Shown one piece after another: positions 1-64,000 of a DNA stretch of 64,000 nucleotides. Every line of letters begins with the position of its first letter. Position 1 is the stretch's first letter. Source of the DNA: Methyloversatilis discipulorum (GTDB lineage Bacteria > Pseudomonadota > Gammaproteobacteria > Burkholderiales > Rhodocyclaceae); NCBI RefSeq assembly GCF_018780585.1, contig NZ_JADMJL010000015.1:1-64000 (forward strand). Direction: 5' to 3'. The notes under the pieces were generated by a model. That model was not told where the DNA came from, searched no databases, and saw only the letters and a list, made by a program, of their open reading frames with translations. Made by a program: the position numbers and the translations under genes.

Positions 1-60
1 TATGTCCCGAAACAGCACGAAAACGCTTGCGCCGGAACATAGAATCTCCCACGAAAGCCG

Positions 61-2901
<2,841 letters not shown>

Positions 2902-3043
2902 GGTCCGGCCGGGGGCAGGGCAAACCGGGTATGAGACCCCATTTCCCGTCGAATTGCGAGCGGCTGCACAGGTCGGGCTGCACGCACTTGCGTCGCGCAT
3001 GCGTATTGATTAGCGTGCCGCTCGCCGTCTCCCTCCAACAACG

Positions 3044-4285
3044 ATGACAACAGACATGCAGATCCTGACCGTTGCGCCCTATCCGCGCGAGAACACGCTG
3101 TTCCGAATTCACGCCGTGCTGTCCGCAGTGCTGTGGGTGCTCATCCTGGTCGCCACCTTCGGCCTGGTGCTGGTCTACCTGCTGTTCGGCGGGCTGTTCT
3201 ACCTGTTCGGCTTTTCCTGGTTCATCACCCACCTGAAGGGCAACGGAGCGCGCATCGGACCGGACCAGTTTCCGGACCTGCACGCGCGCATCGTCAGCGC
3301 CTGCGACCGGCTGGGCATACGCGAACTGCCCGAGTGCTACCTGATCCAGTCCGACGGCATCCTGAACGCGCTGGCGGCCAAATTCCTGGGCCGCCACTAC
3401 GTCGTGCTGTTCTCGCCCATCGTCGATGCGCTGGAGGAGCGTCCGGATTCACTGGATTTCTACATCGGACACGAACTGGCGCACATCCACCGCAAGCACA
3501 CCGGCCTGCTGCGTTCGGTCTTTCTCTGGCCGTCGGCCTTCCTGCCTTTGATCGGTGCCGCCTACCGCCGCGCCCAGGAATACACCTGCGACCGTTATGG
3601 TCTTGCGCTGTGCCCGAAGCCGGAGGATGCCGAACGCGCGCTGGCGGTCGTGGTGGGTGGATCGCGCCGGTGGATGACGCTGAACAGCGACACCTTCATC
3701 GGTCAGAGCGCCGAAAGCGGTGGCTTCTGGATGTCGTTCAACGAGCTGACCTCGGACTACCCCTGGCTGTCCAAGCGCATGCTGGCGCTGCGCGCGCTGT
3801 CGTCCGGCCGCGAACTGCGGGTGCCGCGACGCAGCCTGCGCGCCAAGCTGCTGGCGCTGTTCGTGCCGCGCTTTCCCGGGATTGGCGGCGGCGGCGGCCT
3901 GATCATGCTGGTCGCGCTCGTCGGCGTGATGGCCGCCATCGCCATTCCGCAGTACGAGGACTACGTGAAGCGTGCCCGCCTGGCGCAGGTCGATGCGGCC
4001 GCCGGCACGCTGCTGCAGCACCTGCAGACCGAGGCGGCCACGCTGGAACAGGCGAACACCCTGTTGTCCGCGCTCGACCGCGTGCCGGCGGTACAGGCGC
4101 TGCAGGCGGTGGCAAGCGTGGACATGCGCGAGGGCGGTACGGTGATCGTGACGCCGCTGGGCCGGCCCGGCGGCCAGGACGACGCGCTGGCCTTCGTGCC
4201 CTCGCTGGATGACGTCAGCGGCGCGGTCCAGTGGCAGTGCCAGACCGAGCGACCTGAGCCCCGCCGGCCGTCCTGGTGCCGCTGA
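3044..4285 (+). CDS. M48 family zinc metallopeptidase with pilin-like C-terminal segment
   Basis: This is a membrane-associated peptidase of 413 residues. Two hydrophobic stretches lie near residues 25-65. The zinc motif HELAH is at 143-147 and a likely third ligand is the Glu of QEYTCD, as in Ste24/HtpX-type M48 enzymes. After a glycine run near residue 285 comes a hydrophobic helix ending AAIAIPQYEDYVKRARLAQ, which strongly resembles the N-terminal helix of type IV pilins, then a roughly 90-residue soluble tail. The substrate is unknown. The start ATG at 3044 lacks a strong ribosome binding site, and the ATG at 3056 is an alternative. The fused architecture is unusual (see findings). Confidence 0.85.
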   Translation: MTTDMQILTVAPYPRENTLFRIHAVLSAVLWVLILVATFGLVLVYLLFGGLFYLFGFSWFITHLKGNGARIGPDQFPDLHARIVSACDRLGIRELPECYLIQSDGILNALAAKFLGRHYVVLFSPIVDALEERPDSLDFYIGHELAHIHRKHTGLLRSVFLWPSAFLPLIGAAYRRAQEYTCDRYGLALCPKPEDAERALAVVVGGSRRWMTLNSDTFIGQSAESGGFWMSFNELTSDYPWLSKRMLALRALSSGRELRVPRRSLRAKLLALFVPRFPGIGGGGGLIMLVALVGVMAAIAIPQYEDYVKRARLAQVDAAAGTLLQHLQTEAATLEQANTLLSALDRVPAVQALQAVASVDMREGGTVIVTPLGRPGGQDDALAFVPSLDDVSGAVQWQCQTERPEPRRPSWCR

Positions 4286-4364
4286 AACCGGGCGGCGGTG
4301 ACGGAGAGGCCGTGGCAGTGGCCGCGGCTTTGCTAGAATTCGGCGGTTCCTTCGCCGTCCCGCC

Positions 4365-5735
4365 ATGACTTCCCCTATTTCAGACCGCATGACCCGCACC
4401 GAATGGCGTGCGGGCGTGGCGCTCGCATTCATTCTCGCCTTGCGCATGCTCGGCCTGTTCCTCGTGCTGCCGGTGTTTTCGGTGTTCGCGCGGACGCTGC
4501 CCGGCGGCGACAACATCTTCATGGCCGGGCTGGCCTTCGGCGTGTTCGGTCTCGCCCAGGCCTTCATGCAGATTCCGTTCGGCATTGCCTCCGACCGCTT
4601 CGGTCGCAAGCCGGTCATCGTCGTCGGTCTGCTGCTGTACGCGGCGGGCAGCCTGATGGCGATGTGGGCGCCGGACATCCACTGGATGATCGCGGCGCGC
4701 ATCCTGCAGGGTACCGGCGCCATTTCCGCCGCGGTGACCGCGCTTGCCGCCGATCTGGTGCGCGACCAGCACCGCACCAAGGTGATGGCGATGATCGGTT
4801 CGACCATCGGCCTCGTGTTCGCCGGTTCTCTGGTGCTGTCGCCGGCGCTTTACGGCTGGGTGGGCATGGATGGCATGTTCCTGTTCATCGCCGTGCTGGC
4901 ACTGACCGCGATTCCGGTGCTGCTCAAGGTGGTGCCCGACCCGGACCACGCGCCGGTGGTGCAGCCGACGCCGTTTGCGCGGGTGATCGCCGACCGTCAG
5001 CTGATGCGCCTCAACTTCGGCATGTTCACCGTGCACATGGTGCAGATGGCCATGTTCCTGATGGTGCCGCTGGCGCTGGTCGAAGTGATGGGCGTGCCGG
5101 TGGCCGAACACTGGACGCTCTACCTGCCCATCGTGCTGGCCAGTTTCGTCGTCATGGTGCCGGCCATCGTCTGGGCCGAAAAGCGGGCGCGCGTTAAGTC
5201 GGTGTTCCTGGCGTCCATCGTCACGCTGATCGTTTCGCAGTTCATCTTCCTGGCGCAGGTCGACCTGATGTGGGTGCTGGTCGGAGGGCTGTTCGTGTTC
5301 TTCATCGCCTTCAACCTGCTGGAGGCGCTGCTGCCCTCGCTGGTGTCGCGCATCGCGCCGCCGGCGGCCAAGGGTGCGGCGCTCGGTGTGTTCAATACAG
5401 CGCAGTCCATCGGCGCCGCCACCGGCAGCGCCATCGGCGGGGCGATCGCGCTGCGTTTCGGCGCCGCTGGCGTGTTCGGCTTCTGCATTGCGCTGGCCAT
5501 CGCCTGGTGGCTGTGGGCACGCAGCATGCAAGCGCCGCCGGTGGTTGCACTGCGCGAGTACGCGATCGGCGATCATGTCGACATCGAGTGGCTGCGCGAG
5601 CGCCTGCTCGAACTGCCGGGTGTCAGGGAAGCCAGCGTAGAACGGGAGCGCCGGATGGCGTATCTGAAGGTGAATCTGGAACTGTGGGACGAAGAGGGCG
5701 TACGCCGGCTGCTCGATGCGCCGGTCGTTGCCTGA
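4365..5735 (+). CDS. MFS transporter, YajR-like
   Basis: This is a major facilitator superfamily carrier of 456 residues with about twelve hydrophobic segments. The loop between TM2 and TM3 carries the family motif (GIASDRFGRKPVIVVG). After the last membrane segment, residues about 385-456 form a soluble tail (DIEWLRERLLELPGVREASVERE) that looks like the ferredoxin-like YAM domain of E. coli YajR, so a YajR-type proton-coupled exporter of unknown substrate is the best reading. The ATG at 4389 (MTRTEW) is an alternative start. It lies just upstream of ssb. Confidence 0.88.
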   Translation: MTSPISDRMTRTEWRAGVALAFILALRMLGLFLVLPVFSVFARTLPGGDNIFMAGLAFGVFGLAQAFMQIPFGIASDRFGRKPVIVVGLLLYAAGSLMAMWAPDIHWMIAARILQGTGAISAAVTALAADLVRDQHRTKVMAMIGSTIGLVFAGSLVLSPALYGWVGMDGMFLFIAVLALTAIPVLLKVVPDPDHAPVVQPTPFARVIADRQLMRLNFGMFTVHMVQMAMFLMVPLALVEVMGVPVAEHWTLYLPIVLASFVVMVPAIVWAEKRARVKSVFLASIVTLIVSQFIFLAQVDLMWVLVGGLFVFFIAFNLLEALLPSLVSRIAPPAAKGAALGVFNTAQSIGAATGSAIGGAIALRFGAAGVFGFCIALAIAWWLWARSMQAPPVVALREYAIGDHVDIEWLRERLLELPGVREASVERERRMAYLKVNLELWDEEGVRRLLDAPVVA

Positions 5736-5823
5736 AATTCATATGGAATAATGGCGCAGCGCCCGTCCGGTGCGTAGCGCCTCTGTCAGAAACGAAATAC
5801 ACGAATCTCGCGGGAGGAAAATC

Positions 5824-6357
5824 ATGGCTTCAGTAAACAAGGTCATCATCGTCGGCAACCTGGGCCGCGATCCGGAAACCCGCTACGCGCCAAACGGCGA
5901 CGCGATCTGCAACATCACGGTGGCGACCACCGACAGCTGGAAGGACAAGGCTACCGGCGAGAAGAAGGAACAGACGGAGTGGCATCGCGTGTCCTTCTAC
6001 GGCCGCCTGGCCGAGATCGCCGGCCAGTACCTGCGCAAGGGCTCGGCCGTCTATGTCGAGGGCAGCCTGCGCACCCGCAAGTGGCAGGACAAGGAAGGTC
6101 AGGACCGCTACACCACCGAAATCCGCGCCGAGCAGATGCAGATGCTGGGCAGTCGTCAGGGCTCGGGTGGCGGCGGTGGCGGTGAAAGCTACGGCGGCGG
6201 TGGCGGTGGTGGTTACGGCGGTGGCGACGATTTCGATCAGGCACCGCGCCAGTCCGCGCCGCGTCAGGCGCCCAGCCGGCCGGCTCCCGCGCCGCAGTCG
6301 GCACCGCCGTCCTCGTCCGGTGGCTTCGGCGGCATGGACGACGACATCCCGTTCTGA
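5824..6357 (+). CDS. ssb: Single-stranded DNA-binding protein
   Basis: This protein binds and protects single-stranded DNA during replication, repair and recombination. The 177-residue product has an N-terminal OB fold ([14 protein letters not shown] onward, about 110 residues), a glycine- and then proline/glutamine-rich flexible linker, and the acidic tip DDDIPF that docks SSB partners. The ATG at 5824 follows a good GGGAGGA ribosome binding site; the longer upstream frame is not needed. It lies near uvrA, a common grouping. A hairpin with a T tract follows it. Confidence 0.97.
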
Positions 6358-6383
6358 CACGAACGGTCAGTCCGGACAGAAAA

Positions 6384-6414
6384 ACGGCGCGCCTGCGGGT
6401 GCGCCGTTTTTTTT
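6384..6414 (+). terminator. Rho-independent terminator after ssb
   Basis: The arms ACGGCGCGCC and GGTGCGCCGT (6384-6393 and 6398-6407) form a 10-bp stem with one G-T pair and a 4-base loop, followed by eight T residues (6407-6414). The T tract abuts the stop codon of the convergent EamA gene, whose 3' end begins at 6414. The stem could also serve that gene, although there is no long A tract on the other side. Confidence 0.9.
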
Positions 6415-7316
6415 CAGCGCGCCGTCGCCCGCCCGGGCCGCGCGGCGACGAAGGCGCCCGCCGACACGCAGATCAGGCCGGCGACCAGCCAGCCGGACAG
6501 CGGTTCGTCGAGCAGCGGCGCCGCGGCGACGCCGGCCAGTACCGGCACCAGCGCCACCAGCGCGCCGGTGCGTTCGGCGCCCAGCTCATGCACCGCCTTC
6601 AGGAACAGCATCATCGCCACGATGGTGACGCCGGCGCCCTGGTAGAGACCCTGCAGCACCAGCATGCCGGTCGGCACCTGGTCGAGCGCCTTGGGCAGCC
6701 ACAGCAGATAGACCGGGAGGTAGAGCGCGGTCGAGCCGAGCGCGACGAAGCGGGTCAGCGTCCAGGCGTCGCGCTTCCATTTCTTCGCCAGCACGCTGTA
6801 CAGCGCCCACGCGGCCGAGCCGCCGAGCAGCAGCAGGTCGCCCAGCAGCATGTCGTGTGTCCATGCGTGGCCGCCGGCAGAGTAGTGCACCGCCACGCAG
6901 GCAATGCCCAGCGCAATGCCGGCCAGGCCGACCATGCGCCCGGCACCCGGTCGCGAGCCGAGCACCCACCAGGCGGCCGCGGCGACCAGGAAGGGCTGCA
7001 TGCCCGGCAGCAGGATGGCGCCGTGCGCGGCCGGTGCGTACTTGAAGGCGGCGAACACGAACAGGCCGTAGATGAGGCCGCCGAGCAGGGTCAGCGTCCA
7101 CAATTGCGCGTCGCGCCAGGCGCCGCGCGGCAGGCTGCCGGCGAAAGGCAGCAGCAACAGTGCGGCCGTGCCCAGGCGCAGCGCCAGCGTGTCCCACGCG
7201 GTCAGCGGGCTCTTGCCGCCGTAGCGGGACACCAGGATGAAGCCGGTCCAGATGGCGACGGTACCGGCAGCGGCGAGATAGCCGGTGGTGCGCGGGGGCG
7301 GGGCGAAGCGGGGCAT
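6414..7316 (-). CDS. EamA/DMT-family transporter
   Basis: This is an inner-membrane drug/metabolite transporter family protein of 300 residues with about ten hydrophobic helices in two EamA repeats. The second repeat starts near residue 150 (LLLGDLLLLGGSAAWALYSVLAKK). Such proteins are usually exporters of amino acids or other metabolites, but the substrate cannot be read from the sequence. It ends head-on against the ssb terminator. Confidence 0.88.
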   Translation of the reverse strand: MPRFAPPPRTTGYLAAAGTVAIWTGFILVSRYGGKSPLTAWDTLALRLGTAALLLLPFAGSLPRGAWRDAQLWTLTLLGGLIYGLFVFAAFKYAPAAHGAILLPGMQPFLVAAAAWWVLGSRPGAGRMVGLAGIALGIACVAVHYSAGGHAWTHDMLLGDLLLLGGSAAWALYSVLAKKWKRDAWTLTRFVALGSTALYLPVYLLWLPKALDQVPTGMLVLQGLYQGAGVTIVAMMLFLKAVHELGAERTGALVALVPVLAGVAAAPLLDEPLSGWLVAGLICVSAGAFVAARPGRATAR

Positions 7317-7506
7317 TGCGAAGTCAATCGATGCGACGGGGCCTCAGTGTAGAGCGTGTCGTCGTCCGCCTCCCCGTCGTGTTGCCGGCTGTTCCGGTCG
7401 GCGCAGCGGCACAGTCAAGGCGCGCCCGCCTGATCCTGCTCAAGACGACCGACCGGCCGGCGGCTAGATTCAAAGGGGACTCGCCCCGGGCATTTCAGGA
7501 GACATC

Positions 7507-7929
7507 ATGGAAAAGCGCTACATCGCCTTCATCATCAAGAACAGGGAACCGCTGTTGCTGCAGCGGAAGGACACGGTCAGCCATGCCTGCCGGCTGATGC
7601 ACGAGAAGGGGACGGGGGCGGTACTGGTGGTCGACGACAAGCAGAAGCTGGTCGGCATCTTCACCGGCCGCGACGCGGTACGCATGCTGGCCGAGGGGCA
7701 TCACGCGCCGGCCATGACGCTGGCCGAGGCGATGACGCCGGAGCCGCACACGATTGCGCCGGACCAGACCTCAATCGACGCGCTGCGCGAAATGAACGAT
7801 CGCGGCTTCCGCCATCTGCCGGTGGTCGACAACGGGGTGATCGTCGGCATCGTGTCGCGCGGCGACTTCAAGGGCGCTGAACTGGAACGACTGGGCGACG
7901 AGACCAGCCTGTGGGAAAGAATCTGTTGA
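7507..7929 (+). CDS. CBS-domain pair protein (stand-alone)
   Basis: This is a 140-residue soluble protein made of two CBS motifs (about residues 10-65 and 75-135; the repeated cores are GAVLVVDDKQKLVGIFTGRD and RHLPVVDNGVIVGIVSRGD). Stand-alone CBS pairs usually bind adenine nucleotides and act as energy sensors; the partner here is unknown. An AGGAGA ribosome binding site precedes the ATG. A 190-bp gap upstream separates it from the divergent EamA gene, and I see no clear promoter motif there. Confidence 0.88.
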   Translation: MEKRYIAFIIKNREPLLLQRKDTVSHACRLMHEKGTGAVLVVDDKQKLVGIFTGRDAVRMLAEGHHAPAMTLAEAMTPEPHTIAPDQTSIDALREMNDRGFRHLPVVDNGVIVGIVSRGDFKGAELERLGDETSLWERIC

Positions 7930-7940
7930 CGCGGGATCTG

Positions 7941-7964
7941 CTGAGTCGGGATCCGCTGACTCAG
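7941..7964. other. Hairpin between convergent genes
   Basis: CTGAGTC (7941-7947) and GACTCAG (7958-7964) form a perfect 7-bp stem between the CBS gene and the convergent M48 gene, overlapping the latter's stop codon. There is no T tract on either side, so it is at most a weak or factor-assisted terminator. Confidence 0.45.
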
Positions 7965-9097
7965 CGGCGATCGGCGCGCGCGCTGCGGTACTGCTGCCGC
8001 CAGTCGCGCGACGAGGCCAGCCACCACATGCGGTCGAAGGCCAGTGACAGCGTCGGCAGCAGGTCGGCGAAGTAGTGCTCGGCTGCGCTCGGGCCGTCGG
8101 CCGCGTCGGGCAGGCCGTCCGCGTGGTCGATATCCAGCGCCGCCAGGCGTTCGGCCAGCGCCGGGTGGGTGTCGAAGGCGGCGGTGTCGGCGCGTGCGCC
8201 GAGCAGATGGTCCAGATCGGCCAGCGCGTCGTCGCGCACGAAGCCCACCTGCATGCCGAGGCCCATTTCGCGGAAAGGGCGGATGCGCGGCCGGCGTTTG
8301 CTGCGCGCCTGTTCCATCACCTTGGTCCAGTAGTTCTCGGTCAGGAAGCGGTCCTTCATCGCCAGATCGATCAGGGCGCCGGCCAGCGCCGGCGCGCCGA
8401 CCGCGCGGGCAGCGAGTGCGTCGGCCTCGAATTCGTCCAGTCGCGACAACTGCACGGACTGTTCGAGATCAGTCCGTGCGGTGCGCGCGAACACACGGCG
8501 GGCGGCGCGCGCCAGCGCGCCGTCGTCCTCGTCGATGCGGTCGAAACAGCGCAGCCACCAGGTGCGCAGATGGGCGGCCCAGGCGCCGCGGCGGCCGCGC
8601 TGCGCCGACAGGTGAGCCAGTTCGTGCGCCAGCACCGCCGACAGTTGCTGCGGCGTCAGGCAGTGGGCCAGGGGTATGCCCAGCAGCAGCGTCGTGCGCA
8701 TCGGGCCGAACAGACCGAAAGCCGGGCGACACACGACGGCCGCGTTCACCTCCGGCGTGGCCAGCACGCGATCGATGCGGCGTGCGCCGAGCCGCGCACA
8801 CAGGCGGTCGATGCGCCGGCGGAAGCCGGGCGCCAGCGCGTCCGGCAGCACGATGCCCGTGCAGTCCGGCGTCGGTACCCAGAGCCAGTACGAAAGTCGC
8901 ACGCCGACCCCGGCGACCGCCAGCAGCGTGGCCAGCGCCACGGCAGCCGCCCCGGTCGAGGCGCCATCCAGCGCATGCAGCAGCATCAGCCCGGACAGCA
9001 GGCTGCCGGCCAGCGCTGCGGTCAGCAGCCCGATGCATAGGGTGGCGCGCAGCGTGAGCAGGCGGCGAAGCTGGCGTTGTCGGCTGTGCGCATTCAC
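7961..9097 (-). CDS. M48 family metallopeptidase (membrane-anchored)
   Basis: This is a second zinc peptidase of the Ste24/HtpX type, 378 residues. Two hydrophobic helices near residues 15-75 anchor it. The zinc motif is HELAH (in SAVLAHELAHLSAQ), followed by a Glu in LDEFEADALAARA that is the likely third ligand. A start at the GTG at 9097 is preferred: it follows GGAG at a proper distance, and residues upstream in the same frame (open to 9727) do not resemble a protease. The role is unknown; quality control of membrane proteins is a family-level guess. Confidence 0.82.
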   Translation of the reverse strand: MNAHSRQRQLRRLLTLRATLCIGLLTAALAGSLLSGLMLLHALDGASTGAAAVALATLLAVAGVGVRLSYWLWVPTPDCTGIVLPDALAPGFRRRIDRLCARLGARRIDRVLATPEVNAAVVCRPAFGLFGPMRTTLLLGIPLAHCLTPQQLSAVLAHELAHLSAQRGRRGAWAAHLRTWWLRCFDRIDEDDGALARAARRVFARTARTDLEQSVQLSRLDEFEADALAARAVGAPALAGALIDLAMKDRFLTENYWTKVMEQARSKRRPRIRPFREMGLGMQVGFVRDDALADLDHLLGARADTAAFDTHPALAERLAALDIDHADGLPDAADGPSAAEHYFADLLPTLSLAFDRMWWLASSRDWRQQYRSARADRR

Positions 9098-9328
9098 GAT
9101 GGCGGCTCCGGGCAGGGCAAACGCGAGGGGACTGGGCCGACTTATACGCAGCGCGCCAGCGCTGCGGCAATCAGCCGAATACCTGAGCCCGATCAGGCAA
9201 TTTCCCCGTTCGAAACAACGATGTGGCGTCTGCTCGCGCCGATTTGTATCAGCGTGATGCGTTGGGCATGTCGGCGCGCGGCGTCGGCATAGACTGGAAC
9301 GGTCATCTTCTTCGGCCCCCGTTTCACC

Positions 9329-9820
9329 ATGGCGCTTCCCCTGTTCAAGCCCGATTCCCCGCTCGCCGAGTTCGAACTGCTTGAACTGCTGGACCGCAGC
9401 AACCGGCAGGCGCGCGAACGCCTGCGGCGCTTCGGCACGGTGTGGCCCTTCGGCAGCTACGTCTGTCCGGCCGGTTTTGTCCATCCGCTGGAGTCCGATC
9501 CCGCAAACTACGCGCTGCCGCACTACATGCAGTACGAAATACTGCACGACAGGCTGGTGGCGATGGCGTGGAAGGACAGGCTGATCGCCTACACGCTGGT
9601 GGCGCAGATCGGTCTGCCGCCGGAGTTCGATGCGGCGCGCACGTCGTCGGTCCGGGTCCATTTCGAATCGCCGGAAATGTCCGTCTATATGTACACGCCC
9701 TTCCTGCAGGCGCCCTGTCGCGCACATCCGCCGACCGTCGCCGACTTCCAGCGCACCCGCTTTCTCGAATCCTTCGTGACGCCGGCCGGCGCCAACGTGT
9801 TCGAGGCCCGGCGAGGCTGA
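9329..9820 (+). CDS. Hypothetical protein, 163 residues
   Basis: I do not recognise this protein. It is soluble, with no signal peptide or membrane segment. It is rich in aromatic residues (FGSYVCPAGFVHPLE, YALPHYMQYEILHDRL, VYMYTPF), with an N-terminal amphipathic stretch (LAEFELLELLDRSNRQARERLRRF, about residues 12-35). It lies 28 bp upstream of the TRIC-type channel gene on the same strand and may be co-transcribed with it. Confidence 0.7.
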   Translation: MALPLFKPDSPLAEFELLELLDRSNRQARERLRRFGTVWPFGSYVCPAGFVHPLESDPANYALPHYMQYEILHDRLVAMAWKDRLIAYTLVAQIGLPPEFDAARTSSVRVHFESPEMSVYMYTPFLQAPCRAHPPTVADFQRTRFLESFVTPAGANVFEARRG

Positions 9821-9848
9821 AACCGCCAGCGGCGCCTACAATCGCCGC

Positions 9849-10484
9849 ATGCCCAGATTCCAGCTGCTCATTTCGGCGATCGAGTTCGCCGCCACGCTCG
9901 CCTTTGCCGTGTCCGGCATGATCGAAGCGGCGCGCCGCCGCATGGACGTGGTCGGTGTGTTCGCCGTGGCCTTCATCACCGCTTTCGGCGGTGGCACGGT
10001 GCGCGACGTGCTGCTCGACCGCCGGCCCTTCTTCTGGGTCGAGCACCAGGGCTATGTGTGGCTCATCTTCGTGCTCACCCTGGTGGCGGCGCCCTGGCTG
10101 CACAAGCACCGCGAAATCGTCACCGAGCGCGCGATGCTGATTCCCGACGCGCTGGGCCTCGGTCTGTTTTCGGTCACCGGCGTCAGCCTGGCGCACCAGA
10201 TGGGCATGCCGCTCTTCGTGTCGGTCATGATGGGTGTCGTCACCGGCGTGCTCGGCGGCGTCATGCGCGACGTCATCTGCAACGAGGTGCCGAACGTGTT
10301 CCACGACCACCGGCCCTATGCCCTGTGCGCCTTCGTCGGTGCCTGGCTCTACCTCGGCATGGACGCGCTGGCGGTGACACCGCTGCTGTCGCTGGCCGTC
10401 TCGGTCGCGCTGATCGCCGGCCTGCGGCTGCTGGCGGTGATGACCGGCTGGTCGGTACCGCGCTGGCCGCGCGACGAAAGCTGA
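9849..10484 (+). CDS. Trimeric intracellular cation channel family protein (YadS/UPF0126)
   Basis: This is an inner-membrane protein of 211 residues with about seven hydrophobic helices, built as two copies of the UPF0126 repeat. The signature repeats are visible: ITAFGGGTVRDVLLDRRPFFW in the first half and MMGVVTGVLGGVMRDVICNEVPN in the second. Prokaryotic members are TRIC-type potassium/cation channels. It is the last gene before the photosynthesis cluster and so marks its left edge. Confidence 0.92.
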   Translation: MPRFQLLISAIEFAATLAFAVSGMIEAARRRMDVVGVFAVAFITAFGGGTVRDVLLDRRPFFWVEHQGYVWLIFVLTLVAAPWLHKHREIVTERAMLIPDALGLGLFSVTGVSLAHQMGMPLFVSVMMGVVTGVLGGVMRDVICNEVPNVFHDHRPYALCAFVGAWLYLGMDALAVTPLLSLAVSVALIAGLRLLAVMTGWSVPRWPRDES

Positions 10485-10507
10485 GCACACCGTGTAGCGT
10501 CAATCTG

Positions 10508-10553
10508 TAGACACATCCGATAGTGTCAGCATAAAGTGACGCTATCGGATGTG
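10508..10553 (+). promoter_or_regulatory. bchI control region: promoter, PpsR-like box and nested inverted repeat
   Basis: A TGT-N12-ACG box at 10524-10541 (halves TGTCA and TGACG) matches the CrtJ/PpsR operator except for the last base. It sits inside a larger inverted repeat: 10512-10528 against 10537-10553, 17 bp with one mismatch and an 8-base centre. A possible promoter is TAGACA (10508-10513), 16 bp, CATAAA (10530-10535), which would put the box over the -10. The bchI start is about 44 bp downstream of the repeat. Confidence 0.6.
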
Positions 10554-10596
10554 CCATCGATCTTCCATGGCGCCCGACTTCCGCGCGAGGTGCGCC

Positions 10597-11616
10597 ATGT
10601 CGCAAGCCTTCCCGTTTTCGGCCATCGTCGGCCAGGACGAAATGAAGCAGGCCATCCTGCTGTCGGCGGTCGATCCGTCCATCGGCGGTGTGCTCGTGTT
10701 CGGCGACCGCGGCACCGGCAAGTCGACGGCCGTGCGCGCACTGGCGGCACTGCTGCCGAAGATGCGCGCGGTCGAGGGCTGCGCCTACCAGTGCGACCCG
10801 GACGAGGTGGCTTCGGTCTGCCCGGTCTGTTCCGCCGCCGCCGCATCGCGACGCGCGCGGCTGGTGCCGGTGCCGGTGGTCGATCTGCCGCTCGGCGCCA
10901 CCGAGGACCGCGTGGTCGGCGCTCTCGATCTCGAACGCGCGCTGACCCGCGGCGAGAAGGCTTTCGAACCCGGACTGCTGGCGCGCGCCCATCGCGGCTT
11001 CCTCTATGTCGACGAGGTCAATCTGCTGGAAGACCACCTGGTCGATCTGCTGATCGACGTGGCCGCTTCCGGCGAGAACGTGGTCGAGCGCGAAGGCCTC
11101 AGCGTGCGTCACCCCGCGCGCTTCGTGCTCGTCGGCAGCGGCAACCCGGAAGAGGGCGAGCTGCGGCCGCAGCTGCTGGACCGTTTCGGCCTGTCGGTCG
11201 AGGTGAGCACGCCGACCGACCTGCCGACCCGCGTCGATGTCGTGAAGCGGCGCGACGCCTTCGAGCGCGACCGCGCCGGCTTCTGTGCGCAGTGGTCCGG
11301 ACGCGACGCCAAGCTGCGTCGTCGCATCGTCGGTGCGCGCGAGCGCCTGCCCGCCGTACGGGTGCCGGATGCGGCGCTCGAACAGGCGGCCCGGCTGTGC
11401 ATGCAGCTCAGCACCGACGGCCTGCGCGGCGAACTGACGCTGGTGCGCGCGGCGCGCGCACTGGCCGCCTACGACGGCGACGACGAGGTCGGCGACGCGC
11501 ACTTGCGACGGATCGCGCCGTCGGCGCTGCGCCACCGGCTGCGCCGCGATCCACTGGACGAATCCGGCTCCGGCGTGCGCGTGGCGCGCGCGGTCGATGA
11601 GCTGCTGCCGGCATGA
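10597..11616 (+). CDS. bchI: Magnesium chelatase ATPase subunit I
   Basis: This is the AAA+ motor subunit of Mg-protoporphyrin IX chelatase, which with BchD and BchH inserts Mg2+ into protoporphyrin IX, the first committed step of bacteriochlorophyll synthesis. It is 339 residues long, close to the family norm. Walker [10 protein letters not shown] is at residues 36-44, Walker B is in [14 protein letters not shown], and sensor 1 and the arginine-finger region are in [20 protein letters not shown]. The ATG at 10597 ([13 protein letters not shown]) gives the usual BchI start. The stop codon overlaps the bchD start. Confidence 0.97.
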
Positions 11617-13463
11617 GCGGGGCACCGATGCAGACTGACGACACGATGGCGCGCTGGCTGCGCGCACTGCTGCCGGCCGCGCTGTGCGCGCTCGATCCGG
11701 CCGGATGTGGCGGCGTGCGGCTGCGCGCCCAGGCGGGCCCGGCGCGTGACGCCTGGCTGGCGCAACTGCGCGCGCTGCTGCCGCCCGGCACGCCGCTGCG
11801 CCGCATTCCGCTCGATGCCCCCGATGCCCGCCTGCTCGGCGGGCTCGATCTCGCGGCCACGCTGCGCGCCGGCCGACCGGTGGCCGAGCGCGGCCTGCTG
11901 GTCGAGGCGCACGGCGGTGTCGTGCTGCTGGCGATGGCCGAGCGCATCAGTTCGGCCGCCGCGGCGAGGCTGACCGCGGTGATGGACGAGGGCGTCGTGG
12001 TGATGCTGCGCGACGGCATGGAAGCGCGCGAGGCGGCCGAGTTCGGGGTGATCGCGCTGGACGAGGCACAGGGCGACGACGAGAACCTGCCGGCCGCGCT
12101 GTGCGATCGGCTGGCCTGCATCGTCGACCTCGAAGGCCTGCGTGCCGGCGACTGCCCGCAACTGCCCTTCGATGCCGGACACATCGCCGCCGCGCGTGCG
12201 CGCCTGCCGACGGTCAGCGTGTCGCCGGTGGTGATCCAGTCGCTCGGTGCAGCGGCACAGGCCTTCGGGGTCGATTCGCTGCGCGCCTTCATGCTCGCGG
12301 TACGCGCCGCCCGCGCCGCGGCCGCGCTGGACGGGCGCGACCAGGTCGGCGAGCCGGACGTGACGCTGGCCGCCCAGCTCGTGCTGGCGCCGCGCGCGAC
12401 GCAATGTCCGGCGAGTGCCGCCGAGGCACCCGCCGATGCGTCACCCGAGGCCGCCGCGCCCGATCAGCCCCCCGACAGCACGCCCGCCGAGGCTGCGCCG
12501 CCGCCGGGCGATGCGGGCGGCGAGCAGAGGGACGAGCAGAAGGACGACAGGCCCGCCGATCTGCAACAGCCGCTCGAAGACCGCGTGCTCGACGCGGTAC
12601 GCGCCGCGCTGAGCCCTGACCTGCTGGCGCACATCCGGCTGGCCGGCGGTCGTCTGCCGCGGGCGCGCAGCGCCGGGCGCTCCGGCGCGCTGCGCGGAAA
12701 CGGCCAGCGCGGACGGCCGGTCGGCGTGCGCAAGGGGCGACCGGGCGGCGGGCTGCGGCTCAGTGTCATCGACACGCTGCGTGCGGCGGCGCCGTGGCAG
12801 GTGCTGCGCCGACGCCAGGGCATGCCGGCGACGCGGGTGGCGGTGCGACCGGAGGACTTCCGCATCGTCCGTTACCGGCAGCGCACGCAGACCACCACCA
12901 TCTTCGTCGTCGACGCCTCCGGCTCGTCGGCGCTGCACCGGCTGGGCGAAGCCAAGGGCGCGGTCGAACTGCTGCTGGCCGACTGCTACGTGCGGCGCGA
13001 TCGCGTGGCCGTCATCGCCTTCCGCGGCACGCGTGCCGAACTGCTGTTGCCGCCGACCCGTTCACTGGTGCGCGCCAAACGCAGTCTGGCCGGCCTGCCC
13101 GGTGGCGGTGGCACACCGCTGGCCGCCGGCATCGAAGCCGGCTGGAGCCTGGCCGACGCGTTGCGCCGGCAGGGCGACACGCCGACCCTGGTGCTGCTCA
13201 CCGACGGCCGCGGCAATGTCGCGCGCGACGGTCTGGGCGGCCGTGCCCGCGCCGAGCAGGACGCGCAGGCGGCGGCGCGGCGGGTGCGCGCGTCGGCACT
13301 GCGCACGCTGTTCATCGACACCTCGCCGCGGCCACATCCGTCAGCGCAGTCGCTGGCGGCCGGCATGGGCGCGCTGTACGCACCGCTGTCCGCGGCCGAT
13401 GCGCAGGGCATATCACGGCTGGTGAAGCAGGCGGGCGCACAGTCCGCGGGCCAGAACGGATGA
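11613..13463 (+). CDS. bchD: Magnesium chelatase subunit D
   Basis: This is the second AAA+ subunit of Mg-chelatase, 616 residues. The N-terminal AAA-like domain (about 1-260) lacks a normal Walker A, as is usual for BchD. An acidic, proline- and alanine-rich linker spans about 268-330. The C-terminal von Willebrand A integrin-like domain carries the metal-site motif DASGSS at about residue 434. Overlap of its start with the bchI stop (ATGA) implies translational coupling and matched amounts of I and D. Confidence 0.96.
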   Translation: MSGAPMQTDDTMARWLRALLPAALCALDPAGCGGVRLRAQAGPARDAWLAQLRALLPPGTPLRRIPLDAPDARLLGGLDLAATLRAGRPVAERGLLVEAHGGVVLLAMAERISSAAAARLTAVMDEGVVVMLRDGMEAREAAEFGVIALDEAQGDDENLPAALCDRLACIVDLEGLRAGDCPQLPFDAGHIAAARARLPTVSVSPVVIQSLGAAAQAFGVDSLRAFMLAVRAARAAAALDGRDQVGEPDVTLAAQLVLAPRATQCPASAAEAPADASPEAAAPDQPPDSTPAEAAPPPGDAGGEQRDEQKDDRPADLQQPLEDRVLDAVRAALSPDLLAHIRLAGGRLPRARSAGRSGALRGNGQRGRPVGVRKGRPGGGLRLSVIDTLRAAAPWQVLRRRQGMPATRVAVRPEDFRIVRYRQRTQTTTIFVVDASGSSALHRLGEAKGAVELLLADCYVRRDRVAVIAFRGTRAELLLPPTRSLVRAKRSLAGLPGGGGTPLAAGIEAGWSLADALRRQGDTPTLVLLTDGRGNVARDGLGGRARAEQDAQAAARRVRASALRTLFIDTSPRPHPSAQSLAAGMGALYAPLSAADAQGISRLVKQAGAQSAGQNG

Positions 13464-13482
13464 ACATGACCGGTATTCGGCG

Positions 13483-15012
13483 ATGACTTCGATGAGCGAT
13501 TTGCCGCCGGCTGTGACCGGCGTGCGCCGCAGCGCACCGCATGCGGTGGTGATCGGCAGCGGCTTCGGCGGGCTGGCCGCGGCGGTCAGGCTCGGTGCGC
13601 GCGGCTACCGCGTCACCGTGCTGGAACGACTGGATGCGCCGGGCGGACGCGCCTACGTACACCGGCAGGACGGTTTCACCTTCGACGCCGGCCCGACCAT
13701 CGTCACTGCGCCCTTCCTGTTCGAGGAACTGTGGCAGCTGTGCGGACGACGGATGGCCGACGACGTCGATCTGCGGCCGCTGTCGCCGTTCTACCGCATC
13801 CGTTTCGACGACGGCGAAAGCTTCGACTGCTCCGGTGATCCCGATGCGATGCGGCGCGAGGTGGCGCGGCTGGCGCCGGACGACGTGGCCGGTTACGAGC
13901 GCTTCATGCAGGCCAGCGAAGCGACCTTCCGCGTCGGTTTCGAACAGCTGGGTCACGTGCCCTTCGACAGCTGGATCGACATGGCGAAAGTGCTGCCGGC
14001 GATGCTGAAGCTGCAAAGCTATCGCAGTCTGTACAGCCTGGTGTCCAGCCACGTGCGCGACGAGCGGCTGCGCTTCGTGCTGAGCTTTCATCCGCTGTTC
14101 GTCGGTGGCAATCCGTTCACTGTCACGTCGATCTACGGCCTGATCGCCCACCTGGAGCGGCAGTGGGGCGTGCACTTCGCGATGGGCGGCACCGGCTCTC
14201 TGGTCAGCGGCCTGGTGACGCTGATCGAGGGGCAGGGCAACCGCGTGCGCTGCGACGCCGAGGTGGTCGAGATCACCGCGCACAACGGCCGCGCCACCGG
14301 CGTGCGGCTGCGCAACGGCGACACGATTGCAGCCGACGTCGTGGTGTCGAATGCCGACGCCGCCTACACCTACAAGCACCTGCTGCCATCCACCCGGCGC
14401 AAGCGCTGGACCGACCGCCGCCTCGACGACGCCCGCTACTCGATGAGCCTGTTCGTCTGGTACTTCGGCACGCGCGGCTGCTACGACGCGGTGCCGCACC
14501 ACACGATACTGCTGGGTCCGCGCTACCGGGCGCTGCTGCACGACATTTTCGAGCGGCAGGTGCTGGCCGACGATTTCAGCCTCTATCTGCACCGACCGAC
14601 CGCGACCGATCCGTCGCTGGCGCCGCCAGGCTGCGACGCCTTCTACGTGCTGTCGCCGGTGCCCCACCTGGACAGCGGCACCGACTGGTCGATCGAGGCG
14701 GAGCGCTACCGGCAGGCGATCGAGGACCGCCTTTCGGCGACGCTGCTGCCGGGGCTGGGCGAGCGCATCGTCACCTCGCGTGTCACCACGCCGATCGATT
14801 TCCGCGACCGCCTGCTGTCGCTGAAGGGCGCGGCTTTCGGGCTGGAGCCGGTGCTGACGCAGAGCGCCTGGTTCCGTCCGCACAACCGCAGCGAAGAACT
14901 GGAGCGGCTCTATCTGGTCGGCGCCGGCACGCACCCCGGCGCGGGTCTGCCCGGCGTGCTGTCGTCGGCGCGCGTGCTCGACCGTCTGGTGCCGGACCCG
15001 TCCCATGTCTGA
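13483..15012 (+). CDS. crtI: Phytoene desaturase
   Basis: This is an FAD-dependent CrtI-type desaturase that converts phytoene to neurosporene or lycopene; the number of steps cannot be read from sequence. It is 509 residues, with the dinucleotide-binding motif GSGFGGLAAA near residue 27 and the C-terminal carotenoid-dehydrogenase signature YLVGAGTHPGAGLPGVLSSA. The downstream ATG at 13492 is an equally good start. It overlaps crtB by 8 bp and follows bchD by 19 bp, so bchID-crtIB is likely one transcript. Confidence 0.95.
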   Translation: MTSMSDLPPAVTGVRRSAPHAVVIGSGFGGLAAAVRLGARGYRVTVLERLDAPGGRAYVHRQDGFTFDAGPTIVTAPFLFEELWQLCGRRMADDVDLRPLSPFYRIRFDDGESFDCSGDPDAMRREVARLAPDDVAGYERFMQASEATFRVGFEQLGHVPFDSWIDMAKVLPAMLKLQSYRSLYSLVSSHVRDERLRFVLSFHPLFVGGNPFTVTSIYGLIAHLERQWGVHFAMGGTGSLVSGLVTLIEGQGNRVRCDAEVVEITAHNGRATGVRLRNGDTIAADVVVSNADAAYTYKHLLPSTRRKRWTDRRLDDARYSMSLFVWYFGTRGCYDAVPHHTILLGPRYRALLHDIFERQVLADDFSLYLHRPTATDPSLAPPGCDAFYVLSPVPHLDSGTDWSIEAERYRQAIEDRLSATLLPGLGERIVTSRVTTPIDFRDRLLSLKGAAFGLEPVLTQSAWFRPHNRSEELERLYLVGAGTHPGAGLPGVLSSARVLDRLVPDPSHV

Positions 15013-16054
15013 TCACGACGCAGCCCGCGACATGGCGGCCTGCCGCCGTCTGCTGCGCGACGGCTCGCGTTCCTTCTTCGCCGCCTCGCTGCTGCTGCCG
15101 CGTGCGGTGCGCGAACCGGCGTGCGCGCTGTATGCCTTCTGCCGCATCGCCGACGATCTGGTCGATGACAGCGCGGCCGACGAGGCGACCGTCGAGGCGC
15201 TGCGGCGCCGGGTCGATGCCGCCTGCGCCGGCCGGCCGCGCAACGATCCGGTCGATCGCATGCTGTCGCGGGTGGTGGTGCAGTTCGCCATACCGCCGGC
15301 GCTGCTGCACGCGCTGATCGAGGGCTTCGCTTGGGATGCGCGTGGCCGGCAATACGAAACGCTGTCCGAGCTGTACGACTACTGCGCCCGCGTCGCAGCC
15401 ACCGTCGGCGCCATGATGGCGATGCTGATGGGCGTGCGCGACCGCGAACAGGCGGCGCGCGCCTGCGATCTCGGGCTGGCGATGCAGCTCACCAACATCG
15501 CCCGCGACATCGGCGAGGACGCCCGGCGCGGCCGGCTCTACCTGCCGCGCGGCTGGCTGCGCGTGGCCGGCATCGACCCGGACGACTGGCTGGCGCAGCC
15601 GGTGTTCGACGCGCGGCTGGTGCCGGTGCTCGATCGCCTGCTCGGCTGTGCCGACCTGCTGTACGAGCGCGCCGCTGCCGGCATCGAACAGCTGCCGCCG
15701 GCCTGCCGGCCGGGCATACGGGCGGCACGCGCCATCTATCGCGATATCGGTCGCGGCGTGGTGGCCAACGGACACGATTCGGTGTCGCAGCGCTCGGTCG
15801 TGTCGTCCTGGCGCAAGACGGTGCTGCTGGCCGGCTCGCTCACCGCCGCCGCGCGGCAGGCGGATGCGCGCTACGCCGAGCTGGAGGAGGTGTCGATGCT
15901 GGTCGACGCGGTCACCGCGGCGCCGCTGCCGCTGGCCGTGCAGGGACGGCTCGACCGCCTGCCGTCGCGCACGCCGCGACAGCGGCTGGAGTGGCTGATC
16001 GACCTGTTCGAGCGGCTGGAGCGGCAGGACCGGGCGCGCGCGCAGGGCGGCTGA
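15005..16054 (+). CDS. crtB: Phytoene synthase
   Basis: This enzyme condenses two geranylgeranyl diphosphates to phytoene, the first carotenoid-specific step. It is 349 residues, with the two Mg-binding Asp motifs of squalene/phytoene synthases: DDLVDD near residue 50 and DIGEDARRGRLYLP near residue 170. The start overlaps the end of crtI. The gene ends 10 bp before the 3' end of the convergent bchO; no terminator is visible between them. Confidence 0.96.
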   Translation: MSDHDAARDMAACRRLLRDGSRSFFAASLLLPRAVREPACALYAFCRIADDLVDDSAADEATVEALRRRVDAACAGRPRNDPVDRMLSRVVVQFAIPPALLHALIEGFAWDARGRQYETLSELYDYCARVAATVGAMMAMLMGVRDREQAARACDLGLAMQLTNIARDIGEDARRGRLYLPRGWLRVAGIDPDDWLAQPVFDARLVPVLDRLLGCADLLYERAAAGIEQLPPACRPGIRAARAIYRDIGRGVVANGHDSVSQRSVVSSWRKTVLLAGSLTAAARQADARYAELEEVSMLVDAVTAAPLPLAVQGRLDRLPSRTPRQRLEWLIDLFERLERQDRARAQGG

Positions 16055-16064
16055 CGCCGGTGGC

Positions 16065-16937
16065 CTACCGCACCGCTTCGGCGATCAGCGCGGCCAGTCG
16101 CTGTGGCGCTTCCTCGTGCGCCAGATGCCCCAGTCCGTCGAGCTCGATCAGGCGCGCGCCGGTGACGATGCGCTGTACCCGGCGCGAACAGTCGGCCGGC
16201 ACCGTGCGGTCGCCGCGCGCCGCGATCAGCGTCAGCGCGGCGTCGAGCCGCGGCAGGTCGCGCGCCAGCGGTGCGATGTCCCAGTTCGCCATCATGCCGA
16301 GCACCCCGGCCACGTGGGCGCGACAGCGCACCAGTCGCGCGTACAGCGCGATGCCGCGCGCGTCGATGTGCGAACCGGTGCTGGCGATCAGCCGCTCGAC
16401 CGCACCGCTGCGCGACGCGCTGCGCGCGAACAGGGCGGCGGCAAAGGGGGTCAGTGACAGCACACGGGCGGCCGGCGGGAACAGCAGGCCGGCCAGGCCG
16501 GGCAGCGGCAGCAACGCGCCATTGAGGCTGACCAGCTGGCGGCCGGGCAGCAGGCCGTCGAGCCGCATGCGCAGTGCGATCGCCGCGCCCGCCGAGTGCC
16601 CGGCCACCGCCGCCGGTGCGATCTGCAAGGTCTGCATCAGCGCGCCGACGGCGCGCGCCATGCCGGGCAGCGAAAGCGTGCCGGCCGGCGGGGTCGAACT
16701 GAAGGCGTGGCCCGGCAGGTCGGGCGCGATGACGGTGTGTTCGCGTGCCAGCAGCGGCAGCAGGTCGCGCCAGGAATGGGTCGAGGCGCCACTGCCGTGC
16801 AGCAGGAGCAGAGGCGGGCCGCTGCCGTCGATCTGCACGTGCCAGCGCACGCCGCCCGCATCGACGAAACGGCTCGCATCGCGATGGGGCCAGTCGGCGC
16901 CGTCGCGCGGCCAGTCGAGGCTTTCGGTTGCGGCCAT
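16065..16937 (-). CDS. bchO: Alpha/beta hydrolase BchO
   Basis: This is an alpha/beta-fold hydrolase of 290 residues, placed beside bchID as in other purple bacteria. Its role in the Mg-chelatase step is inferred genetically elsewhere and its substrate is not established. The oxyanion-loop motif LLLLHGSGASTHSW, the nucleophile elbow GHSAG and a C-terminal catalytic His in LDGLGHLAHEE are visible. I prefer the ATG at 16937 (MAATESLDWP); the ATG at 16985 would add 16 residues and approach the divergent small gene's ribosome binding site. Confidence 0.88.
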   Translation of the reverse strand: MAATESLDWPRDGADWPHRDASRFVDAGGVRWHVQIDGSGPPLLLLHGSGASTHSWRDLLPLLAREHTVIAPDLPGHAFSSTPPAGTLSLPGMARAVGALMQTLQIAPAAVAGHSAGAAIALRMRLDGLLPGRQLVSLNGALLPLPGLAGLLFPPAARVLSLTPFAAALFARSASRSGAVERLIASTGSHIDARGIALYARLVRCRAHVAGVLGMMANWDIAPLARDLPRLDAALTLIAARGDRTVPADCSRRVQRIVTGARLIELDGLGHLAHEEAPQRLAALIAEAVR

Positions 16938-17000
16938 GGCGTTGTGAAGTTTCGGGGGCAGGTTCAGTGCAGTCGATGCAACCATACAGGAGGGCGTGCA

Positions 17001-17141
17001 ATGAGTCCGACCACGCTGGTCATTGTCGAGGCGGTGCTGATATTCGGCGGCGTGCTGGTGTTCGCCGTGTACCAGCTGGTGTCGTTGCGCCGTTTGCAGA
17101 AGCGCGAGGGCGACCGCAAGGACGAAGCGCCGGAGCGCTGA
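17001..17141 (+). CDS. Small single-span membrane protein, 46 residues
   Basis: A short frame (MSPTTLVIVEAVLIFGG onward) follows a near-perfect AGGAGGG ribosome binding site with an 8-base spacer, after the ATG-bearing end of divergent bchO. Residues about 6-28 form one hydrophobic helix and the C-terminus is highly charged (RRLQKREGDRKDEAPER), so the tail should be cytoplasmic. It lies between bchO and the convergent crtC. I do not know its function. Its position suggests a small photosynthesis-associated membrane protein, but that is inference. Confidence 0.65.
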   Translation: MSPTTLVIVEAVLIFGGVLVFAVYQLVSLRRLQKREGDRKDEAPER

Positions 17142-17163
17142 GCCGGGTGCTGATCAGGCACCC

Positions 17164-18111
17164 TCAGGCGGCCCATGCGCTGCGCCGCGGCATGCGGAAG
17201 GGCAGCAGCATCTGCACCCAGCCGCTGCGGAAGCGTTCGAGGTCCAGGCTTTCGTGCACGCCATGTACCGGCTCGCCGAGCAGCCGGCTGTCGAGCAGCG
17301 AGCGCGCATAGAAAGGCGTGTCTTCCAGCGTGCGCGCCCGCGGTGTCGTGCCCGCTTCGCTGCGCGTCGCGCGGGCGATGCCCCAGCGCGTGCCCGGCAG
17401 GTCGTGCGCCGCCGGTGCGGCGAAGCTGCGGCAGCCGCCGTCGGCGTCGAAATGCAGCGCCAGCGAATGCGGCGTTCCGTCGCGACGCTGCACGTCGTAC
17501 AGCACCGCGGTGTCGCCGCCGCGCAGGCTGCTGCGCGACCAGTGCCAGCGGGTGAAGTCCTCCTCCAGTGCGCGACTGCCGGCATTGCTGTCGGCATAGG
17601 CATCGCCATGCCAGTGCAGCGCGGGCTCGCTCAGTCTCACTTCGACCCGCGCACAGGGGGCGATCGGCAGCCACAGGTGGTGTCCGTCGGCATCGAGCGC
17701 GAAGGCGTCCTGCACCAGCGTCGGCGCGTGCAGGCGCACGCTGCCGCGTACGCGCATCGGCAGCGGGGCGCCGATCTCGTCGAGGTCGATGGTGAGTGCG
17801 GCGCCGTCCCAGTGCAGCCGGCTGGGGCCGATGCGCAGGCTGTGCGCGTCGCGCTGCAGTGCCGAGGCGCCGCGCTCGGTCATGGTCCAGCGGCGCTTTT
17901 CGCCATACAGCGCGACATTCACCGCGCAGTGCGCGTGCGGGTCGGCCACGCCCGGGTGACGGCGGCGGGCCAGTGCGTAATACGGCGAGAACACGCTGCC
18001 GATGAAGGCGATCACCGTCAGTCCGTAGCGACCGTCATCGCTGGTGGCGTCGACATACCACCAGCGGTAGCCACCCGGCGCGACGGCAGCGTCGAAGTTG
18101 CGTGCATTCAT
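17164..18111 (-). CDS. crtC: Carotenoid 1,2-hydratase (hydroxyneurosporene synthase)
   Basis: This enzyme adds water across the C1-C2 double bond of neurosporene or lycopene in the spheroidene/spirilloxanthin route. It is 315 residues, with the CrtC-type lipocalin-like start (YRWWYVDATSDDGRYGLTVIAFIGSVFSPYY). The ATG at 18111 is chosen because it overlaps the crtD stop (ATGA), giving translational coupling; the frame is open further upstream but that part is antisense-like crtD shadow. Confidence 0.94.
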   Translation of the reverse strand: MNARNFDAAVAPGGYRWWYVDATSDDGRYGLTVIAFIGSVFSPYYALARRRHPGVADPHAHCAVNVALYGEKRRWTMTERGASALQRDAHSLRIGPSRLHWDGAALTIDLDEIGAPLPMRVRGSVRLHAPTLVQDAFALDADGHHLWLPIAPCARVEVRLSEPALHWHGDAYADSNAGSRALEEDFTRWHWSRSSLRGGDTAVLYDVQRRDGTPHSLALHFDADGGCRSFAAPAAHDLPGTRWGIARATRSEAGTTPRARTLEDTPFYARSLLDSRLLGEPVHGVHESLDLERFRSGWVQMLLPFRMPRRSAWAA

Positions 18112-19598
18112 GAGCGGGCCTCCGTCCGGTCGCGCAGGATGCAGTCGGCGGCCAGCCGGCCGGACAGCGCGGCCATCGGCAGACCGGGGCCGGGGTGCGC
18201 GCTGCCGCCGGCCAGATAGAGTCCGGGCACGCGGCTGCGCGCGCCAGGACGACGGAAGGCGGCGCGCCAGCCGTGCGAGGCCTCGCCGTACAGCGCGCCG
18301 CCGGTCGCGGGAAACATCCGGTTGAAGTCCTCCGGCGTGGTGGTGACGCAGGCGCTGGCGCGGCGGTCGATGTGCAGGCCGCACTGTTCCATCTGGCGGA
18401 AGGCGAGGTGAGCGCAGCGCTCGATCTCGCCGGGGCGCGCCAGCCGGCGGTCGCCATCGGCCGGCGCATTGACCAGACAGAGCAGGCGTTCCGCCGGCAG
18501 CGGCGACGACGGCGGCGCGTCGCCGCGATCCTGCGCGCAGACATACACGGTGGGGGCGCGCGGCAGCCGGCGATGGCGCTGCAGGTCGTCGAATTCTGCG
18601 CGGTAGTCGGCGGAGAAGAACACGTTGTGGCGCACCAGCGGAAAGCCCTCGGTCGCCGCGACCAGATTCCAGGTCACCGCCGACAGCGAGCGCGCGGCCG
18701 GCTCGACCGCGGCCGTCGCGCGGCGCACGTCGTCACCGAAGTGACCGGCCGGCAGCGCGGCGACGTCGGCGTTGGCCACCACGGTGTGTGCCGCCAGCCA
18801 CTCGCCCGAGGCCAGTCGGACACCCGATACGTGATCGCCCTTCAGCGTGATCTCGCTGACGTGCTCGCCGTAGCGGAACTGCACGCCGTGGCGCACGCAC
18901 AGCGCCGCCAGCGCCTCGGCCAGCCGGTACATGCCGCCCTCGATCAGCCATACGCCGCGCTGTTCGACGTGGGCGACCAGCATCAGGGTGGCGGGCGCAT
19001 CGAAGGGCGACGAGCCGCAATAGGTGGCGTAGCGGCCGAACAGCTGGCGCAGCCGCGGATCGCGGAAGTGGCTGCCGAGCGCCTGCCACATCGTCGCAAA
19101 CGGGCGGATGCGCAGGATGTCGACGCCGGCGCGGCGCGCCAGTTCGAGCGGTCCCGGGCGCTGGGCGCGCATGAAGCTGCTGTCGAGCGTGCGGTAGATG
19201 GTCTGCGCCTCGCGCGTGAAACGGACGAAGCGGCGCGCCTCGGCGGCGCCGGCGAAGTCGCCGATGGCCTCGGCACTGCGGTCGACATCGGCATGCAGAT
19301 CCAGGTGCTGCCCGGCCGACCAGGCGTGGCGCGCCAGCACTTCGACCTGGCGCGTGCCGACGTGCGTGACGAAGTCGCTGCCGGCGGCGTCGAAGATGTC
19401 CTCGAACACCTCGCGCAGCGTGAACACCGTCGGGCCGGCGTCGAGTCGCAGACCGGCCACGTGCACCTCGCGCAGCTTGCCGCCGGGCGTGCCGGCGCGT
19501 TCGGTCAGCGTCACCGCCAGGCCGCGGCGGGCCAGTTCGAGCGCGGCCACGAGGCCCGCCACGCCGGCACCGATCACCACCACGTCCTGTCTGCTCAT
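18108..19598 (-). CDS. crtD: Methoxyneurosporene (hydroxyneurosporene) desaturase
   Basis: This is an FAD-dependent CrtI-family enzyme that introduces the 3,4 double bond after CrtC (and CrtF) action. It is 496 residues, with N-terminal dinucleotide motif GAGVAGLVAALELARRG and C-terminal motif LYLAGGSAHPGPGLPMAALSG. It heads the crtD-crtC unit, divergent from crtE, with a shared 142-bp control region carrying PpsR-like boxes. Confidence 0.94.
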   Translation of the reverse strand: MSRQDVVVIGAGVAGLVAALELARRGLAVTLTERAGTPGGKLREVHVAGLRLDAGPTVFTLREVFEDIFDAAGSDFVTHVGTRQVEVLARHAWSAGQHLDLHADVDRSAEAIGDFAGAAEARRFVRFTREAQTIYRTLDSSFMRAQRPGPLELARRAGVDILRIRPFATMWQALGSHFRDPRLRQLFGRYATYCGSSPFDAPATLMLVAHVEQRGVWLIEGGMYRLAEALAALCVRHGVQFRYGEHVSEITLKGDHVSGVRLASGEWLAAHTVVANADVAALPAGHFGDDVRRATAAVEPAARSLSAVTWNLVAATEGFPLVRHNVFFSADYRAEFDDLQRHRRLPRAPTVYVCAQDRGDAPPSSPLPAERLLCLVNAPADGDRRLARPGEIERCAHLAFRQMEQCGLHIDRRASACVTTTPEDFNRMFPATGGALYGEASHGWRAAFRRPGARSRVPGLYLAGGSAHPGPGLPMAALSGRLAADCILRDRTEARS

Positions 19599-19619
19599 GC
19601 CGGCTCCTGTAAACCTTCA

Positions 19620-19682
19620 TTGACGTTACGACCTGTCATGTCTACATTACATTACACCAGCGCCTGACAATCAAGATTGACA
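19620..19682. promoter_or_regulatory. Divergent crtD/crtE control region with PpsR-like boxes
   Basis: Two overlapping exact TGT-N12-ACA palindromes lie at 19634-19651 and 19639-19656, and a third related site TGACAA-N6-TTGACA is at 19665-19682. On the plus strand TTGACG (19620-19625), 17 bp, TACATT (19643-19648) is a plausible crtE promoter, with the boxes on its -10. A minus-strand promoter for crtD is less clear. TGT-N12-ACA is the known CrtJ/PpsR operator; occupancy here is inferred. Confidence 0.7.
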
Positions 19683-19740
19683 GTTGGCGCGATAACTCGT
19701 CGGACAGCGCAGCGCTCCGGCACATGCGGGGGAACAGGCC

Positions 19741-20634
19741 ATGGATGGAATGAAGCGCATCGAGCAGGCCCTGGGGATGGCGGTCGAACAATCGCTGGTG
19801 GCCGCGCTGTCGCATGCCGACGGTCCCGGCTGCCCGCCGCTGCTGGCAGCGGCCATACGTCACGCGGTGTTCCCGGGCGGCGCCCGCATCCGGCCGCGGC
19901 TTTGTCTGGCTGCGGCCTGCGCCTGCGGTGAGGACGACACGTCGATCGCCGATCACGCGGCGGCGGCGATCGAACTGCTGCACTGCGCCTCGCTGGTGCA
20001 CGACGATCTGCCCTGCTTCGACGACGCGCCGCTGCGCCGGGGCAAGCCTTCGGTGCACAGCGCCTTCGGCGAGCGCATCGCCGTGCTGACCGGTGACGCG
20101 CTGATCGTGCTCGCCTTCCAGACGATGGCGCGCGGCGGCGCCCAGGCGCCGTACCGTCTGCTGCCGCTGCTGTCCATCATCGGCCGCGGTGTCGGCGTGC
20201 CGTCGGGCATCGTCGCCGGTCAGGCGCTCGAATGCGAAACCGACGTGAACCTGCGCCAGTACCAGCAGGCCAAGACCGGCGCGCTGTTTGCCGCGGCGAC
20301 CATGGCTGGCGCGGCGGCGGCGGGGGCCGATCCCGGCCCGTGGCGCGCGCTTGGCGACTGCATGGGCGAAGCGTTCCAGGTCGCCGACGACATCCTCGAC
20401 GTGGCCTCCACGCAGGAGCGCATCGGCAAGCCGATCGGTCGCGACGCCGCACTGGGCCGGCCGAGCGCGGCACGCGAACTGGGCATACCGGGCGCAGTGA
20501 AACGGCTGCAGCAACTGGTGAGCGATGCGATGGACGCAGTGCCCGCCTGCTCCGGTGCCGACGGATTGCGCGCGGTGATTGCGATGGAAGCGCGCCGCTT
20601 CCTGCCGGCAGAGATCGCCGACTGCGCCGCCTGA
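19741..20634 (+). CDS. crtE: Geranylgeranyl diphosphate synthase
   Basis: This prenyltransferase makes GGPP for both carotenoids and the bacteriochlorophyll phytyl tail. It is 297 residues. The first Asp-rich motif is DDLPCFDD (near residue 90) and the second is DDILD (near residue 220), as in all-trans polyprenyl synthases. It opens a long plus-strand run, crtEF-bchCXYZ-pufBALMC. Confidence 0.95.
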   Translation: MDGMKRIEQALGMAVEQSLVAALSHADGPGCPPLLAAAIRHAVFPGGARIRPRLCLAAACACGEDDTSIADHAAAAIELLHCASLVHDDLPCFDDAPLRRGKPSVHSAFGERIAVLTGDALIVLAFQTMARGGAQAPYRLLPLLSIIGRGVGVPSGIVAGQALECETDVNLRQYQQAKTGALFAAATMAGAAAAGADPGPWRALGDCMGEAFQVADDILDVASTQERIGKPIGRDAALGRPSAARELGIPGAVKRLQQLVSDAMDAVPACSGADGLRAVIAMEARRFLPAEIADCAA

Positions 20635-20644
20635 AGCGCGCGTC

Positions 20645-21835
20645 ATGGATCTGCCCGACACTTTCCGGCCGTCGTCGATGACGGGGAACGAAGGCCTGGT
20701 CGAGCGCATCCGCCAGGCGGCGGAGCGCCTGCTCAGCAGCCCGCGTTTCCATCGCTGGGCGGCCGCCTTTCCGCTGACGCGCCACAAGGCGCGCCGCGAG
20801 GCGCGTGCGCTGTTCGACCTGTGCGCCGGCTTCGTCTATTCGCAGGTGCTGCTCGCCTGCGTGCGGCTGAAACTGTTCGACGTGCTGGCCGACGGCGCGC
20901 AGAGCGCGCAGCAGGTGGCCTTGCGCACCGGGCTCAGCCGCGACGCCGCCGAGCGACTGCTCGACGCGGCGGTGGCGCTGCGCCTGGCGTCGCGCCGCAG
21001 CGGCGGCCGCTACGGACTGGGCATGCTGGGGGCGGCCGTGCTGGCCAATCCGGGCATTGCCGACATGGTCGAGCACCACGGGCGCGTCTATCGCGATTTC
21101 GAGGACCCGGTGGCGCTGCTGCGCGGCCTGTCCGGTACGACCGCGCTGTCCGGCTACTGGCCCTATGCCGGCAATGCCGATGCGGCGGCGCTCGACGACG
21201 GCCGCATCGCCGACTACACGGCGCTGATGGCGGCTTCGCAGCCCCTGGTGGCCGACGAGGTGCTCGATGCCTATCCGGTGGCCATGCACCGCTGCCTGCT
21301 CGACGTCGGCGGCGGCGACGGCAGCTTCCTGCGTGCCGCCGCGCGCCGTGCGCCGGACCTGCGGCTGCAGCTTTTCGACCTGCCGGCGGTGGCGAATCAG
21401 GCGCGCCGGCGCTTTGCCGAGGCGGGCCTGATGGCCCGCGCCGAGGTGTTCGGCGGCGCCTTCCAGGCCGACCCTTTGCCGCGCGGCGCCGACCTGGTGT
21501 CGGTGGTGCGCGTGCTGCACGACCACGACGACGACGACGTGATGCAGCTGCTGCGGGCCATCCGCGCGCTGCTGCCACCCGACGGCACGCTGCTGATCGC
21601 CGAACCGATGTCCGGCGTCGCTGGTGCCGAACCGGTGGGCGACGCCTATTTCGGCTTCTACCTGATGGCGATGGGGCGCGGCCGCCCGCGCAGCGAGGCG
21701 CGCCTCACCGACATGCTGCGGGCCGCCGGCTTCTGCCAGATCGGCCGTCTACCGACGCGGATTCCGCTGCAGACCTGCGTTCTGGTCGCGCGTCCGCGAC
21801 CGCTGACAGCCGATGACGCGACAGAGTGTAATTAA
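20645..21835 (+). CDS. crtF: Hydroxyneurosporene O-methyltransferase
   Basis: This SAM-dependent methyltransferase adds the 1-methoxy group of spheroidene/spirilloxanthin-type carotenoids. It is 396 residues: an N-terminal winged-helix dimerisation part (LRTGLSRDAAERLLDAAVALRLA) followed by a Rossmann-fold methyltransferase domain with the SAM motif LLDVGGGDGSFLRAA. The ATG at 20645 (MDLPDTF) is 10 bp after crtE. The stop codon lies inside the PpsR-like box of the bchC promoter, so crtF and the bchC control region physically overlap. Confidence 0.93.
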   Translation: MDLPDTFRPSSMTGNEGLVERIRQAAERLLSSPRFHRWAAAFPLTRHKARREARALFDLCAGFVYSQVLLACVRLKLFDVLADGAQSAQQVALRTGLSRDAAERLLDAAVALRLASRRSGGRYGLGMLGAAVLANPGIADMVEHHGRVYRDFEDPVALLRGLSGTTALSGYWPYAGNADAAALDDGRIADYTALMAASQPLVADEVLDAYPVAMHRCLLDVGGGDGSFLRAAARRAPDLRLQLFDLPAVANQARRRFAEAGLMARAEVFGGAFQADPLPRGADLVSVVRVLHDHDDDDVMQLLRAIRALLPPDGTLLIAEPMSGVAGAEPVGDAYFGFYLMAMGRGRPRSEARLTDMLRAAGFCQIGRLPTRIPLQTCVLVARPRPLTADDATECN

Positions 21836-21870
21836 ACGTTGACACAGATCATAGTAAACATAGAATGACA
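21827..21870 (+). promoter_or_regulatory. bchC promoter with tandem PpsR-like boxes
   Basis: A strong sigma70-type promoter is visible: TTGACA (21839-21844), 16 bp, TAGAAT (21861-21866). Box 1, TGT-N12-ACA at 21827-21844, covers the -35. Box 2, AGT-N12-ACA at 21853-21870, covers the -10. The boxes are 8 bp apart. This matches the arrangement known for CrtJ at the bchC promoter of Rhodobacter capsulatus, where two palindromes over the -35 and -10 are bound cooperatively. Confidence 0.85.
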
Positions 21871-21927
21871 CTTATGCGACAGGCCGCGCTGACACCGTCA
21901 GCCGACCGTCCTCAACGAGGAGGCGCG

Positions 21928-22863
21928 ATGGACAGCATGGCCGTAGTGCTGCAGCAACCGGAACAGCTGGTCGTGACACGACTGGATCTGGCGCCTGCAG
22001 GAGACGCCGACGTCGTCGTCGATGTCGAGTGGAGCGGCATCAGCACCGGCACCGAACGCCTGCTGTGGTCCGGTCGCATGCCGCCCTTTCCGGGCATGGG
22101 TTATCCGCTGGTGCCGGGTTACGAATCGGTGGGCCGCGTCAGCGCTGCCGGTCGTACTGCCGGTCTGCGCGTCGGCGAGCGGGTGTTCGTACCGGGGGCG
22201 CGCTGTTTCGGCGAGGTGCGCGGCCTGTTCGGCGGAGCCGCTTCACGGCTGGTGGTACCGGCGGCGCGGGCGCTGCCGATAGACGAAGCCCTGGCCGAAC
22301 GCGGCATCCTGCTGGCGCTGGCCGCCACCGCACAGCACGCGGTCATGGGCGGCGCTGCGCTGCCCGATCTCATCATCGGTCACGGCGTGCTCGGCAGGCT
22401 GGTCGCCCGGCTCACGGTCGCCGCCGGTGGCGACCCGGTGGTGTGGGAAACGAATCCGATGCGCGCCGCCGGCAGCACCGGTTACCCGGTCATCCCGGCT
22501 GCGCTGGACAACCGCCGCGACTACCGCTGCATCTGTGACGTCAGCGGCGACGCGACGCTGCTCGATACGCTGATCGCACGGCTGGCCCCGCAGGGCGAAA
22601 TCGTGCTGGCCGGCTTCTACGAGGACGCACTGTCCTTCCATTTCGCACCGGCCTTCATGCGCGAGGCGCGACTGCGCGTCGCCGCCCAATGGCAGGACGC
22701 CGATCTGGCCACCGTGCGCGACATGGCCGCCGACGGCCGGCTGTCGCTCGATGGCCTGATCACGCATCGCGAGGTGGCCAGTCGCGCCGACCTCGCCTAC
22801 CGCACGGCATTCGGTGACCCCGGCTGCCTGAAGATGATCCTCGACTGGAGACAGCTGTCATGA
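21928..22863 (+). CDS. bchC: Bacteriochlorophyllide a dehydrogenase BchC
   Basis: This enzyme oxidises the C3 1-hydroxyethyl group to acetyl, giving bacteriochlorophyllide a. It is 311 residues and a member of the medium-chain dehydrogenase family (GRVSAAGRTAGLRVGERVFVPG). The start is the ATG at 21928 after a GAGGAGG ribosome binding site; a frame opening at 21865 overlaps the -10 and is unlikely. The stop overlaps the bchX start. Confidence 0.94.
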   Translation: MDSMAVVLQQPEQLVVTRLDLAPAGDADVVVDVEWSGISTGTERLLWSGRMPPFPGMGYPLVPGYESVGRVSAAGRTAGLRVGERVFVPGARCFGEVRGLFGGAASRLVVPAARALPIDEALAERGILLALAATAQHAVMGGAALPDLIIGHGVLGRLVARLTVAAGGDPVVWETNPMRAAGSTGYPVIPAALDNRRDYRCICDVSGDATLLDTLIARLAPQGEIVLAGFYEDALSFHFAPAFMREARLRVAAQWQDADLATVRDMAADGRLSLDGLITHREVASRADLAYRTAFGDPGCLKMILDWRQLS

Positions 22864-23879
22864 CCGAAGCCTGTGGCGGCGGCGCCGTCAGCCCCATCAA
22901 GTTCGACCTGACCAAGGTGCTGCGCGCCGAGGCGGCGATCGATCCCGATCCCGTCGCCGACGGCGAAGTGACCAAGCAGACGCAGATCATCGCCATCTAC
23001 GGCAAGGGCGGCATCGGCAAGAGCTTCACGCTGGCCAACCTGAGCTACATGATGGCGCAGCAGGGCAAGAAGGTGCTGCTGATCGGCTGCGACCCGAAGA
23101 GCGACACCACCTCGCTGCTGTTCGGCGGCAAGGCCTGCCCGACCATCATCGAAACCAGTTCGAAGAAGAAGCTGGCCGGCGAGGAGGTGGGCATTGGCGA
23201 CGTGTGCTTCATCCGCGACGGCGTGTTCGCGATGGAGCTGGGCGGCCCCGAGGTCGGCCGTGGTTGCGGCGGGCGCGGCATCATCCACGGCTTCGAAACG
23301 CTGGAGAAGCTCGGCTTCCACGACTGGGGCTTTGACTACGTGCTGCTCGATTTCCTCGGCGACGTGGTGTGCGGCGGCTTCGGCCTGCCGATCGCCCGCG
23401 ACATGTGCCAGAAGGTGATCGTGGTCGCCAGCAACGACCTGCAGAGCCTCTACGTCGCCAACAACGTGTGCAGTGCGGTCGAGTATTTCCGCAAGCTGGG
23501 CGGCAATGTCGGCGTGGCGGGCGTGGTGATCAACCGCGACGACGGCACCGGCGAGGCGGCGAGGTTCGCCGATGCGGCCGGCATTCCGGTGCTGGCCACC
23601 ATCCCGGCCAACGACGACATCCGGCGCAAGAGCGCCAGCTACGAAATCATCGGCCGTCCCGGTTCGCAATGGGCGCCGCTGTTCGAGGAACTGGCCACCA
23701 ACGTGGCGGAAGCGCCACCGGTGCGGCCGAAGCCGATGACCCAGGACGGCCTGCTCGGCCTGTTCGCCGCCGACGTGACCGGTCGCGACTACGTGATGAC
23801 GCCGGCCACGGTGGCCGACATGCTGGGTCGCGAAGACGTGGTCCGGCCGTCGCTCGAAGTGGTGTACGACACCGTCTGA
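22860..23879 (+). CDS. bchX: Chlorophyllide reductase iron protein BchX
   Basis: This is the nitrogenase NifH-like ATPase of chlorophyllide a reductase, which passes electrons to BchYZ to reduce ring B. It is 339 residues. The P-loop is GKGGIGKS, and Cys ligands of the bridging 4Fe-4S cluster lie in GRGCGGRG and DVVCGGFGLP. It overlaps the bchC stop and precedes bchY by 10 bp. Confidence 0.96.
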   Translation: MTEACGGGAVSPIKFDLTKVLRAEAAIDPDPVADGEVTKQTQIIAIYGKGGIGKSFTLANLSYMMAQQGKKVLLIGCDPKSDTTSLLFGGKACPTIIETSSKKKLAGEEVGIGDVCFIRDGVFAMELGGPEVGRGCGGRGIIHGFETLEKLGFHDWGFDYVLLDFLGDVVCGGFGLPIARDMCQKVIVVASNDLQSLYVANNVCSAVEYFRKLGGNVGVAGVVINRDDGTGEAARFADAAGIPVLATIPANDDIRRKSASYEIIGRPGSQWAPLFEELATNVAEAPPVRPKPMTQDGLLGLFAADVTGRDYVMTPATVADMLGREDVVRPSLEVVYDTV

Positions 23880-23889
23880 GGTGGCCACC

Positions 23890-25437
23890 ATGACCGACAC
23901 AACGCATACACAGGTCATCAACACCGACGCGCTGTCGGCGCAGCGCCGGCTGGCCGACGGTGACGGTATCGGCTGTCACGCCGGGCGCGAACAGCTGGAC
24001 GGCGCGGCGCGCGCCGCCGGCAAGAGCGAAACGCTGGACCGCTACGCCGCCGACTATCCGAAGGGCCCGCATGACCAGCCGCAGAGCATGTGCCCGGCTT
24101 TCGGTTCCCTGCGCGTCGGCCTGCGCATGCGCCGCACCGCGACCGTGCTGTCCGGTTCCGCCTGCTGCGTCTATGGCCTCACCTTCACCTCGCACTTCTA
24201 CGGCGCCCGCCGCAGCGTCGGTTACGTGCCGTTCAACAGCGAAACGCTGGTGACCGGCAAGCTGTTCGAGGACATCCGCGAGGCGGTCTACAAGCTGGCC
24301 GATCCGGCCCAGTACGACGCCATCGTCATCATCAATCTGTGCGTGCCGACGGCCAGCGGTGTGCCGCTGCAGCTGCTGCCGAAAGAGATCGACGGCGTGC
24401 GCATCATCGGCATCGACGTGCCGGGCTTCGGCGTGCCGACGCACGCCGAAGCGAAGGACGTGCTGGCCGGCGCCATGCTGCGCTATGCCCGCCAGGAGGC
24501 GGAGCAGGGGCCGGTGCAGGCGCCGCGCAGCGGCGTCGCCGACCGGCCGACGGTGGCGCTGGTGGGCGAAATGTTCCCGGTCGATCCGGTCATCATCGGT
24601 TCGCTGCTCGAACCGATGGGGCTGGCAGCCGGCCCGGTGGTGCCGACGCGCGAGTGGCGCGAGCTTTATGCCGCGCTCGACTGCGCGGTGGTGGGCGCCA
24701 TCCATCCGTTCTACACCGCGAGCTTCCGCGAATTCGAGGCGGCCGGCCGGCCCATCGTCGGCTCGGCGCCGATCGGTCACGACGGCAGCGAAGCCTGGCT
24801 GCAGGCCATCGGTCAGGCGGCCAACGTCGGTCAGGCACAGATCGACGCGGCGAAGAACCGCTTCCTGCCGGCGATACGCGGCGCGCTCGCGGCCAACCCG
24901 ATCAGGGGTCGCATCACGCTGTCCGGCTACGAGGGCTCGGAACTGCTGGTGGCGCGCTTGCTGGTCGAGAGCGGCGCCGACCTGCGCTACGTCGGCACCG
25001 CCTGCCCACAGACGCCGCACAGCGCGGCCGACCGCGAATGGCTGAGCGCGCACGGCGTGCATGTGCAGTACCGCGCCTCGCTCGAACAGGATCTCGCCGC
25101 GATGCGCGAATTCCGCCCGGACCTGGCGATCGGCACCACGCCGGTGGTGCAGGCGGCGAAGGAGGCGCGCATCCCGGCGCTCTACTTCACCAACCTGATT
25201 TCCGCGCGGCCGCTGATGGGGCCGGCCGGTGCCGGCTCGCTGGCGCAGGTGATCAATGGCGCGATCGGCAACAAGTCGCGTTTCGACACGATGAGCGAAT
25301 TCTTCGACGGCGTCGGCAGCGGTCACACCGGCGGCGTGTGGCAGGACGTGCCGAAGGACAGGCCGGAGTATCGCGCCGCCTACCGCGCGAAGATGGCCAA
25401 GCTCGCCCGCGCGCGCAGCGTCGAGGAGGCGATATGA
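23890..25437 (+). CDS. bchY: Chlorophyllide reductase subunit Y
   Basis: This is the NifD/BchN-like subunit of the catalytic component of chlorophyllide a reductase. It is 515 residues from the ATG at 23890, which has a GAGGTGG ribosome binding site; an in-frame GTG at 23881 is less likely. Conserved cysteines for the iron-sulphur cluster are seen in QSMCPAFGS, GSACCVYG and NLCVPTASG. Confidence 0.96.
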   Translation: MTDTTHTQVINTDALSAQRRLADGDGIGCHAGREQLDGAARAAGKSETLDRYAADYPKGPHDQPQSMCPAFGSLRVGLRMRRTATVLSGSACCVYGLTFTSHFYGARRSVGYVPFNSETLVTGKLFEDIREAVYKLADPAQYDAIVIINLCVPTASGVPLQLLPKEIDGVRIIGIDVPGFGVPTHAEAKDVLAGAMLRYARQEAEQGPVQAPRSGVADRPTVALVGEMFPVDPVIIGSLLEPMGLAAGPVVPTREWRELYAALDCAVVGAIHPFYTASFREFEAAGRPIVGSAPIGHDGSEAWLQAIGQAANVGQAQIDAAKNRFLPAIRGALAANPIRGRITLSGYEGSELLVARLLVESGADLRYVGTACPQTPHSAADREWLSAHGVHVQYRASLEQDLAAMREFRPDLAIGTTPVVQAAKEARIPALYFTNLISARPLMGPAGAGSLAQVINGAIGNKSRFDTMSEFFDGVGSGHTGGVWQDVPKDRPEYRAAYRAKMAKLARARSVEEAI

Positions 25438-25471
25438 CTACGCAGCGAACCCGCACCGGTGAGGTGGCGAC

Positions 25472-26911
25472 ATGCTGATCCTTGACCACGACCGCGCAGG
25501 CGGCTACTGGGGCGCGGTCTACACCTTCACCGCGATCAAGGGTCTGCAGGTGGTGATCGACGGTCCGGTCGGTTGCGAGAACCTGCCGGTCACCTCGGTG
25601 CTGCACTACACCGACGGCCTGCCGCCGCACGAACTGCCCATCGTCGTCACCGGCCTGGCCGAAGAACAGCTGGGCCGCGAGGGCACCGAAGGCAGCATGC
25701 GCCGTGCGCACCAGGTGCTCGATCCGGACCAGCCGGCGGTGGTGGTGACCGGCTCGATCGCCGAAATGATCGGCGGCGGCGTGACGCCCGAAGGCACCAA
25801 CATCCAGCGCTTCCTGCCGCGCACGATAGACGAGGACCAGTGGCAGTGCGCCAACCGCGCCATCAACTGGCTGTGGACGCAGTACGGCGCCAAGCGCATC
25901 CCTGAACGCAAGCCGCGCGCCCCCGACGTGAAGCCGCGGGTGAACATCATCGGGCCGATCTACGGCTGCTTCAACACGCCGAGCGATCTGGCGGAAATCC
26001 GTCGTCTGGTCGAAGGCATCGGCTGCGAGGTGAACCTCAGCTTCCCGCTCGGCAGTCATCTGGCCGACGTGCCCAAGCTGGTCGATGCCGACGTCAATAT
26101 CTGCATGTACCGCGAGTACGGCCGGCTGCTGTGCGAAACGCTGGAGCGGCCCTATCTGCAGGCGCCGATCGGCCTGCACTCGACCACCCGCTTCCTGCGC
26201 GCGCTGGGCGAACTGACCGGACTCGATCCGGAGCCCTTCATCGAGCGCGAGAAGCACACGACGATCAAGCCGCTGTGGGATCTGTGGCGTTCGGTGACGC
26301 AGGACTTCTTCGGCACCGCCAGTTTCGCCGTGGTCGCCAACGACACCTACGCACGCGGCATCCGCCACTTCCTAGAAGAGGACATGGGTCTGCCCTGCGC
26401 CTTCGCGGTGTCGCGGCGCGCCGGTGCCAAGACCGACAACGACGCGGTGCGCGCGCTGGTGCGCGACAAGACGCCGCTGGTCATGTTCGGCAGCTACAAC
26501 GAGCGCATGTACATGGCCGAGTGCGGTGCACGCGGCAGCTACATCCCCGCCTCCTTCCCCGGCGCCATCATCCGCCGCCACACCGGCACGCCTTTCATGG
26601 GCTACGCCGGCGCCACCTATCTGGTGCAGGAGGTGTGCAACGCGCTGTTCGACGCGCTGTTCCACATCCTGCCGCTGGGCAGCGACATGGATCGCGTCGA
26701 TGCCACCCCGTCGCGGCTCGCCCGTGCCGACGCACGACCGTGGGACGACGACGCCCAGCGCCTGCTCGATCAGTACCTCGACAAGCAGCCCTTCCTGGTG
26801 CGCATCTCGGCCGCCAAGCGGCTGCGCGACAAGGCGGAGGAGGCGGCGCGCAGCGCCGACGAACAACGCATCACCGCAGCGCGCGTGCAGCGCGCGCTGG
26901 AAACGACATGA
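25472..26911 (+). CDS. bchZ: Chlorophyllide reductase subunit Z
   Basis: This is the NifK/BchB-like subunit that pairs with BchY to form the chlorophyllide a reductase catalytic component. It is 479 residues and starts [14 protein letters not shown] after a GGTGAGG ribosome binding site. A conserved cluster-region cysteine is in [15 protein letters not shown]-terminal extension ([17 protein letters not shown]) is helical. It is followed by 138 bp to pufB, with no pufQ visible between. Confidence 0.96.
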
Positions 26912-27049
26912 GGACCGGTCTGGCCACCGTCCGGAGCGGGCGCAGCACACGCCCGTCCACCCTCTTGCGGGGCGCAGTCAGCCCCGGAAGTCCCCGCCGC
27001 GCGGGCGTTGCGCGGCAATGGCCGAAAGGCCCGTCAGGAGGTAATCGGT

Positions 27050-27283
27050 ATGGCTGATGGCACTAGAAGCGGATCCCTGTCAGGACTGACAGATTCCGAG
27101 GCGCGGGAATTCCACGCCATTTTCATGACCAGTTTCATCGTCTTTCTGGTCGTCGCGATCATCGCGCACATCCTCGTCTGGAACTGGCGCCCGTGGCTGC
27201 CGGGTTCCGAGGGTTATGCGTCGCTGATCGAAGGCGTCAGGGCGGCGACCTACTCGGTCATTCCTTACATCTACCAGGCATAG
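27050..27283 (+). CDS. pufB: Light-harvesting 1 beta polypeptide
   Basis: This is the LH1 antenna beta chain, one transmembrane helix that binds bacteriochlorophyll. It is 77 residues. The core [19 protein letters not shown] and [14 protein letters not shown] is diagnostic, and the His in AHILVW is the Mg ligand. The roughly 25 residues after WRPWLPG form a further, partly hydrophobic tail. The ATG at 27050 follows an AGGAGG ribosome binding site. Confidence 0.97.
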
Positions 27284-27293
27284 GAGCGCAGAT

Positions 27294-27494
27294 ATGTGGC
27301 GTATTTGGTTGCTTTTCGATCCGCGCAGATCACTGGTCGCGCTCTTCACCTTCCTCATGGTGCTGGCGCTCCTGATCCATTTCATCCTGCTCAGCACCGA
27401 TCGCTTCAACTGGATCGAAGGCCCGAGCAAGAAACCCGCAGCAACGGCCCAGAGCGCAATGCCGGCTCCGGTCGCGATGCGGACAACGCAGTAA
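27294..27494 (+). CDS. pufA: Light-harvesting 1 alpha polypeptide
   Basis: This is the LH1 antenna alpha chain, 66 residues. It starts [13 protein letters not shown]; the helix carries the bacteriochlorophyll-ligand His in [15 protein letters not shown], and the C-terminal tail is alanine/proline-rich. AGGAGCG precedes the ATG, 10 bp after pufB. A strong hairpin follows it. Confidence 0.97.
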
Positions 27495-27512
27495 ATGCAC
27501 TGACGGCAGGAG

Positions 27513-27541
27513 TGCGGGGACCGGGCCTGCCCGGCCTCGCA
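27513..27541 (+). other. pufA-pufL intercistronic hairpin
   Basis: TGCGGGG, a bulged A, CCGGGC, a 2-base loop, GCCCGG and CCTCGCA form a hairpin of about 13 bp (27513-27541) right after pufA, with no T tract. In other purple bacteria a hairpin at this place protects the pufBA message from 3' decay and gives excess LH1 over reaction centre. The same role here is inferred. Confidence 0.7.
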
Positions 27542-27600
27542 TGAGCGCTGCAGCGCGTCTCTACCGCGGAGGCATCGCGCTTCCGGATAAGGGGGTTGGC

Positions 27601-28425
27601 ATGTCCATGCTCAGTTTCGAAAAAAAATACCGCATCCGTGGCGGGACGCTGCTCGGCGGAGACCTGTTCGACTTCTGGGTCGGCCCCTTCTACGTCGGTT
27701 TCTTCGGTGTCACCAGCATCTTCTTCGCGCTGCTGGGCACACTGCTCATCATCTGGGGCGCCTCGCAGGGCACCACCTGGAATCTCTGGCAGATCAACAT
27801 CGCCCCGCCCGACCTGAAGTACGGCCTGGGCATGGCGCCGCTGATGGAAGGCGGGCTGTGGCAGCTGATCACGGTGTGCGCCATCGGCGCCTTCGTGTCG
27901 TGGGCGCTGCGCGAGGTCGAGATCTGCCGCAAGCTCGGCATGGGGTATCACGTGCCGGTGGCCTTCTCGGTCGCCATCTTCGCCTACGTCACGCTGGTGG
28001 TGTTCCGGCCGCTGCTGCTCGGCGCCTGGGGCCACGGATTCCCGTACGGCATCATGAGCCACCTCGACTGGGTGTCGAACACCGGCTACCAGTACCTGCA
28101 CTTCCACTACAACCCGGCGCACATGCTGGCGGTGAGCTGCTTCTTCGCCACCACGCTGGCGCTGTCGCTGCACGGTGCGCTCATCCTGTCGGCGACCAAT
28201 CCGCCGGGTGACGGCGTGGTCAAGACGCCGGACCACGAGAACACCTTCTTCCGCGATGCCATCGGCTACTCGATCGGCACGCTGGGCGTGCATCGACTGG
28301 GTCTTTTCCTCGCGCTGTCGGCCGGCTTCTGGAGCGCGGTGTGCATCGTCATCAGCGGTCCGTTCTGGACACGCGGGTGGCCGGAATGGTGGAGCTGGTG
28401 GCTCAACCTTCCCGTGTGGCGATAA
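27601..28425 (+). CDS. pufL: Photosynthetic reaction centre L subunit
   Basis: This is one of the two core reaction-centre subunits binding the special pair, accessory pigments and QB. It is 274 residues with five membrane helices. The opening [20 protein letters not shown] at 27601 matches the family start; the open frame upstream to 27541 is intercistronic. Conserved histidines occur in [24 protein letters not shown] and HENTFFRD. Confidence 0.97.
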
Positions 28426-28448
28426 CAGACGAAAGCGAGGGTGCCATC

Positions 28449-29426
28449 ATGGCCGAGTACCAGAATCTATTCACGCAGGTGCAGGTGCACGCACCGTCCT
28501 TCCCCGGTGTTTCGGTCGGTCGTGACGACCGCGAACGCACTGGCACGCCGACCCACGTGCATCTGTTCGGTCGCCTCGGCGACGCGCAGATCGGGCCCAT
28601 CTACCTCGGCTGGTTCGGGCTGGCATCGCTGATCTGCGGCTTCATCGCCTTCGAGATCATCGGCCTCAACATGATGGCTTCGGTGAACTGGGATCCGATC
28701 GAGTTCGTGCGCCAGCTGTTCTGGCTCGCGCTGGAGCCGCCGGCGCCGCACTACGGGCTGTCGATACCGCCTCTGAACGAAGGCGGCTGGTGGCTGATGG
28801 CCGGCTTCTTCCTCACCACGTCCATCCTGCTCTGGTGGGTGCGCATGTACCGCAGGGCGCGCGCACTCGGCATGGGCACCCACGTGGCCTGGGCCTTCGC
28901 TGCCGCGATCTGGCTCTACCTCGTGCTCGGCTTCATCCGGCCGGTGCTGATGGGTTCGTGGTCGGAGGCGGTGCCCTTCGGCATCTTCCCGCACCTGGAC
29001 TGGACCGCCGCGTTCTCGATCCGCTACGGCAACCTGTTCTACAACCCCTTCCACATGCTGTCGATCGCCTTCCTCTACGGCTCGACCCTGCTGTTCGCGA
29101 TGCACGGCGCCACCATCCTGGCGGTCAGCCGCTTCGGCGGTGAGCGCGAGATCGAACAGATCGTCGATCGCGGTACCGCGTCGGAACGCGCCGCGCTGTT
29201 CTGGCGCTGGACCATGGGCTTCAACGCGTCGATGGAATCCATCCACCGCTGGGCCTGGTGGTTTGCCGTGCTGTGCCCGCTGACCGGCGGCATCGGCATC
29301 CTGCTCACCGGCACCGTGGTCGACAACTGGTATCTGTGGGCCGTCAAGCATCACGTTGCACCGATGTATCCGGCGGTGTTCGGCACCGTCGTCGATCCCG
29401 CCACCGTGCAAGGAGTGCAGCCATGA
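28449..29426 (+). CDS. pufM: Photosynthetic reaction centre M subunit
   Basis: This is the partner core subunit binding the special pair, QA and the non-haem iron. It is 325 residues with five membrane helices, starting [13 protein letters not shown] at the ATG at 28449. Conserved features include [21 protein letters not shown] and ESIHRWAWW. The start lies 23 bp after pufL, and the stop overlaps the pufC start. Confidence 0.97.
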
Positions 29427-30514
29427 ACACCCTGAAGGCAACACTGCGTGTCGTCGCCATGCTGGGGGCGGGGCTGCTGATCGCCGCCTGCGAGAAACCG
29501 CCGATCGACACGGTGCAGCGCGGCGTGCGCGGCACCGGCATGGTCCAGGTCTACAACCCGCGCATCGTCGAGGGCGAACAGCAGAAGAACGTGGTGCCGG
29601 AGCCGATACCGGCGGCGCCGCGCGAGGGGCAGAAGGCGTCCGAGGTGTTCCAGAACGTGAAGGTGCTGGGTGACGTCAGCGTTGCCGAGTTCACCCGGCT
29701 GATGGTGGCGATGACCGCCTGGGTGTCGCCGGAACAGGGCTGCGCCTACTGCCACAAGCTGGAGAACATGGCCGACGACTCGATGTACACGAAGGTGGTG
29801 GCGCGGCGGATGATCCAGATGACGCAGCACATCAACGCCGACTGGAAGCCGCACGTCGCCGACACCGGCGTCACCTGCTACACCTGTCACCGCGGCATGC
29901 CGGTACCGGCCGAGGTGTGGTTCCAGCCGCCGCCGCAGAAGCACGCGACGCGTATGGCCGGCTCTAAGATGCAGCAGAACACGCCGGACGCCGCCGTCGC
30001 CTACGCCTCGCTGCCCTACGACGCCTTCACCCGCTATCTGCAGAAGGGGCAGGAAATCCGCGTCAATGCGGTGACCGCGCTGCCGACTGCGGCGCCTGGC
30101 TCGCTGGCCGACACGGAGGGTACTTACGGTCTGATGATGCACATGTCCGATGCGTTGGGCGTCAACTGCACCTACTGCCACAACAGCCGCGCGTTCGCGC
30201 CATGGACCGAAAGCACGCCGCAGCGGCAGACCGCCTGGCACGGCATACGGATGGCACGCGACCTGAACAACGACTACATGGTGCCGCTGACCGCGACCTT
30301 TCCGGCGCATCGGCTCGGGCCGACCGGCGACGTCGCCAAGCTGAACTGCGCGACCTGCCACCAGGGTGCTTACAAGCCGCTCTACGGCACGCCGATGCTG
30401 AAGGACTACCTGGCGCTCAGTGCCCCGGGCGCACAGGCCGCACTGCCGCCCGCTGCCGCAGCAGCAGCCGAGGCCCCGGCACCGGCCGCCGAGGCGGAGG
30501 CGGCGAAGCCCTGA
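29423..30514 (+). CDS. pufC: Reaction centre tetraheme cytochrome c subunit
   Basis: This periplasmic cytochrome re-reduces the photo-oxidised special pair. It is 363 residues. An N-terminal lipoprotein signal ends in LLIAAC, with Cys23 as the lipid site, as in other lipid-anchored PufC proteins. Four c-type haem motifs are present: CAYCH 107-111, CYTCH 152-156, CTYCH at 249 and CATCH at 309. The tail is rich in Ala, Pro and Glu. The start overlaps the pufM stop (ATGA). Confidence 0.97.
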
Positions 30515-30519
30515 TCCTC

Positions 30520-30545
30520 GGTCGGCGCGCTCAGGTGCGCCGACC
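30520..30545 (+). other. Hairpin after pufC
   Basis: GGTCGGCGC (30520-30528) and GCGCCGACC (30537-30545) form a perfect 9-bp stem with an 8-base loop directly after the pufC stop. There is no T tract, so an mRNA-stabilising or processing role, or weak termination, is possible. Confidence 0.6.
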
Positions 30546-30632
30546 TGACCCCGTTCGGCCGCTCCTGCAGTTCTCCTCCGCGCTGGGCCAGACAGCGCCT
30601 CTGCGGGAGCGGATCCGGACACCACGCAGACA

Positions 30633-30651
30633 GGGAGCGCGACGCGCTCCC
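30633..30651 (+). other. Hairpin upstream of the CBS gene
   Basis: GGGAGCGCG, one base, CGCGCTCCC (30633-30651) is a near-perfect palindrome. Outside it, CCTCTGCG near 30597 pairs with CGCAGAGG near 30698, just before the next gene's start. The rest of the pufC-CBS gap (30515-30710) shows no gene or clear promoter. Confidence 0.45.
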
Positions 30652-30710
30652 GGATCGCGCAGCGCCCGGGTCGGCTGGCCCCTCCCGCACTCCGCGCAGA
30701 GGAGACCGTC

Positions 30711-31160
30711 ATGCAGGTCAGTCAAGTCATGTCGTCGGGCGTGCTCAGCGCAGCACCCGGCGACAGCGTCAGATCCGTCGTGATCCACATGCTCAGCCGT
30801 CACTGCGGCGCCATCCCGGTGATCGAGCCGGATGCCCGCATCGTCGGCATCGTTTCAGTGCGCGACATCATGCTGCCGATGTACCCCAAGCTGGGCGAGT
30901 ACATCCACGATAACGTGGGTACGCGCGACTTCCTTGCAATGGAGGAGGGCTACGACCGCGTGCTGACGATGCGGGTCGATCAGGTGATGACACGCAACCC
31001 GCTGGTGCTGTCGCCCGAAACGCCGGTGCTCGAGGCCGCATCGTGGATGGGCGTCAAGAATTTCCGCCGCATGCCGGTCGCGCGCGACGGTAAGCTGGTC
31101 GGCATGGTGAGCATCGGCGACATCAACCGCGGGCTGTTCTTCGCACGCATCGGCGGCTAG
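30711..31160 (+). CDS. CBS-domain pair protein at the end of the puf run
   Basis: This is a 149-residue soluble protein of two CBS motifs (IPVIEPDARIVGIVSVRDI and FRRMPVARDGKLVGMVSIGDI), so probably an adenine-nucleotide or similar ligand sensor. It is the last plus-strand gene after pufC, 196 bp downstream, with GAGGAGA before the ATG. It differs clearly from the other CBS protein at 7507. Linkage suggests a link between energy state and photosynthesis, but that is inference. Confidence 0.85.
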   Translation: MQVSQVMSSGVLSAAPGDSVRSVVIHMLSRHCGAIPVIEPDARIVGIVSVRDIMLPMYPKLGEYIHDNVGTRDFLAMEEGYDRVLTMRVDQVMTRNPLVLSPETPVLEAASWMGVKNFRRMPVARDGKLVGMVSIGDINRGLFFARIGG

Positions 31161-31219
31161 GCGGACCGTCCCAGCGCCGGTCGATCGGCTGGTGCGGTCG
31201 GCGCCGGGACCGGGTTGTT

Positions 31220-31305
31220 GTGGGAGGGGTCTTCCGACCCCGACATCGGCCTGGATCGAAGCCCGCGGACAGCGAAAGCCCTGTCGCGGCCAAGGCCGCT
31301 CCCAC
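31220..31305. repeat. REPIN-like element 1
   Basis: Two REP-type palindromes face each other: GTGGGAGGGGTCTTCCGACC onward at 31220-31244 and the inverted copy at 31283-31305, whose reverse complement begins GTGGGAGCGGCC. Between them lies CGGACAGCGAAAGCC, which also occurs in the next element. This layout is that of REP doublets (REPINs) mobilised by RAYT transposases. It sits at the convergence of two long transcription units. Confidence 0.75.
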
Positions 31306-31343
31306 AAAAAGCACGCTGTGTCGGTGGCACGAGCACGGTTGCT

Positions 31344-31427
31344 GTGGGAGCGAGCTTGCTCGCGATAAAGGCCTTGATCGGACGCAGCGGACAGCGAAAG
31401 CCCCGTCGCAGCCAAGGCTGCTCCGAC
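31344..31427. repeat. REPIN-like element 2
   Basis: This is a second REP doublet: GTGGGAGCGAGCTTGCTCGC at 31344-31363, and the inverted arm at 31405-31427 whose reverse complement starts GTCGGAGCAGCC. The internal CGGACAGCGAAAGCCC is shared with element 1. The palindrome cores differ while the flanking GTGGGAG heads are kept, as in REP families. Confidence 0.75.
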
Positions 31428-31455
31428 AAGGGGGAAGCGCCCGACCGCCGTCGAG

Positions 31456-32250
31456 TCAGAGCGGCTTCACCTCTTCCCGACCGCGTGATTTCAGCCCCCA
31501 GTTCCAGATCGCGTTGAACGGCAGCGGCAGCACCATGAAGAGGTGCTCGACCACCGCCAGGCCGGCCATCGTGGCGAGCAGGGTGAGGGCCACGGCGTCG
31601 GCGCTGCCGGGCGCTGCCGCGGCAGCGTGGCCGATCAGTTCGCCGGTGAGCGCGCTGCCGGCGACGATGGACAGCGGCCACAGCGCATTCATGCGACGCC
31701 GGCGGAAGAAACTTTTCAGGTAGAGCAGGTGCGGCGGCAGGAATTCCTCGCTGAAGTTGCGCACGCCGAAATGCAGGTTCAGCTTGGCCGACAGCCGCAT
31801 GCCCCAGAGCAGCAGATAGCTGTGCAGCGCGGTGGCGTTGGCGGCGTCCAGGGTGAGCAGGTAGATCAGCAGCGCGCCGCCGGCGATGGCCAGCTCGTGA
31901 TGGATGATGGCCTCGGTCGCGTGACGGAAATGCGCGAGGCCGTCGCAACCCGCGGCGCAGGCGTGCTTGCGCGGGCCGGTCACCCAGCCCATCAGGAAGC
32001 TCATTTCCATCCAGCCCCACACCACCAGCGCGCTGGTGAAGCCGCAGTAGCTGCCGAGGGCGCTGTCGAGCCGTGCGCTGTGCTGCAGGCCGACCAGCGC
32101 GGCGATCGCCAGCACGCTGGCCACCGTCATGCTGATGCGGAAGGTGCGTCGCGGCAGGCCGTCCAGATAGAGGATGACACCGGTCGCCGCCCACCACAGC
32201 GCCAGCGCGTAGAGCAGGGGCAGCGCCCAGCCGGGCAGGGCGCCGTCCAT
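31456..32250 (-). CDS. puhE: Photosynthetic complex assembly protein PuhE
   Basis: This is a membrane protein of 264 residues with about seven hydrophobic helices (DUF3623 family), needed in other purple bacteria for normal reaction centre and LH1 formation. Typical stretches are YCGFTSALVVWGWMEMSFLMG and LNLHFGVRNFSEEFLPPHL. The start is the ATG at 32250 (MDGALPGW), 5 bp after acsF. It ends the minus-strand superoperon. Confidence 0.93.
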   Translation of the reverse strand: MDGALPGWALPLLYALALWWAATGVILYLDGLPRRTFRISMTVASVLAIAALVGLQHSARLDSALGSYCGFTSALVVWGWMEMSFLMGWVTGPRKHACAAGCDGLAHFRHATEAIIHHELAIAGGALLIYLLTLDAANATALHSYLLLWGMRLSAKLNLHFGVRNFSEEFLPPHLLYLKSFFRRRRMNALWPLSIVAGSALTGELIGHAAAAAPGSADAVALTLLATMAGLAVVEHLFMVLPLPFNAIWNWGLKSRGREEVKPL

Positions 32251-32255
32251 CGCGC

Positions 32256-33332
32256 TCACCAGGCCGGCGACATGCGCACGTCGTCCGGCACCGCGTTCGG
32301 TTTGACCGGATGCAGGTAGAGGCGGGCGAAGGTGCCGAAGGCGGCCACTGCGCAGGCGCCGCGCTTGAGCAGACCGGTGATGCCGCCCTGCTGCTTCGCC
32401 GCCTCGTTTGCCCGGGCCAGCGCGAACAGCCGCTCGAGGCCGGCGCGGAAGGACGGGTTGTCGGTGTCCAGCGTCAGCGGGAACACCTGCCTGGAAATGT
32501 CCGAGGTGATGCGGAAGACCGCGTAGTCGTAGCTGTCGGCCTCCAGCCCCATGGCCTGGTGCAGCTGCGGCCGCATGTGGTCGCGCACGTACATCGTGGC
32601 GTACACCGCGAGCAGGAAGAAGCGCACCCACAGCAGATTGGCGCCGCGCAGCAGGTGAGGCTGGGCGCGCAGGATGAGGGCGAACGATTCGCCGTGCCGG
32701 AATTCGTCGTTGCACCAGCGCTCGAACCAGCGAAAGATCGGGTGGAAGCGCAGTTCGGGATGGCGCTCCAGCTGACGGTAGATGGTGATGTAGCGCGCGT
32801 AGCCGATCTTCTCCGACAGATAGGTGGCGTAGAAGATGTACTTCGGTTTGAAGAAGGTATAGCGCTTGGTGCGCTTCAGGCTGCCCAGATCGACGCCGAG
32901 GCCGTAGTCCTTCAGCGACATGTTCAGGAAGTTGGCGTGGCGCGCCTCGTCGCGTGCCATGTAGGCCATCAGTGCCTTGATGTCCGGGTTGTCGACGTTC
33001 TTCTTGATTTCGTTGTACAGCACGCAGCCGGAGAATTCGGAGGTGATCGAGCTGATCAGGAAGTCCATGAACTCCTGGTGCAGGGCCGGCGGCAGGTCGC
33101 GGATCTGTTCGCCGAAATCGGCGCTGCGCTGGAAGTGATCGTGATTGTTGTCGCCTTCGTACTCCAGCATCATCGCGTCCCACTCGGCGCGCACCGGGCT
33201 CACGTCGAGGCGGTTCATCGCGGCGAAATCGGTGGTGTAGAAGCGCGGGCTCAGCATGGTGCTGACGCGCGCCTTGTCGGTGGCTTCGGCGGAAACGGCG
33301 ACCTGCGGCGCAGGCTGTGTGGCAGTGCTCAT
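32256..33332 (-). CDS. acsF: Mg-protoporphyrin IX monomethyl ester (oxidative) cyclase
   Basis: This is a di-iron oxygenase that forms the isocyclic ring E using O2. It is 358 residues. Iron-ligand motifs of the ferritin-like fold are visible: [21 protein letters not shown] and [13 protein letters not shown]. It overlaps the puhC stop by 4 bp. Because no anaerobic BchE is seen in the window, pigment synthesis may depend on oxygen unless bchE lies elsewhere. Confidence 0.96.
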
Positions 33333-33799
33333 GGCTGTGCTCCCGATGCATGCAGGGTGGGGCGGCCGGCGTCGAGCAGCCGACCGAAGGCGCCGGCGTT
33401 CACCGGCCCGAAGGATTCGAGGTCGACGCGGCGCGCCGTGCTCCGATCGACCAGCGTGAGCCGGCCGTCGGCGCGGGCGATCAGCGAGAACGGCTGTTCC
33501 GGCCCGATCTGCTGACGGCGGCGTTCGCGCACCAGGCCGCGCAGGGTGCCGCGCACGAAGCCCTGTTCGCCGACGAAGGATTCGATCTGCGTATCGGTTC
33601 GCGCATCGATTACCGCGATGCTGCCGTCCGGCCTGTCTTCGAAACGCAGCTCGCGGACCGCGACCGCAGCGGCGTCCGGCGTCGCGATCGGCGTGCCGGA
33701 CAGGCGGACCAAAGCCACCGCGGCCAGCACGCCGGCCAGCATCAGGCCGATGGCGAGCAGCGGCCAGCGCGGCAGTGCAGGTGCGGTGTGTGCGCTCAT
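33329..33799 (-). CDS. puhC: Photosynthetic complex assembly protein PuhC
   Basis: This membrane-anchored protein is 156 residues, with one N-terminal transmembrane helix (about 13-35) and a periplasmic domain ([34 protein letters not shown]). Family members help organise the reaction centre-LH1 complex. The start is the ATG at 33799 (MSAHTAP), 10 bp after puhB, and the stop overlaps acsF. Confidence 0.9.
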
Positions 33800-33809
33800 G
33801 CTGCGTTCC

Positions 33810-34520
33810 TCAGTGAGCGGCGAGTTGCGGTGCGCGACCGGTGCGGCGGGCACGCGGCGCGGGCGCATCGGCCTTCTGCGCGGCCGCTGCGGGCGCCGTT
33901 TGCGGTGCGTCGCTGCGCGCGGCCTGCCACGCTTCGGTCAGCAGGGCGGCGACACGGGTGGCGTCGGCGATGCAGCACAGCATCGGCTCCGGCCGGGCGG
34001 CCCGCCACGGACGGGCGTGCGGCCACAGGTGCAGCAGCGCGATGCGATCGGGCGCAGCCAGCAGCAGCGGAATGTTGCCGTGACCCTTGCGCGTGAGCTT
34101 CAGCCCGGCCGCGTCGATGCGGTTCAGCGGCAGGTTGAAGGTGAGGCTGAGCACGATGCCGACGCGCATGACGACGCGCCGGTCGGTGATCGTATAGACC
34201 GTGGTGCGCGCGCTCAGCCAGGCCAGCAGCGTCATCATGCCGAGCGCGGCCAGCACCAGAGGCAGCAGCATCAGCACGGCACTGGCGGCGTCGCCGAAGC
34301 GGCCGCCGTCGGCGACGACGAAGCCGGCGCGCAGCGCCAGGATGACCGCGAAGTAGAGCGCCAGCGCACGCACGTGGAAGCGCTCGCGCGCCAGTTGCCG
34401 CCAGTCCGGGCCACCCTGCCAGAGCAGTCTTTCGTCCGCCGGCAGTCGCTCCGGCAGGCCGGGCGCGGCTTCGAACTCGTGCTCGTGACCGTCGTGGCGG
34501 ACCGCGCGCAGGCCGCTCAC
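33810..34520 (-). CDS. puhB: Photosynthetic complex assembly protein PuhB
   Basis: This is a 236-residue PH-domain-like membrane protein that assists reaction-centre assembly. Two or three hydrophobic helices near 45-105 are followed by TTVYTITDRRVVMRVG and LPLNRIDAAGLK, typical of PuhB. I choose the GTG at 34520: it overlaps the puhA stop (GTGA) and has AAGGAAC upstream. The longer frame to 34787 is puhA shadow. The C-terminal tail is alanine-rich and low in complexity. Confidence 0.92.
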   Translation of the reverse strand: MSGLRAVRHDGHEHEFEAAPGLPERLPADERLLWQGGPDWRQLARERFHVRALALYFAVILALRAGFVVADGGRFGDAASAVLMLLPLVLAALGMMTLLAWLSARTTVYTITDRRVVMRVGIVLSLTFNLPLNRIDAAGLKLTRKGHGNIPLLLAAPDRIALLHLWPHARPWRAARPEPMLCCIADATRVAALLTEAWQAARSDAPQTAPAAAAQKADAPAPRARRTGRAPQLAAH

Positions 34521-35287
34521 AGCAGAGGTTCCTTGCGCGACGCTTCGGCGTACAGCGTGCCGCCGCCGTAGTAGGCCATCACCTTCTCCTCTTCCAGCAG
34601 CGTGATGCGGTCGGTCGCCTTGGGTTGCGGCACGCTGGCGAACTGGTGGCCGAGGATGGACGCCACCTTGACCGCACGTTCGCCGACGCGGCAGAAGTTC
34701 ATCGGCAGCAGCACGCGACGCGTACCACCGCCGGCCGGCACATCCAGTTCGAGGTAGCGGAACATCGCTTCCGAGCGGTCCACCCACAGATCACGCACCA
34801 CGCCGCCCTGTGCGCCGTCGGCACCGATCACCGGCAGGCCGCGCGGGTCGGTGTCCTGATGCGCGACGTCGTAGTCGGGTGCGTCGCGCAGCGGCACGAT
34901 GCGCAGCGCGCCGTCGAAGGTGAGGTCGGGCAGGTCGGCGCGGTCGGCCCAGGCGCCGGGGCCGACACCGTCGAGCATCGGGTTGCCGGTCGGGTCCAGC
35001 GGTGCGCCCGGCCAGTTGCCGCTGGGCGTGGCTTTCAGCGTCTGCGGCGACCGGAAGTCATTGGGCACGGTGACCGTGCGACCGTCCTGCAGGCGGAAGG
35101 TCTTGGGATCGGGGATCGGCGGAAAGCCCTGCACGCGAATGCTGTCGGAACGGTCCGATTCCAGCGGGTAGCCCTCGCGCTTGCTCTCCTGATGCAGGTG
35201 GTAGATCAACCCCGCGAAGAAGATCCAGAAGACGTACAGCACGATCTGTGCGACGTCGAAGTACTGGGTGATGGCGCCGGTTTCCAT
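34517..35287 (-). CDS. puhA: Photosynthetic reaction centre H subunit
   Basis: This subunit has one transmembrane helix and a cytoplasmic PRC-barrel that caps the quinone side of the reaction centre. It is 256 residues. The start is METGAITQYFDVAQI at 35287, where AGGAG is 7 bases upstream; an ATG 6 bp earlier would be too close. The PRC-barrel residues VVRDLWVDRSEAMFRYLELDV are present. Confidence 0.95.
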   Translation of the reverse strand: METGAITQYFDVAQIVLYVFWIFFAGLIYHLHQESKREGYPLESDRSDSIRVQGFPPIPDPKTFRLQDGRTVTVPNDFRSPQTLKATPSGNWPGAPLDPTGNPMLDGVGPGAWADRADLPDLTFDGALRIVPLRDAPDYDVAHQDTDPRGLPVIGADGAQGGVVRDLWVDRSEAMFRYLELDVPAGGGTRRVLLPMNFCRVGERAVKVASILGHQFASVPQPKATDRITLLEEEKVMAYYGGGTLYAEASRKEPLL

Positions 35288-35312
35288 GGTCATTCTCCTG
35301 TGTGATGGATGT

Positions 35313-36767
35313 TCAGCCGGGGAAATCGGCCAGTCCGAACTTCGCGCTGGCCGGGACCGGCGCGCGCGGGGCGCTGCGCACCAGTGGTCCGAGTGCGACC
35401 AGGCTGGCGAACAGCAGATAGATTTCGCAGTGATAGACGAAGCTGTAGCCGGTGGCCGGCGAGGCGAGTGCCGGGCCGAGCGCGCCGGTGGTCGCCAGTG
35501 TCGACACGACGTCGCGCAGCGCACCGCCGAAGGCGATCGCCAGGCCGGTGCTGCAGGCGTGCACCGCACCCCAGGCGCCGAGCGCCAGCCCGTTCATGCC
35601 GCCGCTGTCGAGGCCCATTGCGGCGGTCAGCATGCCGACCGAAAACAGTCCGCCGCCGAAGCCGATCAGGCCGACGCCGCCGTGGAACAGCGCGGTCGAC
35701 TGCAGCGGCTCGGCGAACACGACGGTCGAGAAGGCGACGATGCCGATCAGCGCGCCGAAGGCGGCGACGCGGCAGGCATCGACGCCGCGCGCCAGCGTGC
35801 GTGCCGCGAAGGCGAAGGCGGCCAGCGCGCCGCAGGCCATCAGCGCGGTCAGTGCGGTGGTGGCGCCGACGCCCATGCCCAGCACCTCGGCGCCATACGG
35901 TTCGAGAATGATGTCCTGCATGCTGAACGCGGCGCTGCCGAGGCCGAGCGCCAGCAGGTAGCGGGTGGCGCGCGCATGCGTCGAGAACTGCTGCCATATC
36001 GTGCGGAAGGGCTGGCGCGGCGTCTCGGTGCTGCGCGCGCTGCGCGCCTCCTGTTTCCACAGCGCGGCGATGTTCAGCGCCATGGTCAGCATGGCCGATC
36101 CCTGGATCACCTGGATCAGTCGCAGCTGCGAGAAGTCCGCCAGCAGCAGACCGAACAGGACGCCGCTGCCCACCATGCCCGCCAGCAGCATCAGGTACAT
36201 CAGCGCCACCACGCGCGGCCGCGCAGCGGGCGGCGCGAGGTCGGTGGCGAGCGCGAGGCCGGCGGTCTGCACCGTCTGCATGCCGGCGCCGACCATCAGG
36301 AAGGCCAGCGCGGCGCCGGCCTGACCGACCCATTCGGGGCCACGCGTATCGCCGGACAGCAGGATGAGCGAGAAAGGCATGATGGCCAGTCCGCCGAACT
36401 GCACCAGCGTGCCCATCCACAGATAGGGCACGCGGCGCCAGCCGAGCGCCGAGCGGTGGGTGTCCGAGCGGTAGCCGAGCAGCGCGCGGAAGGGCGAGAA
36501 CAGCAGCGGCAGCGCCACCATCGCGGCGACCAGCCAGGCGGCCATGCCCATCTCGACGATCATGACGCGGTTCAGCGTGCCGATCAGCAGCACGGTGGCC
36601 ATGCCGACCGACACCTGGAACAGCGACAGGCGCAGCAGTCGCCCCAGCGGCAGCGCCTCGCTGGCGGCGTCGGCAAAGGGCAGGAAACGCGTGCCGACAC
36701 CGGTCCACAGCCGTGCGGCGCGGGCGTTCAGTGCGGGCAGGCCGAGCCCTCTGCGCGGCGCGTTCAT
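35313..36767 (-). CDS. lhaA: LH1 assembly protein LhaA (PucC family)
   Basis: This PucC-family member of the major facilitator fold has 484 residues and about twelve helices. It is thought to deliver bacteriochlorophyll or assist LH1 assembly. Diagnostic stretches are GTLNRVMIVEMGM, FRALLGYRSDTHRSALGWRR and SMQDIILEPYGAEVLGM. Its start overlaps the bchM stop (ATGA). A paralogue (bch2) occurs at 49432. Confidence 0.94.
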   Translation of the reverse strand: MNAPRRGLGLPALNARAARLWTGVGTRFLPFADAASEALPLGRLLRLSLFQVSVGMATVLLIGTLNRVMIVEMGMAAWLVAAMVALPLLFSPFRALLGYRSDTHRSALGWRRVPYLWMGTLVQFGGLAIMPFSLILLSGDTRGPEWVGQAGAALAFLMVGAGMQTVQTAGLALATDLAPPAARPRVVALMYLMLLAGMVGSGVLFGLLLADFSQLRLIQVIQGSAMLTMALNIAALWKQEARSARSTETPRQPFRTIWQQFSTHARATRYLLALGLGSAAFSMQDIILEPYGAEVLGMGVGATTALTALMACGALAAFAFAARTLARGVDACRVAAFGALIGIVAFSTVVFAEPLQSTALFHGGVGLIGFGGGLFSVGMLTAAMGLDSGGMNGLALGAWGAVHACSTGLAIAFGGALRDVVSTLATTGALGPALASPATGYSFVYHCEIYLLFASLVALGPLVRSAPRAPVPASAKFGLADFPG

Positions 36768-37459
36768 GTGCGCACCAGTTCCATCGCCTGCGAGGTGTAG
36801 AAGCCGCTGGCCACGCGTTCGCTGCGCAGCGGCGCCATCGCGCGCAGTCCGTCCTCGTCGGCGATCAGCCGTCCGAGCACCGCCGCGCGGACCGGTTCGA
36901 TCGCCGGCGCGCGGTTGCCGCGCGGGAAGAAGCGGCCGACGAAATGCATCGCATCGAGGGCGCGCGTGCTGGGCGGGAAGGTGAACAGGATGGAGGCCGC
37001 GGTGCGCGCGGCCAGCCCCGACAGCACGCGCACGGCGTCGCGCGGACGGTAGTGGATCAGCGAATCCATCGCCACCACGTGGTCGAAGTGGCCGAGCGCG
37101 GGGTCCAGCATGTCGCCGGCGCGGAAGTCGATGCGGCCCGCCAGGCCATGCGGCATGCGTTCGCGCGCCAGCCCGACCAGGGTCGGCGACAGGTCGATCG
37201 CCACCACGTGGGCGCCCCGGCGCGCCGCCTCGACCGCCAGCGCGCCGGTGCCGCAGCCGGCGTCGAGCAGGCGGCAGCCGCTCAGATCGTCGGGCAGCCA
37301 GTCGAGCAGCGTGGCGCGCATGCGGTCGCGGCCGGCGCGCACGGTGGCACGGATGCGGCCGACCGGTGCATCGGAGGTGAGCCGCTTCCAGGCGTCCACC
37401 GCGGTGCGGTCGAAATAGGTGGCGATCTCGCCACGGCGTTCGAGGTAGGAGCTGTCCAT
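36764..37459 (-). CDS. bchM: Mg-protoporphyrin IX methyltransferase
   Basis: This SAM-dependent enzyme methylates the C13 propionate of Mg-protoporphyrin IX. It is 231 residues, with SAM motif LLDAGCGTGALAVEAARRG near residue 66 and the family-specific DHVVAMDSLIHYRPRD. The ATG at 37459 is 2 bp past the bchL stop. The larger frame upstream is bchL shadow. Confidence 0.95.
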   Translation of the reverse strand: MDSSYLERRGEIATYFDRTAVDAWKRLTSDAPVGRIRATVRAGRDRMRATLLDWLPDDLSGCRLLDAGCGTGALAVEAARRGAHVVAIDLSPTLVGLARERMPHGLAGRIDFRAGDMLDPALGHFDHVVAMDSLIHYRPRDAVRVLSGLAARTAASILFTFPPSTRALDAMHFVGRFFPRGNRAPAIEPVRAAVLGRLIADEDGLRAMAPLRSERVASGFYTSQAMELVRT

Positions 37460-37461
37460 GA

Positions 37462-42170
<4,709 letters not shown>

Positions 42171-42196
<26 letters not shown>

Positions 42197-43760
42197 CGTA
42201 GAGCGTCTCCACCGTGATGGTGCTCAGTCCGCGGCTGCGGGCGTAGCTTTCGGTATTGCGGCGCGCCTTGCCGCGGACGAAGAACGGAATCTTCTTCAGT
42301 TCGCGTTCGCCGTCTGCGGTCCAGGCCGGGGCGTCGTCCGCGTCGCTCATGCCCAGTTCGGCCACCGCCATCGTCTGTACGGCGACGGCTGGCAGATGCG
42401 AGGCGGGCGCGGCGTCGTTGAATTCGAAGTCGTCGCGGAACATCTGCAGCAGGTGTTCTTCCAGCCCCATCACCAGCGGGTGCACCCAGCTGTCGAACAG
42501 CACGTTAGCGCCTTCGAAGCCATACACCGGGCTGTAGCGGGCCGGCACGTCCTGTACGTGGATCGGGCTCGATATGACGGCGCAGGCGATGCCCAGCCGC
42601 TTGGCGATGTGGCGCTCCATCTGCGTACCGAGCACCAGCTCCGGTGCGGCGGCGGCGATGGCTTTCTCGACTTCGAGGTAGTCGTCGCTGATCAGCGCCT
42701 CGACGCCGTAGCGCGCCGCCGCCTCGCGCACGTCGCGGGCGAAGTCGCGTGCGTAGCAGCCGAGGCCGACCACGGTGAAGCCCATCTCCTCCGCCGCGAT
42801 GCGTGCCGCGGCGATGGCGTGTGTCGCGTCGGCGAAGATGAACACCCGCTTGCCGGTCAGATAGGTCGAATCGACCGAGCGCGCATACCAGGGCTGACGC
42901 GAGGCCGAAGCGCCGCGGCCGGCGGCGCCCGGCGTTTCGGCGCCCAGCAGCGGCGACGGATCCACGCCCGCCAGCGCGGCGACTTCGGCGATAAAGTCGC
43001 GCGTGGCGCCGACGCCCATCGGAATGGTCCGTGTCGCCGGCATGCCGAAGCTGCGGCTCAGCCAGCCGGTCAGCGTGCGCGACACTTCCGGGTAGAGATC
43101 GATATTGAAGTCGGCATCGGGCAGGCGGCGCAGGTCGTCGACCGAGGCGCCGAGCGGCGCCACCACGTTGACGTCGATGCCGAGCGCGTCGAGCAGGCGG
43201 CGGATTTCGGTCACGTCGTCGCGGCAGCGGAAGCCGAGCACGGTCGGGCCGAGCAGGTTGGCGCGCGGGCGCCGTGCCGGGTCGCGCGGCGGACGTGCGG
43301 CGCCGGGCGCGGGCACGCGGTCGGCGAGCAGGGTGCGCGCCAGGTGATAGAAGGTTTCGGCGGCGCCCCAGTTCTCCTTCTTCGAGTAGGCGGGCAGCTC
43401 CAGCGCCACCACCGGTATCGGCAGCTGCATGCCGGCGGCCAGCGCGCCGGACTGATCCTGGATCAGTTCGGCGGTGCAGGAGTCGCCGACCAGCAGCGCG
43501 GCCGGATGGAAACGCTCAAAGGCCTCGGCCACGGCGGCCTTCACCAACTCGGCGGTGCTGCCGCCGAGGTCGCGCGCCTGGAAGGTGGTGTAGGTGACCG
43601 GCGGCCGGCGGTCCTGCCGTTCGATCATCGTGAACAGCAGATCGGCATAGGTATCGCCCTGCGGTGCGTGCAGCACGTAATGCAGGTCGCGCATCGAGCT
43701 GGCGACGCGCATGGCACCGATGTGCGGCGGTCCTTCGTAGGTCCAGAGCGTGAGCTGCAT
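42171..43760 (-). CDS. bchB: Dark-operative protochlorophyllide reductase subunit B
   Basis: This is the NifK-like subunit of the NB component. It is 529 residues starting [18 protein letters not shown] at 43760. Asp36 (in [13 protein letters not shown]) corresponds to the unusual aspartate ligand of the NB 4Fe-4S cluster, and a Cys ligand lies in [14 protein letters not shown]. The C-terminal protochlorophyllide-handling domain ends in [19 protein letters not shown]. Confidence 0.96.
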
Positions 43761-43771
43761 CGCGTGCCCCT

Positions 43772-45570
<1,799 letters not shown>

Positions 45571-45598
45571 CGTCGCGTCTCCTCTGTCCTCGTAATCG

Positions 45599-45639
45599 AA
45601 TCTAGACGGCCGGGGACAAAGTGTCAATGTAAATTGACG
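45599..45639 (-). promoter_or_regulatory. bchF superoperon promoter with PpsR-like box
   Basis: On the minus strand, TTGACA (45627-45622), exactly 17 bp, TAGATT (45604-45599) is a strong sigma70-type promoter. The box TGTCAA-N6-TTGACG (45622-45639) covers and extends upstream of the -35, so a bound repressor would block polymerase. It is one base from the ideal TGT-N12-ACA operator. Confidence 0.85.
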
Positions 45640-45715
45640 TCACGACGAAATTACATCGGCGGAATGACAATGCGCGCGGTCCAGCTGGCCATTCGGGCCA
45701 GCGCGTCATCGAAAT

Positions 45716-45757
45716 TGACAAGTTAACTTGACAGTGCAGGGTGGCGCGCTCTATTCC
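45716..45757 (+). promoter_or_regulatory. Candidate ppaA promoter with degenerate PpsR-like box
   Basis: TGACAA-N6-TTGACA (45716-45733) is the same variant seen at 19665-19682 in the crtD/crtE region. Its right half supplies a TTGACA -35 (45728-45733), followed after 18 bp by TATTCC (45752-45757), a weak -10. If this is the promoter, the leader before ppaA is about 200 bases. Confidence 0.5.
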
Positions 45758-45963
45758 TACATTGTTGGCGTCCAGTTCTGCAGACATCGTCGAACCCACG
45801 CCTTCCTGCCCAGAGACTTGCTCGCCCTCGTCGTCAGTGCCACCACGGACACTGGGTTCACCACCCGCAGCAGCCGTACAGCCCGTCCGCATCCATGGGG
45901 CGTCCACCGGGGGCGCATCCGACACGGCCGGGGCACGACAAGAAGACCCAAGGAGGCAGGAAG

Positions 45964-46869
45964 ATGGCCGGGATGACGCAGCGAGGCGCCCGCAGGGCGC
46001 AGGTGTCGGTAGAGAGCTTGTCCGTGCAGGAGCAGGGCGGCGTGAGCCACTTCGGTGGGCCGCCGATCGGACCGCCCGTATTTGCCGCCCCCGACTGGCT
46101 GGGGGATCTGGCGCAGACGATAGAAGCGGAAATCATTCCACGGCTGATGCTGGCGCACGGCGATCTGGTCGATCTGCCGCCGGCCGGGGCGGGCGCAACG
46201 ACCATCTCGGCGCGCGAAATCCACGAATTTGCCAACCTCGTGCTGGCACAGGATGCTGGCGTCGTACGCAACTGCGTGCAGGCGATCCGCGCCCGCGGCG
46301 TCGAGCCACGGGTCATCTGTCTCGACTTGCTGGCGCCGGCGGCGCGCCGGCTCGGCGAGCTGTGGGAAGCCGATCTGTGCGATTTCACGCAGGTCACGCT
46401 CGGCCTGTGGCGGATCCAGCAGGTGCTGCACGACGTCAGCCCGAGTTTCCGCAGCGATCTGCATTCGGGCGAGACAGGCCGCCGCGTGCTGCTCGCCACC
46501 TTGCCGGGAGAGCAGCACACCTTCGGTATGTCCATGGTGGCCGACTTCTTCCGCCAGCGCCGCTGGGACGTGCGCCTCGACACACCGGGTCCGCGCGGCG
46601 AAGCGCTGCGCCTGCTGCGCGCCGAGCGCTTCGATCTGGTGGGCGTGTCGCTCGGCAGCGAAACGCGCTTCGATGAACTGGCGGAATGGATCACCACCGC
46701 TCGCCGCGTGTCGCTGCAACGCGACATCGTGGTGATGGTCGGCGGCCCGATCTTCGCCAGCCGGCCGGAATGGGTGCCGCTGGTCGGCGCCGACGCGACC
46801 GCGCGCGATGCGAGCGCCGCGGTCGATGTGGCCGAAGCATTGCTGCCTGTGCGATTTGCGCATGGGTGA
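45964..46869 (+). CDS. ppaA: PpaA/AerR-type cobalamin-binding antirepressor
   Basis: This is a 301-residue regulator with a C-terminal B12-binding domain. The motif E183-x-H185-x-x-G188 (GEQHTFGMSM) is the cobalamin lower-ligand signature, followed by FDLVGVSLGSE and VVMVGGPIF of the Rossmann-like fold. Its upstream helical domain (ICLDLLAPAARRLGELWEADLCDFTQVTLG) is typical of the MerR/B12 photoreceptor relatives. AerR/PpaA proteins bind CrtJ/PpsR and modify its action in response to light and oxygen. It lies 21 bp upstream of ppsR. Confidence 0.92.
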   Translation: MAGMTQRGARRAQVSVESLSVQEQGGVSHFGGPPIGPPVFAAPDWLGDLAQTIEAEIIPRLMLAHGDLVDLPPAGAGATTISAREIHEFANLVLAQDAGVVRNCVQAIRARGVEPRVICLDLLAPAARRLGELWEADLCDFTQVTLGLWRIQQVLHDVSPSFRSDLHSGETGRRVLLATLPGEQHTFGMSMVADFFRQRRWDVRLDTPGPRGEALRLLRAERFDLVGVSLGSETRFDELAEWITTARRVSLQRDIVVMVGGPIFASRPEWVPLVGADATARDASAAVDVAEALLPVRFAHG

Positions 46870-46890
46870 TCAGTTTCTGGAGGGTATCGA

Positions 46891-48387
46891 TTGGGTTCGG
46901 AGCAGGGGCGCGATCAGATCGCGAAAATGGACGCCGATGCGGGAAGGTTGACGGTGAAGCCTTTTGATTCGCCGATGGGTTTGCTACATGGCGTCGATGC
47001 CGAGTCGGCTGCACGACTCATTGCCGCCGCCTCCGACGTTGCGCTGTTGCTCGACGACAAGGGCGTCATCCGCGACCTTGCATTCAACGACGGCGCGCTG
47101 CTGCCCGAGGCCGGCGCGCGCTGGCTTGGGCGCCGGTGGACCGAGGTGGTGACGGTTGAAAGCCGCCCCAAGGTCGAGGCGCTGCTGCAGGACGCAGCCA
47201 GCGGCGAAAGCCGCCGTGCGCGGCACGTCAATCATCCGGTGCAGGGCGGCAGCGATCTGCCGCTGCTGTACTCGACCGTGCGCATCGGACACGACGGCAC
47301 GGTCGTCGCACTCGGCCGCGACCTGACGGCGCTGTCCATGCTGCAGCAGCGGCTGGTCGATGCGCAGCAGTCGATCGAACGCGACTATGCCCGCCTGCGC
47401 CAGCTCGAGGCGCGCTACCGCCTGCTGTTCCAGATGACGTCGGAAGCGGTGCTGGTGGTCGATACCGTCAGCCAGCGCATCGTCGAGGCGAATGCCGCCG
47501 CCAACCGGATGCTGGGCGAGGACGCGCGCAGCGTGGTCGGCCGCAATTTCCCGGAAGGGCTGGACGACGCCGGCAATCAGGCGGTGCAGGGACTGTTCGC
47601 CGCGGTGCGTGCCAACGGTCGTTCCGATGACGTCCGCGTGCGCGGGCCGGGGGGTGGCGACTGGCTGGTGGCCGCCTCGCTGGTCAGACAGGACGCCGCA
47701 TCGCTTTATCTGGTGCGGCTGTCGCAGATCGGTGCCACCGGCACCGAATCGGGCGAGCGGATGTCGGTGGTCGATGCGGTCGAAATGGTGCCGGACGCCT
47801 TCGTGCTGACCGGCGAGGACGGCGTCATCCTGACCGCCAACCAGGCCTTCGTCGATCTCGCGCAGCTGGCAAGCATCGAACAGGCGCGCACGCAGTCGCT
47901 CGAACGCTGGCTTGGCCGTCCGGGCGTTGATTTCAAGGTGCTGATGGTGAACGTGCGCCAGCACGGTTCGATCCGCCTGTTCTCGACCGTGCTGCGCGGC
48001 GAGCACGGCTCGGACGTCGACGTCGAGGTGTCGGCGGTCGCGGTGGACCGCGGTGAGCGTCCGTGCATCGGTTTCACCGTGCGCGGCGTCAGCCGCCGCA
48101 TCGAGCCGGAACCGCGGGTCAGCCGCGAGATGCCGCGTTCGGTCGAGCAGCTGACCGGCCTGGTCGGTCGCGTGTCGCTGAAGGATCTGGTGCGCGAATC
48201 GACCGATCTGATCGAGAAGCTGTGCATCGAGGCGGCACTCGACATGACGCACGACAACCGCGCGTCGGCGGCTGAAATGCTTGGCCTGAGCCGGCAGAGC
48301 CTGTACGTGAAACTGCGCCGTTATGGCATCGGCGATCTCAACGCCGATCAGGGCGACGACGGCGGGCAGGAGCCGGGCGAGGAGTGA
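46891..48387 (+). CDS. ppsR: PpsR/CrtJ photosynthesis repressor
   Basis: This is a transcriptional repressor of photosynthesis genes, 498 residues. An N-terminal PAS domain, a Q-rich linker helix (MLQQRLVDAQQSIERDYARLRQLE, about 150-175) and two further PAS domains precede a Fis-type helix-turn-helix (NRASAAEMLGLSRQSLYVKLRRYG, about 456-480). Two cysteines are present, Cys392 and Cys445. Cys445 is just before the DNA-binding helices, where redox control of CrtJ/PpsR is known. The TTG at 46891 follows GGAGGG with ideal spacing; the ATG at 46927 is an alternative. Confidence 0.94.
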   Translation: MGSEQGRDQIAKMDADAGRLTVKPFDSPMGLLHGVDAESAARLIAAASDVALLLDDKGVIRDLAFNDGALLPEAGARWLGRRWTEVVTVESRPKVEALLQDAASGESRRARHVNHPVQGGSDLPLLYSTVRIGHDGTVVALGRDLTALSMLQQRLVDAQQSIERDYARLRQLEARYRLLFQMTSEAVLVVDTVSQRIVEANAAANRMLGEDARSVVGRNFPEGLDDAGNQAVQGLFAAVRANGRSDDVRVRGPGGGDWLVAASLVRQDAASLYLVRLSQIGATGTESGERMSVVDAVEMVPDAFVLTGEDGVILTANQAFVDLAQLASIEQARTQSLERWLGRPGVDFKVLMVNVRQHGSIRLFSTVLRGEHGSDVDVEVSAVAVDRGERPCIGFTVRGVSRRIEPEPRVSREMPRSVEQLTGLVGRVSLKDLVRESTDLIEKLCIEAALDMTHDNRASAAEMLGLSRQSLYVKLRRYGIGDLNADQGDDGGQEPGEE

Positions 48388-48476
48388 TCCGGAGCGGGTC
48401 GGTCGGCCGGGTGGCACCCCGCCGACCGCGTCCGCACGGCGCTGTCGTGAAGCACGGTCGGCGACCTTGCGCCGGG

Positions 48477-48542
48477 TGTCAATCAAAATGGACTGAATGA
48501 GTGTAAGTTTGTCTTGACGCTCTTGCGTGTCAAGCCTACTGT
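48477..48542 (+). promoter_or_regulatory. bchG promoter with two PpsR-like boxes
   Basis: TTGACG (48514-48519), 17 bp, TACTGT (48537-48542) forms a sigma70-type promoter only 6 bases before the bchG ATG. TGT-N12-ACG (48502-48519) covers the -35, and a weaker TGT-N12-ACT lies at 48477-48494, again 7-8 bp away. CTTGAC and GTCAAG also form an inverted repeat around the spacer. The expected transcription start falls on the ATG itself. Confidence 0.75.
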
Positions 48543-48548
48543 TAGCTC

Positions 48549-49430
48549 ATGACACGTCCAGCCCTCTCTGCCGTTGCCGAACTGCTCAAGCCCATCACCT
48601 GGTTTCCGCCGATGTGGGCTTTCGGTTGTGGCGTCGTCGCCTCCGGCCTGCCGGCCGGGGAGCGCTGGCAGGTCGTGCTGCTCGGCGTGCTGTTGGCAGG
48701 GCCGCTGGTCTGCGCGACCAGCCAGGCGGTGAATGACTGGTTCGACCGTCATGTCGATGCGATCAACGAACCGCAGCGTCCGATCCCATCCGGTCGCATG
48801 CCGGGTCACTGGGGTCTCTACATCGCAGTCGCCTGGACGCTGCTGTCGCTGCTGGTGGCGACCGCGCTCGGTCCCTGGGGCTTTGCCGCCGCCGCTGTCG
48901 GCCTGCTGCTGGCTTGGGCCTACAGCGCGCCGCCGCTGCGGCTGAAGGCCAACGGCTGGTGGGGCAACACCGCCTGCGCGCTCTGTTACGAAGGTCTGGC
49001 CTGGGTGACCGGTGCGGCGGTGATGGCCGGCGGTGCGATGCCCGACCTGCGCAGCCTGCTGCTGGCCGGCCTGTACAGCGCCGGCGCGCACGGCATCATG
49101 ACGCTGAACGACTTCAAGTCGGTCGATGGCGACCGTCGCATGGGCATCGCCTCGCTGCCGGTGCAACTGGGGGTTGCGCGCGCCGGTCGGGTCGCCTGCT
49201 GGGTGATGGCGGTGCCGCAAGTCGTCGTCGTCGCGCTGCTCGCGCACTGGGGCGCGCCGGCACACGCTGCGCTGGTGGGCATGCTGCTCGGTGCCCAGCT
49301 GATGCTGATGTCCCGCCTGCTGGACGACCCGCGCGCGCGCGCGCCTTGGTACAACGGCACCGGCATCACGCTCTACGTGCTCGGCATGCTGGTGAGCGCC
49401 TTCGCACTGCGCGCGCTCGGAGGCGACTGA
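48549..49430 (+). CDS. bchG: Bacteriochlorophyll synthase
   Basis: This UbiA-family membrane prenyltransferase esterifies bacteriochlorophyllide a with geranylgeranyl (or phytyl) diphosphate. It is 293 residues with about eight helices. The two Asp motifs are NDWFDRHVDAINEPQRPIPS and DFKSVDGDRRMGIASLP. No ribosome binding site precedes the ATG, which coincides with the predicted transcription start. It is followed 1 bp later by the PucC-family gene. Confidence 0.95.
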   Translation: MTRPALSAVAELLKPITWFPPMWAFGCGVVASGLPAGERWQVVLLGVLLAGPLVCATSQAVNDWFDRHVDAINEPQRPIPSGRMPGHWGLYIAVAWTLLSLLVATALGPWGFAAAAVGLLLAWAYSAPPLRLKANGWWGNTACALCYEGLAWVTGAAVMAGGAMPDLRSLLLAGLYSAGAHGIMTLNDFKSVDGDRRMGIASLPVQLGVARAGRVACWVMAVPQVVVVALLAHWGAPAHAALVGMLLGAQLMLMSRLLDDPRARAPWYNGTGITLYVLGMLVSAFALRALGGD

Positions 49431-49431
49431 C

Positions 49432-50796
49432 ATGAACAACGCCCTCGGCTGGATCGGTATCTTCCGCCTCGGTCTGGTGCAGACCGCGCTCGGCGCCATC
49501 GTCGTGCTGACCACGTCGACGCTGAACCGCGTCATGGTGGTCGAACTGGCCTTGCCGGCCATGCTGCCGGGCGTTCTGGTGGCGCTGCATTACGCGGTGC
49601 AGATGCTGCGGCCACGCCTCGGGCACGGATCGGATCTGGGCGGGCGGCGCACGCCGTGGATCATCGGCGGCATGGCGGTACTGGCCGCCGGCGGCACGCT
49701 GGCCGCAGTCGCCACCGTGCTGATGGCCGATCACTTCGTCGCCGGTGTCGCCTTGGCGGTGCTTGCCTTCGCACTGATAGGCGTCGGTGTCGGCGCCGCC
49801 GGCACCTCGCTGCTGGTGCTGCTCGCCAAGCGCGTGGACGACGGCCGCCGTGCGGCCGCCGCCACCATCGTCTGGATGATGATGATCCTCGGCTTCGCCG
49901 TCACGGCCGGCATCACCGGCAAGCTGCTCGATCCTTTCTCCGGCGAGCGGTTGTTGCAGGTCGTTGCGGGCACCTCGGTCTGCGCCTTCATGCTGGCGCT
50001 CGTCGCCGTGCGCGGCGTCGAGGGCGCCGGCCCCGCTGCGAACACGGTGTCGACGGGGCTGCCGCACTCTCCTCTTCAGCGCACCCCATTCCGCGCTGCG
50101 CTTGCCCAGGTCTGGGGCGAGTCGCATGCGCGGCTTTTTACACTGTTCGTGTTCGTGTCCATGCTCGCCTACAGCGCGCAGGACCTGATACTCGAACCCT
50201 TTGCCGGCACCGTGTTCGGCTATTCGCCCGGGCAGTCGACCCAGCTGTCGGGCCTGCAGCACGGCGGCGTGTTCGCCGGCATGCTGCTGGTGGCGCTGAC
50301 CGGTACCGTGTTCGGCGGCCGGCAGATCGGCTCGCTGCGGCTGTGGATCATCGGCGGCTGCATCGCCTCGGCCTGCGCGCTGTCGGGCCTGACCGCCGCT
50401 GGCTTCAGCGGCCAGGGCTGGCCCTTGCGCGAAACCGTGTTCCTGCTCGGCGTTTCCAATGGCGCGTTCGCGGTGGCCGCAATCGCGTCGATGATGCGCC
50501 TGGCCGGCCAGGGCGGCGCTGGCCGCGAGGGCGTGCGCATGGGTCTGTGGGGCGCGGCGCAGGCGATCGCTTTCGCGCTGGGCGGATTCGCCGGCACCGT
50601 CGCGGTCGATCTGACACGTGCCCTGATCGCCGAACCGGGCGTCGCCTATGCGCTGGTGTTCGCTGGCGAGGCGCTGCTGTTCATCGTATCGGCCTCCATG
50701 GCGATGCGGATTTCCGGCCTGCAGCCGGCGACCGTGGCGGCGCGTGCGCCGGCCGCGCCGTTACCGCTGATGCCGCGCGCGGAAGGAGAGGCCTGA
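49432..50796 (+). CDS. PucC-family bacteriochlorophyll protein (Bch2/ORF428-like)
   Basis: This is a second PucC-family membrane protein, 454 residues and about twelve helices, set between bchG and bchP exactly where R. capsulatus has ORF428. Motifs shared with LhaA are TLNRVMVVELALPAMLPG, SAQDLILEPFAGTVFGYSPG and GVRMGLWGAAQAIAF. A role in handling or delivering bacteriochlorophyll is inferred from the family. Confidence 0.92.
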   Translation: MNNALGWIGIFRLGLVQTALGAIVVLTTSTLNRVMVVELALPAMLPGVLVALHYAVQMLRPRLGHGSDLGGRRTPWIIGGMAVLAAGGTLAAVATVLMADHFVAGVALAVLAFALIGVGVGAAGTSLLVLLAKRVDDGRRAAAATIVWMMMILGFAVTAGITGKLLDPFSGERLLQVVAGTSVCAFMLALVAVRGVEGAGPAANTVSTGLPHSPLQRTPFRAALAQVWGESHARLFTLFVFVSMLAYSAQDLILEPFAGTVFGYSPGQSTQLSGLQHGGVFAGMLLVALTGTVFGGRQIGSLRLWIIGGCIASACALSGLTAAGFSGQGWPLRETVFLLGVSNGAFAVAAIASMMRLAGQGGAGREGVRMGLWGAAQAIAFALGGFAGTVAVDLTRALIAEPGVAYALVFAGEALLFIVSASMAMRISGLQPATVAARAPAAPLPLMPRAEGEA

Positions 50797-50798
50797 TC

Positions 50799-51968
50799 AT
50801 GGAAAGCTACGATGTGGTGGTGGTCGGCGGCGGGCCTGCCGGGGCCACCGCGGCGACCGATCTGGCGCGACGCGGCTACGCGGTGCTGCTGCTCGATCGC
50901 GGCGGGCGAATCAAGCCCTGCGGCGGCGCGATACCGCCGAAGGCGATCGAGGAGTTCCGCATTCCGGATGAACTGCTGGTCGCCCGTGCCCGCTCGGCAC
51001 GCATGGTGGCGCCCAGCGGGCGCGCGGTCGACATGCCGATCGACGGCGGTTTCGTCGGCATGGTCGATCGCGAGCAGTTCGACGAATACCTGCGCGAACG
51101 GGCCGGACTCGCCGGCGCGCATCGGCGCAGCGGGAGCTTTCAGCGGGTGAGCCGCGACGGTGCCGGCTCGGCCGTCGTGCATTACCGCGTCGGCGAGCAG
51201 GGCGAGCGCTGCGTGCGCGCCCGCGCCATCATCGGCGCCGACGGTGCGCTGTCGGCGGTCGGCCGGCAGTGTGTGCCGGGCGCCGACCAGGTGCCCTGCG
51301 TGTTCGCCTACCACGAGATCGTGCGCGCGCCGCAGACCGGTTTCGACGGCAGCCGCTGCGATGTCTATTACCAGGGCCGGCTGTCGCCCGATTTCTACGG
51401 CTGGGTGTTCCCGCACGGCGACACGGTCAGCGTCGGCGTCGGCTCGGCGCGCAAGGGCTTCTCGATACGCGGCGGCGTCAGCGCCTTGCGCGACAGTGCC
51501 GGCCTCGGCACAGCCGGCACCGTTCGCAGGGAAGGCGCGCCGATTCCGATGCGCCCGCTGCGGCGCTGGGACAATGGCCGCGACGTGGTGCTGGCCGGCG
51601 ACGCGGCTGGCGTCGTCGCGCCGGCGTCCGGCGAAGGCATCTACTACGCGCTCAGTGGCGGCCGGCTGGCGGCCGAGGCGGTCGACGCCTATCTGGTCAC
51701 CGGCGATGCGCGCGCGCTGAGGCTGGCGCGCAAGCGTTTCATGAAGGCGCACGGCCGGGTGTTCATGGTGCTCGGCATCATGCAGCGCTTCTGGTACGCG
51801 AGCGACAAGCGGCGCGAACGCTTCGTCAGCATCTGCCGCGATCCCGACGTGCAGCAGCTCACCTGGCAGGCCTACATGCACAAGCGGCTGGTCCGTGCGC
51901 GGCCGCTGGCGCACATGCGCATCTTCTTCAAGGACCTTGCGCACCTCTGCGGCATCGTGTCGCCATGA
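50799..51968 (+). CDS. bchP: Geranylgeranyl reductase
   Basis: This FAD- and NADPH-dependent enzyme reduces the geranylgeranyl tail of bacteriochlorophyll to phytyl. It is 389 residues. N-terminal dinucleotide motif GGGPAGATAATDLARRG, then CGGAIPPKAIEEF, and the FAD ribityl-binding motif VLAGDAAGVVAPASGEGIYYA are visible. Its end overlaps the tspO start by 4 bp. Confidence 0.96.
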   Translation: MESYDVVVVGGGPAGATAATDLARRGYAVLLLDRGGRIKPCGGAIPPKAIEEFRIPDELLVARARSARMVAPSGRAVDMPIDGGFVGMVDREQFDEYLRERAGLAGAHRRSGSFQRVSRDGAGSAVVHYRVGEQGERCVRARAIIGADGALSAVGRQCVPGADQVPCVFAYHEIVRAPQTGFDGSRCDVYYQGRLSPDFYGWVFPHGDTVSVGVGSARKGFSIRGGVSALRDSAGLGTAGTVRREGAPIPMRPLRRWDNGRDVVLAGDAAGVVAPASGEGIYYALSGGRLAAEAVDAYLVTGDARALRLARKRFMKAHGRVFMVLGIMQRFWYASDKRRERFVSICRDPDVQQLTWQAYMHKRLVRARPLAHMRIFFKDLAHLCGIVSP

Positions 51969-52456
51969 ATGCCCGGACGGCCACGCGCTGGAAGCCGGTG
52001 GCCGTCGCTGCACTTGCCGCGCTTGCGGTGGCCGGCCTGGGCGGTGCCATGACCGATCTGAGCGACTGGTACCGTGCGCTCGCCAAACCCGCCTGGCAGC
52101 CGCCGGACTGGGCTTTCGGGCCGGCCTGGACCCTCATCTTCGGTCTTGCCGCCGCCGCCGGCGTGCTCGGCTGGCGCCATGCGCCGGACGCGCGAGGGCG
52201 TCGGCAGATGCTGGCGATGTTCGCCGCAAACGGCGGCCTGAACGTGCTGTGGAGTGCGCTGTTCTTCCATCTGCGCCGTCCCGACTGGGCGCTGGCCGAA
52301 GTCGTGCTGCTTTGGCTGTCGGTGGTGTTCCTGATGGTCCGCCTGCGACCATGGTCCGCACGTGCGGCCGCGCTGTTGCTGCCGTATGCGGTGTGGGTCG
52401 CGTTTGCGGCAGCGCTGAATCTGTCCATCGTCCGCCTGAACGCCCCCTTTGGCTGA
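51965..52456 (+). CDS. tspO: TspO/MBR-family tryptophan-rich sensory protein
   Basis: This is a 163-residue membrane protein with five predicted helices and many tryptophans (LAKPAWQPPDWAFGPAWT, GLNVLWSALFFHLRRPDWA). TspO proteins bind porphyrins; in Rhodobacter sphaeroides TspO down-regulates photosynthesis genes in response to oxygen. It overlaps bchP (ATGA), so it is probably co-translated with the bchG-bch2-bchP set. Confidence 0.94.
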   Translation: MNARTATRWKPVAVAALAALAVAGLGGAMTDLSDWYRALAKPAWQPPDWAFGPAWTLIFGLAAAAGVLGWRHAPDARGRRQMLAMFAANGGLNVLWSALFFHLRRPDWALAEVVLLWLSVVFLMVRLRPWSARAAALLLPYAVWVAFAAALNLSIVRLNAPFG

Positions 52457-52489
52457 CGCGCCGCACTTTTTGACGCCGGTCACGTGTGC

Positions 52490-52506
52490 CGGCAAGCGAC
52501 TTGCCG
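52490..52506. other. Hairpin after tspO
   Basis: CGGCAAG, CGA, CTTGCCG is a perfect 7-bp stem 33 bp after the tspO stop, without a T tract. The 257-bp gap up to the next gene has no other feature I can support apart from weak promoter-like strings near 52501-52525. Confidence 0.4.
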
Positions 52507-52713
52507 TAGCATGCAGGCGTTAAACTCAAGCAATTGAAGGCGTTGTCGCGATCGCGCCGTCGGCAGTCCGGTGATCAGCGGGTGTGCGCCCGTTGAATTG
52601 CGCTCACCGGGCTTCCCGAACCACGCGGCAGCGCATGTCCCGGTCCAGGCCGGGCCCGAAATTTGCAGCAGGGCGGCCTCGTACCTCTCCGTCCTGCTTA
52701 CCAGGCCCATGCC

Positions 52714-53901
52714 GTGAACAAGCTACCGAACGATCCAGGAGACCTGAGCGCCTTCTCCGATGTGGCCCCGGAGTTGGCCGACATGCTCGTGTCGGTCGCC
52801 AGCGACATCGCGCTGGTGATCGATGAAAAGGGCGTCATCCGCAGCGTCGCGCTGGGCGGCACCGAGCCGGTCAGCGCCGCAGCCGGCGAATGGCTGGGCC
52901 GCCAGTGGATAGACACGGTGACGCCGGACACCCGCCGCAAGGTCGAGGACCTGCTGAACGAGGCGGCCGAGTCGGGCGTTTCGCGCACCCGCCACATCAA
53001 TCACCCGTCGCTCGCCGGCAGCGATCTGCCGGTGGCCTACACCGCGGTGCGCCTCGGCCATGGCGGCCCGCTGCTGGTGGTCGGACGCGACCTGCGCGCC
53101 GTCTCGGCGATGCAGCAGCGGCTGGTCGACGCCCAGCAATCGATGGAACGCGACTACTGGCGCATGCGGCAGGCGGAAACCCGCTACCGCCTGCTGTTCC
53201 AGATCGCCACCGATGCGGTACTGGTGGTGGACGCCGACACGCTGCGCATCGTCGACGCGAACCGTGCCGCCGGCCGTCTGTTCGGCGGTACGGTGCAGGA
53301 CATGCCCGGCCGCCAGGCCGGCTACGCGCTGGCGCCGTCCTCGCTGCCCGTACTGGAAGAGCTGCTGGGCACGGTGCGGGTGTCCGAGCGCCCGGGCGAC
53401 GCGATGCTCGACCTGGCGTCGGGCGGGCGCATCCACGCGTGGGTATCCTTGTTCCGCGACGAAGGCAGCACGCTGCTGTTGATGCGCGCCTGGCCCGAAG
53501 GCGGGCAGATGCCGCCAGCGGTCGACGATGCGATGCTGCCGGAACTGGTGCGTCTGACACCCGATGCGGTCGCCTTCACCGACGAACAGGGGGTGTTGCT
53601 GAGCGCCAATCCGGCTTTCGTCGAGCTGGTGCAGGGCGTCGACATGGCGTCGCTGCGTGGCCGCTCGATGGCGGAATGGCTGTCCGGCGAGAGCGACGGA
53701 CTGGGTGCCCTGATCGCAGCGGTACGGCAGAGCGGCACGCTGCGTCTGGCGACGCGTCTGCGCAACGAGCGCGGGCACGACGTCGATGTTGAACTGTCGG
53801 CTGTGCTGATCCATAACGGAGACTCGAACACCATCGGTCTCATCATCCGCGCAGTGCAGCCGCGCGGTCCCGGCGTGGGGGTCAGGGGTCGCATGCACTG
53901 A
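52714..53901 (+). CDS. PpsR-like PAS protein lacking the helix-turn-helix
   Basis: This is a 395-residue paralogue of the PpsR at 46891. It matches that protein from the N-terminal PAS (SDIALVIDEKGVIRSVALGG) through the Q-linker helix (MQQRLVDAQQSMERDYWRMRQAETRYRLLFQ split across the linker and PAS1) and the last PAS (DVDVELSAVLIHNGDSNTIG). It then stops with RGRMH instead of continuing to a Fis-type domain. It has no cysteine. bphP begins 2 bp after its stop, so no DNA-binding part is hidden downstream. The GTG at 52714 fits the PpsR alignment. The role is unknown; a dominant-negative or bridging partner for PpsR and the phytochrome is my inference. Confidence 0.85.
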   Translation: MNKLPNDPGDLSAFSDVAPELADMLVSVASDIALVIDEKGVIRSVALGGTEPVSAAAGEWLGRQWIDTVTPDTRRKVEDLLNEAAESGVSRTRHINHPSLAGSDLPVAYTAVRLGHGGPLLVVGRDLRAVSAMQQRLVDAQQSMERDYWRMRQAETRYRLLFQIATDAVLVVDADTLRIVDANRAAGRLFGGTVQDMPGRQAGYALAPSSLPVLEELLGTVRVSERPGDAMLDLASGGRIHAWVSLFRDEGSTLLLMRAWPEGGQMPPAVDDAMLPELVRLTPDAVAFTDEQGVLLSANPAFVELVQGVDMASLRGRSMAEWLSGESDGLGALIAAVRQSGTLRLATRLRNERGHDVDVELSAVLIHNGDSNTIGLIIRAVQPRGPGVGVRGRMH

Positions 53902-53903
53902 GC

Positions 53904-56075
53904 GTGTCGCGCAAAGTGAACGATCCTCTCTACAGTCCGCCCTTCGGTCAGGCCGACCTGACCAACTGCGAGCGCGAACTCATCCACCTTGCCGGCTCGA
54001 TACAGCCGCACGGCGTGCTGCTGGTCGTGCGTGAATCAGACCTGCAGGTGCTGCAGGCCAGCCTGAATACCGAACAGTGGCTGGGCGTGCAGCACGCGGC
54101 GGTGGTCGAGGCGCCGCTGCCGGCGCTCGGTGGCGACCTGGCGGCGCGTGTGCGCGAACTGGGCCGGACGCTGACCGAACTCGAACTGACGCCTTTCCAC
54201 TGCAGCACCGGCCACGGCGGGCTGTTGCGGCATTTCGAGGGCATGGCGCATCGCGGGCAATCCGGCACGCTGATCGTCGAACTCGAGACCGCCGGGCCGC
54301 CGGCCGAGGACGTCGCAGCCCAGGCCCTGCTGGCGACGGCGGTGCGACGCTTCAGCGAGGCGATGAGCGTCGATGCACTGGCCGACACTGCGGTGCAGTC
54401 GATACGCGAACTGACCCGTTACGACCGCGTGATGGTGTATCGCTTCGACGCCGACGGCCATGGCGAGATCGTCGCCGAGGCGCGCGACGACCGGCTCGAC
54501 ACCCTGCTCGGTCACCGCTATCCGGCAACCGACATTCCGCAGCGCGCCCGCGATCTCTACCTGCGCAACCGGGTGCGCGTGCTGGTCGATGCGCGCTACC
54601 TGCCGGTCGCCGTCGAACCGCGCCGGCTGCCGCACGGCGGCGAAGAGCTGGACATGTCGATGTGCCACCTGCGCAGCATGTCGCCGCTGCACATCCAGTA
54701 CCTGCGTAACATGGGCGTGACCGCCACGCTGGTGGTGTCGCTGGTGCGCGAGGGGCGGCTGTGGGGGCTGATCGCCTGTCATCACTATTCGCCGCGGCGC
54801 ATCCATTACGCACAGCGCGCCGCCGTCGACGTGCTGGCGGAGGTGATGTCGACGCGCATCGCGGCGATCGAGAACTATGTGCGCACCCAGGTCGACGTGC
54901 TGGTGCGGCGCATGGAACTGCGGCTGATCGAGGCGACGTCGACCGAGGGCGACTGGCGTGCGGCGCTGATGCGCAACGCGCGCACCCTGCTGCAGCCGAT
55001 GGACGCTAGCGGTGTCGCGCTGCTGCACGACGGCGAACTGCTGACCGCTGGCGAGGTGCCGTCCACCGAGTCGGTGCGCGCGCTGGCCGGCTGGGTCTCC
55101 GGCGAAATGAAGCAGATGCTGTTCAGCTGCGCCTCGGTCGAGCGCGCCAACCCGGCGCTGGCCTACCTGACGCCGGGGGTGTGCGGCGTGCTGGCGATCG
55201 ATCTGTCGACGCGGGGCCGCAATCTGCTGATGTGGTTCCGGCGCGAGCAGCGTGCCAAGCTGACCTGGGCCGGCGACCCGGCGAAGCCCATGGTCGACAA
55301 CGATCCGCTGACCTTGTCGCCACGACGCTCCTTCGAGGCGTGGTCGGAAATCGTGCGCGGCACCGCGGCACCGTGGTCGCGCGCCGATCTGGCGCTGGCG
55401 CGCGCGATCGGCGCCTCGCTGCGCGACGTGATCATGCAGACGCAGGCGGTGCGCCTGCTCATCGCCCAGCACCAGCTTGAAAAATTTCGCACCGCCGTCG
55501 ACGAGTCGCCGGAGCCGCTGCTGGTTGCCGACGGCGACGGCCGCATCCTGTTTCCCAGTCCGGCGCTCGCCGGCATCCTGCCGGGCGGCTGCCGGCAGCC
55601 GGTGAATTTCGACGAACTGGCGGCGCTGTTCGAAGATCAGGCCTCGGTGCGCGATGTGTTGAGGTCGCTGCGCGAAGGACGTGTGTCGTGGCGTGGCGAG
55701 TGGCGGATGAGCGGTGGCATTGCGCTGGGCGTGCGCGCCGACGTCGTGCCAGGCCCGCGCGACGCCGTGCTCGGCTGCATCCTGATGTTCACCGACCTCA
55801 CCGATGCGAAGCGCACCGAGGCGGCGCGTCGCCATCTCGAACAGTCGCTGACGATGACCGGTCAGGCCGATGCGCAGCTGACCACGCGCGAGGCGCGCGG
55901 CCTGCCCGACGAAGTAATGGGCGCCATCCTGGCCAATGCGAGCGTGGCGGCAATGGAGCTGACCGACACCACGGCGTCGATCCCGGTCGCTACGCTGATC
56001 GAGGAACTGGAGGCATCGGCGACGCGCGCCGCGGCGGTCTATGCCCGCCTGCGCGAATTCAACCGCCCACTCTGA
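53904..56075 (+). CDS. bphP: Bacteriophytochrome with PAS output, no kinase catalytic domain seen
   Basis: This is a red/far-red biliverdin photoreceptor of 723 residues. The PAS-GAF-PHY core spans about residues 15-510. Cys22 in DLTNCERELIHLAG is the biliverdin attachment site, PATDIP and MCHLRSMSPLHIQYLRNMGV mark the GAF pocket, and PRRSFEAWSEIVRG is the PHY tongue. A PAS domain follows (about 520-635), then a roughly 80-residue helical tail. I find no HATPase motif. Such PAS-output phytochromes control photosynthesis genes through PpsR in Bradyrhizobium and Rhodopseudomonas. It starts with GTG, 2 bp after the HTH-less PpsR gene. Confidence 0.93.
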   Translation: MSRKVNDPLYSPPFGQADLTNCERELIHLAGSIQPHGVLLVVRESDLQVLQASLNTEQWLGVQHAAVVEAPLPALGGDLAARVRELGRTLTELELTPFHCSTGHGGLLRHFEGMAHRGQSGTLIVELETAGPPAEDVAAQALLATAVRRFSEAMSVDALADTAVQSIRELTRYDRVMVYRFDADGHGEIVAEARDDRLDTLLGHRYPATDIPQRARDLYLRNRVRVLVDARYLPVAVEPRRLPHGGEELDMSMCHLRSMSPLHIQYLRNMGVTATLVVSLVREGRLWGLIACHHYSPRRIHYAQRAAVDVLAEVMSTRIAAIENYVRTQVDVLVRRMELRLIEATSTEGDWRAALMRNARTLLQPMDASGVALLHDGELLTAGEVPSTESVRALAGWVSGEMKQMLFSCASVERANPALAYLTPGVCGVLAIDLSTRGRNLLMWFRREQRAKLTWAGDPAKPMVDNDPLTLSPRRSFEAWSEIVRGTAAPWSRADLALARAIGASLRDVIMQTQAVRLLIAQHQLEKFRTAVDESPEPLLVADGDGRILFPSPALAGILPGGCRQPVNFDELAALFEDQASVRDVLRSLREGRVSWRGEWRMSGGIALGVRADVVPGPRDAVLGCILMFTDLTDAKRTEAARRHLEQSLTMTGQADAQLTTREARGLPDEVMGAILANASVAAMELTDTTASIPVATLIEELEASATRAAAVYARLREFNRPL

Positions 56076-56727
56076 GCCTGGCGGCGTCGCCGGCCGGCAG
56101 CGCCTCGAAAATGTCCACGTGACGCAGGAAGGCGGCTTCGGCTTCACGTGCGATGTCCGCCCGCGTGGCGTCGTCGCGCGACGGACCGTCGAGTGCGGCG
56201 CGCAGTCGTGCGCTGAGTTCGGCCGGCGCATGGGCACCGAAGCGGTAGAAGCGGGTGCCGGTTTCGCCGTCCAGCGCGAAGCACCGTGCGACGATGCGCT
56301 GCAGGATCTGTCCGCCCTGCAGATCGCCGAGGTAGCGCACATACACGTGCGCGAGCAGCAGTTCCGGCCGGCGCGCCGACAGTTCGCTCAGGCGCGCGGC
56401 GTAGTCCGCTGCCGCGTCGACCAGCGGCAGCGCGTCCGCCCAGCCGTCGCCATGCAGTGTGGCCAGGTCGGCTTCCAGCGCCGCGCAGCGCGGCAATCCT
56501 TCGATGTCGAGTCCGGCCAGGCCGGGGTGCGCCGCATGCCGCGCCAGCGCGGCTTCCAGATCGCGGTAGATCGGGTGCAGGTTGCGCAGCAGGATGCAGT
56601 AGGCGGTCAGCCCGAGTTCGCCGCGCAGCAGCGCCGGCATCGGGCCGCTGCGCTCGACCTGCGTGTGATGTGCTGCGGTTACCTGTCTGAGGCGCTGCGA
56701 CAGCGGGGGCTGTTCGGTGGCGTGCAT
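56059..56727 (-). CDS. bphO: Biliverdin-producing heme oxygenase
   Basis: This enzyme opens haem to biliverdin, the chromophore of the neighbouring phytochrome. It is 222 residues. The proximal-His region is AHHTQVERSG near residue 21, and the distal-helix glycine motif is YLGDLQGGQILQRIV. It is convergent with bphP and the last 17 bp overlap that gene's 3' end, so the two messages are complementary there. Confidence 0.93.
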   Translation of the reverse strand: MHATEQPPLSQRLRQVTAAHHTQVERSGPMPALLRGELGLTAYCILLRNLHPIYRDLEAALARHAAHPGLAGLDIEGLPRCAALEADLATLHGDGWADALPLVDAAADYAARLSELSARRPELLLAHVYVRYLGDLQGGQILQRIVARCFALDGETGTRFYRFGAHAPAELSARLRAALDGPSRDDATRADIAREAEAAFLRHVDIFEALPAGDAARLRVGG

Positions 56728-56809
56728 GGGGAAGGGTGCGTCGGCCTGTCAGTCGTGTACGGTGTGCGGATGCGGCAGCGTGCTGCCGATCTCTGCGTGG
56801 AGCGCTCGC

Positions 56810-57082
56810 ATGTCCGACCTGTTGGCGAATGGTGTGTTGATCGACCTGATCATGATAGGGGTTTTGTTCGAAGCGGCGGCACTGGCGCTGCTGCATCGCC
56901 GGCGCGGCCTGGGCTTCGCGCCGGGCCGCTGGCTGCCGACGCTGGCCGCCGGCCTGTGCCTGATGCTGGCCCTGCGCGCAGCCCTCACCGGCGGCGGCGC
57001 GACCCAGGTGCTGTTCTGGCTGGCGGCGTCCGGCGTGGCGCACGGCTGCGATCTGTACCTGCGCCGACCGCGGGCGCCCTGA
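56810..57082 (+). CDS. Small membrane protein, 90 residues
   Basis: I do not recognise the family. The ATG at 56810 follows GGAG with suitable spacing. The protein shows three hydrophobic segments (about 8-28, 42-60 and 67-82) separated by an Arg-rich loop (HRRRGLGFAPGRW) and ends RRPRAP. It is divergent from bphO (82-bp gap) and marks the right edge of the photosynthesis cluster. Confidence 0.65.
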   Translation: MSDLLANGVLIDLIMIGVLFEAAALALLHRRRGLGFAPGRWLPTLAAGLCLMLALRAALTGGGATQVLFWLAASGVAHGCDLYLRRPRAP

Positions 57083-57174
57083 TCGACTGCAGTCTCATCA
57101 CCGACTTCCGGTAGCATCCGCCGCGCGATCCATGCCGTGCGGATCGACCCCGACAACACTCACAGGATTTCGCC

Positions 57175-58092
57175 ATGGCCGGAGCCAGCCTTCTCGCACT
57201 GATCGACGACATCGCCAGCGTACTGGACGACGTGTCCGTCCTGACCAAGGTCGCCGCCAAGAAGACGGCCGGCGTGCTCGGCGACGACCTCGCGCTGAAC
57301 GCGCAGCAGGTGGCCGGCGTCAAGGCCGACCGCGAACTGCCGGTGGTGTGGGCGGTGGCCATGGGTTCGGTGCGCAACAAGCTCATCCTCGTGCCAGCGG
57401 CGCTGGCCATCAGCGCCTTCGTGCCGGCGGCGGTGACGCCGCTGCTGATGATGGGCGGGCTCTTCCTCTGTTACGAAGGCGTCGAGAAGCTGGCGCACAG
57501 ATTCCTGCACGGCGCCGACGAAGACGCCGCGCACCGCGCCGAGCACCTGAAGGCACTGGCCGACGAACAGATCGATCTGGTCGCGCTGGAGAAGGAAAAG
57601 GTGAAGGGCGCCATCCGCACCGATTTCATCCTGTCGGCCGAAATCATTGCCATCACGCTGGGCACCGTGGCCGATGCGCCTTTCGGCACCCAGGTCGCCG
57701 TGCTGGCGGGCATTGCCGCCATCATGACGGTCGGCGTGTACGGACTGGTGGCGGGCATCGTCAAGCTGGACGACGCCGGTCTCTACCTGAGCCGCACCGC
57801 CTCCGGCGCGACGCGTGCGCTCGGTCGCGGCATCCTCGCGCTGGCGCCGTGGTTGATGAAGGCTTTGTCGGTGGCCGGCACCGCCGCCATGTTCCTGGTT
57901 GGCGGTGGCATCCTGACACACGGCATTCCGGCGCTGCACGACCGGATACATCATCTGTCGGAGGCAGTGGGTTCGGTGTGGGGCGTGCTGCTGCCCTTCG
58001 TCGCCGACGCACTGACCGGCGTCGTCGCCGGCGCGATCACGCTGGCCGTGGTGCTGGGTGTGAAGAAGCTGCGCGGCGGCGCGGCCGCCTGA
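57175..58092 (+). CDS. DUF808 (YedI-like) membrane protein
   Basis: This is a 305-residue inner-membrane protein of the DUF808 family. The start MAGASLLALIDDIASVLDDVS and GLFLCYEGVEKLAHRFLH are characteristic, and several hydrophobic helices follow up to a glycine-rich C-terminus. The function of the family is not established. It ends 12 bp before the convergent trhO gene. Confidence 0.92.
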   Translation: MAGASLLALIDDIASVLDDVSVLTKVAAKKTAGVLGDDLALNAQQVAGVKADRELPVVWAVAMGSVRNKLILVPAALAISAFVPAAVTPLLMMGGLFLCYEGVEKLAHRFLHGADEDAAHRAEHLKALADEQIDLVALEKEKVKGAIRTDFILSAEIIAITLGTVADAPFGTQVAVLAGIAAIMTVGVYGLVAGIVKLDDAGLYLSRTASGATRALGRGILALAPWLMKALSVAGTAAMFLVGGGILTHGIPALHDRIHHLSEAVGSVWGVLLPFVADALTGVVAGAITLAVVLGVKKLRGGAAA

Positions 58093-58104
58093 CCCGGCGC
58101 GGAC

Positions 58105-58821
58105 TCAGCCGGCCGGGCTCAGATCGGGCTTCAGTGCGCCGCGGTCGTCGAACACGACGCAGTTGCCGTGCCAGTGGGCGCCGCCCACTTCCTCGAAATA
58201 GCGCAGGATGCCGCCTTCGAGCTGCCACACCTTGTTGAAACCGGCCTTCTTCATCAGGGGCGCGGCCTTTTCGCAGCGGATGCCGCCGGTACAGAAGGTG
58301 ACGATGGGTGTGTCCTTCAGGTCGGCGTACTGTTCGAGCGCGGCCGGGAACTGACCGAAGCTGTCGACGCCCGGATCAAGCGCATTGTCGAAGCTGCCCT
58401 GCTCGACTTCCCAGCGGTTGCGTGTGTCGATGATGACGAAGGGCCGCCCTTCGTCGTACCAGCGCTTCAGTTCGGCCGGCGGCAGATAGGGCGCTGGCGT
58501 CTCGGTCGGGTCGAAGTCCGGCGCACCGACGGTGACGATTTCCTTCTTCAGCCGCACGCGCAGCCGCTTGAAGGGCAGCGTGTCCGAACTGCTCCACTTC
58601 ACGTCGAGCGCGGCGAAGCGAGGGTCCTGCCCGAGGTTGGCGAAGAAGTCGCGCAGATCGGCTTCGCGGCCGGCGAGGAAGATGTTGATGCCTTCGCTGG
58701 CCAGCAGCACGGTGCCGAGCAGCTGGCGTGACTGCGCCGCGTCGTGGATGCGTGTGCGCAGCGCTTCGCGGTCGTCGAGGCGGACGAAGCGGTAGGCGGC
58801 GGTGTTGGCGTAACGGGTCAT
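58105..58821 (-). CDS. trhO: tRNA uridine-34 hydroxylase (rhodanese family)
   Basis: This YceA/TrhO-type enzyme makes 5-hydroxyuridine at position 34 of certain tRNAs using oxygen. It is 238 residues: an N-terminal ferredoxin-like domain, then a rhodanese domain whose active-site loop is CTGGIRCEKA. The ATG at 58821 (MTRYANTAAY) is preferred to an upstream TTG at 58848. Confidence 0.93.
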   Translation of the reverse strand: MTRYANTAAYRFVRLDDREALRTRIHDAAQSRQLLGTVLLASEGINIFLAGREADLRDFFANLGQDPRFAALDVKWSSSDTLPFKRLRVRLKKEIVTVGAPDFDPTETPAPYLPPAELKRWYDEGRPFVIIDTRNRWEVEQGSFDNALDPGVDSFGQFPAALEQYADLKDTPIVTFCTGGIRCEKAAPLMKKAGFNKVWQLEGGILRYFEEVGGAHWHGNCVVFDDRGALKPDLSPAG

Positions 58822-58882
58822 GCGCGGTGTCCGGAGATCAGCGCTCAAGTATACCTGTCGCTTCGTTCGTCCCCGGCTGCGC

Positions 58883-59857
58883 TCAGCCCAGCGCCTTCAT
58901 CAGGTTGTAGGCACTGAGACCGCTGATCAGCGTACCGACCAGCACCAGCAGCGCACGCGCCGGCAGCGCACGGCACAGGAAGGCGGCCAGCGGTGCGGCG
59001 AACATGCCGCCGGCGACCAGGCCGGCCACGGTGGCCCACGGGGCGGCGTCGATGAAGATGACGAAGGCGCCGGCGCTGGCGATGGCGATGAAGAACTCGG
59101 CGAAATTCACCGAACCGATGGTGCGGCGCGGGTCCTGACCGGCGCCGACCAGGCTGGTCGTGACCACCGGTCCCCAGCCGCCGCCGCCGGCGGCATCGAC
59201 GAAACCGCCGAAAAGCGCCAGCTTGGCGACGTGCTTCGGCTCCTGTGCCGGCTTGCGCCGATGGCGCCACGCCTTGGCCAGCACGTAGATGCCCATCACC
59301 AGCAGATAGCCGGAAATCCACGGCTTGAGCGCAGCGCCGTCGAATTTCGTCACCACCAGCGCACCGAGCACGCCGCCGATCACGCCCGGTATCAGCAGTT
59401 TGAGCATCAGCTTGCGGTCCACATTGCCCAGCCGCAGATGCGACAGGCCGGACAGGCCGGTGGTGAAGATTTCGGCGATGTGAACACTGGCACTGGCCAC
59501 CGCGGGCGAGGCGCCGGTGCCGAGCAGGAAGGTGGTGGCGGAAATGCCGTAAGCCATGCCGAGCGCGCCGTCGATGCTCTGCGCGATGAAGCCGACGGCG
59601 GCCGCCTTCAGGAATTCGTCCGAGGTGACGACGCCGATGACGATGTCCAGTGCCGCCGACGGGTCGCCCAGAGGCAGGCCGCGCGCGAGCAGGATGGCGG
59701 CCAGGCCGAACAGCGTGAAGCCCATGAACCAGCTGGCGACGGTGGCCAGCGGGTGCGCCTGCGCGCGGTCGATCACCTGCTCGACCGGCGGCAGGCCGAG
59801 TGCTTCGTGGGCTTGTCCGACCTCGGTGGGCCGGGTGTCGATGTGGCGGATCTTCAC
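58883..59857 (-). CDS. TSUP-family (TauE/SafE) transporter
   Basis: This is a membrane protein of 324 residues with eight to nine helices, and repeats such as GISATTFLLGTGASPAVASASVH and GGFVDAAGGGGWGPVVTT typical of sulphite/organosulphonate exporters. The N-terminal 35 residues are soluble and charged, longer than usual. The substrate is inferred to be a sulphur oxyanion only at family level. An AT-rich inverted repeat lies just upstream. Confidence 0.9.
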   Translation of the reverse strand: MKIRHIDTRPTEVGQAHEALGLPPVEQVIDRAQAHPLATVASWFMGFTLFGLAAILLARGLPLGDPSAALDIVIGVVTSDEFLKAAAVGFIAQSIDGALGMAYGISATTFLLGTGASPAVASASVHIAEIFTTGLSGLSHLRLGNVDRKLMLKLLIPGVIGGVLGALVVTKFDGAALKPWISGYLLVMGIYVLAKAWRHRRKPAQEPKHVAKLALFGGFVDAAGGGGWGPVVTTSLVGAGQDPRRTIGSVNFAEFFIAIASAGAFVIFIDAAPWATVAGLVAGGMFAAPLAAFLCRALPARALLVLVGTLISGLSAYNLMKALG

Positions 59858-59917
59858 TGCGCGTCGCTCGATATCTCAGGGAGCGCGCAGTCTAGTCAGC
59901 AATGCTTATTCAAAAAA

Positions 59918-59943
59918 GTGATATTTAGTTCTATAGATATCAC
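59918..59943. promoter_or_regulatory. AT-rich inverted repeat upstream of the TSUP gene
   Basis: GTGATAT (59918-59924) and ATATCAC (59937-59943) form a 7-bp perfect inverted repeat with a 12-base centre, in the only strongly AT-rich stretch of the window (about 59905-59965). It sits 61-86 bp upstream of the TSUP start and could be a repressor operator or part of its promoter. A weak terminator for the next minus-strand gene upstream is less likely, as there is no GC stem. Confidence 0.5.
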
Positions 59944-59982
59944 TCAATTTTCTTTTGTTGGGCGGTGCGGGCGCGCGATCGG

Positions 59983-60360
59983 CTAGCGGTAAGGCCGCCG
60001 CCAGTAGCCCCAGGGGTAGGCGGGGTAGTAGGGGTAGCCGTACATCCACATGCGGTCGCGTTCGCGCATCGCCTCGCGCATGCGCTCGGTCTCGATCAGC
60101 GTCTGCTGCATGTAGTCGATCACCTCGTCCGACACGCCGTCCTCGCGCAGCTTCGCCAGCTGAGAGGCCTTGAGCGGGTAGAGCGCGCGGCTCTCCTCCA
60201 GGCGCTGGATGATTTCCGCCGGCGGGATGCCGTCCTTCGACATCTGCACGATTTCGTCGGTGGTCGGCGCCGGCGGAAGCGGCGGCGCAGTGACGCAGCC
60301 GCCGAGCGTCAGGGCGAGGCCGGCGAGCAGCAGGCTGCGGCGCAGGGTCAGCGTGTACAT
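59983..60360 (-). CDS. Small lipoprotein
   Basis: This is a 125-residue secreted protein with a lipoprotein signal ending LTLGGC (lipid Cys near residue 21), a proline-rich segment, a charged helical region (EIVQMSKDGIPPAEIIQRLEES, DEVIDYMQQTLIETERMREAMRERD) and a Tyr/Pro/Trp-rich tail (YPYYPAYPWGYWRRP). The ATG at 60360 has GGAGA 5 bases upstream; an in-frame ATG at 60372 is an alternative. The function is unknown. It lies 26 bp after glnE. Confidence 0.8.
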   Translation of the reverse strand: MYTLTLRRSLLLAGLALTLGGCVTAPPLPPAPTTDEIVQMSKDGIPPAEIIQRLEESRALYPLKASQLAKLREDGVSDEVIDYMQQTLIETERMREAMRERDRMWMYGYPYYPAYPWGYWRRPYR

Positions 60361-60386
60361 GCGACTCTCCATATCGGGTCTGTGTG

Positions 60387-63128
60387 TCAGAGTCGTTCGA
60401 CTGCGTCGGAGTTCGACGCGTCGTCGAACAGGCGCGACCAAATGGCACGGATGGCCGTGCGCTCGGCCACCACCTCGTCCTTCGGCACCCGGGCTTTCGG
60501 CGCATCGTTCAGCCGCAGGCCGTGCTGCAGGTGGCGCAGGCGGCGGTAGGCGTTGCCGGCGGCGACCGCGTCGAGCGCGGGCAGCAGGCCGACCTCCGAG
60601 GCGATGCGCAGCAGCGCGATATTGCCGAGGTTGCCGGTCAGCTCAGGATGCGCACCCGAATGGGCCAGCACCATGTACTGCACGGCGAACTCGAGGTCGA
60701 TCAGACCGCCGGCGTCGTGCTTGATGTCGAACAGTTCGGACTTGTTGGCGTGGCCGTCCATCATCTTCTGCCGCATGTCCAGCACTTCGCGGCGCAGCGC
60801 GGCGACGTCGCGCGGCTGCGTCAGCAGGTCGCGGCGGATCGCCTCGAACTGCTCGCCGACCGCGGCGTCGCCGGCGCAGAAGCGGGCGCGCGTCAGCGCC
60901 TGGTGCTCCCACACCCAGGCCGACTTCTGCTGATAGTCGCGGAAGGCCTCGATCGAACTGACCAGCAGGCCGGACTCGCCATTCGGCCGCAGCCGGGTGT
61001 CGGTTTCGAACAGGATGCCGGCGCTGGTATGGCTGGACAGCCAGGTGAGCATGCGCTGCGCCAGTCGCGCATAGGTTTCAGGCGCCGACTCGTGCGGGTC
61101 GTCGAACAGGAAGATGACGTCGAGGTCGGAGGCGTAGCCCAGCTCCTTGCCGCCCAGCTTGCCGTAGGCGATGACCGCGAAGCGCGGCGTGTCGCAGTGG
61201 CGACGGGTGAGCTTGCGCCAACACATGTCCAGCGTGATGCGCAGCATGACGTCGGCCAGCGCCGAGAGGTGGTCGGACAGGCGCTCGACCGACAGCTCGC
61301 CCGCCAGGTCGCGCGCCAGCAGCCGGAACACCTGGGCGTGGTGGGCGTCGCGCATGGTGTCCATCTGCCGCTCGGTGTCGTCGCCCAGCTCGTCCAGTTG
61401 CTGGCGCAGCGCCTGCTCGAAGGCCGGCCAGTCGGGTTCGGCGGTGAGCAGGCGGGCGTCCAGCAGTTCGTCGAGCAGGATGGGATGGCGCACCAGATAG
61501 TTCGCCGCCCAGCTCGACGCGCCGATCAGCCGCGCCACCTGGCTCAGCGCCTGTGGAAACTCGGCCAGCAGCGCCAGATAGGCAGCCCGCCGGCTGATGG
61601 TTTCCAGCAGGTCGAGGCCGCGCAGCGCGGTGGCCGTGGGCTGCGGCGTGTCGCGGCAGGCTTCGAGCAGCTTGGGTACCAGCGCGTCGACGCGGGTGCG
61701 CGAGCTGTCGGGCAACTGGCGGTAGCGGCTGCCCGACTTGAAGGCGGACAGGCGGCGCGCCAGTTGTTCGGTGTCGTCGAAGCCCATGCCGTCGAGCGCG
61801 CTGTGGCAGTCATCGCACGGCGCGCTGTCCTGACCGATGTCCTGCCAGACGGCACGCGGCGTCGGCGTCGAGCTCTCCTGCGCGCCGAATACGGCGTCGA
61901 AATGGCGGCTCACGTGGCCGCGGTGGTGGTCCAGTTCGTCCAGCAGCGCGGCGTAATCGCCGAAGCCCATGGCCGAGGCGACCAGCGCCTGGTCCTCGGC
62001 GCTGGCCGGCAGCTTGTGTGTCTGCGCGTCCTCGACGTACTGCAGGCGGTGTTCGAGCCGGCGCAGGAAGACGTAGGCGGACTGCAGCTGTTCGACCGCG
62101 TCCTCGCCCAGCACGCCGCGCATCGCCAGCCGGTCAAGCACCTTCTGCGTCGGCCGGATCTGCAGCGCGCTCTCGCGGCCGCCGCGGATGAGCTGGAACA
62201 CCTGGGCGATGAATTCGATCTCGCGGATGCCACCCGGACCGAGCTTGATGTTGTCCGCCATGTCGCGGCGCGCCACCTCGCGGCGGATCTGCGCGTGCAG
62301 GTCGCGCATCGCGTTGATCGCGCCGAAATCGAGGTATTTGCGGAACACGAAGGGCTTGCGCAACGATTCCAGTTCGTCATTGACGCCGCCGGTCAGCGCG
62401 CGCGCCTTGATCCAGGCGTAGCGCTCCCATTCGCGGCCTTGCGTGACGAAGTAGTTCTCCAGCATGTCGAAGCTGCAGGCCAGCGGGCCGGAGTCGCCGT
62501 TCGGGCGCAGCCGCATGTCCACGCGGAACACGAAGCCGTCGGCGGTCACGTCGGCCAGCAGTTCGATCACCTTGCGGCCGAGCCGGGTGAAAAAGTCGAA
62601 GTTGTCGATGCGCTTGCCCGGCCCGGTCGGCGTTTCGCCGTCGGTTTCGCCCGATTCCGGATAGACGAAGATGAAATCGACGTCGGAACTGACGTTCAGC
62701 TCGCGCCCGCCCAGCTTGCCCATGCCGATGCAGATGAAGGGCTGCACGGCGTGGTCCGACTCGCCGCGCGGTTCGCCGAAGCGCTCGACCAGCGCGGCGC
62801 GCGCCTGATCGACCGCCACCCGCACCGTCTGTTCGGCCAGCAGTGTCATGCCCTCGGTCACCTCGTCCAGATCGGCCAGACCCGCCAGATCGCGCACGAT
62901 CAGGTGGGCCATGGTGCGGGCGCGCAGCCGGCGCAGCGCCGATTTCAGCGCCGCCTCGTCACCGTGTCCGAACGGCGTCTGCGTCAGCCATTCGCCGAGC
63001 AGGGCCGCGCTGATCTGGGCCTGCAGCGTGCTGCCCAGCGCCTCTTCCAGCGCCGGCCGCGCGTCCAACAGGCGGGCGAGGTAGCGGCTGTGGCGGCGGG
63101 CGTGGGCGATGGCGGCGGGGGCGTCCAT
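60387..63128 (-). CDS. glnE: Glutamine synthetase adenylyltransferase/deadenylylase
   Basis: This bifunctional enzyme controls glutamine synthetase by adding or removing AMP. It is 913 residues with two nucleotidyltransferase domains: GMGKLGGRELNVSSDVDFIF in the N-terminal half and AYGKLGGKELGYASDLDVIF in the C-terminal half. The start is the ATG at 63128 (MDAPAAIAHARRH); the frame is open further upstream but that part resembles no GlnE N-terminus. Confidence 0.95.
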   Translation of the reverse strand: MDAPAAIAHARRHSRYLARLLDARPALEEALGSTLQAQISAALLGEWLTQTPFGHGDEAALKSALRRLRARTMAHLIVRDLAGLADLDEVTEGMTLLAEQTVRVAVDQARAALVERFGEPRGESDHAVQPFICIGMGKLGGRELNVSSDVDFIFVYPESGETDGETPTGPGKRIDNFDFFTRLGRKVIELLADVTADGFVFRVDMRLRPNGDSGPLACSFDMLENYFVTQGREWERYAWIKARALTGGVNDELESLRKPFVFRKYLDFGAINAMRDLHAQIRREVARRDMADNIKLGPGGIREIEFIAQVFQLIRGGRESALQIRPTQKVLDRLAMRGVLGEDAVEQLQSAYVFLRRLEHRLQYVEDAQTHKLPASAEDQALVASAMGFGDYAALLDELDHHRGHVSRHFDAVFGAQESSTPTPRAVWQDIGQDSAPCDDCHSALDGMGFDDTEQLARRLSAFKSGSRYRQLPDSSRTRVDALVPKLLEACRDTPQPTATALRGLDLLETISRRAAYLALLAEFPQALSQVARLIGASSWAANYLVRHPILLDELLDARLLTAEPDWPAFEQALRQQLDELGDDTERQMDTMRDAHHAQVFRLLARDLAGELSVERLSDHLSALADVMLRITLDMCWRKLTRRHCDTPRFAVIAYGKLGGKELGYASDLDVIFLFDDPHESAPETYARLAQRMLTWLSSHTSAGILFETDTRLRPNGESGLLVSSIEAFRDYQQKSAWVWEHQALTRARFCAGDAAVGEQFEAIRRDLLTQPRDVAALRREVLDMRQKMMDGHANKSELFDIKHDAGGLIDLEFAVQYMVLAHSGAHPELTGNLGNIALLRIASEVGLLPALDAVAAGNAYRRLRHLQHGLRLNDAPKARVPKDEVVAERTAIRAIWSRLFDDASNSDAVERL

Positions 63129-63356
63129 GTCAGGCTTTCTCGTATGAAGATGGCGATTATGCAAAAAACCGCGGTGCGGGCCGGCATGTAAGCATGGCCT
63201 TACAAAGCGCGACAGCGCCTGCGTTGCGGGTAAACTCCCGCATCGTTCCATAAATGCAGTCATCGCCGGTTTGACTGCCCGCAAATCTTGTCCGACTCCG
63301 CCCACGCTGAACTCGCCGCCGCGGTCGCCACCGTCCGCGCGGCAGCGGCCCGCCCC

Positions 63357-64000
63357 ATGTGGCGCCGTATCGCCGGGCGGCTGTTCGACGCGGCGCTGGT
63401 CGCCTACGTCGTCGTCGCCTGCATCGTGCTGGTCGCTCGCCACTGGGTGCTGCCCGAGGTGGACCAGCACCGCGCGCGCATCGAACAGGCGCTCGGCGAC
63501 GCACTGCAGCGCCAGGTGCGCATCGACAGCCTGAGTGCCGACTGGAGCGGCCTGCACCCGCAGCTATCGCTGCGCGGCCTGACCCTGCTCGACGAAGCCG
63601 GCCAGCCGGCGCTGCGGCTGGAACAGGTCGAAGCGGCGCTCGGTTTTTCGTCGCTGGTGCGCGGCGAACTGCATCTGCACCGGCTCGACATCAACGGCCC
63701 CGACCTCTGGATACGACGCGAGGCCGACGGCCGCTTCTTCGTCGCCGGTCTGGAAATAAGGCAGGACGGCGAGCGGGGTGGCTTCATGCGCTGGCTGCTG
63801 TCGCAGGGCCAGATCAATATCCGCGGCGCGCGGCTGGAATGGGACGACGCGCTGCGCGAAACCGCGCCGCCGCTGCAGCTCACCCAGGTCGATTTCCGCC
63901 TCGACAATTCCGGGCGCGACCACCGCTTCGGCCTGTCGGCGCGGCCGCCGAGCGAGCTGGCACAGCGACTGGACATCCGCGGCGACGTGACGCTGCCCGA
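63357..64000 (+). CDS. YhdP-family protein, 5' part only (cut by the window end)
   Basis: About 214 codons of a large AsmA-like YhdP protein are present. An N-terminal transmembrane helix follows MWRRIAGRLFDAALVAYVVV, then the periplasmic region has the family's repeated pattern (RIDSLSADWSGLHPQLSLRG, LDINGPDLWIRREADGRFFV). YhdP relatives take part in phospholipid transport to the outer membrane. The start is uncertain: an in-frame TTG at 63288 is possible. It is divergent from glnE. The 3' end lies beyond base 64000. Confidence 0.82.
   Translation, partial: MWRRIAGRLFDAALVAYVVVACIVLVARHWVLPEVDQHRARIEQALGDALQRQVRIDSLSADWSGLHPQLSLRGLTLLDEAGQPALRLEQVEAALGFSSLVRGELHLHRLDINGPDLWIRREADGRFFVAGLEIRQDGERGGFMRWLLSQGQINIRGARLEWDDALRETAPPLQLTQVDFRLDNSGRDHRFGLSARPPSELAQRLDIRGDVTLP

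Follow-up and report, generated by a model that had tools for sequence, protein, structure and literature searches.

The question raised by this locus is why a gene for a PpsR-type regulator that lacks its DNA-binding domain stands directly before a bacteriophytochrome gene, and by what route light could act through such a pair. The locus lies in the first 64,000 nucleotides of contig NZ_JADMJL010000015.1 of Methyloversatilis discipulorum (assembly GCF_018780585.1), hereafter the window. A preliminary description, made from the sequence alone, had taken the protein to be a natural PpsR paralogue that stops short of the Fis-type helix-turn-helix (HTH). The literature disagrees on how the phytochrome BphP1 grips its partner PpsR2: the SAXS model described in PMC6899989 places the HOS part of BphP1 against the HTH of PpsR2, whereas PMC13058837 describes binding to an HTH-free Q-PAS1 piece. 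Natural HTH-less partners make this contact site testable. Coordinates of the features are collected in Table 1.

Table 1. Features of the locus, with positions in the 64,000-nt window.
Feature	Positions	Strand	Remarks
AerR-like B12-binding protein	45895..46869	+	match to AerR 7te2, E 5e-22
Canonical full-length PpsR	46891..48387	+	498 aa; Fis-type HTH with cysteine 445; putative target
Genes between the two ppsR genes	48549..52456	+	UbiA family (bchG), PucC/MFS, FAD protein (bchP), tspO
HTH-less PpsR paralogue (short PpsR)	52714..53901	+	395 aa; from translation, alignment, profile searches and shared start position
N-PAS of short PpsR	52756-53061	+	approximate, aligned to R. sphaeroides PpsR 4hh2
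Q-linker helix of short PpsR	53062-53178	+	approximate, aligned to 4hh2
PAS1 of short PpsR	53179-53484	+	approximate, aligned to 4hh2
PAS2 of short PpsR	53521-53850	+	approximate, aligned to 4hh2
bphP	53904..56075	+	PAS-GAF-PHY, then PAS9-like and HOS-like parts
Haem oxygenase (makes biliverdin)	56059..56727	-	convergent with bphP, 17 bp overlap

Translation of the short gene from its GTG start gave an open frame of 395 codons in which the sole stop is terminal. The protein aligned to the full-length PpsR over residues 17-384 with 43% identity and one gap, and it matched the NCBIfam model TIGR02040 (PpsR/CrtJ) at 297.7 bits (cut-off 275.4) over positions 1-362 of 442; the full-length protein, also above the cut-off, scored 508.4 bits over positions 1-442. 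These two window proteins are the only ones in the genome above the PpsR cut-off. Alignment, Pfam and phmmer together identified N-PAS, Q-linker, PAS1 and PAS2 in that order, and phmmer aligned residues 15-379 to R. sphaeroides chain 4hh2 (E 3e-47). The Pfam domain HTH_8, located at residues 441-478 of the full-length PpsR, was not found in the short protein. Alignment, family model and domain search thus agree with the preliminary description of a paralogue that stops before the HTH.

That description had also held that the missing part is not displaced by a frameshift, given that bphP starts 2 bp past the stop codon of the short gene. A six-frame scan of ~1.5 kb downstream of 15 entries for HTH-less genes, using an HTH profile built in this analysis, bears this out, as it identified no displaced HTH (best E 3.3). 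An artefactual stop codon had been named as an outcome that would overturn the reading; the short form is no artefact, because a second, HTH-less copy occurs in all 10 PpsR-bearing genomes of the genus, and these copies together with the six-frame scan rule out a sequencing error or frameshift. GTG or ATG occupies the same start codon position in the nine Methyloversatilis short copies examined, and the N-terminus is near-identical in eight of the nine, that of L071 having diverged.

The genes are ordered aerR-like, ppsR, bchG, pucC/MFS, bchP, tspO, short ppsR, bphP and convergent haem oxygenase; the names bchG and bchP were assigned by position and by analogy with the gene order described in PMC10569730. 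No PHY domain other than that of the window BphP was found in the genome, and Pfam identified no kinase domain in this protein. The biliverdin-Cys and DIP motifs are both present. Its tail can be aligned to the BphPs of alphaproteobacteria, its PAS9 part aligns to 4gw9, and its best PDB match overall is this same structure, which is RpBphP1 without HOS (PMC6899989).

In the BphP1-PpsR2 system of R. palustris and Bradyrhizobium, as described in PMC10569730, the photosynthesis cluster has ppsR2 adjoining the gene of a type-3 phytochrome (PAS-GAF-PHY-PAS9-HOS), and this second ppsR lies beyond bchG-MFS-bchP. The window has the same layout, with a gene in the ppsR2 position directly before a type-3 bphP and a haem oxygenase gene nearby. 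Because the window order resembles the Bradyrhizobium order ppsR1-bchG-MFS-bchP-cycA-ppsR2-bphP, the short gene occupies the place of ppsR2; cycA lies between bchP and ppsR2 in Bradyrhizobium, whereas the window has tspO there, a gene that a second Bradyrhizobium cluster type also contains (PMC10569730). The order ppsR2-bphP-haem oxygenase was likewise found in an alphaproteobacterial locus (L100). The known PpsR2 differs in that it has an HTH and is reported to bind DNA (PMC6899989, PMC10569730). The parts belong to the known BphP1-PpsR2 module, here in a variant whose PpsR2 has no HTH; a natural HTH-less PpsR was described in none of the titles and abstract openings among the matches listed, which come from mostly open-access literature.

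PpsR was identified in 10 of 13 Methyloversatilis genomes, and each of these 10 has one full-length and one short copy. All 10 short copies end at model positions 362-369 of 442 and all are followed by bphP; the three genomes without PpsR gave no PHY match. A search for HTH-less PpsR genes next to bphP in other genomes, proposed in the preliminary description, thus found them throughout the PpsR-bearing members of the genus and also in other betaproteobacteria. Based on the NG86 method, dN/dS of the short ppsR was 0.044, 0.067 and 0.059 among the window, L064 and L065, and 0.012-0.069 among L066-L069; for the canonical ppsR it was 0.024-0.040, and 0.019-0.035 among its four close copies. Values of distant species (dS ~0.7-1.5) were excluded. 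In these close pairs the short gene lies near the canonical values, slightly higher overall, and its dN/dS of 0.01-0.07 indicates that it is under purifying selection. It encodes a natural HTH-less PpsR, conserved and selected, that is paired with an RpBphP1-like phytochrome. The short gene is open in 9 of the 10 genomes; in the exception, G401, codon 195 is an in-frame TAG (L070:7853-7855) with the frame open on both sides, for which a pseudogene, an error or a recent loss are candidate explanations.

A search with the short protein returned nine loci of named relatives: six from Methyloversatilis (66-71% identity), two from Gemmatimonadota and one from Methylibium. NCBI taxonomy separates the two genera, assigning Methyloversatilis to Nitrosomonadales and Methylibium to Burkholderiales; the order that the two share in our genome set is presumably Burkholderiales in GTDB. 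We surveyed overlapping genome samples with TIGR02040 at E 1e-40. PpsR was present in 49 of 399 genomes of the order sample (two copies in 10), 5 of 199 of the family sample, 8 of 12 of f29, 40 of 250 of family f49 (two copies in 19), 5 of 67 of family f20, 31 of 398 of the phylum sample and 69 of 347 of the alphaproteobacterial order sample, although the large samples may miss weak copies because few candidates per genome were scored. Among the 82 matches listed for the alphaproteobacterial order none was HTH-less, all reaching model positions 441-442. Second copies in the betaproteobacterial loci that we retrieved differ at the C-terminus, where the HTH is altered but recognisable, cut off or absent, and the related second PpsRs of other betaproteobacteria mostly adjoin type-3 (kinase-less) phytochromes.

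A local HTH profile was trained on 75 presumed-canonical rows, one of which (the second copy of L119) proved weak. Canonical rows scored 103-134 bits, three alphaproteobacterial rows beside type-3 bphP 74-89 bits, 20 betaproteobacterial rows beside type-3 bphP 26-66 bits, and three related rows away from type-3 bphP 36, 41 and 67 bits (L095, L099, L119); this gradient is partly built in, because the profile was trained on canonical rows. Scores below 4 bits, or none, were obtained for the Methyloversatilis short copies, for L054, L055, L057 and L062 (f29) and for L098 (f49). This HTH-less class is not a profile artefact, because its proteins end after PAS2. A weak score is not claimed as loss of the HTH, since Pfam HTH_8 was still identified in 7 of the 17 members of alignment A1, nine of which have residues in the HTH region. 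The linked alphaproteobacterial copies likewise score 74-89 bits, although PpsR2 of R. palustris reportedly acts on DNA. Model coverage also failed as a proxy for HTH loss, as matches in G069, G189 and G220 (f22) end at 367-368 and yet the HTH is present at 124-126 bits. The f22 proteins at L052, L053 and L060 are single PpsRs in which a longer linker between PAS2 and the HTH stops the family model match at 367-368.

For residue counts, the linked clade was defined by an HTH score below 95, which gave 40 rows; 36 of these adjoin a type-3 bphP, and four do not (L095, L098, L099, L119). Linked-clade PpsRs with no type-3 bphP nearby lie at L098:6700-7941 (G1165) and L099:5816-7387 (G1131), and the phytochromes in these two genomes are only 32-35% identical to the window BphP. 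The L098 protein is HTH-less and has a long branch (1.09), as if its partner had gone. The genomes of L095 (G997, 80% complete) and L119 (G1532, 94% complete), whose linked-clade PpsRs have a weak HTH, gave no PHY match.

We aligned 116 PpsR rows of at least 360 aa, taken from the loci fetched, which cover part of the PpsR-bearing genomes; the two halves of the G401 gene were too short and were excluded. A tree restricted to the 370 PAS columns of 94 rows was built by a quick method with SH-aLRT support only, after 22 rows, mostly near-copies, had been omitted. Second copies form two clades on starred branches: clade A (26 rows, support 99) comprises Methyloversatilis and f49/f20, and clade B (9 rows, support 100) comprises alphaproteobacteria and f29. 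Parsimony places four changes of the HTH-less state on the tree, all four forced by starred branches; the count carries no direction, and regain of an HTH is thought unlikely. A single origin of the HTH-less form was rejected, the AU test giving p-AU 4.8e-39 for one HTH-less clade, and joining clades A and B, which would place the Methyloversatilis short copies in one clade with alphaproteobacterial PpsR2, was not rejected (p-AU 0.506). Because four changes are forced on the tree and a single HTH-less clade is rejected, the best reading of HTH loss is convergence inside one or two second-copy lineages.

Constraint has also shifted among the domains that remain. Across nine short copies of the genus, mean pairwise identity was 94% in the Q-linker, 86% in N-PAS and 66% in PAS2, the least of the domains; for the canonical PpsR over the genus it was 95% in the HTH, 88% in the Q-linker, 79% in PAS2 and 69% in N-PAS. 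The difference in identity (linked minus canonical copies) over N-Q-PAS1 was +0.08 in Methyloversatilis (9 genomes), +0.03 in f49/f20 (16 genomes) and 0.00 in f29 (6 genomes), and over PAS2 it was -0.14, -0.20 and -0.33 in the same genomes. The 95% column-bootstrap intervals of the contrast (0.13-0.31, 0.16-0.29 and 0.24-0.40, respectively) all exclude 0. An earlier round with 4, 9 and 4 genomes gave the same result as all genomes at hand (9, 16 and 6), in which the N-Q-PAS1 excess is smaller; without the four f49/f20 genomes whose copy lies away from bphP, the excess in that group rises to +0.07. The Q-linker of the linked f29 copies is slightly less conserved than that of the canonical ones (0.76 vs 0.81). 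Based on these contrasts, PAS2 has been relaxed together with the HTH, with N-Q-PAS1 kept by selection, a pattern that fits a binding role for N-Q-PAS1.

The window Q-linker has Q134, L137, Q141, E145, Y148 and R152, which match, by residue and spacing only, six CrtJ positions that face AerR/SCHIC in the models of PMC9144470. It also has W149 (53158-53160), at a position where W occurs in 40 of 40 linked-clade rows vs 23 of 76 canonical rows. W149 is a candidate BphP contact residue, to be taken as a lead only. Among canonical rows W shows no association with the lack of a linked copy, occurring in 13 of 34 rows where one is present and in 10 of 42 where none was seen.

The preliminary description had stated that the short protein lost the redox cysteines of PpsR. 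The window protein has no cysteine (other Methyloversatilis short copies have 0-2), so that part stands; however, 74 of 76 canonical rows also lack the textbook PpsR cysteine at the end of PAS1, which makes the argument weaker than it had been put. Because the local full-length PpsR has only the HTH one of the two textbook cysteines, what was lost is that one, together with the HTH. The HTH cysteine is present in 73 of 76 canonical rows vs 3 of the 26 linked-clade rows with residues there, and PpsR2 of most R. palustris strains is described as being without it (PMC6899989). Linked copies thus seem in general to have lost it, and the HTH-less form takes this further.

Counterparts without an HTH have been made in the laboratory. 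The Q-linker and PAS1 of R. palustris PpsR2 are described as the minimal, sufficient partner of BphP1 (PMC13058837, PMC7555876), and this HTH-free piece binds BphP1 in near-infrared light, which backs the earlier statement that PpsR2 fragments without the HTH still bind. The engineered optogenetic piece is man-made and lacks N-PAS and PAS2, whereas the window protein keeps N-PAS among its most conserved parts. R. sphaeroides PpsR was crystallised without its HTH (4hh2; PMC3949515, PMC9144470), and this PpsR-deltaHTH has the same three PAS domains and an almost identical end point, although it is a laboratory truncation and the window gene is natural. According to PMC3949515, N-Q-PAS1 of PpsR dimerises and forms no tetramers, PpsR-deltaHTH forms dimers, and tetramers at higher concentration, and AppA binds the Q-linker. 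AppA and AerR both adjust PpsR/CrtJ through protein contact (PMC3949515, PMC9144470); they have BLUF-SCHIC and B12-binding folds, whereas the modulator proposed here is itself a PpsR paralogue.

Considering these data together, we somewhat favor the explanation that the short PpsR is a light-linked anti-repressor or adaptor that would act on the canonical PpsR through protein contact, gated by BphP. The preliminary description, which had suggested that the gene may titrate PpsR or bridge it to the phytochrome, is supported in part. The window gene would be the ppsR2 of a ppsR2-bphP-haem oxygenase light module that has lost its DNA-binding domain and works by contact only. Since the BphP has no kinase domain and the short PpsR has neither an HTH nor another recognised output domain, the signal would have to pass by contact, and the canonical PpsR is its obvious target. 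By analogy with known systems, the short PpsR would contact BphP, PpsR and possibly AerR. Its N-Q-PAS1 part may keep the surfaces for dimerisation and regulator binding. By pairing with the canonical PpsR via its N-PAS and Q-linker, the short PpsR would reduce the pool of PpsR oligomers able to bind DNA, although such heterodimers are not assured, because the two window proteins share only 47% (N-PAS), 64% (Q-linker) and 37% (PAS1) identity. In one light state, the HOS helices of BphP would bind the short PpsR at its Q-PAS1 face and so decide whether the short PpsR is free to pair or moves onto PpsR in a complex. Whether light represses or derepresses would depend on the mode, as plain sequestration by lit BphP would favor repression and bridging would relieve it. 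Further observations speak against this light-linked anti-repressor: the TAG in G401, the four linked-clade rows away from bphP, the reported SAXS contact with the HTH, the lack of a TGTN12ACA box within 260 bp upstream of the short ppsR and the slightly lower Q-linker conservation of the linked f29 copies. If the SAXS contact is valid here, the short PpsR has lost part of its contact with BphP. We regard as evenly balanced the broader proposition that phytochrome-linked PpsR2 of phototrophic betaproteobacteria is repeatedly and independently being turned from a DNA-binding regulator into an output-less adaptor, acting on the canonical PpsR as a dominant negative or a bridge.

The short PpsR could instead be chiefly a partner or stabiliser of BphP, or relay its signal to a target other than PpsR. 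Its place beside bphP in all 10 PpsR-bearing genomes of the genus and the invariant W149 of the linked clade are in keeping with this, but both genes sit within the photosynthesis cluster in a Bradyrhizobium-like ppsR...ppsR2-bphP order, with an obvious homologous target in the same cluster, and we consider this explanation rather unlikely. It is improbable that the short PpsR remains on DNA as a light-sensing subunit of mixed oligomers with the canonical PpsR, rather than titrating it. PpsR acts as dimers, tetramers and octamers (PMC3949515), an AppA-PpsR-DNA ternary complex has been reported in R. sphaeroides, and N-PAS and the Q-linker are kept; the relaxed domain, however, is PAS2, a contributor to the tetramer.

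A role as a decoy, in which the main partner of the short PpsR is the B12 photoreceptor AerR (or a different co-regulator of PpsR), bound via the conserved Q-linker face, and PpsR is controlled indirectly, would draw on the aerR-like gene just upstream of the canonical ppsR and on the six matched Q-linker positions (PMC9144470). These residues may be kept for the coiled coil alone, most of the other linked-clade rows have F at residue 137 (21 of 40), and the pairing with bphP would go unexplained; we judge a decoy quite improbable. Least probable, and very much so, is gene decay, with the loss of the HTH an early stage on the way to a pseudogene and the protein functionless. The relaxed PAS2, the nonsense codon in G401, the long L098 branch and the four linked-clade copies without their bphP could be taken as decay, but dN/dS is low, the gene is open in 9 of 10 genomes of the genus, and N-PAS and the Q-linker are better conserved in the short copies than in the canonical PpsR (86% and 94% vs 69% and 88%).

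If the broader proposition of a repeatedly evolved adaptor is true, Q-PAS1 is where the light-dependent contact between BphP and PpsR sits, and the HTH is dispensable for it. The locus would also be an evolutionarily repeated case in which a repressor paralogue has turned into a protein-only regulator. Light may act here via protein contacts and not via binding of the repressor itself to DNA. The locus also offers candidate near-infrared optogenetic partners that are already without a DNA-binding domain.

The motif TGTN12ACA occurs 11 times in the whole window, vs ~4.3 expected from base composition. Within the reading frame of the short ppsR, a PpsR-box-like palindrome, TGTCN10GACA, lies at 52790-52807 and may be there by chance; the window has a single further one, at 46709, close to where the aerR-like gene ends. 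In the BphP encoded at L096:7986-10226 (G1142), the biliverdin-Cys and DIP patterns were both not found, and this may be a chromophore-free phytochrome; the PpsR linked to it has the weakest HTH among copies that keep one (26 bits). The biliverdin-Cys pattern was also not found in L056. One alphaproteobacterial genome (G1479) has two separate ppsR2-bphP-haem oxygenase modules (L101 and L103) in addition to a canonical PpsR (L102).
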